In this document: in pieces, positions 1 to 64,000 of the stretch
How positions within the stretch are numbered: position 1 is the stretch's first letter
How the letters are laid out: the number at the start of each line of letters is the position of its first letter
From: Prorocentrum cordatum
Lineage: Eukaryota > Sar > Dinophyceae > Prorocentrales > Prorocentraceae
Direction of reading: 5' to 3'
Assembly (NCBI GenBank): GCA_963575745.1
Contig: CAUYUJ010000182.1
Location: 50,001 to 114,000, forward strand
DNA length: 64,000 nucleotides
Notes under the pieces: generated by a model
What the model was told of the DNA's origin: nothing
Database searches by the model: none
The model's input: the letters and a program-made list of their open reading frames with translations, nothing else
Made by a program: the position numbers and the translations under genes

Positions 1-283
1 CCCCCCCATCCGCTCTCGTGCCCCGGCCCACGTCTTGCTGACCCCCCTTCTTCGACGAGACGTAACGAGTGACCTTTCGCCGGAGTGACCTTTGGTGCGG
101 GCCCAATGGGGCCCCCCGATCGCCGATCTCGAGGCGGCAGTTGCGTCGTGCGCGCCTGTGTTTGGCCACCTCGCGGCCCCCAAAAAGCCGCGCACCAAAG
201 GTCACTCTTGCCCAGGGTCACTCCTGCGTGTAGCCGACCAGGGTGCCCCTTCCCGGGAGGCCCCCGGGGGCGGTGCACGCCAC

Positions 284-515
284 GGCCTCTCAGAGCGGGG
301 TCCGAGCAGGGGGGGCCAGAGGCTCGTGCCGCGTCGCCGATGCATCGGGCGATGCGGCTCGATGTGGAGCCCGATGTTCTCCTCGCTGGTGGCGCCGAGG
401 CATCGCCGACGCTGCCAATGCATCGCCGATGCATCGGCGATGGGGCGCGATCCTGCGACCCCGATCTGCTCGGAGCCCGTCTGGGAGGCTCTGTCGAAGA
501 AGGAACCGGCCTTCC
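284..515. repeat. Foldback repeat, family A, copy 1
   Basis: The two ends are imperfect inverted repeats: the left end carries GGGGTCCGAGCAG and the right end carries ATCTGCTCGGAGCCC followed by GTCTGGGAGGCTC. The middle is rich in GATGCATCGG and CATCGCCGATGC, themselves palindromic. A second copy with the same ends and the same middle lies at 54733-54955, so this is a dispersed foldback (MITE-like) element. Overlapping open frames on both strands here are by-products of GC-rich palindromic DNA. Edges are approximate. Confidence 0.55.
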
Positions 516-1847
516 AGCTGGTGCCCCAGGGAAGTCCTCCAGCATCCCCCGATGGCCTTGGGGGCACACGGAGTGCCTGGCACCACTGGAGGAAGGCCGG
601 GCATCGGCGAGACGTGTGCCGCACAGCTCGCGGACGATGCTCGTCATCGGTTGCATCCGCTGCACGGGCCCTCCTGGCTCTGGCCAGGAGCCGAATGATG
701 GCTCGCCGCACGAGCACGAGCTTCCAGGGTGCCGAGGCGCCGAGGGAGCTCCGGGCTGCTGCCCGGGGGGGGGGGGGGCCCGTGGAGGCCCGCCAGGGCT
801 GCCTGGAGGGGGGGTCTGCCCGTCCAGCCCGAAGCCTCGTCACCTCCCCTCGCTTCGCGAAGAGCTCGTGCCGGGATCGCCGCGGGGGGTGCTGAGTGGA
901 CAGGGGGGTCACAAGTGGATGCCAGGGAGGGTGATGTCTGCCCCCACCTGGCTTGTGAGTGCGCCAACAATTACCGGTGGCCTAGAGGGTTCAGATTGCT
1001 CCGCTATGTGGGCGGAGCACACTTCGCCCAGATCGTTAACCCCCGTAAGCTACTTGGGGCCGCTGTAGCCCACTGATAAGCCAGGGTGGGCCAGAGATAA
1101 CCCAGCTTGGCATCCACTTGTAACCCCCCTTAGCCACTTAAAACTCCCCACGGGCATCCCAGAAGTAATAACATAACGCTGCAGAAACATAGTCTGCCAG
1201 AGGTCCGCGCGGCTTTCTCGGTCCTGCGCTGGAGCTCCTTCCTTGGCGTGTGACCCGCGCCAGGGGCGGCACCGCAGGCGCTGTCAGGGGGTCCAGCTCT
1301 GACCCAAGAGACCTGCGCGGATCTCCGGCAGGATATGCGAAAGCACATATTCTTGCTTGCGCGTCTAAGAGGAGGGCGTCGTGCCCGGGGACCAGGAGGG
1401 CCCTGGCCGGGCACCTTGGTGGTGGTGTGCAGGATGCCGCCCTGCGCTCGCTGCGATCGACATGGGGACGGGCAGAATTGGCACGAAGGCCGACAGCAGA
1501 TTATGTCCATTTGAACGGGATTCGCTGCCGGCGTCTCCGCGGACGATATCCCTTGGAGACAGAAGATCGCCTGCCCGACAGCGGCCGCTGTCGCCTATGG
1601 ACAGCACATCTTCGTTGGGAAGCGTGCCCGTTGTTTTTTTCGTGCCCGTGTCGGGGGTCCGAATGCGCAGGTCCACCGCGACTCGCCCACGGGCTTCCTG
1701 GAGCAGGCCGGCATCGGTCGCTTCTCGATGTGCTTCAACGACGGCAGCGACGGGGTCCTGCGGATCGGCGAGCCGCCTTTGCAGCAGAGCCACGGCGGCA
1801 TGGGCACCGAGCACTGGGGCGTGGACTTCCGGGGCGTCTCGGCGGGG
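516..1847. other. No gene recognised; GC-rich unique DNA
   Basis: Several open frames exist but none resembles a known protein, and frames on both strands are open at once, as expected for DNA this GC-rich. A run of G's lies near 767-779. Nothing else stands out. Confidence 0.5.
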
Positions 1848-1945
1848 AGCCCTCCTCCTCCGCCTCCTCCTCCGCCTCCTCCTCCGCCTCCTCCTCCGCC
1901 TCCTCCTCCTCCTCCTCACCCTCCCCCTCCTCCCCCCTCCTCCTC
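1848..1945. repeat. CTC/CCG trinucleotide microsatellite
   Basis: Imperfect CCT and CCG triplets run for about 100 bases. The proline, serine or arginine runs they create in overlapping frames are not evidence of a gene. Confidence 0.85.
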
Positions 1946-2400
1946 CGAGGGCAGAAGTAGGAGGACCATGACCAAGATGTCGCGGGATCTTGTCGACGCC
2001 GATCTTGGTCGCGGTCCCTGCTGGCCGCCGCCACTTCGCGGGGAGGACCCACGAGGTGACGACGGCCAAGGTGGACGACGACCAGGATCGGCACCGACGC
2101 TTCCGTGTTCGGTCTCTGACACGGTCCTCGTGTTCCTCACCACCCACCAAACCACCCCAACCCAACCCGAAGGCCCAAATTTACCCTCGATTTCCAGTGG
2201 GGGGGGGTTGGGAAACATCGAAAAAACACATGTGGAACCCTTACCCCCCCCAACCCGAAATTCGGGTCTTCGGGTTGGGTTGGGGTGGTCTGGTAGGTAG
2301 TCAGTTCCTTCGCTCTAGGTGGGGAGCCACGCAGCGGGGGACGTGCTCTTCTGCCACGGCGAGAACATGACGGAGGATCAGAGGCCCCGGGCGCTCCAGA

Positions 2401-2494
2401 GATGGCTGGAGGAGGAGGAGGAGGAGGAGGAGGAGGAGGAGGAGGAGGAGGAGGAGGAGGAGGAGGAGGAGGAGGAGGAGGAGGAGGAGGAGGA
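2401..2494. repeat. GGA trinucleotide microsatellite
   Basis: About 30 nearly perfect GGA triplets. This is purine-only on one strand, so a triplex-forming tract is possible. It encodes poly-Glu or poly-Gly in open frames that I do not regard as genes. Confidence 0.9.
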
Positions 2495-2859
2495 CCACTT
2501 CTCCCTGGGGGCGACGCCCCTCACGGGGCGGCCGGGCGCGGGCATGCCCTCCCGCCCCCCTCCAGGGTCCGCTTCGATCCGGTCGAGCCGATTCGATGCC
2601 GATATCGACCAGCCAGAGATCCGATTCGATGCAGGGGTTCCAGAGGTCCGATGCGGCCCGACGCTCGCATTGCGCCACTGTGCATCGGGGCAAGGTGGAT
2701 CTAAGGCGATTCCGACGCCGTGCCGATGACGCCCGATCTCAAGGAGTGGCGTGGCGTCCAGGTTTGCTCATAGGCCTACCAAATACTAGCTGGCCGCTCT
2801 GCGGTTGATCGGGAGTTTCTGTGTATAGAAGAAGGGGCGTGCGTTTCTTGGCGAGAGGA

Positions 2860-3215
2860 GAAAGACCGAGAGGAGAATGAACGCACGGATCAGGAGGACG
2901 AGGCTCGCGAGGGGGAGGATCAGGAGAGTGAGGGTCACGCGAGTGAGGATCAGTCGAGCGTGGAGCAGGAAGGTGAGGATGTGGTGAATGAGGGCTAGGA
3001 GAGCTAGGACGAGGAGAATGAAGATCAGCAGGGTGAGGATCGGGCGAGTGTGGAGCAGGAGTTTGAGGATCAGCAGAGTGAGGATTGGCAGAGTGAGCAT
3101 CACGAGAAGAGCGAGGATCAGGATAATGAGAATGAGCATGAGCAAGGTGAGGATCAGGATCGTGAGGCAGGAGGGTGAGGGTGTGGAGAGCGAGAATCAG
3201 GAGAGTGAGTCATTA
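2860..3215. repeat. Degenerate tandem repeat, GTGAGGATCAG core
   Basis: The motif GTGAGGATCAGNNGAGTGAG recurs with many substitutions at spacings of roughly 25-35 bases. The strand is purine-rich throughout. It keeps frames open in both directions by composition only. Confidence 0.6.
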
Positions 3216-3224
3216 TCATGATTG

Positions 3225-3480
3225 GGAATGCCTCGAGTGACAGCCCTGCTGGGATACGCCCGGCGCGCGCCCCGGAAATGGCCCCTGCAGGGGCGCGGTT
3301 GGGCCTGACCTACGACACGCCCAGCGCGCGCCCTGGAAATGGTCCATTTCGGCGCAGGTCGTGCGCCGGGGATCGACTTTGCGAGGATGTCTTGAGCGAT
3401 CGAGAGCCCTGCTGGGACACGCCTGGCGCGCGCCCCGGTCCTGGTCCTTGGGGGCGGGGTCCCTGCAAGTCGCATCTGAA
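3225..3480. repeat. Dispersed repeat, family B, copy 1
   Basis: Contains the string CCCTGCTGGGACACGCC, then GGCGCGCGCC, a CCTGGTCCT block, and GACTTTGCGAGGA. The same ordered pieces recur at 36440-36690, 33 kb away. The unit is internally duplicated in both places (two GCGCGCGCCC boxes each). No protein is recognised. Confidence 0.65.
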
Positions 3481-3550
3481 CATAAGAAATGCGTTTAGAT
3501 GCGATCGCGCCCTGGTGCAGGCGAAGAAGCCTATCGTATCTAGTTCTGTT

Positions 3551-3676
3551 CCCAACCCTCCTTGGTTGGGTATTCGTTTTGAACAAGGGACTGTGGTCTC
3601 CGCCTTCCTTCCTCCCGCCTCCCTCCCTCCTCCTGCGTCCTGCTTCCTGCTTTATTCCCAACCCTCCTTGGTTGGG
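3551..3676. repeat. Duplicated short hairpin repeat
   Basis: The 20-mer CCCAACCCTCCTTGGTTGGG occurs at 3551-3570 and again at 3657-3676, each followed by TATTCGTTTTGAA. Each copy can fold into a 7-bp stem (CCCAACC with GGTTGGG). The intervening DNA is a CTCC-rich tract. Confidence 0.75.
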
Positions 3677-3766
3677 TATTCGTTTTGAATAGATCACTGC
3701 TCGCGCGTCTCCTCCCGCCTCCCTCCTGCCTCCTGCCTGCCTCCTCCTGTCTTGCCTGCGGGGGGC

Positions 3767-5095
3767 TGCGATCTGTGAAACTGTCGTCACTTTCGAGGCC
3801 TGCTGGGGGGCCCAGCACAGTGACGCCACGCGCGGACCCAAATCAGACCTCGCCATCCCTGGGGGATTGCGATCTGCGAAACTGTCGCCACTTTCGAGGC
3901 CTGCTGGTGGGTCCAGCGGAGTGAGGCACCGCGCGGATCTGAGCAAGACCTCGCCGTGCCTGGGGGGCTGCGACCTGCGAAACTGTCGCCACTTTCGAGG
4001 GCTGCTGGTGGGTCCAGCGGAGTGAGGCACCGCGCGGATCTGAGCAAGACCTCGCCGTGCCTGGGGAGGCTGCGATCTGCGAAACCGTCGCGACTTTCGA
4101 GGGCTGCTGGTGGGTCCAGCGGAGTGAGGCACCGCGCGGATCTGAGCAAGCCTCGTCATGCTTGGGGGGCTGCGATCTGCGAAACCGTCGCTACTTTCGA
4201 GGGCTGCTGGTGGGTCCAGCGGAGTGAGGCACCGCGCGGATCTGAGCAAGACCTCGCCGTGCCTGGGGGGGCTGCGATCTGCGAAACTGTCGCCACTTTC
4301 GAGGGCCGCTGGTGGGTCCAGCGGAACCGCGCGGATCTGAGCAAGACCTCGCCGTGCCTGGGGGGCTGCGATCTGCGAAACTGTCGCCACTTTCGAGGGC
4401 TGCTGGTGGGTCCAGCGGAGTGAGGCACCGCGCGGATCTGAGCAAGACCTCGCCGTGCCTGGGGGGCTGCGATCTGCTCGCCACTTTCGAGTCGCGCGGA
4501 TCTGAGCAACGCTGCGATCTGCGAAACTGTCGCCACTTCGAGGGCTGCTGGTGGGTCCAGCGGAGTGAGGCACCGCGCGGATCTGAGCAAGACCTCGCCG
4601 TGCCTGGGGGGCTGCGATCTGCGAAACTGTCGCCACTTTCGAGGGCTGCTGGTGGGTCCAGCGTGAACCGCGCGGATCTGAGCAAGACCTCGCCGCGCCT
4701 GGGGGGCTGCGATCTGCGAAACTGTCGCCACTTTCGAGGGCTGCTGGTGGGTCCAGCGGAGTGAGGCACCGCGCGGATCTGAGCAAGACCTCGCCGTGCC
4801 TGGGGGGCTGCGATCTGCGAAACTGTCGCCACTTTCGAGGGCTGCTGGTGGGTCCAGCGGAACCGCGCGGATCTGAGCAATCCTCGCCATGCTTGTGGGG
4901 CTGCGATCTGCGAAACTGTCGCCACTTTCGAGGGCAGCTGGTGGGTCCAGCGGAGTGAGGCACCGCGCGGATCTGAGCAAGACCTCGCCGTGCCTGGGGG
5001 ACTGCGATCTGCGAAACTGTCGCTACTTTCAAAGGCTGGTGGCGGGTCCAGCGGAGTGAGGCACCACGCAGATCTTAACGGGACCTCGCAATCCT
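3767..5095. repeat. Tandem array, 101-bp monomer, about 12 copies
   Basis: The landmark GATCTGCGAAACTGTCGCC recurs at 3871, 3972, 4074, 4174, 4276, 4370, 4471 and onward, giving a 100-102 bp period with occasional units shortened by about 7 bases. One copy near 4475-4530 is scrambled. The period is not a multiple of three, yet a 611-codon frame stays open on the minus strand. That frame reads the same DNA in three registers and is not a gene. Confidence 0.92.
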
Positions 5096-5555
5096 TGAAG
5101 AGTTGCGAGTCTCACGAATGCCGCTTGCAGAAATATATGATCCCATGTCACCTCATAATTTCCGTATAACGTCTCCCAAGTTATTCATGCCCCGCACTGC
5201 GCAAGGGTAGGGTACGTCGCCAGGGTAATTGTTAGATGCGCGCCCCCGGCCTGCGCGGGAGCGCCAATGTTTCAAACATGTATAAAACATTGGGACCGTA
5301 TCTGTTTTCGTCAAGAAAACATATATATATATATATATATATGATTGGAGATGATTCCAGTACAAACAATATGTTGAATTAATTTGTTTATTTAAGTGAG
5401 TGTAATTAAACCGTATGAATAAATAAAATTAATAAAATTAATTGAATTATTTTAACTATTGAATTAATCTGAATACAATAAATAAAGTAGATAAAATAAT
5501 TGAATTAATTCAATCAGTTTTATTTATTTTATTTAGTTTATTTATTTTATGTATT
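5096..5555. other. AT-rich transition, no gene
   Basis: An abrupt fall in GC content follows the 101-bp array. A (TA)n tract lies at about 5322-5342. Beyond it the DNA is made of AAATAAA and ATTAATT words, the same composition as the spacers of the next array. Confidence 0.6.
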
Positions 5556-8500
5556 TGTCTGGCCTCCCTGGAGGAAATCCTGGGGACCCTCATCCGCAGC
5601 CGAATTAATTTAATTAATTTAATTAATCCGTCTGAATTAATTTAATTAATCAAAATAGTTAAATTAATTCGGCGGCCTAAGCCCGGCGCGGCCTGTGTGA
5701 GGAGGCCAGAAAGATAAACAAAATAAATGAAATAAATAACATAAAAAATTAATTGGATTGATTTAATTATTTAATTAACCTGAATACAATAATTAAAATA
5801 AATAAAACAATTAAATCAATTCAATCAATTGTATTTTTTCTATTGATTTTAGTTGTTTTATGTATTGTATTTATTTTTCTGGCCTCCCTGGAGGAGATCC
5901 TGGGGACCCTCATCCGCAGCCGAATTAATCTAATTAATTTAACTAACCCGTATGGATTAATTTAATTAATTAAAAGAATTGAACTAATTCGGCGGCCTGA
6001 GCCCGGCGCGGCCTGTGTGAGGAGGCCAGAAATAAAATAAATAAATGAAATGAAATAAATCAAATAAATAAAATGAATTGAATTAATTGAATTATTTAAT
6101 TAATCTGGATAGAATAAATAAACTAATCAAATGTTTCAAGTCGTTTCATTTATTTTGTTTAATCTATTTACCTTATTTATTTTTCTGGCCTCCCTGGAGG
6201 AGATCCTGGGGACCTTCATCCGCAGCCGAATTAATTTAATTAATTTAATTAATACGTATGGAACAATTAAATAAATTTAAATAATTAAATTAACTCGGCG
6301 GCCTGAGCCCGGCGCGGCCTGTGTGAGGAGGCGTGAAAACATAAAATACTTAAATACATAAAATAATTATCATCTATAAAATTAATTGAATTAATTTGAG
6401 TATTTAATTAATCTGAATACAATACATAAAATGAATAAACTTATCAAATTACTTGTTCATTAATTTTATGTATTTTATATATTATTTTATTCAATTTATT
6501 AATTTTTCTGGCCTCCCTGGAGGAGACCCTGGGAATCCTCATCCGCAGCCCAATTAATCTAATTAAGTTAATTCATCCGTATGGGTTGATTCAATTAATT
6601 GAAATAATTAAATTAATTCGGCGGCCTGAGTCCGGCGCGGCCTGTGTGAGGAGGCCAGACAAATAAACAAAATAAATAAAATAAATTGAATTAATTTAAG
6701 TAATACATTAGTCTGAATACAATATATAAAATTAAAAAAAAAAAAAATAAATAAAGTAAAAAATAATTAAATTAATTCAATTCTACTTATTTTATTTATT
6801 GTATGTATTTTATTTATTTTTCTGGCCTCCCTGGAGGAAATCCTGGGGACCCTCATCCGCAGCCGAATTAATTTAATTAATCTAAGTAGTCCGTCTGGCT
6901 TAATTAAATTAATCAAAATAATTGAAACAATTCGGCGGCCTAAGCCCGGCGCGGCCTGTGTGAGGAGGCCAGAAAGATAAATAACATTAAAAAGTAAATA
7001 AAATGAATTGAATTAAATTAATTATGTAATTAATCTGAATCCAATAAATGGAATAAATAAAATTAATACATGAATTCAAGTAATTCTATTTATTTTATGT
7101 ATTTTATTCATGCCATGTTATTTAATTATTTTTCTGGCCTCCCTGGAGGAGATCCTGGGGGCCCTCGTCCGCAGCCGGATTAATTCGATTAATTTAACCA
7201 TTCCGTATGTATTAATTAAACTAATTAAAATAATTAAAATAATTCGGCGGCCTGAGCCCGGCGCGGCCTGTGTGAGGAGGCCAGAAAATATAATCTTCCA
7301 AATACATAAAATAAATAAATCAGTTGAATTAATTGAACTTATTCAATTAATCTGGATATAATAAATAAGATAATTAAAGTAATTCAACCAATTGTATTTA
7401 TTTTATGTATTTTATTCATGTTATTTTTTCTGGCCTCCCTGGAGGAGATCCCGGGGGCCTTCATCCGCAGACGAATTAATTCAATTAATTTCATTCATCC
7501 GTATGGGTTAATTAAATTAATTGAGCATAATTAGATTAATTCGGCGGCCTGAGCCCGGCGCGGCCTGTGTGAGGAGGCGAGAAAAATAAATGAAATAACT
7601 AAAATAAATAAAAGAAATAAAATAACTAAAACTTATTGAATTAATTTAATTAAATCATTAATCTGAATACAATAAATACAATAAATAAAATGATCAAATT
7701 AACCCAATTAATTTTATTTGTTTAATTCATTTTTCTGGCCTCCCTGGAGGCGACCCCGGGGATCCTCATCCGCAGCCCAAAAATTAAATTAATTTAAGTA
7801 ATCCGTATGGATTAATTAAATTAATTGAAATAATCAATTAATTCGGCGGCCTGAGCCCGGCGCGGCCTGTGTGAGGAGGCTAGAACATGAAAAAAAATAA
7901 TAAAAAAACAATTTAGAATAACTGACTCAATTTAATTTAATCTGAATGCAATAAATAAAAAAATAAATAATTAAAATAATTTAATCAATTATGTTTTTTT
8001 TTTTCCTTTTTTTTAAAAAAAATGTTTTTGCTTATTCTATGTATTTATTTTTTTTTCTGGCCTCCCTGGAGCAGATCCGGGGGATCTTCATCCGCAGCCG
8101 AATGAATCTAAAACGTTGAATTCACTCGGCGGCCTGAGCCCGGCGCGGCCTGTGTGAGGAGGCCAGAAAAATAAACAAAATAAACAAACTGAATAGAATT
8201 AGTTGAATTAATTTCGTTCAATTAATTTTATGTATTCTATTTATTTTATGTATTTAACTAATTTTACATATAATAACTAAAATAAATAAATAATTGAATT
8301 AGTTCAATTCATTTTATTAATTATATATATTTTATGTGTTTCATTGATTTTTTCTGGCCTCCCTCCAGGAAATCCTGGGGGCCTTTATTTTTCAACCGAA
8401 TTAATTTAAGTAGGTTAACTAATCCGTCTGGATTAATTAAATTAATTAAGACAATTAAATTAATTCGGCGGCCTGAGCCCAGTGCGGCCTCTGTGAAACG
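5556..8500. repeat. Array of ten ~310-bp units with nested palindromes
   Basis: CTGGCCTCCCTGGAG starts units at 5559, 5879, 6185, 6508, 6822, 7134, 7430, 7735, 8057 and 8354 (spacing 296-323). Each unit has a roughly 150-base core bounded by TTTCTGGCCTCC and its inverse GGAGGCCAGAAA. Inside lies a second inverted pair, GCCGAATTAATTTAATTA with TAATTAAATTAATTCGGC. Between cores the AT-rich spacer is also near-palindromic (AAATAAATAAAAT against ATTTTATTTATTT). The GC islands, including GAGCCCGGCGCGGCCTGTGT, are much better conserved than the AT parts. No coding capacity. Confidence 0.92.
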
Positions 8501-10255
8501 ACGGCTCTAGAAGTACAGCTTGCATTTATTCTTGATTTTTCCCCCGGGCTGTGCCCGCACAGCTTCGGGGGAAAAATGCGCGATGCCAGTTCTGCGTCGT
8601 CTTGGAGGCTTCTGGGGCCGTCTGGGAGGCCTGCCGGGTGAACGTGAGGCCGTCTTGGACCCTCTCGGGCCGTCGTCGAGGCCATCTCGGACCATCTTGG
8701 GCGAGCTCGGAGGCAATCTGGAACTCCCTTTTGGGTCATCTTGGACGCTCTAACGGGTCGCGGCCCTCCTATGCGAATCAACTAGACTTGATAAGGGAGA
8801 ACGCGCATTGTCGTGGACTGCCCTGGACGTTGAGCTTTGTACGCATTCCGGAGTTTTCCCCCGAGCTGTGTCCTCGCAGCTTCGGCGGAAAAATGCGCGA
8901 TGCCAGTTCTGCGTCGTAGTAGGAGAGCAGGGGGAGAGGAGGAATAGTAGGACGAGGAAGAGGAGAAGGAGGAGGAGGAGGAGGAGGAGAACGAAGAGGA
9001 GGAGGAGGAGGAGGAATACGAGGAGCAGGAAGAGAAGGCAATAGTCAAAAGCAGAGGGGACGTGCCCACCCCATGCGAATCAACTAGCCTTGATCAGGGA
9101 CCCCCGCGTATTGTCGTGGACTGCCCTGGAAGTGCAGCTTTCATGTATTCCGGATTTTTCCCCCGGGCTGTGCCCGCACAGCTTCAGAGGAAAAATGCGC
9201 GGTGTCAGTTCTGCGTCGTAGTAGGATGGCCGTCGGAAGGCCGAAAAGAAGAAAAAATACAAACCTTCCAAACACGTTTGGGTAATCAATGATTTTGGCC
9301 TCTTCGGGGCTTCCTGGAGAACCTCTTGTTGGCCTCTTGGGCCGTCTTGGAGACCTCTGGGGCCGTCTTGGAGGCTTGTTGTGTGAACGCGGAGGCGTCT
9401 TGGATCCTCTTGGGCCGTCTTCGAGGCCATCTTGGACCATCTTGGGCGAACTTGGAGGCAATCTGGAACCCTCTCTTTGGCCACCTTGGGCGCTCTAGCG
9501 GGTCGCGCACCCCCATGCGCATGTATTGTCGTGGACTGCCCTGGAAGTACAGCTTCCTACTGATTCTTGGATTTTTCCCCCGAGCTGTGTCCGCGCAGTA
9601 TCGGGGGAAAAATGCGCGATGCCAGTTCTGCGTCGTAGTAGGAGAGCGGAGGGAGAGGAGGAAGAGTAGGACGAGAAGGGAAAGGAGGAGAAGGAGGAAA
9701 ACGAGGAGGAGGACGAGGAGGAAGAGCAGGAATACGAGGAGCAGGGCGCGGAGGCAATAGTCAAAAGCAGAGGGGCCGCGGCTCCCCATGCGAATCTAAA
9801 TAGCCTTGATCACGGAAAAGACGTACTGTCGTGGACTGCTCTGGAAGTACAGCTTTCATTTATTCTGGATGTTTCCCCTTGGCTGTGTTCGCACAGCTTC
9901 GGGAGAAAAATGCGCGGCGTTAGTTCTGCGTCGTAGTAGGATGGCCGTCGGAAGACTGAAAAGAAGAAAATACACAAACCCTCCAAACATTTTTGGTAAT
10001 CAATGATTTTGGCCTCTTCGGGGCCTCCTGGAGAACCTTTTGTTGGCCTCTTGGGCCGTCTTGGAAGCATCTGGGGCCGTCTTGGAGGCTTGTTGTGTGA
10101 ACGAGGAGGCGTCTTGGACCCTCTTCTTGGGCCGTCGTCGAGGCCATCTTGGACCATCTTGGGCGAACTCGGAGGCAATCTGGAACCCCCTCTTGGGTCA
10201 TCTTGGACGCTCTAACGGGTCGCGGTCCCCCATGCGAATCAACCGGCCTCCTGCT
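8486..10255. repeat. Tandem/dispersed repeat block with conserved hairpin
   Basis: At least five copies of a unit begin with a GGAAGTACAGCTT-like motif, followed by a hairpin (ATTTTTCCCCCG paired with CGGGGGAAAAAT, and inner GCTGTGC paired with GCACAGC) and then GCGCGATGCCAGTTCTGCGTCG. Hairpins lie near 8537-8578, 8853-8895, 9153-9195, 9570-9612 and 9867-9910. Two longer units add a module rich in GGCCATCTTGGACCATCTTGG, at about 8600-8755, 9290-9490 and 10010-10215. GAGGA microsatellites separate some copies (8940-9035, 9650-9750). A related CATCTTGG module recurs at 62990-63700. Confidence 0.85.
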
Positions 10256-10490
10256 CCATAGTGGTCTGGTCACTTCCGCCTGAGCCATCCTCGCAACTCT
10301 AGATTCAGAGACGCCCTGAGCTCAGGTATTCAGGCCGTTTCGCTTGAAGCATTCTCGCAACTCAAGGTTCCCAGATGCTGAACTCGGAGATGCATTGACC
10401 CAAGGTTGTCCGGCCACTTACGCCGCGATTTGCATGTAATGACTCGCATATACTGCGTGTCTCGTATATGCGCCGCCACTTGCCAAAATT
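10256..10490. other. No gene recognised
   Basis: Contains two related stretches around CATCCTCGCAACTCTAGATTC and CATTCTCGCAACTCAAGGTTC, a short degenerate duplication. Nothing else can be assigned. Confidence 0.4.
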
Positions 10491-10682
10491 ACAGGTTCAC
10501 TTGATTACCCATTTATGTGATAACAGGTTTGCCAGATACCTTGTTTGCCCGATGACGGGTTTGCCATATAACAGGTATGCATCATACAACACGTTTGCAT
10601 GATAGCATGGCTGCATGATAACATGTTTGCCAGATGACGGGCTTGAGAAAGTACAGGTTCGCTTGACGACGCGTGTCCGTGA
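10491..10682 (+). repeat. 16-bp tandem motif array, cluster 1
   Basis: Degenerate 16-base units of the form ATAACAGGTTTGCCAG follow one another about twelve times, with ATGACGGGTTTGCCAT, ATAACATGTTTGCCAG and ATGACGGGCTTGAGAA among them. The same motif in the same orientation forms clusters at 29722-29900 and 31499-31560. It directly precedes the left copy of a perfect 23-bp inverted repeat. The role is unknown. Periodic protein binding or a transposon subterminal array are possibilities. Confidence 0.8.
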
Positions 10683-10683
10683 T

Positions 10684-10706
10684 TGGCAAGGCACGGACTT
10701 ACGGTC
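10684..10706 (+). repeat. 23-bp inverted repeat, left copy
   Basis: Starts TGGCAAGGCACGGACTTACG and is matched perfectly in inverse orientation at 29698-29720. The 16-bp arrays lie outside both copies. It may mark the ends of a ~19-kb element, or be two inverted members of a dispersed family. Confidence 0.75.
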
Positions 10707-10984
10707 TCACGTACCCTCTTCCTACAAAACCCAATCGCACACCTCCCTCCCGCATACAGACACGACTATCCATGACTATAGCAAACGCAGCATGATGACG
10801 ATGTAAAAAAGCTGCGGCAAGCGCGTCGTACGCGATTACGCAGCGCGCGTTCCTTGCGCACGCAGTGCGTTCAGCGCGTCGTACTCTCGCGTTCGCGCGA
10901 CCAAAGTTCAGCGAAATATTGCAGGCGCGCGTCGCCGCGCGCCCTGCCGTTGCTCGCGGCGCTTCGTCGCGCGCGCGCGCGAAT

Positions 10985-11200
10985 GCGACGCGTCGAGCCG
11001 CGCATTCGACTTCAAACCGCGCCTGGCGCATATGCGTTCGACGTGCTTTCTCGTTTGGCGTGTTATCGTCGGGTATTTCTTGCTGAAGTTCCAACAGTAG
11101 CAGCAAGGGTGCCCGACGACGCTCCAAACGGTAGAACGCGTCGAACACGTATGCGCCCAACGCGCGCCGTTGCGAACCGCGCGGCGTTGCGTCGTTTTCG
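10985..11200. repeat. Long imperfect palindrome
   Basis: The arms 11026-11085 and 11101-11156 are inverse copies at roughly three bases in four, around a 15-base loop (11086-11100), with weaker pairing out to about 10985 and 11200. Shared words include GTTCGACG, CGTTTGG, GTCGGG and TTGCTG. Translations of the two strands therefore resemble each other (GAYAFD on plus, GAYVFD on minus), which explains the long open frames on both strands. The surroundings (10810-11340) are unusually rich in CG dinucleotides. Confidence 0.7.
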
Positions 11201-11209
11201 CTCGTTCGC

Positions 11210-12008
11210 CCCAAGTAGCGAGGCTGGCAACCGCGCTCGGTTGCACCGCGTAGCGAGCGCTACGTTTCGCGCGGTCGGCGCATCCAACTACACAGCCCCC
11301 GACGAGCCTCGGGTGCCCGCGGGGCGCGGCGGATTTATTACAGCTCACGCGCTGAGAAGCCCATGCGGGGATGGCGGATACGTTTGTCTCTGCGTCTTGG
11401 GGGGGTTCTTTGGTTACTTGGGGGTCTCTTTGGGGAGCCTTTGGGAGCTTGACTTTGGGCGAAGGCGTTTCTAGGAGAGCGTGGACCCCAGACAGTGAAT
11501 CAAACACGCAGAAACAACATGCTCTGGTAGGCCAAATACTTGAAACACAAACACCATCATTAACACTGACACTTGCGGCATGACACGAAGTGCAAGCCAT
11601 GACCAGTTGGATTCGAAGACGCGTGGTGTCAGATATTCGGTGTGATTCCAAGCCCACATTATGTATTCTGCTGCCGTTTTGGTTGTACAGCTAAGCCTCG
11701 TGCTTTCTGGCGCCGTGCAGATCCAATCCATGTCTGACATCGATGGTGCTTCTCCGGTCAATGAACTTGGTGACGCCAGGGCCGCCGACGTTGACGGCCC
11801 GCGCCCCCCTTGGCGTCGTCGCATGGGGCCGCTCGTGCTTGGCCCACTGACATGTTTCCTGATCGTGGCCGGCCCTGGATGCCATTGGGCTAGACTGTTC
11901 CAGCGCGAGGAGAGGGCACATTTGGGGAGGCCGCTGCGCGACAACCACGTCGTTGGACTCATCGTCGGACATTGGCAATTCTTCCAGGAGGTCCCTGAAA
12001 ATTCGTAG
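11210..12008. other. Unassigned, possible remnant of the 5' part of the next gene
   Basis: A frame from 11661 to a TAG at 12006-12008 ends in a stretch that could join the downstream frame (FLDELRLLQAAVRRG after the stop). It has no clear similarity I can name. An overlapping minus-strand frame is equally long, so coding here is doubtful. Confidence 0.3.
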
Positions 12009-15000
12009 TTCCTAGATGAGCTGAGGTTGCTCCAGGCTGCCGTGCGCCGCGGAAAGGGCAGGAGGTTTGTTTTTTTCTAACATATGTTGCGAGGGCCAGG
12101 TTTACATTTCATGATGTGGCAGATTTCCGCGAGCAATCTCCAGGAGAACTGTTTCAGAGACTATTGCCGTTGCAGGGAGAGTGCCCAGAAGGTGGAGTGA
12201 CTACTTGTGGCGAGTGGGTTCGATTGATGTGTGACGCTCAGAATGGTGGCAAAGCGCTCCCCGTGGAGGTGGCGAGGCTAGGATATCATGTTGCTACGTC
12301 GGCAGAGGGTTCAGACTGGTACTTTTGGCATGCCACTGCGTTGGGATGGGGCTTCTCTCGGCGACCCGTCATCGGCAACGCGCCCACCCTCAGGCAAGTG
12401 AATCACGTCATGCAGGAGTTTGGGCCATTCGATTTTGATCGCTTCGAGTCTGCATTCTTGGACCTGCCAGGGGCGGTAACCCACGACTCCAGGAGCAAGC
12501 CTGTTCGAACAATTCTTGATTGGTTGGACGCGACGCGAGACTTGAAGCAAATGCGGATGAAGGATGCAGCTTGTGAAAAATGGAATAAGATCATCAGTGG
12601 AGCACGCGAGGTTGAAAACGCGCCGATTGAGGAGACGGTGGGCTACAATGTGTTGCGGTACGCTCGGGTACGGGTCGACTGCGTGGCCATGTTGTTGTGG
12701 AGGGAGCGGTTCGCCAGGCTCGACGGCGACGGATTCGATATACATTTGCACAGCGATGGGTCACCACAATGGGCTGGGGTGGAATTGTTCGCGTCCACGT
12801 TCGATATATTGACACCTTGCGCGCAGGGCCCGAGCAAGTATCATGTGGACAGGCGCCTGCTTCCGTTGATCAGCATCGGCATGTCAATGTTCAGTGCGCT
12901 TGGGAAGTGTTTCGCGCTCCTCTGGCAGGTCTTCCTCATAGCTGGGCCGCGCTTCGAAGATGTTCGCAAATTTCTTAACATAGTACGCTCGCTGACAGTT
13001 GACTTCGGCACTGAGCGGTTGCTGGCGGATTACGAGGACGTCCTGCCGTGGTTCTTCGGGTCCTGAGGCGGCGTGGTGCCGTCGAGGTTTTCGCAATTCA
13101 GTCATTTGCTGCCGCGTTGCTTGTTGGCTCCAGGGTGGCGGCGCACGGTGGATCGCATCATCGGGCGAACGCGTGGCGGCTTGCCTGTCTTCCCCCTCTT
13201 TCTCCGCAGAGTCAAAGCCATCAACAATTTCGCGAGGCACTATAGGTTGGATTTGACACGGCTGCTCAAGGATGTGGAGGCGTTCGGCGCGGCCGATCTT
13301 GTGCAGACTGCGTCTTTGCCATATTTTGCGGAGTGGAGGTGGGGAACTTTACATGGCGTCTTGAAGTCGCTCGAATCCTGCATCGCGGCCGTCGTGGCGT
13401 CGATTGACCTCGGCGCGTTTATCAAGTGGCAGACGGCAACCAAGATGGTCAAAGACGTCCAGGAGGCATTCGGATCGGGGCAGTTTCACATTGAATTGAA
13501 GTTCGTGGTGTGGTTTACCAGTTGGTTGACTGAGTTGCAGAATGCAGCGACGTGGTGTCCTTGTCATTTGGGAGCTTGCAAGAGGAAGGAGTACCCTGAC
13601 TGCAACATGCGAGGCCGTATACTGCCAATCGTTCCGGATATCAGATCACATTTCCTTGCTGAATCCATTGCTACGATAGAACAGTGGACGATCACGCAGT
13701 GGAGAGATGCAAATACATTGAGGCTTTTGCAAGGCAGCGCGCGGTGGGCGCACGGCCTGATTCTCGAGGTCGCACGGTTTGCAGATATGATCCCGCACCT
13801 TTTCAGCCGACTTGATCAGCCTCATGTGAAGGAGGAGTGCGTTCGCCAGTACACGTCGGAAAGCCACGACCAGCATCATAGAGTTTCGCAGTATTTCATG
13901 GACCCCGCTGGCCCCATGCGGCGACTAGTTGATGAGGTATCGGAGGCAGGTGAGATCAACGATGAGCATCTCAAGAGGGAGGTCGAGTCCGTCGCCAACA
14001 TCAGTCTTGACGACAATGTGAATGAGAGCCCCCACGCACACGTCAAGCGCGAGATGGGCAGATGCCGTCCAGCACTCTTTCCTTGGAATGCGTCTTCTTG
14101 CAGGTTGAACCAAAACCTAGAGGACCTGAAGTACTTAGGTTCTGGAGGGGACTCGGAATTGCAGAAGTTATTGAACGTTTGCTCGTCGACCATCCAGGTG
14201 GAGAGTAGGAAGCTTGGGCGCAACCCACGGTGTACGAAACAAGTGTTCACGGACAAGCTGTACATGGTGCTCAGCGGCTTCCGCGACGGCTTTGGCGAGG
14301 GCGATGCCGAGCAGGATGACGATGGGGATGACGATTGCCCGACCTTCGACGATGTCGACGGTGGTGGCGGAGCTCTCGTCGCGCGCCGACCTCCGAAGCG
14401 TCCTAAGCCAGATGTTGCTGCCACTGGCGACGGCGGAGGTCGACGTCGGCTTCGCGATCAGGTCGACATGGCGATGCTTGTGCGTGAGTGGCTGATCAGC
14501 TCAATCAAGCAGTTCGAGTATCTGAGCCTTTGGACTATCAACGCCGATGGCAACATGCAGATCAGAGTATTCCAGATCCTGAGTTGTAACGTCAACGTCG
14601 TGAGCGTCACGACGTTCGAGAGCACCAAGCCCAATGAGTTCGGCTTGAAGGTCTGCGTCCAAGAGCTGGAGGTGTGGAAAGTGGACACCATACGCTACGA
14701 CACGAATCTGATTGACGTGTTCACGGGCTCCCCTCCAGAGCATGTCGACATGCTCGGCCTCGTTGGCACAGACGAGAGGAACAGGCGCCAGATGAAGTAC
14801 TGGACTTGGGCCGAGTCTGACTTGGACGGCTGCCTGGCGCTCGCTTCTCCACGACCGCGCTGCCCGACGGTGGAGCTCAAGGACGCGCCTGTCCTGACTT
14901 TGCTGGAGGACCGACGCCACAGGGGATGGAGGGATGAGGGATGCGTGTCAGCGCGGCAACGGTGGAGGAAGGAGAAGACAGGCTAGCGGAGGAAGGGGGG

Positions 15001-15844
15001 GCAGGAGGAGAGGACGGGTGAACGAGGAGGGGGAGGAGGGAGTTTTGGTTGCTATGATCCATGTTTTCGCCGGGAGTTGGAAGCCAAGGGTTTCGTCGGC
15101 TGCGGCCGCATCGTGACCCGCGTCCCAGGCGGCCCCGCAGAGTTCGATCATCGCAGGCTCCCATCCAAGCGTTTTTATCTGTTATGCGTCTTGGCACAGC
15201 CGCACCTCTTTAGCAACGGGTGCGTTCAATTCAAGTCGAATGGACCTCAGGCGTACTTCAAGGCATTACTGAAGGATCCAACGGCGGTGCCAGGGCTGCC
15301 AGCAATCAAATACATTGAAAATGACGGTGAATCTCACGACGGCCCAGCTCCAGCACAACTACTGGGGCTTCCGACCAGGTCGGCCACGAGTGAGGCGGTG
15401 GCGAGAGTTGATGCAGACATCGACGGCGACGATGGCTCCCTCCATCGCGCGCCAGCCCCGCTACAGCTTGCAGATGACGGCGGCTCCAGCGCGCACTCGC
15501 ACACATCTTCGTCGCACGCTTCTGTCGATGAAGGCTCCGTGGACGGAGACACCGCTGTCGGGCCAGACTCGTGCCCGCTCTTCATCGACGGCATGACCGT
15601 CACTCGGGAGTCCCACCTTGGCCGAGGGGACTTCGGACTGAGAGTGAAGTGTTCGAACCCATCTCACGTGAATTGCAGTTGCTACCGATCAGTTAAGCTG
15701 TGGACGGAGGAGTTTGGGGTTGATGCACCAGCGTTGTTTCTGAAAACGTGGATGGCCAAGAGTTTGGTCATGGATGGTTTGGCTCACAGGAGGTGGAGGC
15801 CAGGCCGCCAGGATGTCAGATTGCATGTCCTTGCGGACTCGTGA
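12009..15844 (+). pseudogene. Large gene of unknown function, degraded by stops and a frameshift
   Basis: The reading frame from about 12020 to 15844 is open for some 1270 codons except for a TGA at 13064-13066 and a TAG at 14984-14986; there is no frame change across either stop. Upstream, GKGRRFVF in one frame seems to continue as TYVARARFTF in another across a run of T's near 12066-12076, which suggests a slippage frameshift. The predicted chain has Trp-rich helical stretches (WRWGTLHGVLKSLE, WFTSWLTELQ), an acidic linker near 14310-14360 followed by a basic RRPPKRPKP, and a Cys-rich end (CSNPSHVNCSCYRS). I recall similar multicopy hypothetical proteins from dinoflagellates but cannot name a domain. 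The TAG lies in a purine-rich GGAGGA stretch (14935-15050) that looks like a later expansion. Alternatives are unspliced introns around the stops or readthrough. Confidence 0.6.
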
Positions 15845-15880
15845 GGTGGATGTGCAAGCGTTCGTTGCATGACGGATGTG

Positions 15881-15903
15881 CCATGGAGCGTTTGGCTCCA
15901 TGG
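15881..15903 (+). other. Perfect 9-bp hairpin after the gene end
   Basis: CCATGGAGC and GCTCCATGG pair around the loop GTTTG, 36 bases beyond the last in-frame stop. A perfect hairpin also follows the gene at 26072-28693 directly, so both large genes have a hairpin close behind their stop. Confidence 0.6.
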
Positions 15904-17329
15904 ACTTGTCGTCGGCGTTCCGCCGTGCAAAACACATGCGAACAAATGCTAACGCTATCGTCACAGCCACCTCCGACCCCGAAGAGACGCCCCCAGCACG
16001 CCTGCACGACCGCACTGCGATAACCACGCCACGCGCAGCACATACACTAGCAACCTCAAGCGTGCAATCCATGTACAAGCACTGCGCAATCACACGCGTG
16101 ATAACACCACACTCGCACGCGCGCGGTATATCTTACTGGCCCTAGTTGCGTAAACCTGCCCCGTATGGGGCGGGACCCTGAGGGAGGGCGAAGCCTAAAT
16201 TAATAAGTCTGGGGGGGGGGGGGGGCTCGGAGTCCGACTTGGCTGGTGGACCCTGCTAGCTGGTATCAGCGTAATGGGGCCCGTTTCGACAAAACCCCAA
16301 TTTGGGCACCCCCCTTGGCTATGGCCTCGATTGGGCGGGGCCCTTTGGCGTCAGGCCGTTTCGAGCGAGGCGCTGTGGGACGGGGCCTCGCTCCGCGATC
16401 CTCGGGGGAGGGGCACCACCAGCGCAAAGCTGGTGGTGCAACTTGTTGGGGCGGGCTTTTCAGTGCGAAAAGCTTCGGGCACATCACCTTGTGGTCTCAG
16501 CGTGCCTCGGCTTGCCGATGATTGCGGGATCCAGTGATCGGGCAGGGGGGCGAAAGGGAGCGAGCGGGCTGGCGGGCAATGGTTTCGCGGCTCTGCTCCG
16601 CATTGGCTCGATGGCTGCAAGGCGCAGCCGCCGCGAACCGTTCCCGAATTACACACAGCAGGTCGCCGATGCTGAAAACAGCCCAACGAGAAACCGCCAC
16701 TAAGGCTCGTTGGGGCAACGTGCGCGCAAACGTTGCACCACCGCGCGGTTCGTGGCATCTAACGTGCCACGCGACGTTGCCCGCGTTTGGGTTTGCGCGC
16801 GCTCAAGGATCCATTGGCCGTGGCCCGCTCCACATATAATCTGGACCCGCGGGTTGGATGCGGCGCGCCAACAAACAAGTTTACGCTTGAAGCGCACGGA
16901 GGCAACCACAACCCCAACCGACGGCCACGTTGAAGTACGAACAACACCTCTCAGGCAACGCAAGCAAGGCTCCGAACCACCCGCGCCGAACTGATGGGGT
17001 TCCCAGCATGCGCACAACGCGGCTGGCGGAACCGAAGCGATGCCCCGAGGTTGCCCAGCCGAAATGTACTCGTCATTTACGCTGGTTAACTTTGGCCACA
17101 AACCACAAAACCCGAAATGCCCGTAGGCTACGACAGCAACAGGGGTGGATTACGGACGACAAGCGGCGGCGCCATCAAGAGTTTGTCCTGGCTTGCACTT
17201 GAACTACGATCGCGACCACGTGAACCACCCTGGGGCAGTCCTGATATGCCCTTACGCTGCGCGCATGCCAACGGTGGGCAACGAGCGACCAACATTTGAA
17301 CCACCCTGAACTAGTTCTGAACAGCGATT
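15904..17329. other. No gene recognised; one strong hairpin and a G run
   Basis: At 16423-16449 GCACCACCAGC pairs perfectly with GCTGGTGGTGC around GCAAA. A run of about 15 G's lies near 16211-16225. The frames present (up to 135 codons) are not recognisable. From about 17300 the first TGAACTAC-like words appear. Confidence 0.5.
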
Positions 17330-19700
17330 GAACTGCGAGCGCGACGACGTGGGTCAACTTGCATTAACACTGAACTGTTCTTGGGCTACGCAGGTGCCAG
17401 CGGTAGGCTACGGGCGACCACAAGCTGAACCACGCTGGCCTAATCCTAAGCTGTTCTTGGGCTACGGGCGCGGCGACCTTCGCGACCTTGGGCTAATCCT
17501 GAACTGCTCTTGAACTACACCACCCACAGCGGTGGTTTACGGACAAGCAGCAGAGGCACGCTGAACTACTCCTGAACTACAACTGAACTACAAGTGCGAC
17601 GACCTGAACCGCGCTGAACTAGTCCTGAACTACCCTTGAACTACAGCGACGCCTTTGATGGGCGATGGGCTGTCACAAGCTGCACCACGCTGAACTACTA
17701 CTGCACTATTCTTGAACCACCAGAACAAGGACCTGAACTACCCTGAACTAGTCCTGAACTACCCGTGAACTACACGGCCGACAGCGACGGACCGAAGGCG
17801 TTACGGGGTTGAGCCACGCTGAACTGCTCCCGAACTACTCTTGAACTACGCTCGCGACGACCTGAACCACGCTGAACTATTTGTGAACTATCCTTGAACT
17901 ACATGGATGCGAGCGGCGGGCGGCGGGCGACCACAAGCTGAACCGCCCTGAACCAGCCCTGAACTACACTTGATCTACATGCGCGACGACCTGAACCAAC
18001 CTGAACTACTCTTGAACTAGTCTTGAACTGCAACGCCCACAGCAGCGGTGGTATATGGACAAGCAGCAGCGGAACCACGCTGAACTACTCCTGAACTACC
18101 CTTGAACTACAAGCGCGACGATCTGAACCACCCTGAACTAGACCTGAACTGCCCTTGAACTACAGCGATGCTTGCGATGGGCGATGAGCGACCACAAGCT
18201 GAACCACGCTGAACTAGTCTTGCACTACACTGGAACTACAAGCGCGAAGACCTGAACTACCCTGAACTAGTCCTGAACTACCTTTGAACTACACGGCCGA
18301 CAGCGGCGGACCGAAGTCGCCCAGGGGCTGAACCACGCTGAACTACTCCTGAACTACTCCTGAACTACGCGCGCGACGACCTGAACCACGCTGAACCACT
18401 CTTGAACTACTATTGAACTACATTGGTGCGAGCGGTGGGTGACGGGCGACCGCAAAATGAAACACCCTGAACTACTCCTGAACTACTCTTGAACTACGCG
18501 CGCGGCGACCTGAACCAACCTGAGCTACTCTTGAACTAGTCTTGAACTACACGACCGAATGCGACGGGCCGAAGGCATTCAGGGGTTGAACCACGCTGAA
18601 CTACCCCTGAACTACACTTGGACTACGAGCGCGACGGCCTGAACCACGCTGAACTACTACTGAACTACTCTTGAAACACAGCGCGGGCAGGAGTGCACCA
18701 TGGATCAGCACAAGCTGAACCACTTCGAACTAGTCCTGAATTACACTTGAACTACGCGCGCGACAGCCTGAACCACACTGAACTACTCTTGCACTACGCT
18801 TGAACAACAGCGTGCACAGGCGTGTGCCATGGACTAGCACAAGCTGAACCACCCTGAACTAGTCCTGAACTACACTTGAACTACGCGCGCGACAACTTGA
18901 ACCACCCTGAACTACCCCTGATCTACTCTTGAACTACAGCGCTCACGACGGTGGGCGCGTGGCTGCCAGTGGTCGAACCACCCTGAACCACTGCAGCACT
19001 TTTCGCCAACTACGATTGCGACGACGTTAGCTACCCCGAACTAGGCCTGTACTTCTTTTGAATTGCGCGGATGCGGGCGGCGGGCTACGGACGACCACAA
19101 GCTGAACCGCGCTGAACTACCCCTGAACTATTCTTGAACTACGAGCACGACGACCTGAACCACCCTGAACTAGCCTTGAACTGTTCTTGAACTACATTGA
19201 TGTCAGTGGTTGGCGATGGACAAGCAGCAGCTGAACCACGCTGAACTGCTCCTGAACTACCCTTGAACTACGAGCACGGCGACCTGAACCACCCTGAACT
19301 AGTCCTGAACTGCTCTCGAACTACAGCGATGCCTGATGAGCGATTGGCGACCACAGACTGAACCACGCTGAGCTACTCCTGAACTACCCTTGAACTACAA
19401 GCGCGGCGACCTGAACCACCCCGAACTAGCCCTGGACAGCCCGCGACCTACAATATTTACATTGTGCGCGCGCGGGCTGCCATAGGCTGAACCAACATGA
19501 ACTAGTGCCGAACTACTGGCGACTTACGCGCGAGGCGACCTGGACCACCCCGAACTTCAACTGAACTGCCCTGGGTCTACGCTAAGAACGGCGGTGGCGC
19601 ACGGGCGTCCGCAGTCTGATCCACCCCGAGCTTGCCCTGAACTGCGTTTGAACTGCGCGCGCGACGGCCTGAACCACCTTGAACCAGCCCTGAAATGCAT
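17330..19700. repeat. 129-bp satellite with 11-base TGAACTAC submotif, block 1
   Basis: The landmark GCGACGACCTGAAC recurs near 17596, 17728, 17853, 17980, 18113 and 18242, so the higher-order period is about 129 bases. Within each unit TGAACTAC, TGAACCAC or close variants recur every 10-11 bases (TGAACCACCC, TGAACTACTCC, TGAACTACTCT), close to one helical turn. Stop codons in every frame (TGA, TAG) exclude coding. About 18 units are present. Confidence 0.92.
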
Positions 19701-19734
19701 TTGAATTGTTATTCCGGCAGCGGGGGGCGGCTTG

Positions 19735-20760
19735 CGATCAAGTCCACCACGTCGAATCACACTTGAGGTGCACGTGAGCACCACCTCCATGTTCCCACGA
19801 GCGGGGCTGGACGGGTGGGCTGCGGCCGCGTCGCGAAATACGAGGGTGCTTCGCGACGCTCTCCTCGCACCAATGGTGGCGCGTGTCGCGCCGCTGCTGG
19901 CAGTGACGGTGGAAGCGCGTTGCTTGGGCGCTTGCCCCGCGCGTTCAAGTCGAGACGGCGGGGCGCCGTCGGCGCGCCTTGGGGCGCCAAGCGCCGCCGC
20001 GCTCGCCAACCGCCTCCCTATGCCAGCGGCGTGGTGTCCAACTCGAGGGTGTCACCGGTTGGGGCTCCTGTTCGGACGCGCTGCGGGACGTCGGCGGTCG
20101 TCGATGGCGTCGGCTCGCGGGGCGGCAGTGTGCGCGACAATTCTGTGTGCGGCTGAGTGGTGCGGAGGCTCGATGTGTATGAAACCATGTGATTTCATAT
20201 GTTTCCGCGCGTGTCGGTTTGTATGCGGTGGGCGGCTGCGCGGCCGCAGTGCGCACGCCGCCCGCCGTCGCGGGCGGCGACGCAGTGCGCCGCGCCAGTG
20301 GTGTCTTCATGTGCGCGGGGCGGGTGGCGAGGGGGGCGCTGCTCGGCGGTCTACGCGGCGCGCTTGGAACTCGCGCGCGCAGCGCTCCGCACGCGCGGCG
20401 GGGGCGGCTGTATTGGGGGGGGGGGGGGGGTGCGCGCGGCAGCCTGACGTCCATAGCCAGCCTTTCGTTGGCCATCTTGCACTGCGACCCCATCGTGTTC
20501 GCAAGGGTTTTCGCTATCGCGGGCATCGCGTGGGCGCGCCTTGGGTGGAATCCGCGAGTTGTGGGGCGCGCGCCAACCGCGTCGAATGACGTTGCGACGC
20601 AAATTGTCTAGGCCTGAACCGCGCGGGCGATTTCCGCGCGCAGCCTGAGGGGCGCGGTGTATACATGCGCTGTCAGACGACGCCAGTAGTGCATCGAGGG
20701 TGATCAGGGGCCACAGCCCCTGAACCCCGTCGGGGCTATGCGGGGCGGGCGGTCGCGATC
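19735..20760. other. GC-rich island splitting the satellite
   Basis: A ~1-kb stretch without TGAACTAC words interrupts the array. It contains a run of about 14 G's near 20416-20430, dense CG dinucleotides, and open frames on both strands with no recognisable product. It could be an insertion or a diverged core. I found no clear terminal repeats or target duplication. Confidence 0.5.
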
Positions 20761-23655
20761 ACCTGGCAGACTTTGAACTACCCCTGATCTAGCATTGGCT
20801 ACGACGGCAAGGGTAGCGGAGCAAGGCCGCCTAGAGGCGGTAACGCCTTGACCTGGTCTTGAGCCAGTCTTGAACTACGCGCGCGACGACCTGGACAACC
20901 TTGAACTATTCCTGGGCAACTCTTGACCTACAGAGCTCACGGGCGCGAGCCACGGGCTGGCGCAAACCGAACCATGTTGAACTAGTATTGAACTACACTT
21001 GAACTACGCGCGCGACGGCCTGAACCACCCTGAACTATTCCTGAACTACTATTGAACTACAGCGCGCACAGGCGCGAGCCACGGGCTAGCACAAGCTGAA
21101 CCACGCTTGATCTAGTCCTGAACTACACTTGAACTACGCGCGCGACGGCCTGAACCACATTGAACTACTCTTGAACTACTCCTGAACTACAGCGCCCACA
21201 GGAGTGCACCATGGACTCGCACAAGCTGAACCACTTTGAACTAGTCCTGAGCTGCACTTGAACTACGCGCGCGACGGCCTGAACCACACTGCACTACTCC
21301 TGAGCTGCTTTTGAACTACAGCGCCCACGACGGTGGGCCATGGATAAGCACAAGCTGAACCACTTTGAACTAGCCCTGAACTGCACTTGAACTACGCGCG
21401 CGACGGCCTGAACCACCCTGAACTACCACTGAACTACTTTTGAACTACAGCGCTCACGGCGGTGGGCCAACGGCGACCGCGGGCTGAACCAAATTGAACT
21501 AGTCCTGAACTACACTTGAACTACGCGCGCGACGGCCTGAACCACCCTGAACTACTACTGAACTACTTTTGAACTACAGCGCCCACAGGAGTGCAGCGAC
21601 AACCGCCAATGGCTGAACCACATTGAACTAGTGCTGAACTACACTTGAACTACGGGCGCGACGGCCTGAACCACCCTGAACTATTCCTGAACTACTCTTG
21701 AACTAGAGCGCGGACAGGAGTGCACCATGGATCAGCACAAGCTGAACCACTTTGAACTAGTCTTGCATTACACCTGAACTGCGCGCGCGACGGCCTGAGC
21801 CATCCTGAACTAATCCTGAACTGCTCCTGAACTACAGCGTGCACAGGCGTGCACCATGGACTCGCACAAGCTGAACCACTTTGAATTAGTCCTGAACTAT
21901 ACTTGAACTGCGCGCGCGACGGCCTGAACCACCCTGAACTACCCCTGCACTACTTTTGAGCTACAGCGCCCACAGGAGTGGAGCAAGAGCCACCAATGGC
22001 TGAACCACCTTGAACTAGTCCTGAGCTACACTTGAACTACGAGCGCGACGGCCTGAACCACGCTGAACTACTATTGAACTACTCTTGAACTAGAGCGCGG
22101 ACAGGAGTGCACCATGGATCAGCACAAGCTGAACCACTTTGAACTAGTCCTGAACTGCACTTGAACTACGCGCGCGACGGCCTGAGCCACCCTGAACTAC
22201 TCTTGCACTACTCTTGAACTACAGCGTGCGCAGGCGTGCCCCATGGACTACGACAAGCTGAACCACTTTGAACTAGTCTTGATCTGCACTTGAACTACGC
22301 GCGCGACAGCCTGAACCACCCTGAACTACCCCTGAACTACTCTTGAACTACGGAGCTGACAGGCGTGCGCCATCGACTAGCACAAACTGGACCACTTTGA
22401 ACTAGTCTTGAACTGCACTTGGACTGCGCGCGCGACGGCCTGAACCAAACTGAACTACCCCTGCACTACGCTTGAACTACAGCGCTGGCAGACGTGGGGA
22501 GGCGCCCAACGATGACTGAACCAGTTTGAACTAGTCTTGAACTACACTTGAACTACGCGCGCGACGGCCTGAACCACCCTGAACTACCCCTGAACTACTT
22601 TTGAATTACAATGCTCACATGAGTGGGTCGGGCGACACCAAGGCCAGAAACATTTGAACTAGTCTTGAACTACACTTGAACTACACGCGCGACGACCTGA
22701 ACCACCCTGAACTATTCCTGAACTACTCTTGAACTACAGCGCTCGCGACTGCCAGCCATGGACTAGCACAAGCTGGGCCACTTTGAACTAGTCTTGAACT
22801 ACACTTGAACTTCGCGCGCGGCGGCCCGAACCACACTGAACTACTCCTGAACTATTCTTGAACTACAGCGCCCACGACGGTTGGTCATGGACAAGCATAA
22901 GCTGAGCCACGTTGAACTAGTCCTGAACTACACTTGAACTACGCGCGCGACGGCCTGAACCACCCTGAAGTACCCCTGAACTACTTCTGAACTACAGCGT
23001 GGCAGGAGCGTTCCACGGACTAGCACAAGCTGAACCACCCTGAACTAGCCCTGAACTACACTTGAACTATGCGCGCGACGGCCTGAACCACCCTGAACTA
23101 CTCTTGAACTGCCCCTGAACTACAGCATTCACAGGCGTGTGGCATTGGCGAGCACAGGCTAAACCACTTTGAACTAATCTTGGACTATACTTGAACTACG
23201 CGCGCGACGACCTGAACCACCCTGAACTACTCCTGAACTACTCTTGAACTAAAGCGCGCACGGCGGTGATCCATGGTCAAGCACAAGCTGAACCAAATTG
23301 AACTAGTCTTGAACTACACTTGAACTACGCGCGCGACGGCCTGAACCACCCTGAACTACCCTTGAACTACTTTTGAGCTAAAGCGCGGGCAGGAGTGCAC
23401 CACGGACTAGCACAAGCTGGACCACCCTGAACTAGTCCTGAACTACACTTGAACTACGCGCGCGACGGCCTGAACCACATTGAACTACTCTTGAACTACT
23501 CCTGAACTACAGCGTCCACAGGAGTGTACCATGGACTCGCACAAGCTGAACCACTTTGAACTAGTCCTGAACTGCACTTGAACTACGCGCGCGACGCGCG
23601 GAACCACCTTGAGCTACCCCTGCGCTGCTCTTGACCTGCTCTTGACCTGCGCTGC
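20761..23655. repeat. 129-bp satellite with 11-base TGAACTAC submotif, block 2
   Basis: GCGCGCGACGGCCTGAACC recurs at 21008, 21138, 21267, 21396, 21525 and 21654, a period of 129-130 bases held very constant. The unit order is: several TGAACTAC words, a CAGCGCCCACAGGAGTGCAC-like non-motif box, CATGGACTAGCACAAGCTG, then TGAACTAG and CACTTGAACTACGCGCG. Block 2 is more homogeneous than block 1, which suggests more recent amplification. About 22 units. Confidence 0.93.
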
Positions 23656-25975
23656 TCTTGACCTGCGAAGTCGTTACTTGCATCTTAGCAGCGCGCGCGA
23701 AGCCCTGCAAGAACGTCACGTCGCCTTGGGCTAAGATTGAACAGCCACGCCCACTGCAATGACGCCTGGGCTACCAAGCGCCGGCTACGTTGAACGGGGC
23801 TTGGGCTATTCTAGAACTGCACGCGCAAAGGGCTGCGCCGTTTCGACATGTTCTTGATCGGCGCATGGACTGCGGCGGTGGCAGCAGTAGGCCATGGGGG
23901 GAGAGTGGTACGTCCGCCCTGAGCGGATGCTGTGGTATTCTGAAACTCAGAAGACGACGGCCTGACCCATCTTGCGCTAGCATGGGCGACTCGCGCGCTG
24001 CGCCGCAGGCAAAGACGGGCTGCCGGCCGCCGAGAGAGCAGCTGCTTTTATTCATCTGCGCTTGGTCAATTCTTGAGCTGTGATGCGCGCTCACAAATCA
24101 CCCTGTGCTACACGTGAGACAGAACGTGTACACTGCGCTTAGATGCCGACGCGCCGTGGCATGACCATCTGGTATGATACGCCCGCGCTACAAGCCCAAA
24201 TCATCATGGCCAATCATTGTGCCACTTTGGGGTTCGGGGCGGCAAGCACTTGTTCGGTTCCGACTGAGAGCAAGGCAACATGCCGCGGCGACTTAGCGTC
24301 GCGTAGCCATGCGCTCCAGCAAATTAGCGCTCCGTGGCACGGGCACGAGGTGCGCGCAGGCTCGTCTCTGCCATCGCTGGGCTATGGCGGGCCAAGTGCA
24401 TAGCCGCGCACGGCTTTCCCTGGGCGGCGATTGGTTTGCGCGATCGATTGCCCAAGCCACCTCGAAGCATTGATGAAGTACTGCTGTTCTGGCCCCGAGA
24501 GCGGGCCATGCTTGCCCGACAGCAGCATTCCCCACATTGCCGCGCTGCTGCGCTGAGGTTGGGGCTGCGAAGTCCTTAGGCCTAGGCCCTGCAGAAATGC
24601 AAACGACACGCGTCGAGTCCTACGCGCATGGCCACGCGAATCGCAAAGCCGTTCTGGACCTCACTTGGGCCAGACACCGACAGCGTTGAGCTGCGGGCGC
24701 AGGGGTGCCTGGCCCAAGTTTGCTGCTCCCATCGCATGCTCAGTCGTGCGGAGGAACAGCAAATTATCATTGAGTTTCGCCAGACGCATGTCGGCGATGC
24801 CCCGACGACGTCGCCTTGCGTGTTGTTCCTACTACAGTGGGTCGTCAGCGTTGTCTTCTTGGGCGAAGCCAGCGACAAGGCCTGTGCTTCCAGTGTTTGT
24901 CGACCTGGTTTTGCGGACGTTCGGGGTGCCCGATTCGCCACGTCGCGTGACCATCAGCATGCGCGACCGAAAAGGGTCGCGGCGCAGTTTACAGCGTCCA
25001 GCGATGGCCACATTCATTCGCTTCAGCGCAGCCCGCGCGAATCCACGACGTGACGCGCAATGCAGCGCGCGAGCAAGAGTACCTAGCTTTGCTTAAGCCA
25101 AGGCTAACATATCGTGCCGTAAACAGAAAGCTGTACAAACAAGTTAGCGGTATGCGCTTAACCAAATATGCGCTCTCACAATAAAGGCCACTTGCTGCAC
25201 GGACGCGCGTCGCACTTACAGGCGCCACGCGTATGGCGCATTCGAGGCACAGCGCAGCGCCAGTATACATTGCAGTGCATACAGCACGCGCGCTGGGCAT
25301 GAGCACACACCAACGAATATCACTGGCTGGCGAGACCCCCCCAACGGGCCTCTGCAAGGGTTCTGGGGCTCTCAAAGTTCACGTGGTTGCAAATCACATG
25401 TTGCTGTCGCTTGTCGGCGCTGCGCTACGTGTTATGTTTTCTCGAGGATGCATGCGCCAACGTTTCGCAATGATGGGGGTAGATTGTCTAAGCGTGTTGT
25501 TTCTGAGGGCTCTCGCAGTTGGTCTCTTTCAAGAAAGCCCTAAGGCGGCGCGTCCGCACTCTGACTTGGTTGCTCGAATGTAAAGAACACAAGCGGTTTC
25601 ACGCCGACTTCTCGCGACCACGGCGTTCGAGGCCGCGGCGCCACATCTGAAGACCCGATGCGGCGTTGAGGCCCCGACCGCCGCGTTGTCCGGGACGGAC
25701 GACGTGAAACCGCGAAAAAAGTGGTCAGTCGGTACCAGGGCGTTGTTGTTTTTTGTTTTCTCGTGGCCTATTGGGGTCCCTCGGGGCCTATCCCAAAAAC
25801 TGTTCGGCGGGAATCTCTGTCGTGCTGGGGGCTTGTTGTTTGGAAAGGCCGCAAGTTCCCCCCAGGGCTCAAGCGGACGGAAACCAATGAAATGTCCAGC
25901 GGCATGGCCGTCATTATGACCGCACGATCCGTGAGAGCAACATTTGGATTTCGAATTCTCCATTCGCTTCCGTAT
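23656..25975. other. No gene recognised between satellite and next gene
   Basis: Unique, moderately GC-rich DNA with short frames on both strands (up to about 150 codons). None has a recognisable motif and none is preceded by the hairpins seen at 30-33 kb. Coding cannot be excluded for a small spliced gene. Confidence 0.4.
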
Positions 25976-25995
25976 CGTAGCCATTATGATTCAGG
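25976..25995 (+). other. Possible relict of the dinoflagellate spliced leader
   Basis: CGTAGCCATTATGATTCAGG matches 16 of 20 positions of the 3' part of the dinoflagellate spliced leader as I remember it (CGTAGCCATTTTGGCTCAAG). It lies 77 bases before the ATG of the next gene and is preceded by a second partial match, TTCCGTA. Genes that re-entered the genome as cDNA of trans-spliced mRNAs keep such relicts. Chance similarity cannot be excluded. Confidence 0.4.
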
Positions 25996-26071
25996 GTTGT
26001 TTTCTCGACGCACCTTGCGGCCCAGGGTGAGGTGCGCGTCTCTTCACTTAACGGAGCGCCCCTCAGCAACC

Positions 26072-28693
26072 ATGTCCGTCTCTGGAGACGACGTTGACGC
26101 AGCGGAGATGCGGCCTCCTACAGCCCCGCCAGTGGCTCGCAGGAGGAGTTCTGCCAGCGATCATGCTGCTCACACCAAGGCCGAGTTCGCAGGCGCATGC
26201 TACTTCTGCCAGGAGCCGTTGCGCCCTAAGGACAACACCAAGACATGGCACGGCTACGTCTTCCACGCTAGCCCGTGCTGGAACAACATTCGGGCTCGCC
26301 AGCGCGTCTGCTATACCACCCAGAACGGCCTCAGGCGCGAGCTCGAGTTGATGAACGGCGATCCTGAGAAGTGGCGCTGCGAGGCGATGCAGTTCGATCG
26401 GCCTCACTTGGATAGCAACCGATTGCATGCGCGCGAAGCTCTGACGAAGCAGCTTGCAGACTACGTGCTCGAGCTGCAGCGCATGGCTGAGCTGACCTTG
26501 ACTGACACCGCGAAGTACACCAAGGCACAGTACAAGAAGGCGAAGTTGAGGGGCATGGATTCGGACGAGGCGAGCGCCGACTGGGACAGTGAGTACGCAG
26601 AGCACCCGACGGTCAACAAGAAGGGCGAGACGTGCATTGCCATTGAGGGCCCCGAGGTGACCAGGAAGTTGGAGGGGACGGAGCGCCAGGGCGTGAAGCG
26701 AGGTCTGATCGAGTCGGCGCCTGGAACCTCCTCTTGGAGCTCAGGGGCGGCGTCTTCTGGTGGCGATGGGGCTAGTCCAGCTTCGGGGCGAACTGGCGGG
26801 AAGAGCGGCGCCAGCCTGACGGAGATGAACATCCAGCGCCTCACGGATGCATTCAATGAGATTAGAGAGGATGACGTTATCTCAGTGGTGAGCACGCGCG
26901 CTCGCGGTTCACGCGGCGCCCGCTTGGCGCCGCAGCTGCAGCCGTCGCAGGGCTTCCTGAAACAGAAGGATGACATCGGCACCACGCTTCGGGAGATCGT
27001 CTCAAGCATCGACGGCAGCAAGAAGGAGATCGGCGCGATCAAGAAGCTCCAGGCGCTGCACACCAAGGCCGTGGAGAAGAACATTGGGGTGGGGGGTCTA
27101 CCTCATGACGTCAGCACGGTGATCGGCGACCTCTCTCGCGTGAGCTCGTTGGCCAAAGGCGAGCTCGAGAAGATCGGCCCCGCCAAGGTGGATGCAGTTC
27201 CATCTCTCGAGGAGGCGCTAACGAACATCCAGAAGCAGAAGTCCACGTGCCTCGAGCAGGTGCAAACTCTCACGGATCAGTTGAATTTCAAGTTCCAGAA
27301 GGCTTGCTCTGAGCAGAGGTCCGAATACCAGAAGAACCGCTGGGAGAAGACGAAGATCCAACATATGCTCAGCAAAGGAGGCTTTGGCCTGAACTTGTCC
27401 AAGTGGGCGTCGGAGCAGATCCACAGCACGGATAGCTTTAGTGGCGCCAGCACGGATGGCATGATCTGTTTGTGTGAGAAGGCGCAGCTCAACCCCGAGG
27501 ACGGTTCCTTCGACGTGGCCAAGCTGGCTCTCTTCACGGGCGAGAGCCCCAACGAAGACTGCCAGTCGCATAGTGTGTGGTGGGGCATGAAGTTGCTGCT
27601 GGACGATGCCGCGAAGGTCTTCATCGACAGCAAGATCACCAGCATGAAGGCTGAGATGGCCAACCACCCGCTGTGGCCAGGTGCGATGGGGGGGGTGTCA
27701 GATTGCTTCGCAAACGTCGACGCGGTCGCCACCTTGGGCGCGCAGAGCACCAAGGAGAAGGGCTCGGAGTGCTGGCTCGTGTGTGCGAGAGCTGGCGTCT
27801 ATCGCATTGGTCCTCAGAGCGTGCCCATGCCAGGCACGCCATCGATCCTTGTCGCCATGGACAAGCCGCTCTTGGTCCACGCCGTGCGCATGAAGGACTT
27901 CTTGGGCCAGGGCATCGCCGTGAACAACTACGAGCAGTTCCTCGCGACAGCGACGGGAGCAGACATCATCAAGCAGTCAACGTTGGTGATCGTCAACCCA
28001 GGGGACAGCTTGTACGTTCCCACGGCGTGGTGGTGGTCCTTGACGGTGATCGCGGGGCTCCGCGACACGGTTGCATCAGACGAGTCGAGGGCGAAGGGGC
28101 CACCGAAGGCGAAGGCGAAGGCTTCCGCCACGGCTCCAGCTCCAGGTCAGGACACGGTCGGCATGGCCACGGTGGTGCCAGTCTACTCCCCGTCGCTTTG
28201 GGGCGCCGCCCAGAGCAATGAGCAGGGGGCGATCGTCGCTTTGAACAAGGCCCACTTCGACACGAAGAAGTGTCGTGCGATGTGGGATGAGCGTGCCGCG
28301 GCATTCGGACAAGTGTTTGCCACCTCGTCGGTGAGATGGAGCTTCGAACCTAACAAGGCCCATGGCTGCGCGCTCTGGGTCAACGCATGGCAGTCCCAGC
28401 TGGTGGCACGGACATTGATGCGAGGCCCTTGCAAGCTCAGGGTGGAGTGTTTCATCAGACATGGGCGCCCGAGATCCCTTCATCAGGGCGATCGCCGTGG
28501 CATTTCATTCATTGCCTCCCCCACCTCATCATGCCAATGTGTTGTTGCATATGTGGAGCTTCGCTCTATGCACCCTGATGTTTATAATACCTGGAGCTTC
28601 GCTCTCTGCACCCTGATGTTTACTATTCCCAGAGCTTCGCTCTCAGCACGCCTGGTGTTAAGTATATCTGGGCATTCGCTCTGTAAAGCTTGA
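26072..28693 (+). CDS. Zinc-finger/coiled-coil protein of unknown function (873 aa)
   Basis: A single uninterrupted frame. I choose the ATG at 26072, since the frame upstream (from 25721) has no protein-like character and holds the possible leader relict. Residues 43-69 carry C43-x2-C46-x13-H60-x4-H65-x3-C69 (CYFC, WHGYVFH), a likely zinc-binding site. The next part is charged. Residues about 300-430 hold heptad-like helices (SIDGSKKEIGAIKKLQ, EEALTNIQKQKS) compatible with a coiled coil. A globular C-terminal part follows, ending near SSVRWSFEPNKAHGCALWVN. From about codon 800 the frame runs through a hairpin repeat and is probably not true protein, so the native C-terminus may lie earlier. 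I recall similar multicopy dinoflagellate proteins but know no function. It lies inside the 23-bp inverted repeats. Confidence 0.7.
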   Translation: MSVSGDDVDAAEMRPPTAPPVARRRSSASDHAAHTKAEFAGACYFCQEPLRPKDNTKTWHGYVFHASPCWNNIRARQRVCYTTQNGLRRELELMNGDPEKWRCEAMQFDRPHLDSNRLHAREALTKQLADYVLELQRMAELTLTDTAKYTKAQYKKAKLRGMDSDEASADWDSEYAEHPTVNKKGETCIAIEGPEVTRKLEGTERQGVKRGLIESAPGTSSWSSGAASSGGDGASPASGRTGGKSGASLTEMNIQRLTDAFNEIREDDVISVVSTRARGSRGARLAPQLQPSQGFLKQKDDIGTTLREIVSSIDGSKKEIGAIKKLQALHTKAVEKNIGVGGLPHDVSTVIGDLSRVSSLAKGELEKIGPAKVDAVPSLEEALTNIQKQKSTCLEQVQTLTDQLNFKFQKACSEQRSEYQKNRWEKTKIQHMLSKGGFGLNLSKWASEQIHSTDSFSGASTDGMICLCEKAQLNPEDGSFDVAKLALFTGESPNEDCQSHSVWWGMKLLLDDAAKVFIDSKITSMKAEMANHPLWPGAMGGVSDCFANVDAVATLGAQSTKEKGSECWLVCARAGVYRIGPQSVPMPGTPSILVAMDKPLLVHAVRMKDFLGQGIAVNNYEQFLATATGADIIKQSTLVIVNPGDSLYVPTAWWWSLTVIAGLRDTVASDESRAKGPPKAKAKASATAPAPGQDTVGMATVVPVYSPSLWGAAQSNEQGAIVALNKAHFDTKKCRAMWDERAAAFGQVFATSSVRWSFEPNKAHGCALWVNAWQSQLVARTLMRGPCKLRVECFIRHGRPRSLHQGDRRGISFIASPTSSCQCVVAYVELRSMHPDVYNTWSFALCTLMFTIPRASLSARLVLSISGHSLCKA
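28556..28642 (+). repeat. Tandem triloop hairpins at the gene's 3' end
   Basis: GAGCTTCGCTC (stem GAGC/GCTC, loop TTC) occurs at 28556-28566, 28594-28604 and 28632-28642, exactly 38 bases apart, with a degenerate fourth copy (GGCATTCGCTC) near 28671. TGCACCCTGATGTTTA follows the first two. The layout, a small triloop hairpin repeated every ~40 bases, mirrors the arrays before the three genes at 30-33 kb. Confidence 0.75.
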
Positions 28694-28697
28694 TTGC

Positions 28698-28736
28698 ATG
28701 TCGAATGGCATTCTGGTGCGCCATGCCATTCGACAT
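28698..28736 (+). other. Perfect 13-bp hairpin just after the stop
   Basis: ATGTCGAATGGCA pairs perfectly with TGCCATTCGACAT around a 13-base loop that can itself close TGG with CCA. It begins four bases after the TGA at 28691-28693. It could be a 3'-end or processing structure, or the trace of a foldback insertion. Confidence 0.7.
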
Positions 28737-28739
28737 CCA

Positions 28740-29697
28740 TGTGGCGGGTTGTTGGGTCCGCGTGGCCTTTCAAGGGTGCCTTCGGGGCCCGCGCCCTCGC
28801 GAGCAAGGGATGGGGCGGGAGGGCGGGCGCGATATAAGACAACTACGTTGGGATCTGGGGAGGCTGGGGGCGAGGGGCACAGAGGGGCACGGGGTAAAAG
28901 GTCGGAAGAACGAACGAGGATGGAGGCATGATACTTGGGCGGGAGGGCGGAACGATCGCCCGTAGGACGTGCGCTGGAGGCGCGGGGGTGGCGGGGGAGG
29001 GCGGTCGCGCGGGAGGGGGGCGCGCAGCCGTCACTGACGGCTGTCGTGATCGAGTTCGGCTTTGCCGCTGCGGCATCCGAGCCGTTTACTGGACGAACCG
29101 CCCGCGTGCACTCATGGTCCAGCGACGCGCCCGTCGCGCGGAACGAGCGGCCAGATGCTGTGGCCGTGTCACAACGTATGGCCGTCGTTCACGCGCCGCG
29201 GGCGCATTGGCGGACTTTGGGTGCGAGCGCGGGGTGCGTCCAGCAAACGACGCACGTGCCGAGGTGGCGGCGCCAGACTCGATCGCGAGTGCTGAAAGTG
29301 AATGTTGTCCTGCGTGGCGCGCTTGAGGGTGCTTACGTTGACAACGCGGCCGCGCTGCGCGTCCCATTAGAGCGCGATCTCGCGAGCGCGGGCCTGCGTC
29401 AAAAGGCGTTCGGATGTTCGATGCGCTGATCTTGGCGTTGCGGGTTCGTTCGCCTCGCCGCGCAATCGCAAATTGACGACTCGTTCGGGCGTGGGCGCGC
29501 GATGCGTGCGCGTCACCACTTGCGAGTAGCATTGCGTCGGCGCGTGCGCTATTCGATGAAAACGTGAATGAATTAGAACATAAAAAACAACGAACACACC
29601 GCCGAACTATGCGGCTTGGCAGTGTGTTGTTTTTTTCCGTAGAAGTTACATGATGTGTTGAGCGTTTCTGTAGCGGATGGTTGCTTGCCAGCGCTTT
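28740..29697. other. CG-rich spacer with one hairpin, no gene recognised
   Basis: 28970-29550 is rich in CG dinucleotides like 10810-11340. At 29582-29636 AAAAAAC and GTTTTTT frame an inner stem (AACACACCGCC with GGCAGTGTGTT). Frames on both strands are open by composition and none is recognisable. Confidence 0.5.
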
Positions 29698-29720
29698 GAC
29701 CGTAAGTCCGTGCCTTGCCA
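29698..29720 (-). repeat. 23-bp inverted repeat, right copy
   Basis: Exact inverse complement of 10684-10706. It is followed on its outer side by the second 16-bp motif cluster, mirroring the order array, then 23-mer, on the left. Confidence 0.75.
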
Positions 29721-29721
29721 T

Positions 29722-29900
29722 CCGTGATAACAGGTTTGCCAGAAACATGGTTGCCCGAAAACGGGTTTGCCAGATAACAGGGTTCACCACTCATCACATT
29801 TTCCGAAATACCGACGTGCAGATGACACATGTGCCAGATAGTATGTATCCCGTAATAACAGATTCGTCATATAACAGATTTGCCAGATAATTGATGATAG
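29722..29900 (+). repeat. 16-bp tandem motif array, cluster 2
   Basis: Units such as ATAACAGGTTTGCCAG, AAACATGGTTGCCCGA, ATGACACATGTGCCAG and ATAACAGATTTGCCAG follow at 14-17 base steps. The motif points the same way as in cluster 1, so the array itself is direct even though the adjoining 23-mer is inverted. Confidence 0.8.
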
Positions 29901-29996
29901 ATTGACGCGCGTACAATTGCAAAACATGTTTAGATGGGTTGCCTTGTATATGATTGCCGTTGGCTCAATCTTGTATTCGTGAGATCTTACTGACGT

Positions 29997-30098
29997 GGCT
30001 CAGCTTTGCTGGCCTGTTCACTTTCCGCGTCTTGGCGTGGCTCAGCTTTGCTGGCCTGTCCACTATCAGTAACTATAGGACCAGCTTTGCTGTCCTAT
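29997..30098 (+). promoter_or_regulatory. Triloop hairpin array before the nuclease gene (3 copies)
   Basis: Hairpins at 29997-30014 (GGCTCAGCTTTGCTGGCC), 30039-30056 (identical) and 30078-30095 (GGACCAGCTTTGCTGTCC). Each folds as three outer pairs, one bulged base on the 5' side, four inner pairs and a TTT loop. The third copy changes the outer pairs from GGC/GCC to GGA/TCC, keeping pairing. It extends to ATAGGA/TCCTAT (30075-30098) and ends 16 bases before the ATG at 30115. Confidence 0.8.
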
Positions 30099-30114
30099 CG
30101 TCTCGTTGTCATCA

Positions 30115-31318
30115 ATGGCCGCTCCTGTCTCTCGCCAGATCCTGGTGTGTTTCAACCACTTGCTGCCCGACATCGCGGCGCGCGGTGTGCCGCTGGAGAG
30201 GCTCGGCTTCAAGCCTGGCGACTGGGGCAGCGGAGTCGCCTCGGCTGTCGCCGTCGACGCGTGGGACTTGGCCGCGCCGCTGGAATACGGATTCAGAGCG
30301 ACCGATCGCTGCGCCAAGGTCCTTTCCGTGGCGGTGGCGGCGTTGAGTCGCCCAGTTCAGTGGCCGACCATGAATGCCATCGCCCAGCCGCAGTTGGGCC
30401 GCCGAACCGTTAAGAGCTGTCCCCGGTGGGCGCAGTCGTGCGCGTGCGCAGTGCCCGCCGGGGGGGGGGCGCGAACAGTGACCGCGCTATCCAGCCAGCC
30501 CCGTCGCTCGAGCTTGGCGGTCGTCCTGAGCGACGAGAACGCTGCGGGCCGCGCCGGAGGCTGCTCTCCTGCACGAGTTTCTTGTGTCGCACGGTGCCTG
30601 CGACGCCGAGATCTGCGCCGAGGTGAAGGCCACTGCGAGAGCGGCTCCCCGCCTGGCATGCCTGATGGAGAGTTTATCCCTCTCGGATCCGGAGATCGTA
30701 GAGAAATGACGCCTGAACAAGGAAGAGGCGGCTAGGCGGGGCACCTGGATGCACTGGACGTTCGAGGCCCACCTCAACCGCGTTCCGGTACCCCGCGACG
30801 CCGTGGAGTTCCAGTTATTCCTGAAATACTTGGGCGCGCTGAGAGGTCTGACGGCTTTCCGCGCAGAGTGGGCCATATTCGCCGGGCACGAGGGGCTTGC
30901 TGGGTCAATCGATTTCGTGGCTCGAGACTCCGCGGGCAGCTTGTACATATACGATTGGAAGCGGGCGAAGAATTTACGTTCAAAGTACACGAACCCGTTG
31001 CAGAATATGAAGTTTCCATTGAGCCGATGGCCAGACTGCCAGGGAAACTATTACCGGGTGCAGCTCAACATTTACAGGTGGATGCTGGAACGTTACTACG
31101 GCGCCCGCGTGGCTGCGATGCATGTGGTCTGCCTGCATCCGGACAACGGCGACCAGCCATTCGTGGACGACGTGCCGGTGATCCCAGAGATCGAGGAGCC
31201 CATGGCCATTCAACGCACGAGGTCCCGAGAGTTGCGAGCCATGGCATCGGAAGACGCTAGCGAGATGGACCCTCTGGGCGGCTGGCCGCGGCCAGTCGTA
31301 GCGGCGCGCTTGCCTTAA
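30115..31318 (+). pseudogene. PD-(D/E)XK (RecB/Cas4-like) nuclease gene, frameshifted
   Basis: The N-terminal part starts at the ATG at 30115 (MAAPVSRQILVCFNHLL) and reads in one frame to about 30400. The conserved remainder (ALLHEFLVSHGACDAEI onward) is in another frame from about 30545, with a TGA at 30707-30709 just before GTWMHWTFEAHLNR. The nuclease core is clear: GSIDFV with Asp codon 30911, YDWKRAK with Asp 30953 and Lys 30959 (the D...D-x-K triad), and QLNIYRWMLE with Gln 31061 and Tyr 31073, the helix motif typical of RecB, AddB and Cas4 nucleases. Such enzymes cut DNA with Mg2+. I recall close multicopy relatives in dinoflagellates. A poly-G run near 30461-30470 may be the frameshift site. 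This copy is unlikely to make a full protein unless assembly errors explain the breaks. Confidence 0.75.
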
Positions 31319-31680
31319 TGCGTGCGCACCGCGGCCAATTTCGATCGTGCGTTTCGCCGGCCCGCAGTGGAGGTCGCGCCCTGGCGAGGCCGTTGCGATT
31401 GCGCGCCGCCTTCATGAGGTGCCGTTGCAGCGGCGCTCAAGCTCTGCGGAAGTAGTGGTGCGCTAACGCAAGATAGAAAACAGTATTTGGTTGTTCGGAT
31501 AAATGCGTTTGCCAGATAACATTTTCGCGACGTAACAGGTTTTCCAGATAATGCGAATTTCAGCAGAGGCCTGTGTCACAAGTAGTACCAGCACGGGTAT
31601 ATGCTGCCGTCGTCGTCGCAGTAGTACTCAGCACAGAGCAAACCGTAGCTGTTTTTCTCTCAAGGACCATCGCTTTGGCG
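31319..31680. repeat. Spacer with 16-bp motif cluster 3
   Basis: At 31499-31560 four 16-base units (for example GTAACAGGTTTTCCAG) repeat the motif seen at 10.5 and 29.7 kb. The remainder is unassigned. Confidence 0.65.
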
Positions 31681-31681
31681 T

Positions 31682-31774
31682 GGCTCGGCTTTGCCGGCCT
31701 GTCATTTAACTATCTGCATCGCTAGCCCTTGCCGGCCTGCTGCGCTGCCTCGTGGAGGATCGGCATTGCTGTCC
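31682..31774 (+). promoter_or_regulatory. Triloop hairpin array before the zinc-knuckle gene
   Basis: Hairpins at 31682-31699 (GGCTCGGCTTTGCCGGCC) and 31757-31774 (GGATCGGCATTGCTGTCC), with a half-decayed copy near 31722-31741 (CCTTGCCGGCCTGC). Relative to the array at 30 kb, the inner stem has changed from CAGC/GCTG to CGGC/GCCG on both sides. The last hairpin ends 26 bases before the ATG at 31801. Confidence 0.8.
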
Positions 31775-31800
31775 TGTGAGTTGTCCTGCACTTTGGCGCA

Positions 31801-32595
31801 ATGGCCACCGACGCGCAGCGCGCTGCCGGCCCCCCGTTTCTGAGCTCGCAGTCCCCTGAGCTGAGCGACCCCACGCCGCGCGGGAGGCCTCGCCAGCGGC
31901 GCGCTTACTCTGGCGCCCGCTCGCTGACGCCGGCGCGCAAGAAGCATCGACTGTCCTCGCGGGCTGCGCGCGCGGCTGCAGCGCGAACCCCTTCATCGTC
32001 GCCGGAGAGAGACGACGCCGCTGACATCGAGGCTTTCGCGCTGATGGTATCAAGGGTCTCAGATGAAACATTAAATTCTATCATGTCATGCTTCCCTGCC
32101 GTGCGGAGACGGACATTAGCGCGTCGTTTCGCACGGGATCAACAGATTCGCCAAGACAGAACGTTTATACTCGTGAGGCCGGTCGGTTCGAGCAGGCCGC
32201 GGGCCTCGCGTGGCCCGCGCGGCGCCGGAGTGCCCGGAGCCCTTGCTGTTGTGCCTCGCTGGTTTCAGCCTGCCAACGCAGAACTTGCCTCGGCGACAGC
32301 CCCGAGCCTAGTACACGATCGCTGTTTCATTTGCGGGTTGGATGACGGCGACGTCGACGGCATCGGCCACTATCTGGAGGGGTGCGTGGCCACGGTGAGA
32401 TCATTTCCGTTCCCAAATGTTACCCTTTTGCGCGCGACGACCTCCGCGCGGGCCATGTTGGCGCAGCGGTTGGAACCTCGCGGCGACGCATTCGCGTGCG
32501 CGCGGTGCAGCGGGGTCTGCGTCGCCTGGGAAGACACCCTGAACATAGATCTCGCTTCCGATATGCTCGGACTGCACAGGCGACAAGCGGTTTGA
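31801..32595 (+). CDS. Zinc-knuckle protein of unknown function (264 aa)
   Basis: The frame is intact from the ATG at 31801, whose context CAATGGCC equals that of the ATG at 30115. The first ~80 residues are basic and rich in Ser, Pro and Arg (RPRQRRAYSG, PARKKHRLSSRAARAAAA), compatible with a disordered nuclear-targeting region. Residues 175-195 read C175-x2-C178-x11-H190-x4-C195 (CFICGLDD, HYLEGC), a CCHC-type zinc site that recalls the zinc-binding tail of some non-LTR retrotransposon proteins. A second pair, CARCSGVC, follows. Its place between a nuclease and a transposase-like gene, with the same 5' hairpins, suggests a DNA-binding accessory protein. This is inference. Confidence 0.6.
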   Translation: MATDAQRAAGPPFLSSQSPELSDPTPRGRPRQRRAYSGARSLTPARKKHRLSSRAARAAAARTPSSSPERDDAADIEAFALMVSRVSDETLNSIMSCFPAVRRRTLARRFARDQQIRQDRTFILVRPVGSSRPRASRGPRGAGVPGALAVVPRWFQPANAELASATAPSLVHDRCFICGLDDGDVDGIGHYLEGCVATVRSFPFPNVTLLRATTSARAMLAQRLEPRGDAFACARCSGVCVAWEDTLNIDLASDMLGLHRRQAV

Positions 32596-32906
32596 AAACA
32601 GGGGCGCGAGCCGACTCGCGCCCGCGATTGGACTCGGGGAGACGCGGCGGCGCCGGCGCCATTGCGCGGGCCCCCGTCGAGCTCGGGCCGCGATTTTCGA
32701 TCGCCACTTTGCGCCGACAAAAGCGCAACATCTCCATCATATCTAGATTCTCTTCCCGCCTTCCCATGTGTCAAACGTGGCGTGGGGCTTTCAAGTCGCT
32801 CGATATCCCCACTAGTCGAGCTCTTACACGTTCGACGTCAGTGCCACTGATGGATCGTTGCTTATCTCTCCTCATCGCTCTCCGGCTCAAGACACGCGTT
32901 TCCCGT

Positions 32907-32968
32907 GGGTCGGCTTTGCTGCCCTGTGCTTTCTTTGTCGTGCCACCTGTGGGTCGGCTTTGCCGCCC
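32907..32968 (+). promoter_or_regulatory. Triloop hairpin array before the transposase-like gene
   Basis: Hairpins at 32907-32924 (GGGTCGGCTTTGCTGCCC) and 32951-32968 (GGGTCGGCTTTGCCGCCC), 44 bases apart. The outer pairs are now GGG/CCC, a third compensated variant. The first uses a G-T pair in the inner stem, the second restores G-C. The second ends 36 bases before the ATG at 33005. Both are followed by TGT, as in most other copies. Confidence 0.82.
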
Positions 32969-33004
32969 TGTTTTTTGTTCTACCACCTCCCCGCACTATC
33001 TCAC

Positions 33005-35251
33005 ATGCGCGGCGCACTCGCTCAGCAGGGGCAGGACGCTGCAAGGCTCGCGCCGGCGCCGACTCGGAGACGGATCAGAGGCAAGAGCGCGGCGGACGAC
33101 GTCGGCGAGAGCTGGGTGTGCCTCGCGGCCGAGCAGCGCGAGCCCCACGAGCTCGCGGACGTGGGCTCGGCGGAGACACCTGAATCCCCGAGCGGCGATG
33201 AGGGTGAGACAGTGGTGCGGACAGAGTTGTTCGACTGCCTGGAAAATGAAGTCAAGAGCTACTCTGCAGGGGTGAAGCTCCTGCGCCCCAAGCGGGACAG
33301 CGAGGGCGTGCAGTTGAAATTTGCTTGCGGTTTATGTCCGTTCCGGTCGTTCTCGACGCAGGTACTCCTGGCCGCGCACGTCTCGAAGTACCACCTCAGA
33401 AAGACGCGCTTCGTGGCCTCTGGCACGAAGCAGTTCAATGTCGTGTGCGCGTTGTTCGACAACGACCGGCTTCTGCGAGCTCCAACGGGGAACCTTCTGA
33501 GGCGGTCTGCAGCGGTCCTGCGGGAGACAGTATCTCCTGCCGTTCATCGCGGACAGAATGCCATTGACAAGGATATTGTCCTAGTTCTCGACGACGACGG
33601 GCCCTCGTATCAGAACAAGGCAGCGGTGGGGCAGAATCTCGCGTGCAGACGAGCGGGGTACACGTGCTATACCCGTGGCTTCGCCGATATCCTGTTGCAG
33701 GAGTCCTTGCGCCACCATGGGCGCGCGCGCCCGGCGATGCTGCGGGCGTGCGCTCGCGTCGCGGAGCAGGGCTCCGAGTTGAGCAGCATGCTGCCGACCG
33801 CCGTTGAGCACTGGCTAGAACTTATGGAAGACGTGTTCAACTGCGCGCACGTAGAGAGGCGCAGCGCTGCGTTGATGGAAGAATGCCACCGACGCAAGGA
33901 ATTCCTCCACATCTCCATGGACGCCACTATCCGCATTCTGCGCAACGTCAAGGGCCAGGCAGACTATCGGTCTGCACAAGCAGTGCGCGATGCTGCACCC
34001 GTGCCAGACGTGGACGCCAAGTGCCGCGTTCTGACTCTCGCGGGCCGGACGGGGGCGGCGCTCGGCGTTTTTTTGACGAAGGACGAGGGGGCTGATGAAA
34101 TAGCTGGAGCCCTTGCAGCTCGTTGGTCGGCGGCGTGCAGATCGCAGACGGCGTCCGTCGCCAGTGACCAGCCGAGCAGCGCGCTACTCCGTGTCTTGCG
34201 AGGTTCATGTTTTCCCAATTTATCGGTCTTGAGCCTCGACCCTGTTCATCTGCCCATCACGTACGAGGAGACGCACTGGAGGAAAAAGACAGTGGGATCG
34301 CGATTATTGCGGATACTAGTGGCCAAATTTACGAAGGTGGATTGCACGCTGCCCGCGCACTACTGGGGGGCGCCGTTCGACGGGACGAACGCCCCGAACC
34401 TGCAGCCAATAGAGGAGCGCGCGCGAGCACAGATACTCGATCATTCACTGGTGAAGTCGCGAGCTCAATACGTTATCGACAACGTGAACGCCGAGCTGCC
34501 ATGGAAAACGACGCACGAGTTCATCGAAGCTATCGCCGCGCTGAGCGCATTGGTTCCAGAAGAGCTTGCTCGCCGCACTCGCGTGAATAACGTTCAACTC
34601 AAGAGATTGCTTTACAATGCGACCGCCCCAGCCCGCATGCAATGGTTCTTCAATAATCAGCGATTCAGGCATTCCTTGCCGGCGGCGCGCTCAGCCCTGT
34701 TGGGGTCTGGCACGTCCGTCAACAAACCCTTCGACCACGAAATCAACGCGTGGTTTCGCAACCAGGGAGACTTCTACGCTTCGACGGCGGAGCTGCAACT
34801 TAGGATTGGCTTCTTGGGCAAGCTGCAAGCCCACAATTGCGCGCTGTATTCGCCGACGCTGCGGCAGCTGCGACAGGCCAACGTGCTATCGCGAAGCATT
34901 ATGGCATGGGCTTTCCCCGTGGATGATTGGAAGAGTTACTGTGCGCTCCTGGAGCAGCGCGGCGCCGACGTCCTGGCGCCCGCGCGGCTTCCGCTCCGCG
35001 AAGCCCGACAGAGAGTCGCACGGCTGATTGCCGAACGCGCCGCGTGCGCTCGGGGAAAGCCAGCGGCGCGCGAGGCCGGGACTGCCGGGCGGCGCGGTGC
35101 TCAGAAGAAACCCGCTGCAAGGGCGCTCTTGGACAGTCTGCGCGATCGCAGAGTGCCTAGGATCAAGAGAACAGCTTTCACTTTGAAACGCAAGCCCGCG
35201 TCGCGCGGCGCTGCTGGCGAAGCCCCCGCCGCGCGCGCTCGCCAGCGGTAG
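33005..35251 (+). CDS. DDE-transposase-like protein with C2H2 finger (748 aa)
   Basis: I place the start at the ATG at 33005, since the in-frame sequence upstream (from 32858) is the hairpin leader. Residues 108-130 form a C2H2 finger (CGLCPFRSF...HVSKYH). The central region has the pattern of an RNase-H-fold transposase: SMDAT with D306 in a strand-like segment, a second acidic strand LSLDPVHL with D412, then YEETHWRKK and a later Glu-rich helix near residue 470 (LQPIEERARAQ) that could supply the third acidic residue. RVLTLAGRTGAALGVF fits the beta-strand after the first Asp. The C-terminal ~70 residues are very basic (RRGAQKKPAARA, RIKRTAFTLKRKPAS), apt for nuclear import or DNA binding. 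The frame has no break, unlike its neighbours. I recall multicopy dinoflagellate relatives but cannot assign a named superfamily. Confidence 0.65.
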   Translation: MRGALAQQGQDAARLAPAPTRRRIRGKSAADDVGESWVCLAAEQREPHELADVGSAETPESPSGDEGETVVRTELFDCLENEVKSYSAGVKLLRPKRDSEGVQLKFACGLCPFRSFSTQVLLAAHVSKYHLRKTRFVASGTKQFNVVCALFDNDRLLRAPTGNLLRRSAAVLRETVSPAVHRGQNAIDKDIVLVLDDDGPSYQNKAAVGQNLACRRAGYTCYTRGFADILLQESLRHHGRARPAMLRACARVAEQGSELSSMLPTAVEHWLELMEDVFNCAHVERRSAALMEECHRRKEFLHISMDATIRILRNVKGQADYRSAQAVRDAAPVPDVDAKCRVLTLAGRTGAALGVFLTKDEGADEIAGALAARWSAACRSQTASVASDQPSSALLRVLRGSCFPNLSVLSLDPVHLPITYEETHWRKKTVGSRLLRILVAKFTKVDCTLPAHYWGAPFDGTNAPNLQPIEERARAQILDHSLVKSRAQYVIDNVNAELPWKTTHEFIEAIAALSALVPEELARRTRVNNVQLKRLLYNATAPARMQWFFNNQRFRHSLPAARSALLGSGTSVNKPFDHEINAWFRNQGDFYASTAELQLRIGFLGKLQAHNCALYSPTLRQLRQANVLSRSIMAWAFPVDDWKSYCALLEQRGADVLAPARLPLREARQRVARLIAERAACARGKPAAREAGTAGRRGAQKKPAARALLDSLRDRRVPRIKRTAFTLKRKPASRGAAGEAPAARARQR

Positions 35252-35760
35252 CAGATGCCGATTTTTATCTATTCGTCGGCGCTCAAAGTTTCCATTCCGT
35301 GCCCTTCCTCTCCCTATGCGCACTTTCTCTGAGTCGGTCTCGGGGTCATGTCTTCGGTAGAGTCTCAAGACCTTACATCCATGGGCGCCTGAAGCATAGC
35401 ATAACAGAAGGGATAAGGGTAGTGATGGAGTGAAAATACGGAAAGAGAGGGGACGCACATTATACCACAATCGTCCCCTTACATATATATATATATACCC
35501 GTATCTATCGTCAAAGAATGGCAGTGCACGGCCGTATCTATTCGTATTGCATTTTGTCAGAACGGATGTTGTTGGCTGTGCTCTCGGAGCGAACAAGATC
35601 CATGATATTGGTCGACGCAATGAGGAATGGGATGGGGAGAGTGGGAAGCAGTATCGATGAGGAGCGAAGAGACGAGTGACAACGACAAAACGACGAGGAG
35701 TAGGTTGGATAAGAACGACGAAACGAGATTTCAAACAGAACCGGGTAGGAACAGGGATTC
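35252..35760. other. No gene recognised
   Basis: A short (TA)n tract lies at about 35480-35495, and CCGTATCTA words begin here and recur at 36100-36320. No inverse copy of the cassette's 5' end was found by eye. Confidence 0.4.
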
Positions 35761-35776
35761 AGAGGAAGTGGATAGC

Positions 35777-35792
35777 AACGAGGAGGAGGAGG

Positions 35793-35828
<36 letters not shown>

Positions 35829-35865
35829 AGGAGGAGGCTGAAGACGAGGACGAGAACGAGGAAGA
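35777..35865. repeat. GAG/GAGCAG microsatellite
   Basis: GAGGAG triplets followed by about six GAGCAG hexamers, then an imperfect GAG tract. It sits in an open frame whose product is acidic low-complexity sequence only. Confidence 0.85.
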
Positions 35866-36029
35866 TGCTCAAATGGAAAGTGAAAGGGGTGGTGCGGGGT
35901 GCGGGCGAGGAGGTTTTAGGAGTACTGGCGGGGAGGTTGACGACGACGATGCGTTGAGGCAGGAGGAGAGGGGCCCAGGGAACGGAGGAAGGAAAAAAGA
36001 AGGAGAGCAATTACGACGCGGAGGACGAG

Positions 36030-36440
36030 GACAATGAGTAATGTGCATTGTCTTCCCTGTTCGTGGTCATTGAGCGGCCCAGGTCTGGCAGTGGAGACAT
36101 GGCGCCGTATCTATCCGTACCTGATTTTGGTCGACATGTTTTACAGCGGTGGGCGCCATACTGAACCGTATCTAAACATACATCTATATATGGCCGTATA
36201 TAACAATGTCCCTGTATCTAAATTTACACAACACGTGCCTCCCGAATCGAAATGCGTAAGAAGTCGTATCCAAACGTGTATATGTTTGAAACAAAGCTAC
36301 TCGTATCTAATTGTTTCAAAGAAAACGCAGTAAAACACAGATGGTTCAGGGGCATTGTTTCTTTCTGCCGTGCGACCGTCCGAATGCAGCTGCCGCTGGG
36401 AAAATCAGCAACCAACATTGATTTGATACATGTGTCTTCC
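36030..36440. repeat. AT-richer DNA with CCGTATCTA words
   Basis: CCGTATCTA or close forms occur at about 36104, 36170 and 36210, with relatives at 35502 and 35543. This looks like a degenerate low-copy repeat. No gene is recognised. Confidence 0.45.
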
Positions 36441-36690
36441 AGGGGCGTGGCCTGGCGCGCCACGGGCCGATTTCGCGAGGGTGTTTCGAGCGAGAGCCTT
36501 GCTGGGACGCGCTTGGCGCGCGCCCTGGTCCTGGTCCCTGCAGGGGCGCGGTGGGGCATGACCTACTACTAGCGCGGTGGGTGTCGACTTTGCGAGGACG
36601 TCTCGAGCGAGAGCCCTGCTGGGACACGCCCCGCGCGGGGCCTGGAAGTGGTTTCGTGGGGCGCGGTGGGGTCTGACCTACTCGGGCATT
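36440..36690. repeat. Dispersed repeat, family B, copy 2
   Basis: Shares CCCTGCTGGGACACGCC, TTGGCGCGCGCCCTGG, TCGACTTTGCGAGGA and the CCTGCAGGGGCGCGGT box with 3225-3480, in a similar order and the same orientation. The internal duplication is also shared. Confidence 0.65.
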
Positions 36691-37080
36691 GACGACGATG
36701 ACGCTGACGACCACGACAACGATGATGATTGTGATGATGACGAGGACATTGATGATGCTGATGATGCTGATCGTGTTGGTGATGCAGACGATGATGCGGA
36801 TGCTGATACTGGCGATGGTGATGATAATGCTGGTTGTGTTGATGGTGATGATTGTTTTGATGAAAATGCTGCTGGTGATGATGACGGGTGGTGATGATGT
36901 TGATGGTGATGTTGAGGTTGATGGTGATGTGGTGATGATGTTGACGATTATGGTGATGATGTTGATGCTGCTGATGGTGGTGAATATTAGGAGGATGTTG
37001 CTGGTGCTGTTGATGCTTATTCAGCGTATGATGATGAATGTGATTCGGATGATGGTTCTGTTGCGCCGGGATGCTGAATG
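36690..37080. repeat. GAT/GAC/GTT trinucleotide tract
   Basis: Imperfect GATGATGCTGATGGT-type triplets run for almost 400 bases up to the assembly gap. It encodes poly-Asp or poly-Met/Leu in overlapping frames, none meaningful. Confidence 0.85.
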
Positions 37081-37082
37081 TG

Positions 37083-37182
37083 NNNNNNNNNNNNNNNNNN
37101 NNNNNNNNNNNNNNNNNNNNNNNNNNNNNNNNNNNNNNNNNNNNNNNNNNNNNNNNNNNNNNNNNNNNNNNNNNNNNNNNNN
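37083..37182. other. Assembly gap (100 N)
   Basis: Exactly 100 N's, a conventional placeholder of unknown true length. It joins a GAT-type tract to a GAGGGAG tract, so repeat collapse at this point is likely and linkage across it is uncertain. Confidence 0.99.
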
Positions 37183-37865
37183 GAGGAGGGAGGAGGGAGG
37201 AGGGAGGAGGGAGGAGGGAGGAGGATGAGGAGGAGGAGGAGGAGGCTTCTGGGAGCCGCGTGCTGCACAGAATCAAGGCGTCGGTTCTTCGGGCCCGGGG
37301 CTCGAGGACGAGACGGCCGCGTGAGCACCCCTGGCCTGCGTTCCGCGCGGGCGCCTGTGGGCGGCGGTGGGTCCCCGAAAGCGCAGCGGTCGCCGAGCAC
37401 TCCTTCTCCACGAGGCCAGCGCTCACCGTCCGGTTCCCCTGGCCTGCGGCACTCGCCGCGCAGGACACTTTTTTACCATCGCAGCGGAGCCCAGCGGCAA
37501 GACGAGGGAACGACAGACGAAGACAACGACGGCGGCGACGACGAGGGAGAGGAGGGAAAGGAAGGGCGAGGGGGCAAGCGCCCGCGCCCGCGCGGCCTCG
37601 CGCCGTGCTGTGTCGCCGCGCACGACACAGCACGGCGTGGGAAAGGGTGCAGAACGGGAAGTGGTTGGGGATCGGGATTCTGATCTGGGCGTCGGGAGAA
37701 GGACGGGGGAAAGCCGGCCCGAGCAGAAGATGGCTGCGGGAGGCGCAGGGCAGGAAGAGTGGGGCTGAAGGGAAGAGCACCTGTGCACTGAGCACAGCAG
37801 AATTGCAGCGCCCAGAAATCTCTGTTCCCTTTAGCCCTCTAAGCACATGCTCACATTCTCACAGT
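37183..37865. other. GAGGGA repeat, then unassigned DNA
   Basis: 37183-37245 is a GAGGGA/GAG tract. The rest is GC-rich with open frames on both strands and no recognisable product. Confidence 0.5.
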
Positions 37866-38290
37866 TCACCTCTTGGGCCGATGTCCTGCCTCACTCCGCA
37901 CCTTGTGAGCCGCCAGCGTGTCCTCCTCCTCCTCCTTCACTATGCACAGCGACCCGTTTCTCATGAGATCCACAATCAAATCCATCCTCGCCTTGCGTTT
38001 GGTAAGCCCATCCACCAGCATAGCAGGGCGTGTAGCGTGGAGTCCACCACTCTGGTCATTCGTGACCTTCTCCATGCCAACAAACTCGCGGGCCCACGCT
38101 TCCCAGCGGCAACCTCACGCGTAGTAGCAAGTACTGCATATGCTCCCTGTGATCCTCCTTGGCTGCTGTTGTGGAGACTGGCGTCTGAGACCGAAACCCA
38201 CATCAACTCCTCAAACGGAATAGACCATACCGTGATACCCAATTCTGCAGTCTCCTTCATGTGCTTCACCAGCTGGTTGATCTCCTTCAC
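37866..38290 (-). pseudogene. copia RNase H domain fragment
   Basis: Minus-strand translation gives LMWVSVSDASLHNSSQGGSQ, with the catalytic-type Asp in SDAS, then RRSRMTRVVDSTLHA, matching the copia RNase H layout (D..S...GG..G, then S.L..E). A separate frame carries RPAMLVDGLTKRKARM, the usual C-terminal VDGLTK motif. The E expected after DSTL is not in frame (DSTLHA). The upstream part KLTYDDVKEINQLVKHMKE is the expected link from reverse transcriptase. Confidence 0.8.
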
Positions 38291-38362
38291 GTCGTCGTAC
38301 GTCAGCTTGCACAGAGCATGCTGCAGTAAACTGTATCTTCCTTCACCGTCCGCTCGAAGTTC

Positions 38363-39320
38363 TCACGTGAGCCAATTGAGAGACCCAAGTACCGCACGTG
38401 CCTGACTGCATTCCCCGGGCGTGCGGCCCTCGCATCCATTATTCCCCTTGGTTACCTTCACGGGTGCAAGTCTCTCTTCTATGAACATCTTCATGCTCAC
38501 ATGGAAATTGAACCCCTCGTCCTGCGTATAGTGACGGCCATTGAACATCGCGCCTTCCGAGTCCTTCCACAGCGACTTAACCTTCCCGAACCTCCTCAGG
38601 TCCCTCAGCTGATTCATCTTCTCCTGGTGCCGTCCGCCACCAACATCAAAGATATCGTCGACCTCCACGACCACGATCCCCTCGACGTCCGCCCGGTACT
38701 GAATACCTGGTCCATTAACTCCGCGTTGTCCTCCCATGTCTGCAAGCCGCACTAGCGGCTTTACTGGCGTCTCGACAGGGAACAGCATGAATACCGTGGG
38801 ATCCAGCCTACTTGAACGATAGCCGAGCTCCACCAAATCTCTCTTGAGCCCCTTTCGGAAATGAAGGGGTGCACCTACCAGCCCATAGACTCCTGAGACC
38901 AGCTCGATCAATTGCCCGGGATCCATGCCTGGTAGTCCGCTCTTCGGCTGCTCAGCGTCCAGCTTGCCATTCTCCCTTACAGTCGGGGCGCTGAATAAGG
39001 AACCCCTTTCGTTGGGGAGGGGCTCCGTGCTCCCTCATTGTTTCGCATTTGGCCTCAGATGTTCCTTGGATTTTCGATGGGAAGTCGAAGTTTAACTTCT
39101 GGAGAAAAGGGGCCTCGTTCCTTATGTAAGGTTCCTCAAGTCAACACCCCGATGGTACTAGCCTGTCGGACTGCACGAATGCCTTCCGCAGGTCTCCGAT
39201 ATGGTGGCCTTCCACTTGCTGGACGCCGCAGTCTGCAGAACCATCATGAGAGAATTCGTCGTCACCGTCGGAGCTGGCCTGACTGATGACATGAACTCTG
39301 GATCCTGGTCTTCCCTCACA
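38363..39320 (-). pseudogene. copia reverse transcriptase fragment
   Basis: An upstream piece near 39305-39190 reads DPEFMSSVRPAPTVTTNSLM and ISDLRKAF (two frames). It is followed by frame breaks, then an open stretch (38926-38363) with GLPGMDPGQLIELVSGVYGL, RLDPTVFML, and VVEVDDIFDVGG, where VDD is the catalytic pair of a copia polymerase (usually YVDD, here EVDD). GRHYTQDEGFNFHVSMKMFI and AVLGSLNWLT are the usual distal motifs. Domain order and spacing fit copia well. Confidence 0.85.
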
Positions 39321-39572
39321 CTTTGTGGGCCCCGGAAGCGGCAAGGCCGTTTTTTCTCCGCTCCCACAAAAAAGTCCTTTGAACATGGAAACGGCAAAAC
39401 AACGGCGACCGGAAACGGCAACAAAAACAGCTCCAGGATTGGACCCGGAGCTGGAACCGGTCAGAAAACGGCAAGACGGAACCGGTAACAAAACGGCGTC
39501 GGAATTTGCAAAAAAAAGGCAAAACGGAACCGGTAACAAAAACGGCCCTTGTCGTTTCCAGGGCCCACGAAG
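39321..39572. mobile_element. MITE with 8-bp target site duplication, inserted in copia
   Basis: Ends are inverted repeats: left CTTTGTGGGCCCCGGAAGCG, right the inverse of CTTCGTGGGCCCTGGAAACG, continuing into a CAAGG..CCGTTTTT tract (about 34 bp in all). CCCTCACA flanks it exactly on both sides (39313-39320 and 39573-39580). The interior is made of degenerate AACGGCAAAACGGAACCGG words. An 8-bp duplication is usual for hAT-type and some other DNA transposons. It has no coding capacity and interrupts the reverse transcriptase lead. Confidence 0.88.
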
Positions 39573-39797
39573 CCCTCACACACCCTCTGCTCTTGAAGCT
39601 CGCGGGCACTCCGATCTGTTCCGGCGGCTTCTTTCTCCTTCCCGTGCGCGAAGGATCGGGGGCGGCAAAGAGGGGGGTGATGACTAGGGGGGGTGGATAT
39701 CATGGTGGGGGCCACGATATTTCCCCAGATCTCATGGCGCCTCTTCTTGTTTCATGACGTCCCTGGCCCCCCCGCTGGGCCGCGCACATGCCGCCGG

Positions 39798-40217
39798 TCA
39801 CGATTTGCACCCCCCCTCTTGGACACCCCCCTCTTGGCCGCTACCGAAAGGAATGACACGATCCTTCTTCCCCTGGCGCGCTGGAGCCTCTCGCACCCTG
39901 CGGCTGTCCTCCCGCGACAGCACACGTACCCCTCCAGTGGATCTCACCCCATCCCATGCGGTAGTATCTGACGCAATCCGCTCGGGCCATTCCTCCGCGG
40001 GGACATGTCGCTCTTGCACTTCGTCTCCCCCACGCTTCTCGGTAGATATACACACCCACGTCCGACGCACATTCGGAGGCTGCCTTAAGACGACTGAAAC
40101 ATCTGCCCTCCTCCGTTTCATTCCACCAGCCATTGCCGAGCAGGCCTTCGTTTCCCGCCTCAGGAGTAGGACTCGTCCTCGGAGCCTTTGAACCCAGGTC
40201 CAGCTTCTGGTTCGCAT
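39798..40217 (-). pseudogene. copia region leading into reverse transcriptase
   Basis: The minus-strand frame reads WVCISTEKRGGDEVQERHVP, then EEWPERIASDTTAWDGVRST and GGVRVLSREDSRRVREAPAR. The pattern (acidic-basic, W, VRVLS, S..VR) is the conserved block before the polymerase palm in dinoflagellate copia elements as I recall them. Confidence 0.65.
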
Positions 40218-40420
40218 TGAACACCCGCTCGATTGCAGCCTCGAGCCGGCGCCTCAAAATCTGTCCTCCTCCGTTTCATTCCACCAGCCAATGCCGAGCA
40301 GGTCTTCGTCCTCCGCCTCGGGAGTAGAACGCGCCCTCGGATTTTTTTGAGCCCCGGCCCAGGTGCTGGCTCTCACGGACCGCCCGCTCGATTTGGCAGC
40401 CTCGCTCCGGGCGCCTCGCC
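40107..40420. repeat. Tandem duplication of ~155 bp inside copia
   Basis: CCTCCTCCGTTTCATTCCAC and GGAGTAGNAC blocks occur at about 40107-40200 and again at 40262-40340, each followed by a CCCGCTCGATT-GCAGCCTCG box. The duplication adds to the frame damage in this region. Confidence 0.8.
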
Positions 40421-40464
40421 GGCCCAGGCCCTCCTCCTCCCCCTCCCAACCTTCTGTCCGACGT

Positions 40465-40634
40465 GTCCCCCTACAGGGGGATCTTCGACGAAAAATGCAA
40501 AAAGACCCGAAAAATACCCCACGAGGGTCAAAAAACACTCCAAAAATAGTCCCCAGGCTGTTTTGGGATTATGTTTTGATTCTTTTCGGAATACTTTTTT
40601 ATGTGTTTCGTCGAAAATCCCCCTGTAGGGGGAC
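40465..40634. mobile_element. MITE, family C, copy 1
   Basis: Ends are inverted: GTCCCCCTACAGGGGGATCT then TCGACGAAA on the left; the right end is its inverse with one mismatch. The 170-bp interior is A/T-richer (CAAAAAGACCCGAAAAATACC). Further copies lie at 55955-56139 and 53852-54005. No target duplication is obvious. It lies inside copia sequence between the linker and polymerase parts. Confidence 0.85.
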
Positions 40635-40654
40635 AGGCCCTCATTGTCCTCCTT

Positions 40655-41430
40655 CTACCTGCGTACCAGCCCGCGGCTGAGCCCCGACACGTCCAACTCC
40701 ATTCCGGGGGTGTCCGACGCCTCCTCGCTGCTCTTGGCAGCCGCCGCGGCAGCTCTCCAGAGTAGCTCCTCTCGCTCCTCCTCCTTGTCATGGGACTCAT
40801 TCCTTGGCTTGGCGTTTCGCTCGAACGGCTCGTCCAGTGCATCTCTCACTTCCTTCTCGATTCCCTTGCGCATCTCCTCGTCTTCGGGATCCTCCTGGGC
40901 CTGCTCCTGGGCTGTCTCCATGGGTTCAGAGGGTTCTTCAGGTTGAGATGCTTCCTGCTCCGCTTCTGCACTTCCTTCGTCTTCCGAGGGTGGAGCTGGG
41001 ACACCCTCTGCAGGTTCTCCACGTGGACCTGGAGGTTCCTCAACCAGTCGAGGCTCAGCGCGTTTTTCATGAGGTTGATGGAATTCGCAATTTCCGCCCC
41101 AAGGCCACTTAAAAGGTGGTCCCTCTGTGGCCACGTCGGAGAACCAATGTCTCTTCCCGCGTTTAGATAGCTGTTCTCGAAGACCATCGTAGTGGGCGCT
41201 TAGAAGTTCAGCACCTCGACAGTCATCACTTGTCGCAAGCATCACCTGCTCCAGGCTGCACTGCCACAGGTCACCCTTGTGGTTCACCCACATACCATAC
41301 AGACCCGTCCTTCACCATGAGCACGACACACGGCCCAATCCACCTCTCTTTCTTGTAGTCTGGACTCCACCGATCACCGCTATCCTTGGTGAATTTCCTC
41401 CATACTCCTAACCCAATCTCCTGGTTGTAC
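40655..41430 (-). pseudogene. copia integrase tail and acidic linker
   Basis: RWSPDYKKERWIGPCVVLMV and LWVNHKGDLWQCSLEQVML match the integrase C-terminal beta-barrel seen in copia elements (G.W.GP..V, then W..H.G.L..C..EQ). A Pro/Glu/Ser-rich linker of about 170 residues follows and ends at the MITE. The join between the two motifs needs a frame change near 41290. Confidence 0.75.
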
Positions 41431-41499
41431 AGTCAACCCGCATAGTTAGGCGCGGGTGCTCGAAAATAAAGTATCTGCCTGCAGCATGCCTCTCGGCCA

Positions 41500-41830
41500 A
41501 CACCTTGACGGTGAAACGTAGGTGTAGTTGGCCAGAACTGAGATGTGGTCGCGCCTTCTTCGAATCCATGTGGCCTTAGTTCCACTCCAGCAACGCACAG
41601 AAAGGACCGCATGGCGGAGAGACCACCGTAAGATCCGGATCGCGTGCACGAACATCTGCCACGCACTCCGCATGATCTTGAGCTCATCGAAGCTCTAGCC
41701 CATCTTGAGATCATAAGCGGTGCCCGTTCCCCAGCCTCTTCTCTCCAGCTCCTCCGTAACTCGAGGCATTGAGTTGATCTCGGCGACCTTGATTTGCTGC
41801 TCCTGGCGTATCCTTGCCAGCACGTTTGGG
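41500..41830 (-). pseudogene. PPC-motif (DNA methyltransferase-like) domain fragment of copia
   Basis: In shifting frames the minus strand reads VLARIRQEQQIKVAEINSMP, RVTEELERRGWGTGTAYDLKMG, DPDLTVVSPPCGPFCALLEWN (split here after the N by a stop) and AERHAAGRYFIFEHPR. The SPPCxxF core followed by a FxxEHP motif resembles motif IV (PPCQxFS) and its surroundings in C5 DNA methyltransferases. Methyltransferases carried by dinoflagellate copia elements have been reported (de Mendoza and colleagues, from memory). Whether this domain is that enzyme or a distant relative is open. Confidence 0.5.
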
Positions 41831-42410
41831 GCACGTCCTTCATCTCTTCGTCCAGCACGTCCCAGTTGACCAAGACAGCTCCGCCACCCAGGCTTTCTGG
41901 CGCCTCCGAGAGCTCCTCCTCAACCTCTTGGTTCTTCAGCCTCCAGCATCACCTGCCGACCACGTAGACTCGATCGTGCTGAAGCTTCTTCGCCGTCTTG
42001 AGCATCTCCTCCGTGGTGATGAGGACCACGCCGTCGCCACCGCATTCTGGCTCCTTCTCCATGCCCAGCTGGTTCCACCTGACGAGCCTGCCGGTCACAA
42101 TGTCTTTGATCTCCTTTAGTCCTCCCCCGACCACCAGCCGCAGTCCTCGTACTCCATCAGGTCGCCGCCTCGCTTGCGTATCGTCTTCCGCTCCGGCGGT
42201 GGTGGACCTGGTCCCTCCGCCCCCGGTGTCGCCTGTGCCGACGAACGCGAGGGTGCTGGCTTCGGCGCTGCCCTCATCGCTGCGGCCCTCTGAGGGGGCT
42301 CCCCGAAGACCTCCTCCATTGGCTCCTCCTTCAGCCGCAGCAGAGTCCTTGTCTTGTGCAGCGCCATCAGCAGATGAGCTTTCGGCCCCTTCTCCCACCG
42401 CCCTCCGCAC

Positions 42411-42450
<40 letters not shown>

Positions 42451-42532
42451 CTACTACTACTACTAGTACTGGTAGTACTAGTAGGAGTAGTCGCAGTCGC
42501 AGTCGTAGTCGTAGTCGTAGGTTAGTAGTAGC

Positions 42533-42576
<44 letters not shown>

Positions 42577-42608
42577 TAGTCGTGGTCGTAGTAGTAGTAG
42601 TAGTAGTC

Positions 42609-42652
<44 letters not shown>

Positions 42653-42780
42653 TAGTAGTAGTAGTAGTAGTAGTAAGTCGAGTAGTAGTTAGTAGTTAGT
42701 AAGTTCTAGTAGTAGTAGTTTAGTAGTAGTAGTGGTGGTAGTGTAGTAGTGTAGTGGTAGTGTAGTAGTGGTCGTAGAGT

Positions 42781-42829
<49 letters not shown>

Positions 42830-43075
42830 CGTTTAGTAGTTGTAGTGTAGTAGTAGTCGTAGTAGTAGTAGTCGTAGTAGTTAGTAGTAGTAGTAGTTGT
42901 AGTAGTAGTAGTGTTGTTGTGGTAGTTGTCGGGGTTCGTAGTAGTAGTAGTAGTCGTAGTAGTAGTAGAAGTGTAGTTGGTAGTAAGTAGTAGTAGTAGT
43001 AGTAGTGTTAGTGGTAGTGGTAGTGGTTAGTGGTAGTTTGGTAGTGGTAGTTGTGTGGTCGTAGTATTAGTATAT

Positions 43076-43112
<37 letters not shown>

Positions 43113-43510
43113 CGTAGTAGTATTAGTATTAGTAGTAGTTCAGTATAGTGTAGTAGTAGTAGTAGTAGTCGTAGTAGTAAGTTAGTAGTACAGTAGTAGT
43201 AGTAGTAGTGGTAGATAGTAGTAGTAGAGTAGTAACAGTAACGACGTAGTAGTAGTAGTGTAGTAGTAGTTAGGAGTAGTAGTAGTGTAGTAGTAGTAGT
43301 AGTAGTAGTAGGAGTTAGAGTAGTTCGTAGTAGTATATGTAGTAGTAGTAGTAGTAGTAGTAGTCGTAGTAGTTAGTAGTAGTAGTAGTAGTAGTTAGTA
43401 GAGTAGTAGTAGTAGTTAGCAGTAGTTAGTTAGTAGTAGTGGTAGTGGTAGTGGTAGTGTAGTGTAGTTAGTGAGTAGTAGTAGTTAGCTGTGTATTAGT
43501 AGTAGTAAGT

Positions 43511-43557
<47 letters not shown>

Positions 43558-43574
43558 ATAGTAGTAGTAGTAGC

Positions 43575-43624
<50 letters not shown>

Positions 43625-43780
43625 AAGAAGTAGAAGTAGTAGTAGTAAGAGTAGTGGTAGTAGTGGTAGTGGTGGTGATGGTGGTGGTATTTGTAATTGT
43701 TGTTGTAGTAGTAGTAGTAGTAGTAGTAGAAGAAGAAGAAGAAGTAGTAGTTGTAGCCGCTGCTGTCAAAAAAACTAAGC
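42411..43780. repeat. TAG/GTA trinucleotide satellite
   Basis: Over 1.3 kb of TAG (equally AGT or GTA) triplets with scattered CGTAG, GTTAG and single-base slips. The TAG register shifts many times. Frames reading it as Val or Ser stay open only by avoiding the stop register. Confidence 0.95.
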
Positions 43781-44120
43781 CTAACAGTTAATTTGAATTG
43801 GAAGCGGTGCACTTTGAAAAGAACACGGTGCGAACCCCTGGATGAGCTCTTTGATAGGCATCGGGAAGGGGGGATCAACAATACGTATTCTACAAGACAC
43901 GAGAGTTCAACAACAACACACATCAAACCAAAAACAACGACAACAATACCAGCAGCCACAGCAACAACGAAACCAGCATCAAACACAACCGCATTCAGTT
44001 TAAGACTGATTTCTCCTACCTGGTCGCGTGACACTCAGCACGTTTATCCCAAACCCTCAGTACCCGCCATATTCGCCAGCCATCTTTGTCTTCGATCGTA
44101 CCCCATTTGAGACTCATCTT
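43781..44120 (-). repeat. (GTT)-core retroposon-like family D, minus copy
   Basis: Inverse of the family consensus: tail GTTGATCCCCCC near 43870, core of AAC words near 43908-43970, and head with CGAAGACAAAGATGGC and GAGGGTTTGGGATA in inverse near 44040-44110. Family copies at 45.1, 47.3, 49.0, 50.4, 57.1, 57.7 and 59.4 kb are on the plus strand. Confidence 0.75.
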
Positions 44121-45140
44121 CCTCACCTGCCACGTGGATTTAGCGAAGCCCTTCATACAGGGGAAGAGAGGACGGATGGAACGGGGAGGGGGAAGGATGG
44201 AGCACCAGAGAAACTAGCAGCAAGGGGGCTAGGAGCAGAACACATTTGGCAGAGCCAGATGGTTAGATTGGGCGGGCAGACGCTAGCGGGCGGGTCGGGA
44301 AGGCGGGCCAATGCGGCCAGGTCGAGCAGGCGGGTTGCTGAAGCGTGAGTCCTGCATGAATCGCGAGGAGGTCTCAAGCGATAGCGCGATAGCGTCCAGG
44401 AGGGGGAGTTTGAATAAAATGAGAGGGCGTCCCGCGCGAGAGCGCGATTCCTGCGCAAATTGTTCGGAACTCCCGCGAAAGAGTTCGAGTTGGGAATACA
44501 TTGTGAGGAAGTATCAGGCGGAAGCCGTTGTTGAGCTTTCATTTCTCAAGATTAAGTATTGTTGATCCCTCTTCCGTCGCACATCGTTTCTCCCATTGAA
44601 ATTCCCTTCGCTGGCCTCGCACCCTTGTTGAATTCTTTATATAGGGGATCATGAAAGCATTGCTGCTCAATTTGGTCCCTGGGCCCCCCCCCGGCTGCAA
44701 CAACAGTGGTTCCCGCCGGGCATTGCTTCGCAATGGTATACCACGTCCCCACGCGGGCTCCCCAACGACTGCTACCAGAGTCGGGCTCTCGCGGGGAACG
44801 CCCTCGCCATGTATTCCGACGCCGCGCCCTCGACACTCAGGAATCACGCCCTCGCGGCGGGTGTCCTCACAGCTTCCTTGGGGATCGCGCTGTCGCTTGG
44901 GATCTCTTCGCGAATCAAGCAAGGCTCACGCTTCGGCAGCCCGCTTGCTCAACCTGGCCGCCTGGGCCCTTCTTCCGACCTCGCTCACTGGGGTCTGCCG
45001 ACCCGATCTGCCAGTTTTGTTCTACCACGTGTGTTCTGCTCCTCGCCCCCTTCCTGCTAGTTTCTCTGGTGCTCCATCAGTTCTCCTCCCCCTTCCATCC
45101 GTCCTGTCTGCCCCTGTTTGAAGGCGATCCGCTAAATCCA
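44121..45140. repeat. Repeat block with GCGCGATTCC/CTTCCTCAC modules
   Basis: Contains paired modules such as GAGAGCGCGATTCCTG and GTGAGGAAGT at 44340-44540 and the inverse CCTCGCAATGTATTC type near 44800-44940. Also present are inverse copies of AGCAGGCGGGTTGCTGAAGCG (44323) and GCCAGATGGTTAGATTGGGC. The same modules recur at 48190-48880, 49330-49580 and 57320-57620. No gene is recognised. Confidence 0.6.
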
Positions 45141-45144
45141 CGTG

Positions 45145-45294
45145 GAAGGTGAGGAAGGTGTACCCCCGAGTGGGCACGTTCCAAGACGAAGAGGGCGTGT
45201 ACCGAGGGTTTGGGATATACGCATTGAGCAGCACGTAGGGCAGAAACGAACGAACAGTCTTAACATAATTGCTGTTTTTGTTGGCGGGGGTGTT

Positions 45295-45334
<40 letters not shown>

Positions 45335-45335
45335 C

Positions 45336-45366
<31 letters not shown>

Positions 45367-45368
45367 GC

Positions 45369-45416
<48 letters not shown>

Positions 45417-45640
45417 GTTTGATGGCGTTGGTATTACTATTGTTGTTGATGTTGGTGTTGTCGTTGTCGTTGTTGTTGGTGGTGTTGTTGTTGTTGTAAG
45501 TGTTGTTGTGTCTGCTGTTGTTGATGTTGAGTGTTCATTCCAACGCAATGAATATTGTTGATCCCCCCTCCGGGGCACATCTGAGTTTTCAATTGAAGTG
45601 CGCTTCCCGGGGCTCGTACCCTGTTTTTTATAATGGAAAG
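45145..45640 (+). repeat. Family D, plus copy with long (GTT)n
   Basis: Head: GACGAAGAGGGCGTGTACCG, then GAGGGTTTGGGATATACGC. Core: GTT and GTC triplets over about 240 bases (45290-45530). Tail: TGTTGATCCCCCCTCCGGG, then TTTTCAATTGAAGTGCGCTT and GGGGCTCGTACCCTG. Palindromic TTTTCAATTGAA in the tail is a landmark of the family. Confidence 0.85.
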
Positions 45641-45923
45641 GCTTGGCGTCCCAGGTCTGGGCTGTTGGCCCCCAATTTACAACAATAGTGGTTCCCGCCT
45701 GATGCATCCTCACAACATATTCCCAAGTCGCTCTCTCGCGCTGGACTTCCCCCGTTTTAAGGGCTGCGCTAAATGCACGTAGCAAGTAAGGAAGATCGGA
45801 GGTTGGGGGGTGAGATCGAAGTGGAACGGAGAGCCCCCCTACCTGGAAATCGATTTCGGTTTCGTGTTCGTGCGTGCCGTGCGGGCGAGGCGAAGCTGCG
45901 TGGGCGGGCGAGAGAAAGTCTCC

Positions 45924-46110
45924 TGTGGCTGAGGCGCGGCCGGACCAAATGATTCCCTTCCGGGCGGCCGGGGCCCCGCGGTGTCCCGCCGGTGTCCCGC
46001 TGGTGTCCCGTGTGGCTGAGGCGCGGCCGGACGAAATGATTCCCTTCCGGGCGGCCGGGGCGGCGCGGTGTCCCGCCAGTGTCCCGCCGGTGTCCCGTCC
46101 GTGTCCCGTC
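45924..46110. repeat. Tandem duplication with GTGTCCCG tail
   Basis: GTGGCTGAGGCGCGGCCGGA starts at about 45924 and again at 46012, an 88-base duplication. Each unit ends with repeats of GGTGTCCCGCC. Confidence 0.8.
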
Positions 46111-46208
46111 GGTGTCCCGATGATGATGTTGATGATGATTATGATGATGATTCTGATGATGATGGTGATGATGATGATGGTGATAATGATGATGATGTTG
46201 ATGATGGC

Positions 46209-46254
<46 letters not shown>

Positions 46255-46401
46255 TTGATGATGATGATGATGATGATGATGACGTCGATTGCGAGATCGA
46301 TTGTGATATCGGTAGTGAGACCGAATGTGAGATCGATTGTGCGATGCTGATGGTGATGATGGCCTTCATGGTGTTGATGTTTGTGATTATGATGACGACA
46401 T

Positions 46402-46478
<77 letters not shown>

Positions 46479-46600
46479 CTGGTAATGCTGATGATCATGA
46501 TGAATACGATGATGATGATGCTGATGATGATGATGATGATGATGTTGATGGTGATGTCGATGATGATGATGATGACGACGTGGATAGTGATATCGATTGT
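46111..46600. repeat. GAT (ATG) trinucleotide satellite
   Basis: Two long GAT tracts (46190-46285 and 46398-46480) in a region of GATGAT with GTT and GGT variants. Each frame gives poly-Asp, poly-Met or stops. Confidence 0.95.
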
Positions 46601-47299
46601 GAGATCGGTAGTGAGACCGCATGAGACAGCGAATGAGGTCTTCTCTCAGGTTCTCCTCCACCACGCACCCCTCGGTTCTGGACCTCTCCTTTTCCCTCCT
46701 CCTCCCCATCTTAGCTTCCTCATCCTCCGAGGGTGTTCTTCAGTTCAATTCGCCGTTGACAGTGAGCGGGCCGGCCGTGCTGCCGATTTTGCGCAGAGAG
46801 TCTTCGTGTCGACTGGCATGGGCGGAGACACGGAGAGAGCGGCATGTGTGTCGAGCGGCATTTGTGTCGAGCGGCATGGTGGGATCGTGTGTGGGATAGT
46901 GAGACCAGCCGAGAGAGATCGATGGTGAGATCGATTGTGAGATCGATGGTGAGATTGATCGAATGAGATCGATGAGTGAGACCGATAAAGAGATCGATCG
47001 TGAGATCGATAGTGCAAGAGGGGGCGCGGGCTGCGCCAAGCTTTGCCAGCGCTTCAGTCTTCTGTGGCCAAATGGCGCCGTTAGCTGCCGTTGCGCAAGT
47101 TGGGCAGGTTCCCAGGGGGAGGGCCGAATGGTACCAAGGCGCCAAAGAGCGAAGGGTGACGTAAACAACTCGACACCAACGCTCCCAAGAGCGAGCGGCA
47201 ACGCAACTATCTCCACTGGCATTGTCACAACAACATTCACCACTGTTGCCCATTGCTGGGGCCCTCCCCCCCCAACCTCCTTATCACCCGCAGGGTGGT
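46601..47299. other. Unassigned, with GAGATCGAT 10-12-base repeats
   Basis: 46910-47015 repeats GAGATCGATNGT many times, in line with weaker copies at 46290-46340 and 46590-46610. The rest has no recognised gene. Confidence 0.5.
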
Positions 47300-47645
47300 C
47301 GTATAGGTATACCCCGGAGGGGGTAAGATCGAAGACGCGGAGGGCGGGTACCGAGGGTTTGGGATACACGTTGTGAATGGCACGCGAGCAGATACGAGCG
47401 AACAGTCATAAAATGATTGTTGTTGCTTTGCTGCTGGCGCTGGTGTTGTTACTGAATTCTCACCCATGTAGAACAATTAATGTTGATCCCCCCCCGCCTG
47501 GTGCACATTGCACTTTTCAATTGAAGTGCCCTTCCCGAGGCTCGCACCTTGTTTTTGTACCCGGCAAAATCTTGAACGTCAAACTGCGCCCTTGGCCCCC
47601 GAGTTACAACAACAACAATAACAACAACAAGAACAACAAATCATT
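47300..47645 (+). repeat. Family D, plus copy
   Basis: Head at 47310-47400 (TACCCCGGAGGGGGTAAGAT, GAGGGTTTGGGATACACG), a short GTT core, and tail from 47480 (GTTGATCCCCCC, TTTTCAATTGAAGTGCCCTT). It runs directly into AACAACAAC (47609-47642), which is the core of an inverse copy. Confidence 0.8.
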
Positions 47646-47765
47646 TTAATACTGTTCGCTTTTATTTGCTCGAGTGTCCAATAACGCGTATTTCCTACAC
47701 CTTCGATGCCCGCCCTCTTTGTCTTCGATCGAACCCCGTGGGGGGGTATACCTTTCTTCACTGCA
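47646..47765 (-). repeat. Family D, minus head fragment
   Basis: Inverse head (CTTTGTCTTCGATCGAACCC and GGGGGTATACC). Together with the preceding copy it makes a tail-to-core inverted arrangement around the AAC tract. Confidence 0.7.
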
Positions 47766-47890
47766 GGCCGGGCCCCGGCAAGTGGCGGGGCGGCCGCGGA
47801 CCATCGGCCTGGCCAGCGGCAGCGCTGATCGGCGGGGCGGCCGCGGACTGCCGACCCGACCCCAAAAGGGACGGACAGGGGACCGACCAC

Positions 47891-47924
<34 letters not shown>

Positions 47925-49019
47925 GCGACTACTGCGACGACGGCGACGACGAGCGAAAGCGAGAGCGAGAGAGAACGACAGCAGGGCCACGAAGGACACG
48001 AAGTAGGCCAAGAAAGGCGACAGCGGGGACACGAAGGGAATGCGTATGGGGCCACGACGAGCGCGAACGAGCGGGGGCCCACGAAGGGCAGATAATGCGG
48101 GGCCACAGAGGCAACGATGGGGCCACTGAGGGTAGCAATTGGGCCACGTAGGATTGTGAGGGGGCCACAAACGGCGTCAGCGGGGCCACGAAGGGCATGC
48201 ACATGGGGCCACAACGAGCGCGACTCCTGGGTGCCTGGGTGTCGGGAGCGCGACGCTTGAGCAGATTGCAAGAAATTCCAACGCAATGCGTTTTTCTTTG
48301 TAGTAAACTGCAAGCAAATCTCCAGCGAGAGCGCGACACCAGAGCGCCGGGAGAGCGATTCCTGAACACAACGTAAAGAAGTCCCAAGCGAGAGCGCGAT
48401 TCTTGAATCAAATGCGAGGAAGTTTCGGGCGAGAGTGGAGGTCCTGGCTAAATAGTGAGGAAGTCTCAGGCGGGAGCCGTTGTTGTTGTCACCTGGGGGC
48501 CAGGGGTTCAGTTTGAGCATCAAGATTTCCTATGTCAAGAAACAGGGTGCGAGCGTCGAGGAGTATGCACTGGTGGGGGGATCAAGAAGAAGTAGTCTTC
48601 AGAAGTGAGCGTTCAACAACGGCTCATGCCTGATATTTCCTTAGAGTTTGCGTGGGGCCTCTTCGCAATGTATTCAGACGCCGCGCCCTCGACACTCAGG
48701 AATCACGTTCTCGCTGTGGATTTCCTCACGATTTACTTGGAAAATGTGCCACCGCTCGAGATTTTCTCGCGATTCTTGCAGGACGCACGCGTCAGCAACC
48801 CGCCTGCTCGACCTGGCCGCCTGGGCCCGCCTTCCCGATCCGCCTGCTAGCGTCTGCCCGCCCGATCTAATCATTTGGTTATGCCATGTACTTTCTGCTC
48901 CGGGCCCCCTCATTGTATTGTTTCTCGTGCTCCATCCTCCTCCCTTTCCCCTGTCATTTCGTTTCGTCTGGTTTCTCTTCGCTTGTGTGAAAGGGGCTAC
49001 ACGAAATACACGCGGCAGG
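47766..49019. repeat. Composite repeat block (GGCCACGAAGGGC and GCGCGA modules)
   Basis: 47990-48215 holds GGGGCCACGAAGGGCA-type units, the inverse of those at 49620-50260. 48220-48480 holds GAGAGCGCGA and GTGAGGAAGTC modules, and 48600-48880 their inverse plus GCAACCCGCCTGCTCGACCT. CGACGACGACG tracts lie near 47895-47955. No gene is recognised. Confidence 0.65.
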
Positions 49020-49280
49020 CAATAATGATATACCCTAAAATGGGCACGACCGAAGACGAAGAGGGCGGGTATCGAGGGCTTGGGATACACGTGTTGATGG
49101 CACGCCAGCAGATAAGAGCGAACATTATTAGCATGTTTTTTGTTGTTTGTGTTGTTGTTGAACTCTCACGGTTGAAGAATATATAGTGTTGATGCCCCCT
49201 TCCAGTGACCATTGTGTTTTTCATGTTAAGTGTTTCCCCCAACATTCGCGCCTTGTTTTTAGCAGGGAAATCATTAGGCC
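49020..49280 (+). repeat. Family D, plus copy (short core)
   Basis: Head ATGGGCACGACCGAAGACGA, GAGGGCTTGGGATACACGTG. Core reduced to TTGTTGTTTGTGTTGTTGTTG. Tail GTGTTGATGCCCCCTTCC diverged. Confidence 0.75.
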
Positions 49281-49619
49281 CAAGCTGTGTTCAATCTAGG
49301 GGAAGTCACTGGGCCCATACTGGCACTTCCTCACAATTTAGCCAGGACCCTCGCTCCCACCTGAGACTTCCTCGCATGTTGCTCAGGATTCGCGCTCTCG
49401 CTTGGGACTTCCTTACAATGTATTCATCAATCGCTCTCTCGGTGCTCTGGAGTCGCGCTCTCGCTGGAGACTCGTTTGCAATTTACTCCAGAATCGCGCT
49501 CGTGCGTTGGAACCCCCCGCAATTTACTCAAACGCCGCGCTCTCGACACTCAGGCACCCAGGAGTCGCGGTTTCTCCTGGGACCCCTTTCACAGTTGACT
49601 TAGGAACCGGGATCTCGCG
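49281..49619. repeat. Tandem ~45-base CTCTCGCTGG modules
   Basis: Units such as CGCTCTCGCTTGGGACTTCC, then TTACAATGTATTCA, repeat about six times with drift. They match the inverse of modules at 44340-44540 and 48220-48480. Confidence 0.7.
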
Positions 49620-50265
49620 GCCCTTTCGTGTCCCCGTTGCAGCCCTTCGTGGCCCCTTCGCTGCCCTTCGCTGACCCGTTGCAGCCCTTCGTGGCCCCCT
49701 CGCTGCCCTCCGTGGCCCCGTTGCAGCCGTTCGTAGCCCCCTCGCTGCGCTTCGTGGACCCGTTTCAGCCCTTCGTTGCCCCCTCGCTGACTTCCGTGGC
49801 CCCGTCGCAGCCCTTCGTAGTCCCTTTGCTGCCCTTCGTGGCCCCGTTGCAGCCCTGCGTGGCCCCCTCGCCTTTGTGGCCCCGTTGCAGCCTTTCATGG
49901 CCCCCTCGCAGCCCTTCGTTGCCCCGTTGCTGCCCTCAGTGGCGGCCCCGTCCTGGCCCTCTGCGGCCCAATATACGTATACCCTTCGTGGCCCCCGCCC
50001 GTGGTGGCCCCATATGCATGCCCTTCGTGGCCCCGCTGTCGCCTTTCGTGGCCCTTCGCTGCCCTACGCGGCCCTGTTGCTACCCTCAGTGACCCCGTCG
50101 TTGCCCTGTGTGGCCCCGCATTATCTGCTTTTCGTGGCCCCCGCTCGTTCGCGGCCTTCGCGGCCCCGTACGCATGCCCTTCGTGGCCCCGCTGTCGCCT
50201 TTCGTGGCCCCCATTCCTGCCCTTCGTAGCCCCGCTGTCGCTCTCGCTTTCGCTCGTCGTCGTCG
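49620..50265. repeat. Tandem GCAGCCCTTCGTGGCCCC array
   Basis: Units of about 15 and 30 bases, GTTGCAGCCCTTCGTGGCCC and TCGCTGCCCTTCGTGGCCC, repeat about 20 times. The frame reading VAPLQPFVAPS is a by-product of period-15 and -30 units. An inverse, smaller array lies at 47990-48215. Confidence 0.88.
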
Positions 50266-50399
50266 TCGTCGTAGTCGCTGTCGTCGTGGTCAGTCCCCTG
50301 TCCGTCCCTCTTGGGGTCGGGCTGCCGCCGATCAGCGCTGCCGTTGGCTAGGCCGACGGTCCGCGGCCGCCCCGCCGCTCGCCTGGGCCCAGCCTGCAG

Positions 50400-50720
50400 G
50401 GAAGGAACATGTACCCTCCAAAAGGGGCACGATCGAAGACGAAGAGTGCGGGTATCGGCGAGGGTTCGGGAAATACACGTTGAATGCCGTTCGAGCAGGT
50501 AAGAGCGAACAGTTTTACACTGATTGTTGTTGTTGTTATTGTGATTGTTGTTGCTGCTGTTGTTGTTGTTATTGTTGCTGCTGCTGCATGTTGTTAGGGG
50601 GTCCAAAGAGGCAGTTTGAGCACGAGTATTTCCGTGAGTAAGAACGGATACTAGCCCCGAGGCGGGCATTTCAGCTGAAAAGCGCAACCTGCACTGGTGA
50701 CGGGGGATGAACAATACTTT
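50400..50720 (+). repeat. Family D, plus copy
   Basis: Head GGGGCACGATCGAAGACGAA, GAGGGTTCGGGAAATACACG; core GTTGTTGTTATTGTG over about 70 bases; tail diverged (GGGGGTCCAAAGAGGCAG). Confidence 0.75.
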
Positions 50721-51277
50721 TTTCCAACAGTGAGAATTCAACAGCCACGGCAAGAGCAACAGCAGCGGAAACATCCAACACAGCAAGCAGAATCCTCTGG
50801 ACGGAACCCCACCTGTGCCCCACCAGCGGAACCACAGCTCGGCCCCCTCACTCCGGTTTATGTCTGTGCAGTCCCAGACATGCGACGTCTTATTTTTTCA
50901 ATACGCGGTCCCCAGAAGTCCCGACCCTGTCCCCAGGCCGGCTTTCGCGTCCCATGTCGTTTCCTGATGGTCCCCAGGCCCGGCGAGGGCCCCGGTGGCC
51001 GAGAGAGGGGCGAGACGCCCCCCGCCGCGATGCTGTTGTATTCGATCAGGAGGGGGTACGTGCAGCTGCTTCTCCCCCCCCCATGGGCGGCGGAGGCCCC
51101 TCCCCCACCCCGATGCCGTAGGCACGGGCGGGGGCCGCCGGGAGCCCGACGCCAAGGGCCCCCCCGCCGCGCCGCTCGGGCGGAACTGCCGCCCTGGCGG
51201 GCGGGGCCCGCCCGACAGCGGGGGGTGCTCTCAGGGACGTTCCCTTTGGGGGCCCCAGCAGGGCACCACCACCGCCA
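50721..51277. other. No gene recognised
   Basis: GC-rich DNA with several G/C runs; overlapping frames on both strands without recognisable products. Confidence 0.45.
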
Positions 51278-51520
51278 CCTCCGTTCAAGCAGTGGCGAAG
51301 CGTCCTGGCTCGCCTGTAGCCCTGCCAAACACTGTTCTAAGAACCTTTCGTGGTTTCCACGAAATGTTCTTAGAACACTTCTGGCGGAGACTGTCTTGTT
51401 CTGTCACACCGGGCTTATGTTCTAAGAACACTGTTTTTGTTCTTAGAACATTTTGGGGGTCTAAGAACACTTCGTGGTAGGACTATCGGAATGCCGGGAC
51501 GGTCGGTCCCTGCTCAATCC
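51278..51520. repeat. Family E repeat, copy 1 (TGTTCTAAGAACA palindromes)
   Basis: TGTTCTAAGAAC, TGTTCTTAGAACA and close variants occur five or six times within 160 bases. The first two flank CGTGG-TTT-CCACG, giving a nested palindrome. The unit ends GGGACGGTCGGTCCCTGCTCAA. Copies follow at 53560-53840 and, more diverged, 55500-55760. Confidence 0.8.
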
Positions 51521-52025
51521 ATTGCCCCTCCCTCCTCTGCCCTCCTTCTCCTCCCATGAGATCCTGACCTCGCAACTCCGTCGAGCCGTGCGCTGTCGCC
51601 GGGCGTCGGGCCCCGGCGTCCTCGCAGATCGGTGCGGCTCGGAGAGATGGGGCCCGCGCGGGGCTCTGGGCGTGGCTTCTCTCGATGTTGCAGCTGTTGC
51701 GCTACGCCGGACATCGGGGCTCCTCTGCCCTCCTCTTCCTCTCCCCTGTCCTGGGAGAGGGAGGGGAGAGGGAGGAGGTGGTGGTGGTGATGTAGATGTT
51801 TGGGCCCCGCATCCCCGTTCGCAGCAGCTCCCTCCGGCGGGCAGCGGGCGATGCCTGGGCAGCCAGCCGCCATGAAGCAAGCCCAGATCTCCGACGATAC
51901 GACTTTTTGTAATGCGGGCGAATTTCCTCGGGTTCGGCCTCCAGGATACCGGGCCCCGGGTCCATACAAACACGCATCCCGGAGCGCAAAATTACCCCCG
52001 GGGGATGGGGTCGGGACTTCCATTG
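51521..52025. other. No gene recognised
   Basis: Includes GGGAGAGGGAGGGGAGAGGGA and TGGTGGTGGTG tracts near 51760-51800. Long open frames come from low-complexity composition. Confidence 0.45.
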
Positions 52026-52255
52026 GCCGCGGATTGAAGGGAGGAGGAGCGGAGGAGAAGGAGGAGGAGGAGGAGGAGGGAGGGAGGAGGAGGAAGGGAG
52101 GAGGGAGGAGGAGAAGGAGGTAGGAGGGAGGAGGGAGAGGGAGACGAGGAGGAGGAGGAGAGGAGGAGGAGAAGGAGGAGGGAGGAGGAGGAGGGGAGGG
52201 AGAAGGAGGAGAGGAGGAGGAGAGGAAGGAGGAGGTGGAGGGGAGGGTAGGGGAC
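52026..52255. repeat. GGAGGA purine tract
   Basis: About 220 bases of nearly pure A/G on the plus strand in GGA and GGGA units, able to form triplex or G-quadruplex structures. Confidence 0.9.
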
Positions 52256-52379
52256 AAGTAGGTGCGCTCGCGTCAACATCTGACATCCTACCCTTCCCCC
52301 CATCCTTCCAACGCGTGTCGTAGCGGACCTGTGGCTCCGCGCGCGTGTGCGTAGTGGGTGGTGGTGCGCGTGCGTGCGT

Positions 52380-52900
<521 letters not shown>

Positions 52901-53261
52901 GGAAGTGGCGGTGGGTGTGCGTGCGGCGGGGCGGGGCGTGGTGCGGCGCGGTGGTGGCGGGCGGATGGGCGCGCGAGAAAGAGGCCCGCGCTGGGGCGAG
53001 AACGCCATCCTGAACGACGGAGGCAAAACACCGATCCGAAAATGAGGCCCACGCTGCAGCAGGAGCACGATTCGGAACGATTCGGGAGCAGAAATGAGGC
53101 CGGCGCCTCAGCGAGAGCAGCATTTTGAAACAAAAACGCAGGCGAAAACCCAACTCCGGGGAATCCTGTGTATGTAAAAAAAAACAGTACGCGGGGGGGG
53201 GAGGCGAATACGAAAAGACGTCATCAGGGGAAGAGGGAGAGTAGTATCCATATTGAGAATT

Positions 53262-53520
53262 GTGGGAGGAGGAGGAGGAGGAGGAGGAGGAGGAGGGGGG
53301 GAGGGGGAGGAGGAGCAGGAGGAGAGGAGAGGAGGAGGTAGGAGGAGGAGGGAGAGGAGGAGGAGGAGGAGGATGAGAGAGGGGGAGGAGGAGGGGGGGA
53401 GGAGGAGGGGGAGGGAGGAGAGGAGGGGAGGAGAGGGGGAGGAGGGGGGGAGGGGGACGAGGAGGAGGGGGAGGAGCAAGAGGAGTAGGAGGAGAAAAAG
53501 CAGGAGGAGGATGAGGTTGG
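53262..53520. repeat. GGAGGA/GGGGA purine tract
   Basis: About 250 bases nearly all A/G with GGA, GGGGGA and GAG units. Confidence 0.9.
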
Positions 53521-53559
53521 TTGGCTTGTTGGTTGGTGTCCTCCCAACGAGGCTCCGTG

Positions 53560-53840
53560 TCCTTCAGGGCCCGCCTGCTTCATCCAAGCAGCGGCGAAGC
53601 GTCCTGGCTCGCCTGTAGCCCTGCCAAGCAATGTCCTCAGAACCTTTTGTGGTTTCCACGCGATGTCAGAACATTTCTGGCTGGGGCTGTCCTGTTTAAA
53701 ACATCGGGTTTATGTTCTAAGAACACTGTTATTGTTTTTCGAACATTTTCGGGTTCTAAGAACACTTCGTGGTATGACTATAGGAATGCCGGGACGGTTG
53801 GTCCCTGCTCAAGTGTCCTTCGGGGCCCGCCTGCTTCATG
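53560..53840. repeat. Family E repeat, copy 2
   Basis: Shares GCGGCGAAGCGTCCTGGCTC, TGTTCTAAGAACACTG, TTCTAAGAACACTTCGTGGT and ATGCCGGGACGGT with copy 1 in the same order. Internal palindromes are partly lost. Confidence 0.8.
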
Positions 53841-53851
53841 CTTGGGCTTAA

Positions 53852-54005
53852 GTCGGGCCTGCCCCCCCTACAGGGGGACAAGTCATAACATAGGCAAACA
53901 AATCGTCGTGTGACGATGGTTCGACGATGTCTGGCAGTTTGCTGCGTATGCTTTGACATGTTTTGTTTGTCGTCCGAGATCCGCCTGTAGGAGGACATGC
54001 CCGAC
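53852..54005. mobile_element. MITE, family C, copy 3 (degenerate)
   Basis: Ends GTCGGGCCTGCCCCCCTACA and inverse TGTAGGAGGACATGCCCGAC. The interior differs from the other copies, but the terminal layout is the same. CTTAA precedes this copy and copy 2. Confidence 0.65.
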
Positions 54006-54341
54006 CGAAGCCCGGGGCCCGTGTCCTTCGGGGTTTCCGCCTGCGTCATGCCTGAGCCGGGCGCCCTCCCAGTGCCTTCGGCAGCAAGTCACGGGAGCCC
54101 GGTGTAGCAGATGCGGGTACTATGTGCCGTTTTTAATATATGCTCCGCGTGCGGGTCATGTATTAAACATGCAGGGGTTCAGTACTAAAAACAACGATGC
54201 GTTCATGCATAAATCTATGCATACATTAAGCATGTATTAAAATTCTATATTTGTGAAAGTCCCATGTGTTGAAAGTTGCCCTGTAATGTGTGCACCCGTA
54301 CCCACTGCGTCGTGGAGTCTTGGGCTGCCTTCCCCAGAAGC

Positions 54342-54418
54342 CCGAGGCGCAGTGGACATGTGTAAAGATCTGGCTTATTTTTGGGGTTCGATTTGTATCC
54401 ATGTCCACTGCGCCTCGG
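54342..54418. repeat. 19-bp perfect inverted repeat
   Basis: CCGAGGCGCAGTGGACATG (54342-54360) and its exact inverse (54400-54418) flank 39 bases that include GATCTGGCTTATTTTTGGGG. Related CCACTGCG and GATACAAATC words nearby suggest a larger duplicated structure. Confidence 0.8.
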
Positions 54419-54494
54419 CCTTGTGGCGCCCCTTCCAGAGAGTCCAAGTCGCAGTTGATGTGGATACAAATCTTGCCTGCGCCAGAAATTTCGC

Positions 54495-54635
54495 CTCTAG
54501 CGTCGGTTAGCGTTGACTAGTGTTTGGGGATCGATGAGATGCCGCCCATGTAGTGTCGATGAGCGTCGATTTAGCGTCGATTGGCGACACCTAGCGTCGA
54601 TTAGCGTCGATTAGCGTCGATTCGCAAGAGCCGAC
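54495..54635. repeat. 11-base TAGCGTCGATT tandem repeat
   Basis: TAGCGTCGATT and variants (GAGCGTCGATT, TAGTGTCGATG) repeat about nine times, cleanest at 54590-54630. Confidence 0.8.
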
Positions 54636-54732
54636 GCGATGGTATGGGAGGCTCCAACAAGTTGCCACCGAACAGTGCACGCAGGTGGGCACCGGGCCCC
54701 TTTTGCCCGTGGGCGGCGATGGTTCATCGTCG

Positions 54733-54955
54733 TCTATTCTCTAGGCCTCCCACATGGGGTCCGAGTAGATATGGGTCGGAGGATCGCGCCGCGTTGCTGC
54801 TGCATCGCGATGCGGATCGGTGTTTCCCCACGCCGACGTCGCCGAAGCATAGCCGACGTCGCCGACGCATCACCAATGCATCGGCGTTGCATCGCCGACG
54901 CGGTTCCACCCTCCGACCCCATCTGCTCGGACCCCGCCTGGGAGGCCCCAGCAAC
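54733..54955. repeat. Foldback repeat, family A, copy 2
   Basis: Left end GGCCTCCCACATGGGGTCCG, right end CATCTGCTCGGACCCC then GCCTGGGAGGCC. The arms pair over about 45 bases. The middle repeats GCCGACG and GATGCATCGG as in copy 1 at 284-515. Confidence 0.7.
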
Positions 54956-55039
54956 CGCACCAGAGGCTGGCGCGCCACGCCGTCTCTCACGCAGCGAGGG
55001 CGCGCGCCGCGGTGCTGCCGAGAAAATGGACGCGCGCAG

Positions 55040-55165
55040 CCCCAGGAAGAGGAGCAGGAGGAGGAGGAGGAGGAGGAGGAGGAGGAAGGAGGAGGAGGAG
55101 GAGGAGGAGGAGGAGGAGGAGCAGGACGAGGAGGAGGAGGAGCACGAGGAGCTCCAGGAGGAGGA
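55040..55165. repeat. GGA microsatellite
   Basis: Nearly pure GGA/GAG triplets with GCAG and CACGA interruptions. Confidence 0.9.
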
Positions 55166-55499
55166 CCGGCGCGCGCGGCATGCTTTTGAGTCGGGAGCCT
55201 TGAGACGGGGGTCAATGCAAACGGGGGTCAGCCACGGCACCGGATCCTGCAGGATCCTGCGAAGACCCCCTCTGGCTGACCCGGGTTAGCGAGCCGCTCG
55301 TGGCCGCGAGGCGGCCGCACATATTGGCTGACCAGGGCTTGCGAAGACCTGCGTTGCCGTTTTTTTCCTGCATTGCAGTTTTTGGTTTCCTGCTGACCCG
55401 GGTCTGGATTGACCCGGGTCAGAAGATCCCCGACTGAGCAGCAGGCGGGGCGCCAAGGGGTGTGCAGGGACCACGCATGTTGCGTGTCCTCGTCTCGCT

Positions 55500-55760
55500 G
55501 CCCAGCCCGAGTCGAGCAGTGGCGATGCTCCTGGCTTGCCAGTGGGCGCACCAAAGAACGGTCCAAGAACCTTGTTGGCGGTCTGCACGACATGTTCTTG
55601 AAAGCATGGCTGGCTGAGACTGCCTCGTGTTAGTGCATCGGCTCTATGTTATGAGGACGGTGTTCTGCTCTTGGAGCAGTTCGTGGCTCCTGGTAGGCCT
55701 ACAGGACTGCCGCGACGGTCGCTCCCTGCTCAACCGAGCGGTGGGGACACCTCTCCCCCC
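55500..55760. repeat. Family E repeat, copy 3 (diverged)
   Basis: Order kept (GAGCAGTGGCGATGCTCCTG, CCAAGAACCTTG, CTGCCGCGACGGTCGCTCCC), but most TGTTCTAAGAACA palindromes are mutated. Confidence 0.6.
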
Positions 55761-55954
55761 AGCGGCTCCAGGGTGTCCAAGACGTTCCTCGTTCCCAGAC
55801 ATCAAACGTCGCGCTTTTGTTTGCAGCGTGACTCCCCTGAGGTCTGGGCCGCTCCCTCGGGACCGGAGTCTCCGCCCGAGCAGTCTGTCCACAGTCCCGG
55901 GGCCCGGTGCGCGCCCCCGGCAGGCCCACAAGCACCGCAGAGCGCCAGTCTTAA

Positions 55955-56139
55955 GTCGGGCCTGTCCCCCTCCCAACAGGGGGATTTTCGACGAAAAAAA
56001 AAACAGATAGAATCAAACACTAATCCAAAGATACTCTGGGGACTATTTTTTCAATTTTTTCTGTTTTACCTTTTTGGCGTATTTTGGGGGTATCTTTCAT
56101 TTTTCGTCGAAAATCCCCCTGTAGGGGGGCACGCCCGAC
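55955..56139. mobile_element. MITE, family C, copy 2
   Basis: Ends GTCGGGCCTGTCCCCCTCCC and the inverse of GTCGGGCGTGCCCCCCTACA. Inside, AGGGGGATTTTCGACGAAAA pairs with TTTTTCGTCGAAAATCCCCC. The interior (ACTATTTTTTCAATTTTTTC) is AT-rich. Best-preserved member of the family with 40465-40634. Confidence 0.85.
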
Positions 56140-56422
56140 ATGATTCTGTGTTTTTTCTTGGCGCGAGGATGCCCAGGTGCGTTTTCAAGACGTCCCACAA
56201 TCCAGACATCCTCCGATCTGATTGTTGCTCAATCCGAGGCCCCAGAGGTCCCCATCCCTCCGGCAGGGGACGGTCCTCCACCCGGGCTCCGCTTTCGTCC
56301 ATGGCCCCCCGTGGAAGGTTGGCATCGGGGACGTGTGGCCCGATGGGGAAGGTCGCAGAGTCGACCCGCATAGTAAGGATAGGCAACATTCTCCTCCTCC
56401 TCCTCCTCCTCCTCCTCCTCCT

Positions 56423-56585
56423 GAAGAACGGTATAAAATAAACTTGTCCGCCGTCGGGGGCGCCTGTCCCTGGGCGGCTGGAAAGTTTATACCCCTGCGG
56501 TGCCACCGTAAGGGTATAAACTTTCCAGCCGCCCCGGGGCAGGCGTCCCCGACGGCGAAAAAGCTTATCTTATATCCCGTTCTTC
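56423..56585. mobile_element. Long foldback element (~70-bp arms)
   Basis: GAAGAACGG at the left pairs with CCCGTTCTTC at the right. Further matching words run almost to the centre: CGCCGTCGGGG, GCCTG, GGGCGGCTGGAAAGTTTATA and their inverses. The tip is CGGTG-C-CACCG. It abuts a CTC microsatellite (56393-56422). No coding capacity. Confidence 0.88.
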
Positions 56586-57009
56586 GCCCGTGAACTCCAG
56601 GGCACCCTTGCATCCTTGCCTCCTCGGCGCATCCCTGGCCACTGTCGTTGGCCGCGCCCCGCTCGCAAAAAGCTTCGAAAATGGGCGTCCCAGGCCCTTT
56701 GCGTCCTTATATCGCGCCTCCTTCTGATACGGATCGATGGTGTCGTCGGAGCTCCGGCACCCATCCCATGGACACTCGAGGAAGACCTCCTGGAGCATGT
56801 GGATATCAGGAGGAACAAAAACCACACAGACACAATTCATCGTCGGCCCCCAGGAGAAAGTATGGGAAAACATGGGAGTTTGGGCGGGGGGACGAAGACC
56901 CAGAAAATCTGGGAAGAGATGGGGAATCTTTTCATCTGTGTGTCTTTATCTGTGTGTCCCAGGGCCCCTTCCGTGGAGCCTGCAGGGGCGGAGCGAGATC
57001 CGGGAGTTG
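56586..57009. other. No gene recognised
   Basis: Unique sequence; the frames present are not recognisable. Confidence 0.4.
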
Positions 57010-57265
57010 CGGACCATACTGTGGTGTTGTTGCAGCTGGTGCTTCTGTTGCGTTGCTGGACGTCGCCCCGCTTCCTGGTTGGTTTGTGTTGCTTATGTGT
57101 GTGTATCGTTGGATGTTCGCGCTGCTGCTGTTTTTGTTGAACCCTCACTCTTGGGGATTCATAACCTGTTGATCCCCCCACCGGTGCACATTGCATTGTC
57201 TCAGTTGAAGTGCCCCCCTCGGGGCTCACACCCTGTATTCAAATCGAAGAACGTCGGCCTGCTCA
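57010..57265 (+). repeat. Family D, tail fragment
   Basis: A decayed GTTGCTG-rich core, then the tail TTGAACCCTCACTCTTGGGG, CCTGTTGATCCCCCCACCGG and CAGTTGAAGTGCCCCCCTCG. Confidence 0.7.
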
Positions 57266-57714
57266 AAGCGTGCCCCTTGCCCCCCTGGCTACAACAACAA
57301 CGGCTCCCGCTTGATATTTTCGTACAATGTATTCCAAAATCGCTCTCCCGCGCAGGACTTTCCACAGTGTATGCAGGAATGGCGCTCTCGCGTGGGACAC
57401 CCTCGCAGTTGAATCAGACGCCGCGCCCTCGACACTCAGGAGAGATTCTCTCGCTTTGGCCTTTCTCACGATCTACTTTGGAGTCGCGCTATCGCTCGGG
57501 ACCCGCTCGCCGTTCGGGCAGGGCTCGCGCTTCAGCCACCTGCCTGCTCGACCCGGGCGCCCGCGCCCGCCTACGCGACCCGCCCGCTTGGGTGTGCCCG
57601 CTCGATCTGCCCTTCCTGCTAACTTGTCTCGTGCTCCGTCCTTCTTCCTCCCCCTTCCATCCAACCTCTCTACCCCCTGTTCTAGGGGCTGCACTACATG
57701 CACGTGGCAGGTAA
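57266..57714. repeat. CGCTCTCGCG-type module repeat
   Basis: Contains CGCTCTCCCGCGCAGGACTT, GACGCCGCGCCCTCGACACT and CACCTGCCTGCTCGACCC in the order seen at 44800-44990 and 48660-48850. The open frame of 325 codons spanning this region is not a gene. Confidence 0.65.
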
Positions 57715-58011
57715 GGAGGATATACCCCCAAGGGGGTACGATCGAAGACGAGGAGGGCGGGCACCGAGGGTTTGGGATATACGTGCTGAATGGCACGCGA
57801 GCAGATCGTAGCGAGCAGTCTCAATCTGATTGTTGTTGTCGTTGTTGTTGTTGCTGTTGGTGTCGTTGTTGTTGTTGTTGTTGGTGGTGTTGCTGTTGAT
57901 GTTGTTGTTGGTGTTGTTGCTGCTGCTGCTAATATGGTTGTTATTGTTGTTGTTGCTGTTGTTGGTGGTGTTGCTGTTGCGAGTTTTGTTGATGTTGTTG
58001 TTGTTGGTGCT

Positions 58012-58069
<58 letters not shown>

Positions 58070-58265
58070 CTGCTGCTGTTGTTGTTGTTGGTGCTGCTGC
58101 TGTTGTTGTTGTTGTGGTTGTTGTTGTTGTGGTTGTTGTTGTTATTGTTGTTGTTGTTGCTGTTGGTGTTGTTGTTGTTGTTGTTGGTGTTGGTGTTGTT
58201 GTTGTTGTTGTTGTTGTTGGTGGTGTTGTTGTTGTTGGTGTTGTTGTTGTTGAATATTATTCCTT
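57715..58265 (+). repeat. Family D, plus copy with ~430-base (GTT)n core
   Basis: Head TACCCCCAAGGGGGTACGAT, GAGGGTTTGGGATATACG; core of GTT, GCT and GGT triplets from 57828 to about 58250. The longest core in the window. Confidence 0.85.
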
Positions 58266-58429
58266 CTAAAGAATTATTATTGTTGGGACCCCTGGTGCAC
58301 GACCCCCCTCCAAAACCTAGGCCGCAGCTACATTTTCATCATTTTTTCGCGAAAGCTGCAGAAAAGTGGATTATGCCAGATCCGGTTGTTTTGTTGTAAT
58401 CCGTTTTCCCTTGCAAAAAACACTATAAA

Positions 58430-59010
58430 ATGAAAATTCTTGTTCTTACTTGATCAAATTGCAAGAATCCCTTGCAAAAAATAAGGTAAAGTGGACATTC
58501 GTGCGCGCAAGACGAAATCCTTCCAAAACCTTAGGTTTCGTAACGATTTTAACATAAAAACATCAAAAACCCAATGGTTTTTTAAGAAAAAATTGTCAAA
58601 ATGTCCTTCCGCGCGCGCTGTCCGAATCCCACAAAACCAATGGTTTTTCAACATTTATGTTACATGAGCTCGCGCGAGCTACTTTTTCTTGTTCTAACAT
58701 AATCAAATTTCAATAATCCCTTGCAAAAAATAAGGTAAAGTGGACATTCGCGCGCGCAAGACGAAATCCTTCCAGAACCTTAGGTTTCGTAACGATTTCA
58801 ACATAAAAACATCAAAAACCCAATGGTTTTTCAAACAAAAAATGTCCAAATTTCATCCCGCGCGCGCTGTCCGACTCCCACAAAACCAATGGTTTTTCAA
58901 CATTTATGTTACATGAGCTCGCGCGAGCTACTTTTTCTTGTTCTAACATAATCAAATTTCAATACTCCCTTGCAAAAAAAAGTAAAGTGGACATTCGCGC
59001 GCGCAAGACC
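58430..59010. repeat. Tandem repeat, ~248-bp unit
   Basis: GTAAAGTGGACATTCG recurs at 58486, 58735 and 58982 (steps 249 and 247). Each unit also carries CCAATGGTTTTTCAA twice and the palindrome AGCTCGCGCGAGCT. AT-rich with CGCGCGCG islands. Confidence 0.9.
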
Positions 59011-59059
59011 AACAAAAAACACGACGATCTCAGGAACTTGCCCCAAAAATGTGACCAAC

Positions 59060-59130
59060 TCCGCTCTCTCTGTCTCTCTCTCTGTCTGCTCTCTGTCTCT
59101 CTCTCTGTCTGTCTGTGTCATGTATTGTAT
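59060..59130. repeat. CTCT/CTGT microsatellite
   Basis: Alternating CTCTGT and CTCTCT words over about 70 bases. Confidence 0.85.
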
Positions 59131-59329
59131 GTCACAATTGCAGGATGCTGGGCACACGCGCGCCCCGAATAAGTGACCAAGTTCTGTGGGTGTGTACCCC
59201 ACGCCAGTGTAGTAGCCACGGTCGTCCGCACGCCACGAAGTGAAGTGTCCCAACGTCATAGGGCGGGAAGCTGGGTTTGGGTGGTCGCGAAGAGTCGTTT
59301 GGATATTTGGTAGAGCTTGAACTGCCCCC

Positions 59330-59690
59330 CCACGAAGTGGGGGTATTGTCTCGCGTCGCGTGAAAACCCTGGCACTGGTGAGAACACTGAGCGTTCGGGT
59401 AAAATGATTGTTGTTGTTGTTGTTGTTGTTGTTGTGGTTGGTGTTGTTGGTGTTGTTGTTGTTGTTGTTGATGTTGCTGTTGTTGTTGTTGTTGGTGTTG
59501 TTGTTGTTGTTGTTGTTGTTGTTGTGGTTGCTGCTGTTTTGTTGTTTTCTTGTTGTCGTTGTTCGTTGTTGTTGAACTCTCAATCTTGAGGAATAACTGT
59601 TTTCGATCCCACCACAGTTGCACATGGTATTTGTTCAATTGAGGTGCCCCCCCTCAGGGCTCGAGCAGATCGCAGCGACGAGTATCGAAC
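59330..59690 (+). repeat. Family D, plus copy
   Basis: Core GTT and GGT triplets 59405-59530, tail TTGAACTCTCAATCTTGAGG, CAATTGAGGTGCCCCCCCTC. The head has diverged. A second, shorter GTTGTTGTTGTC tract starts at 59700. Confidence 0.8.
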
Positions 59691-59764
59691 TGATCGGTGC
59701 TGTTGTTGTTGTCAATGCTGTTGCTGTGGCTGCTGCTGCAGCTGCTGCTGTTTCTGCGGCGGAA

Positions 59765-60118
59765 GCGAGGAGGAGGACGAAGAGGAGGAGGAGGAGGAGG
59801 AGGAGGAAGCGGAAGCGGAGGAGGAGGAGGTGGAGGAGGAGGAGGAGGAGGAGGAGGAGGAGGCGGAGGCGCCCATCCCGCCTCCCGCCTTCGCCCGTGG
59901 GCGGCGCCCACCCGGGGCACGCTCAGAGGGCCGCGCCAGGCCGCTCCGCGCACCATCTGCCGCCCCGTGCCACGCGTGTGCTCGCGGGGTGCGTCTGGGA
60001 TGCTCGTGGCCTCGAGGTCGCGAGCGGCCTCCTCCTTCTCTTCCTCCTCCTCCTCTTCCTCCTCCTCCTCCCTCCTCCTCCTCCTCCTCCTCCTCCTCTT
60101 CCTCCTCCTCCTCCTCCT
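59765..60118. repeat. Paired GGA and CCT microsatellites, inverted
   Basis: GGAGGA units occupy 59768-59872 and CCTCCT units 60028-60118, separated by about 155 bases of GC-rich DNA. The two tracts are complementary and could pair as a long cruciform. Confidence 0.8.
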
Positions 60119-62180
60119 GCCCATCCCCTGGGACGCCCTGCGGGACGGCCCCACTGTCGTTCTCCTGGGACAAGTACCGCCCTTCGGGGCATGGCGCTCT
60201 ATGAATGGGTTGGGCCCAGAGCCGCGAACCCTAACCGACTAACCGACGATAGACGACAGACGCCCTGCGATACTACCCCACGGTAGATCCCTGGGCAATA
60301 ACCGACGAAGAGCCAGACTCGACATCAGCTGGCCAGACAACCACAACCGACCCCAGCAGCACAGCCCCACGTCACCTGCTGGGAAGACCGACGCCCCGCG
60401 GGACGGCCCCACGGTCGATCTCCTGGGCAAGTTGCCCTATGAAGCAGCCCCACGGCTATGCTCATGGGCGGACAGACGGACGAACTGGAAGCCCCTCGAC
60501 TTCGACTGGAGGGCCGCGTCCAGGGAGAGCTACGGGACCGTTCGGGAGGACGGCGACGAGGCCTGAGAGGAGGCCTGCGCCCTCCGCCAGCAGGCCCGCA
60601 GGAGCGGAGAGGGACGTCGTCCTGGGGGAAAGTCGTGGGAAAGTCCTGCCCATCCCCTCCCCCCCCCATCTTCCTCCTTCCCCTTCCCCCGTCCCTGCCC
60701 TGCCCTTCCCCGGCCACCCCCACATACCTTCGAGCTCCTCTGCCCTGCCCTGGCCCCTCACCCCCCTGATTGTACCTCGGGGTCGCAATCAGAGCAGACA
60801 GTCTCGAGTGCGCGGGCGGGGGCGCAGGCGAAGGCGATAGGGGGCGGTGGATGTTTGGCCTTCCCGAGCTTGACAGAATCAACGACTGGCTCAACTGGTT
60901 GGCAGCGCGCACGAATGTGAACGAGCGCGCGCGAAACCTCGCACGCGCAGAACCATTCACATCGGCGGTGCCTGGTCGAAACTCGTCCGAGTCGCGCCCA
61001 GCCCTCGCCTCGATCGGTCCTCCTCTCTCGACTTCCCCCTCGTCCCTCCACCTCGTTCCTCCCTGCTCCCACCCACGTCCTCATCCTGCTCCTTCCTGCA
61101 CCTTCCTCCTCCCTAGCTTCGTACCCCCCCCAAACAAAGACGATGTATATACAAGTGGCACGCGTGTGCCCAGGCTCATACAAAACAGCTGAAAAGGGCG
61201 TTTGAAGCAGGAAGACACCATGACGGCGGAATCGGAGATGGAGAAGGGGAAGCTGGGGCGGCGCCGCCGGTGCGTGCCTGAGAGAAGGGGACGAGGCAGG
61301 AGGTGAGCGCAGAAGAATCTAAGATCGAGCAAGAGTCCCCCCCCCCCAAAGGATTGGTCTGAGGAGGGAGGCGGAGGCTGAACAATCGGCGGCCCAGCGG
61401 GCCAGAGGCGTGCTGAGGTCCGTTGGTGGTTCACAGTATCTGTCTAGCTCGCGTGCGCGCGGAGTGGCCCGTGCGCGCCACCGAGCGACACGACACCCCG
61501 GGAACACCCTGGGCGCACCTTGTGGGAAGAGCACCCCAGGCCCGTTCGACAAAAAAACACCCCGGGGCGCAGTCCGCGCGGCGCCTCCCAGAGGGGCGCG
61601 TTGCCCACGGTGACGTTTGGCCCCGAAGTGCGCGAGGAAGCGATCGAAAGGCTTCCTCTCCGAAGCCACCGAGAGGCCTCCTCCTCCTCATCCTCATCCT
61701 CCCCTCTTCCTCCTCCTGCTCCTCCTCATCCTTGTGGCTCGCCACAATCACACGACAATATAGTACCAGTGATGCAAGATGGGCTGGCGGAGTGAGCGAA
61801 GCGATTAACAAGATAAGTGTAAGCACGATTCCCACCAGCCGATTCGTTTCACCAGACAATTTGTGGAGGGAGAGAGAAGGAGGAGAAGAAGAGGAGGAGG
61901 GTAGCTGCTGGGAGTGAAATGCAATAGTGAGATCGCATTCGAGCGCAAGTGGGGTTGCCACACCTTGCGATGTATGTACCAGGGCCCCCCAGGAAGCCTC
62001 CGGAGGCCCGACTTGGATACCAGAAGAGGCTCCAGGAGGCCCCAGGATTGTGAGTGTTGTGTGGGTGTGTGTGATGTGTGCTTTGTGTTGTGCGTGTTTT
62101 CTGTGCGTTGTAGGTGTTGTGTGTGTTATATTCGTCTAGCGTGTGATGTGTTGGGTGTGATTTGTGTCTCTTTGTGCGCA
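60119..62180. other. No gene recognised; short repeats
   Basis: CGGGACGGCCCCAC and GATCTCCTGGGCAAG boxes recur at about 60138, 60270 and 60398 (a degenerate ~130-base tandem). Elsewhere CTCC-rich tracts and unassigned GC-rich DNA. Confidence 0.45.
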
Positions 62181-62183
62181 TGT

Positions 62184-62480
62184 AGTTCTGAGGCCCCAGG
62201 AGGCCCCAGGAGGCCCCAGGCGGCCTCAGGAGGCCCCAGGCGGCCTCAGGAGGCCCCAGAAGACCCCAGGAGGCTCCAGGAGGCCCCAGGAGGCTCCAGG
62301 AGGCCCCAAGAGGCTCCAGGAGACCGCAGGAGGCCCCAAGAGACCCCAGGAGGTTCCAGGAGATCCCCAGGAGGCTCCGAGGCGGGGTCTGGGGTACCAG
62401 AAGGTACAGAAAGCCCCAGGAGGCACCAGGAGGTTCCAGGAGGCCCCCAGGAGGCTCCGAGGCGGGTTCTGGGGTACCAG
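62184..62480. repeat. 12-base AGGAGGCCCCAGG tandem repeat
   Basis: About 20 units of AGGAGGCCCCAGG or AGGAGGCTCCAGG. A larger duplication, GAGGCGGGGTCTGGGGTACC then AGAAGGTAC, occurs near 62378 and 62458. AGGCTCCAGG words also appear at 62025-62045. Confidence 0.88.
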
Positions 62481-62539
62481 AAGGTACGTCGGGGCTCGAT
62501 TTTGGGAGGATATCTCAGGCGAAACCGCCATCCTCTGAG

Positions 62540-64000
62540 AATCGCTGACAACATTATTGCAAGTACAATGTGTTTTTGAAGGTTTTACGTTCGAATGTTG
62601 AAATTCCCATGTGTTTTTGGACCCTGACGTCGCGATCTGTGTAAGGGGTGCCACCGATTTTCAGAAGTTCGAGGATGTCCCTAGCGAAACGGCCAAAAAA
62701 ATCGCGAACGCGGCGCGTACTCATTAATCGCCTCTGGGCCTCTGAGTTCTACTCCGTCGGAGAGGTGCGTATGAGACTATACATATATATACACAAGACT
62801 GCAGTGGCGCTTCGCGCCATGCACCTTGGTCCTTGAAGTTTGGCATGCAGGCGGAATAGCAGGAAGGTCAAGCCGGCAATTTTGCGATAACTCCTGGTTG
62901 CCTTTTCTGCCATCGCCGCTATAATAATGGTATTCGTTATCCTTCCTCCATGCATTTTTTCCCCTTATTTTCACAATGCCCTGCGCATTCTCCCCATCCT
63001 CCTCAGCTCTTTTTTGCGGAGGCTCCTCTTTGGAGAGCCTCTAGGGTCCTCACAACAGTTGTTTCAGGCTTTCTTAAGGCCTTCTGGAGACCTCCTGGGC
63101 GTATTCTGGGGGCCTCCGGGGGCTTCCTCGGGCCACCCTGCCTCCAACCGCGGTCTCCCTGAACTACCGAATCACGATTTGGAATTCTTCGGAGGGTGTC
63201 TTTGGGCCATCTTGGGCCGCCATGGGGCTCTCTGAGGGCCATCTTGGACCCGTGTTCTGCCGTTTTGGGGCTCTCTTGGACTGCCTGGAAGCCCTTTCGG
63301 ATGGTTGTGGGGCGATTTGGGAGCCTCCCAGGCGTCTTCGGACGCCCAGAAGACCGCCGCATTTGAGCGTCGGGAAGCCGAAAAGAGGAGAACCCTACAA
63401 TTCACCAAAAACCCAGAGAAAATCAATGATTTTTGCCTCGGGGGGCCCTCTTGGGAGTGCTCTTGGAGGCCTCTTTGGAGCCGTCCTGGAGGCCTCTTGG
63501 GCCATCTTGAGGTCACGTCGGTCACTCTTGGAGCGCTCTTGTACTGTCTTGGGGGTCTCTGGGACGTCTCCGATGACCCCCCTGATCGCCCTAGGTGTGC
63601 TGGGAAGGCTTGGCAAAACGCCATGTGAGGCCCGGTGGCAGCTTCGAGGCCCGTCTGGAGGGTCCCAAAGCCCCAGATCCCGGGAGTCCGGTTTTTGTTT
63701 TGGGGGGGGGGGATGGGTTTTCCCCCCGCCCGGGCTTATAAAAATATAGGAAGAGGAATATGTGTGTACGCACACATCGGAGTTAACGACTACAGGAAAA
63801 GACAAACGACAAACAAGCTATACAAAAATGGGCATACCAACATGAAAAGAGAAACATATACAACAAGAGACTAGCAAAACAAAAGAGAGTGGAGACCATC
63901 TTGTACCTTCTCGAAGGCACGGAAGGTTGGAGTGCCAGGGTACGTGGGGTAGGACATTCTACTGAGCGGGCTCTGCCCACTCAGCCTGGATCGCCACCCC
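62540..64000. repeat. CATCTTGG-type dispersed repeat and unassigned DNA
   Basis: 62990-63640 holds drifting GGGCCATCTTGG, CTTGGAGGCCTC and GACCCCC words like those of the module at 8600-10215, with AATCAATGATTTTTGCCTCG near 63421 matching AATCAATGATTTTGGCCTC at 9287 and 9999. A run of G's lies near 63703-63712. No gene is recognised. Confidence 0.65.

Follow-up and report, generated by a model that had tools for sequence, protein, structure and literature searches.

Arrays of bulged triloop hairpins precede the genes of a Prorocentrum cordatum mobile element with a putative SLBP-like protein

Why should a stretch of dinoflagellate DNA carry repeated copies of one small hairpin directly ahead of three consecutive start codons, and what could read them? 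The locus lies in a 64-kb stretch of the Prorocentrum cordatum genome (the window, meaning the whole stretch analyzed), in which an earlier note had assigned seven 18-mers to one common fold. All seven are present where that note placed them, as is the decayed middle copy that it had proposed for the second array:

29997 to 30014, + strand: hairpin A-h1, GGC.CAGC/GCTG.GCC
30039 to 30056, + strand: hairpin A-h2, identical in sequence to A-h1
30078 to 30095, + strand: hairpin A-h3, GGA.CAGC/GCTG.TCC, with C instead of T as the bulge
31682 to 31699, + strand: hairpin E-h1, GGC.CGGC/GCCG.GCC
31720 to 31737, + strand: decayed middle copy, with 4 of 7 pairs left
31757 to 31774, + strand: hairpin E-h2, GGA.CGGC/GCTG.TCC, with one G.U
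32907 to 32924, + strand: hairpin F-h1, GGG.CGGC/GCTG.CCC, with one G.U
32951 to 32968, + strand: hairpin F-h2, GGG.CGGC/GCCG.CCC

Each hairpin has 7 bp with a bulge and a 3-nt loop, and among the element hairpins read the loop is mostly TTT, ATT or CTT and the bulge mostly T. Five of the seven copies are Watson-Crick throughout, and those at 31757 and 32907 contain a single G.T (G.U in RNA) at pair 6:14. The start-to-start distances within arrays (42, 39, 75 and 44) and the largely common flanks, with GTGG before five copies and TGT after six, also agree with the initial description. The last copy of each array ends 19, 26 or 36 nt before its ATG, so that of the range given previously, 16-36, the upper end stands. 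A-h3 is missing from the sole A leader of the same type that could be aligned (L025).

A scan of the window for the strict fold gave five matches on the + strand and none on the - strand, against 0.04 expected per window from 50 Markov simulations. The corresponding IUPAC pattern matches exactly the seven copies at zero mismatches; at up to three mismatches it gives 17 matches where 16.97 are expected by chance, and hence only the exact form is informative. Rfam has no match in the window at the gathering threshold, nor does its Histone3 model up to E 10 within 29950-33010. When the whole F leader of the window is folded, F-h1 is absent from the minimum-energy structure (z = 0.09). We found no published description of such a hairpin system in the open-access literature searched, and no stem-loop terms in the text of PMC4751559.

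The three ORFs behind the arrays are parts of one mobile element. In seven contigs read, the motif matches belong to a multi-copy element of six genes (A-F) and roughly 20 kb or more, here called family 1; the copy in the window, which lacks gene C, is a remnant left by internal deletion. Its parts are as follows:

29956 to 35497, + strand: family 1 remnant in which the 5' part of gene A runs into the 3' part of gene D, followed by gene E, gene F and a 3' terminal motif
30115 to 30735, + strand: open frame starting as gene A (start of a helicase-like protein), broken near 30460-30570 by a deletion or frame change
30749 to 31318, + strand: 3' part of gene D, PD-(D/E)XK nuclease, Pfam PF12705 (E 1.2e-5)
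31801 to 32595, + strand: gene E, 264 aa
33005 to 35251, + strand: gene F, 748 aa, with a C2H2-type finger and D306, D388 and D412-P-V-H415
35455 to 35478, + strand: conserved 3' terminal motif GCACATTATACCACAATCGTCCCC, then TA-rich sequence as far as about 35497

In blastn comparisons with other copies, 29956-30569 corresponds to gene A of C4565, 30538-31427 to gene D copies and 31757-35392 to genes E-F. Of the three start codons originally described, the third does open the 748-aa ORF (ATG at 33005), and the first belongs to a fusion remnant with a frame break and not to an intact gene. An intact relative of gene D (P0023) matches the exonuclease family phrog_298 (4.6e-19). In DDE/D transposons with a D(2)H motif, the catalytic residues are D, D, D(2)H and E, set within an RNase H fold. 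Among 11 aligned proteins D306 is nearly invariant and D388 and D412-PV-H415 are invariant, which makes gene F transposase-like by motif only; its AlphaFold model (pLDDT 54.5, no usable fold) gave no Foldseek match at E 0.001, a search of IMG/VR with the protein gave no relative, and PDB sequence searches with genes F, B and A at E 0.1 returned none. Gene B could not be aligned with the D5_N-containing polyprotein of a related family (family 2, below; BLASTP E 0.64), so that calling it an SF3 helicase would rely on motif reading alone.

The P. cordatum genome (4.13 Gb) contains 377 exact motif matches, compared with 78 for a reversed control. Among 100 of these matches listed, 75 are clustered on 9 contigs and have complementary outer pairs in every case, and 25 are singles with complementary outer pairs in 11; among the matches listed, then, exact motifs that stand apart from clusters look like chance occurrences. 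One copy type occurs at 23 places in the genome and at none in the control. The earlier note had expected enrichment near ORF starts, and the part of this test that was run did not refute it: all 23 places lie about 52 nt before the start of gene C; by hand comparison with the gene C matches, 21 are exactly 52 nt upstream and two approximately so, by extrapolation. Conversely, hairpins stand in the leader of every one of the 28 gene C places matched from residue 1, 21 by the exact pattern and seven on reading, with two copies each. Separately, the hairpin-plus-TGT pattern has one match in each of nine stretches of IMG/VR viral contigs.

Across the element, arrays of two to four copies stand before each gene type A-F on the sense strand. 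The distance from array to ATG is usually 11-67 nt; three broken copies have no ATG until 243-277 nt downstream. Most arrays also follow sequence resembling the dinoflagellate spliced leader (DinoSL), whose 3' end is GGCTCAAG (PMC12014239). At least 7/8 of this end occurs within 60 nt upstream of 18 of 24 distinct arrays, lying 14-27 nt from the first hairpin in 17 of them and 7 nt in one; the end is weaker in three arrays with only 5/8 (one of A type) and three with only 6/8. The window contains three such sequences:

29962 to 29969, + strand: GGCTCAAT, 7/8 to the DinoSL 3' end, 27 nt before the first hairpin
31643 to 31664, + strand: CCGTAGCTGTTTTTCTCTCAAG, a degenerate full-length DinoSL-like sequence, 17 nt before the gene E array, and the best DinoSL match in the 64-kb window (both strands scanned)
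32884 to 32891, + strand: GGCTCAAG, the exact DinoSL 3' end, 15 nt before the first hairpin

The hairpins and their leader position are well supported. Among the options entertained initially, a 5'-UTR element has the best support.

The compensatory changes that had pointed to a selected structure are borne out at two pairs: among 21 distinct sequences, pair 3:16 is CG in 10, GC in 6 and AU in 5, and pair 6:14 is GC in 13, AU in 6 and GU in 2. Double changes are limited to these two of the seven pairs, with a covariation score of 0.383 against 0.167 for shuffled and at most 0.163 for slid controls, in a set of 24 hairpins picked for variety whose copies are closely related and represent few independent events. 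Neither the count of double-change pairs nor that of pair types exceeds shuffles (481 and 468 of 500), and 14 hairpins from the seven further gene C leaders added no new compensatory change. Across five aligned leader classes, identity is 96-100% in stems and 80-89% in spacers, a comparison that leans to preserved hairpins because these were located by a loose pattern of at least 6 pairs. Anchoring on the loop and 3' arm alone, we found a fully pairing 5' arm in 51 of 53 leader contexts (18 distinct 18-mers), compared with 1-5 of 7 pairs at 10 other anchor matches. The pairing 5' arms, the covariation and the higher conservation of stems than of spacers together argue for RNA rather than duplex DNA.

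A candidate reader is encoded within the element itself. SLBP is the protein that binds the histone-mRNA hairpin in animals. Five copies of gene C match Pfam SLBP_RNA_bind (PF15247) at E 1e-4 to 5e-4 and 20.4-22.7 bits, below the cut-off of 27. The same genome has four other SLBP-type places above that cut-off, two of which have the same TPDP..SKR motif, and hhalign relates gene C to the SLBP-type genes at 96.7% over 59 columns with 34% identity. The partner profile comprised three same-genome SLBP-type sequences and 30-aa human and fly segments, and the score of 54.1 compares with a maximum of 17.1 over 200 column shuffles, none of which reached it. Gene C carries a domain related to SLBP, a relationship that is weak alone and strong against the SLBP-type genes of the same genome. 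An AlphaFold model of C was unusable (pLDDT 33.3), and a PDB sequence search up to E 10 gave only three chance-level rows.

The alignment extends to putative RNA-contacting residues. Gene C has Arg61, Trp63 and Trp70 where human SLBP (4l8r) has Arg, Trp and Trp and the fly protein (4tux) Arg, Phe and Trp, the last two being the aromatic positions of the helix. We take nucleotide G7 of the histone hairpin to be the second G of its stem. The human residue aligned with Arg61, Arg181, makes the sole base-specific contact, to G7 (PMC10388802). In the element, the second pair is a preserved G-C in 20 of 21 distinct hairpins, and its G is lost in two hairpins of gene C leaders and one at locus L028.

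Our tentative but preferred explanation is that family 1 genes carry the hairpins in their 5' leaders as cap-proximal RNA elements, read by the element's own SLBP-like protein. Addition of the spliced leader would produce an element mRNA that starts at the SL-like sequence, with two to four 18-nt bulged triloop hairpins within a few dozen nucleotides of it, followed by the start codon. The SLBP-like C may bind these hairpins and would thereby gate ribosome entry or mRNA fate for all element messages jointly, C's own included, yielding a self-limiting regulon; the effect would probably be on translation. The arrangement suggests that the element may control its own messages. In a stronger and more speculative version, a mobile element would have captured an SLBP-type domain and built a hairpin code of its own by the cap, arrays of one covarying hairpin read by its own protein; this single factor would switch the gene set jointly and limit the element's copy number.

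A reader could also come from the host, for example another SLBP-type protein, in which case the element would borrow host control. The four other SLBP-type places, two with the TPDP..SKR motif, make such a protein available, and the 3' stem-loop is reported to be absent from histone mRNAs of dinoflagellates (PMC6723414), so that these proteins may have some other RNA ligand. We nevertheless consider this unlikely, given that the motif outside clusters looks like chance among the matches listed and that the element has an SLBP-type domain of its own. The same scarcity bears on a role as RNA-processing signals, in which the arrays would flag where each message begins within a long transcript and aid trans-splicing or cleavage: host genes are trans-spliced, yet we infer that outside clusters the motif is not beyond chance among the matches listed. 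The co-oriented genes and the arrays just after SL-like sequence fit such a role, as does the view, expressed in PMC10666404, that polycistronic dinoflagellate transcripts are resolved by SL trans-splicing; the hairpins, however, lie downstream of the presumed acceptor and so would remain in the mRNA, which makes this account improbable as well. A 3'-end signal of the upstream gene in a polycistron was dropped, the arrays holding their distance to the next ATG.

At the DNA level, the hairpins could form in single strands or as cruciforms and serve a transposase, a nuclease or a replication protein, or act as a promoter element, and the element does encode a PD-(D/E)XK nuclease and, by motif, the transposase-like F. 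We regard this as very unlikely, since in the copies read the hairpins lie on the sense strand, their bulge is 5', their loop is mostly TTT/ATT/CTT, and single G.T steps occur. The transposase recognition hairpin envisaged earlier is disfavored, and end-binding was dropped, because the arrays read lie internally, ahead of genes, and not at the presumed ends of the element. A double-stranded palindrome for a dimer was likewise dropped: the bulge and the loop give the hairpin a direction, the copies read have their exact matches on the sense strand, and reverse-strand look-alikes at 2-3 mismatches derive from the near-palindrome. Finally, the leader could be a cassette that has spread from one gene to the next and been duplicated with the element while serving no function today. 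Several copies have near-identical B, D and E leaders and many are recent duplicates, but stems exceed spacers in conservation in all five leader classes (with the lean toward preserved hairpins that the loose pattern of at least 6 pairs entails), this excess is already partly seen in older, independent copies, and two pairs change in step; we judge such a functionless cassette the least probable account.

Known systems resemble the proposed leader control in part. The histone stem-loop has a 6-bp stem and a 4-nt loop and lies at the 3' end of histone mRNA. The element shares with it and with SLBP (Rfam Histone3, PF15247) a short GC-rich stem, a GG/CC base and a pyrimidine-rich loop, together with an SLBP-type domain that has the Arg181 equivalent; it differs in placing hairpins of 7 bp plus a bulge and a 3-nt loop in 5' leaders, in arrays of two to four, before genes of a mobile element and not histones, and has no Rfam match. 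The iron-responsive element, with its CAGUGN apical loop and C bulge, serves IRP control of leaders. The likeness here is in principle only, a cap-proximal bulged hairpin that would let a protein block translation, whereas the element hairpins have a 3-nt loop (mostly TTT/ATT/CTT), a bulge that is mostly T and another stem, form arrays instead of single copies, and come with no IRP that we could see. Among large eukaryotic DNA transposons and virus-like elements are the Polinton and D5-helicase types. The nuclease, helicase-like protein, transposase-like F and, in family 2, D5_N recall these, but Pfam scans of the element genes tested gave no DNA polymerase or capsid match, no terminal inverted repeats of at least 10 nt were found between the presumed element ends, and here hairpin arrays accompany the genes. 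In DinoSL-tagged retrogenes of dinoflagellates (PMC12014239), too, the DNA has SL-like sequence directly ahead of the leader; in the element it stands before most gene types and adjoins hairpin arrays.

Two related families, 2 and 3, have an SLBP-type domain inside a polyprotein. That of family 2, which also has a D5_N domain, matches SLBP_RNA_bind over nearly the whole domain (E 6.1e-5, 23.4 bits), with a C region that is 47% identical. At one family 2/3 locus (L042) no hairpin of the family 1 type was found near the ORF start, and at four more none was found in the 0.9-1.4 kb before the domain, stretches that may not reach the ORF starts. Since none was found at these five loci, domain and hairpin may not go together.

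SLBP-type domains are known for histone messages. Family 1 offers candidate non-histone RNA ligands and a candidate reader in one compact unit, testable in vitro, and its hairpin is a searchable mark for the element family. If the reading is true, it would reveal an SLBP-family regulon other than that of histones, in a lineage from which the histone stem-loop is reported to be missing (PMC6723414), and it would show a multi-gene mobile element coordinating its genes in a host thought to be largely post-transcriptionally controlled.

The seven 18-nt hairpins that the earlier note placed in arrays before three ATGs, at 29997-32968, are present where it located them, with five made of Watson-Crick pairs only and two containing one G·U. 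In a scan of the 64-kb window, the strict fold occurs five times on the plus strand and never on the minus strand, against 0.04 expected; allowing three mismatches gives 17 occurrences against 16.97 by chance, no excess. Folded singly, five of six hairpins adopt exactly the proposed fold, and in the remaining one, GGACCAGC..., the bulge moves by one.

The 4.13-Gb genome is that of Prorocentrum cordatum, judging by the source names of 4 of the 10 relatives of protein F. Exact matches to the IUPAC pattern number 228 + 149 across it, compared with 41 + 37 for a reversed control. Among the 100 of 377 matches listed, 75 are clustered (same strand, within 25 kb) on nine contigs and 25 are single. 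All 75 clustered places have a complementary free outer pair, compared with 11 of the 25 single ones; a T bulge occurs in 74 clustered and 6 single places. Within these 100 listed matches, the motif clusters are real and most single places look like chance. In 20 stretches taken from seven contigs, which with the window contig represent eight of the nine cluster contigs (all except C803), the clusters form part of a mobile element whose genes are designated A to F.

Genes of the mobile element (family 1)
Gene A, 1393 aa; a paralogue matches AAA/ResIII helicase models
Gene B, 1460 aa
Gene C, 248 aa
Gene D, 603 aa; PD-(D/E)XK nuclease
Gene E, 264 aa
Gene F, 748 aa; C2H2-type finger and transposase-like motif

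On contig C667 (C667:40001-110000), the element forms tandem units of ~20.4 kb each, not all identical in gene content. On C5572:8001-60000, hairpin clusters run in both orientations, resembling an inverted pair. The window carries a remnant copy: a junction near 30538-30569 connects the beginning of A with the final part of D, and B, C, and the beginning of D are absent. The presumed 3' end of the element consists of a conserved motif and, after it, a TA-rich run, which together occupy 35455-35497 in the window. The run is a microsatellite whose length differs in each copy compared, which is unusual for a DNA transposon. By eye, repeated GTTTGCCAGATAACA-like units precede the A and E leaders (29721-29890 and 31480-31560), the former stretch having similar sequence in three other genome stretches (L022, L024, and L026). 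An open frame of 990 aa upstream of the remnant (25721-28693) gave no firm Pfam match. In database proteins P0012-P0015, relatives of gene F are fused behind a part resembling, by eye, the end of gene B, so families differ in which element genes are fused and which are split.

For each of the six gene types, at least one copy has two to four hairpins arrayed in its leader; on C4565, where C and D share one frame, a separate D array was not found. Exact hairpins in the copies read have the sense orientation, and the ATG usually follows 11-67 nt later; in three broken copies the next ATG is 243-277 nt away. The copy type GGGTCGGCYTTGCCGCCCTGG occurs at 23 genome places and at none in the control; by hand comparison, the distance to the gene C start downstream is exactly 52 nt for 21 of these and, by extrapolation, about the same for the other two. 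Conversely, a search that scores the best candidates, and hence gives a lower bound, matched gene C from residue 1 at 28 places, 21 of which are in the GGGTCGGCYTTGCCGCCCTGG list. The other seven each have two hairpins, and of these 14, 11 pair fully, one has a G·U, and two lack the second pair. When whole leaders were folded, that of A gave a z of -2.96 with copies cross-pairing, and that of F a z of 0.09 with one hairpin absent from the best structure. N-terminal extensions are present on two database proteins, P0017 (source jgi) and P0008 (source ena), and in our own reading their letters fit translated hairpins (for example, VDQHCCPV fits translated GTGGATCAGCATTGCTGTCCTGT); these proteins speak for arrays beyond this assembly.

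Pairing was assessed without selecting for it, by anchoring on the loop and 3' arm only, which yielded 63 distinct contexts. All seven pairs, G·U allowed, are present in 51 of 53 leader contexts (18 distinct 18-mers), the exceptions being the decayed copy at 31720 with four pairs and one in stretch L028 with six; the 10 contexts elsewhere have 1 to 5 pairs. In 24 hairpins picked for variety (21 distinct), cells pair in 96.6% of cases versus 85.9% after shuffling, and the covariation score is 0.383 versus 0.167 shuffled and at most 0.163 in slid controls; because the copies are related, this is support rather than proof. The compensatory change described earlier is seen at pair 3:16 (CG, GC, AU) and pair 6:14 (GC, AU, GU); the other five pairs show no double changes, and the counts of double-change pairs and of pair types do not rise above shuffles (481 and 468 of 500). 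Across five leader classes, stem columns of hairpins located by a loose pattern (at least six pairs) are 96-100% identical versus 80-89% for spacers, conservation that adds to the support for pairing.

A sequence resembling the end of the dinoflagellate spliced leader, given as DCCGTAGCCATTTTGGCTCAAG (PMC12014239), directly precedes the arrays. At least seven of the eight letters of GGCTCAAG occur within 60 nt upstream in 18 of 24 distinct arrays, 14-27 nt before the first hairpin in 17 and at 7 nt in one; three further arrays match six letters and three match five. The best match in the window is a nearly complete version upstream of gene E. In dinoflagellates, such relics mark genes that once passed through mRNA (PMC12014239). 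If the leader is added at or near this sequence, the arrays would be cap-proximal, starting no more than a few dozen nucleotides from the cap.

Gene C is the candidate reader of the arrays. Its residues 45-74 match Pfam SLBP_RNA_bind (E 1.6e-4), as do four further copies (E 1e-4 to 5e-4); none of these matches reaches the curated cut-off, which four other genome places exceed. Aligned by hhalign to three of those four places plus human and fly segments, the element-domain profile reached a probability of 96.7% and a score of 54.1 (200 column shuffles, at most 17.1). A TPDP...VSKR-x-[WF]...W motif is common to the element protein and the C1670 and C20270 genes. We take G7 of the histone hairpin to be the second G of its stem. 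The element protein has Arg at the place aligned with human Arg181, and the second-pair G is kept in 20 of 21 distinct element hairpins. In human SLBP, Arg181-G7 is the only base-specific contact (PMC10388802). A structure model of the gene C protein was of no use. Two identical 316-aa frames (L040, C13309:371273-371467; L041, C15736:69161-69355) also contain an SLBP-type domain, preceded by a stretch that by eye looks like an RNA 2'-phosphotransferase (KptA/Tpt1).

A second element family has a C region 47% identical, at 15 places whose almost equal scores suggest recent spread. Ten of these fall in an open frame of 2396 aa. Over the part read, it matches nearly the whole SLBP_RNA_bind profile (5-64 of 70, E 6.1e-5), with an adjoining D5_N helicase domain and a region resembling gene F (27% identity, E 2e-13). 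In L042 (C330:45001-55000) and other 47%-identity places, the frame also holds a cysteine-protease-like region by eye. A family-1-type hairpin is absent before the L042 ORF and from the stretches preceding the domain in L043-L046, which may fall short of the ORF starts. That families 2 and 3 have the domain while hairpins were not found in these five loci counts against the element's own protein as reader; the SLBP-type domain may predate the arrays or be more widespread than they are. Since family 2 encodes one polyprotein, we speculate that the arrays arose where element genes became separate.

We consider it highly probable that these are RNA hairpin arrays in the leaders of a dinoflagellate mobile element; that the element's SLBP-like protein, with gene C as candidate, reads them is a tentative proposal that could well prove wrong. 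By the tests applied, the element hairpin does not conform to the histone stem-loop, and Rfam returned no match to it. We propose the element hairpins and the SLBP-like protein as a new form of hairpin-protein control.
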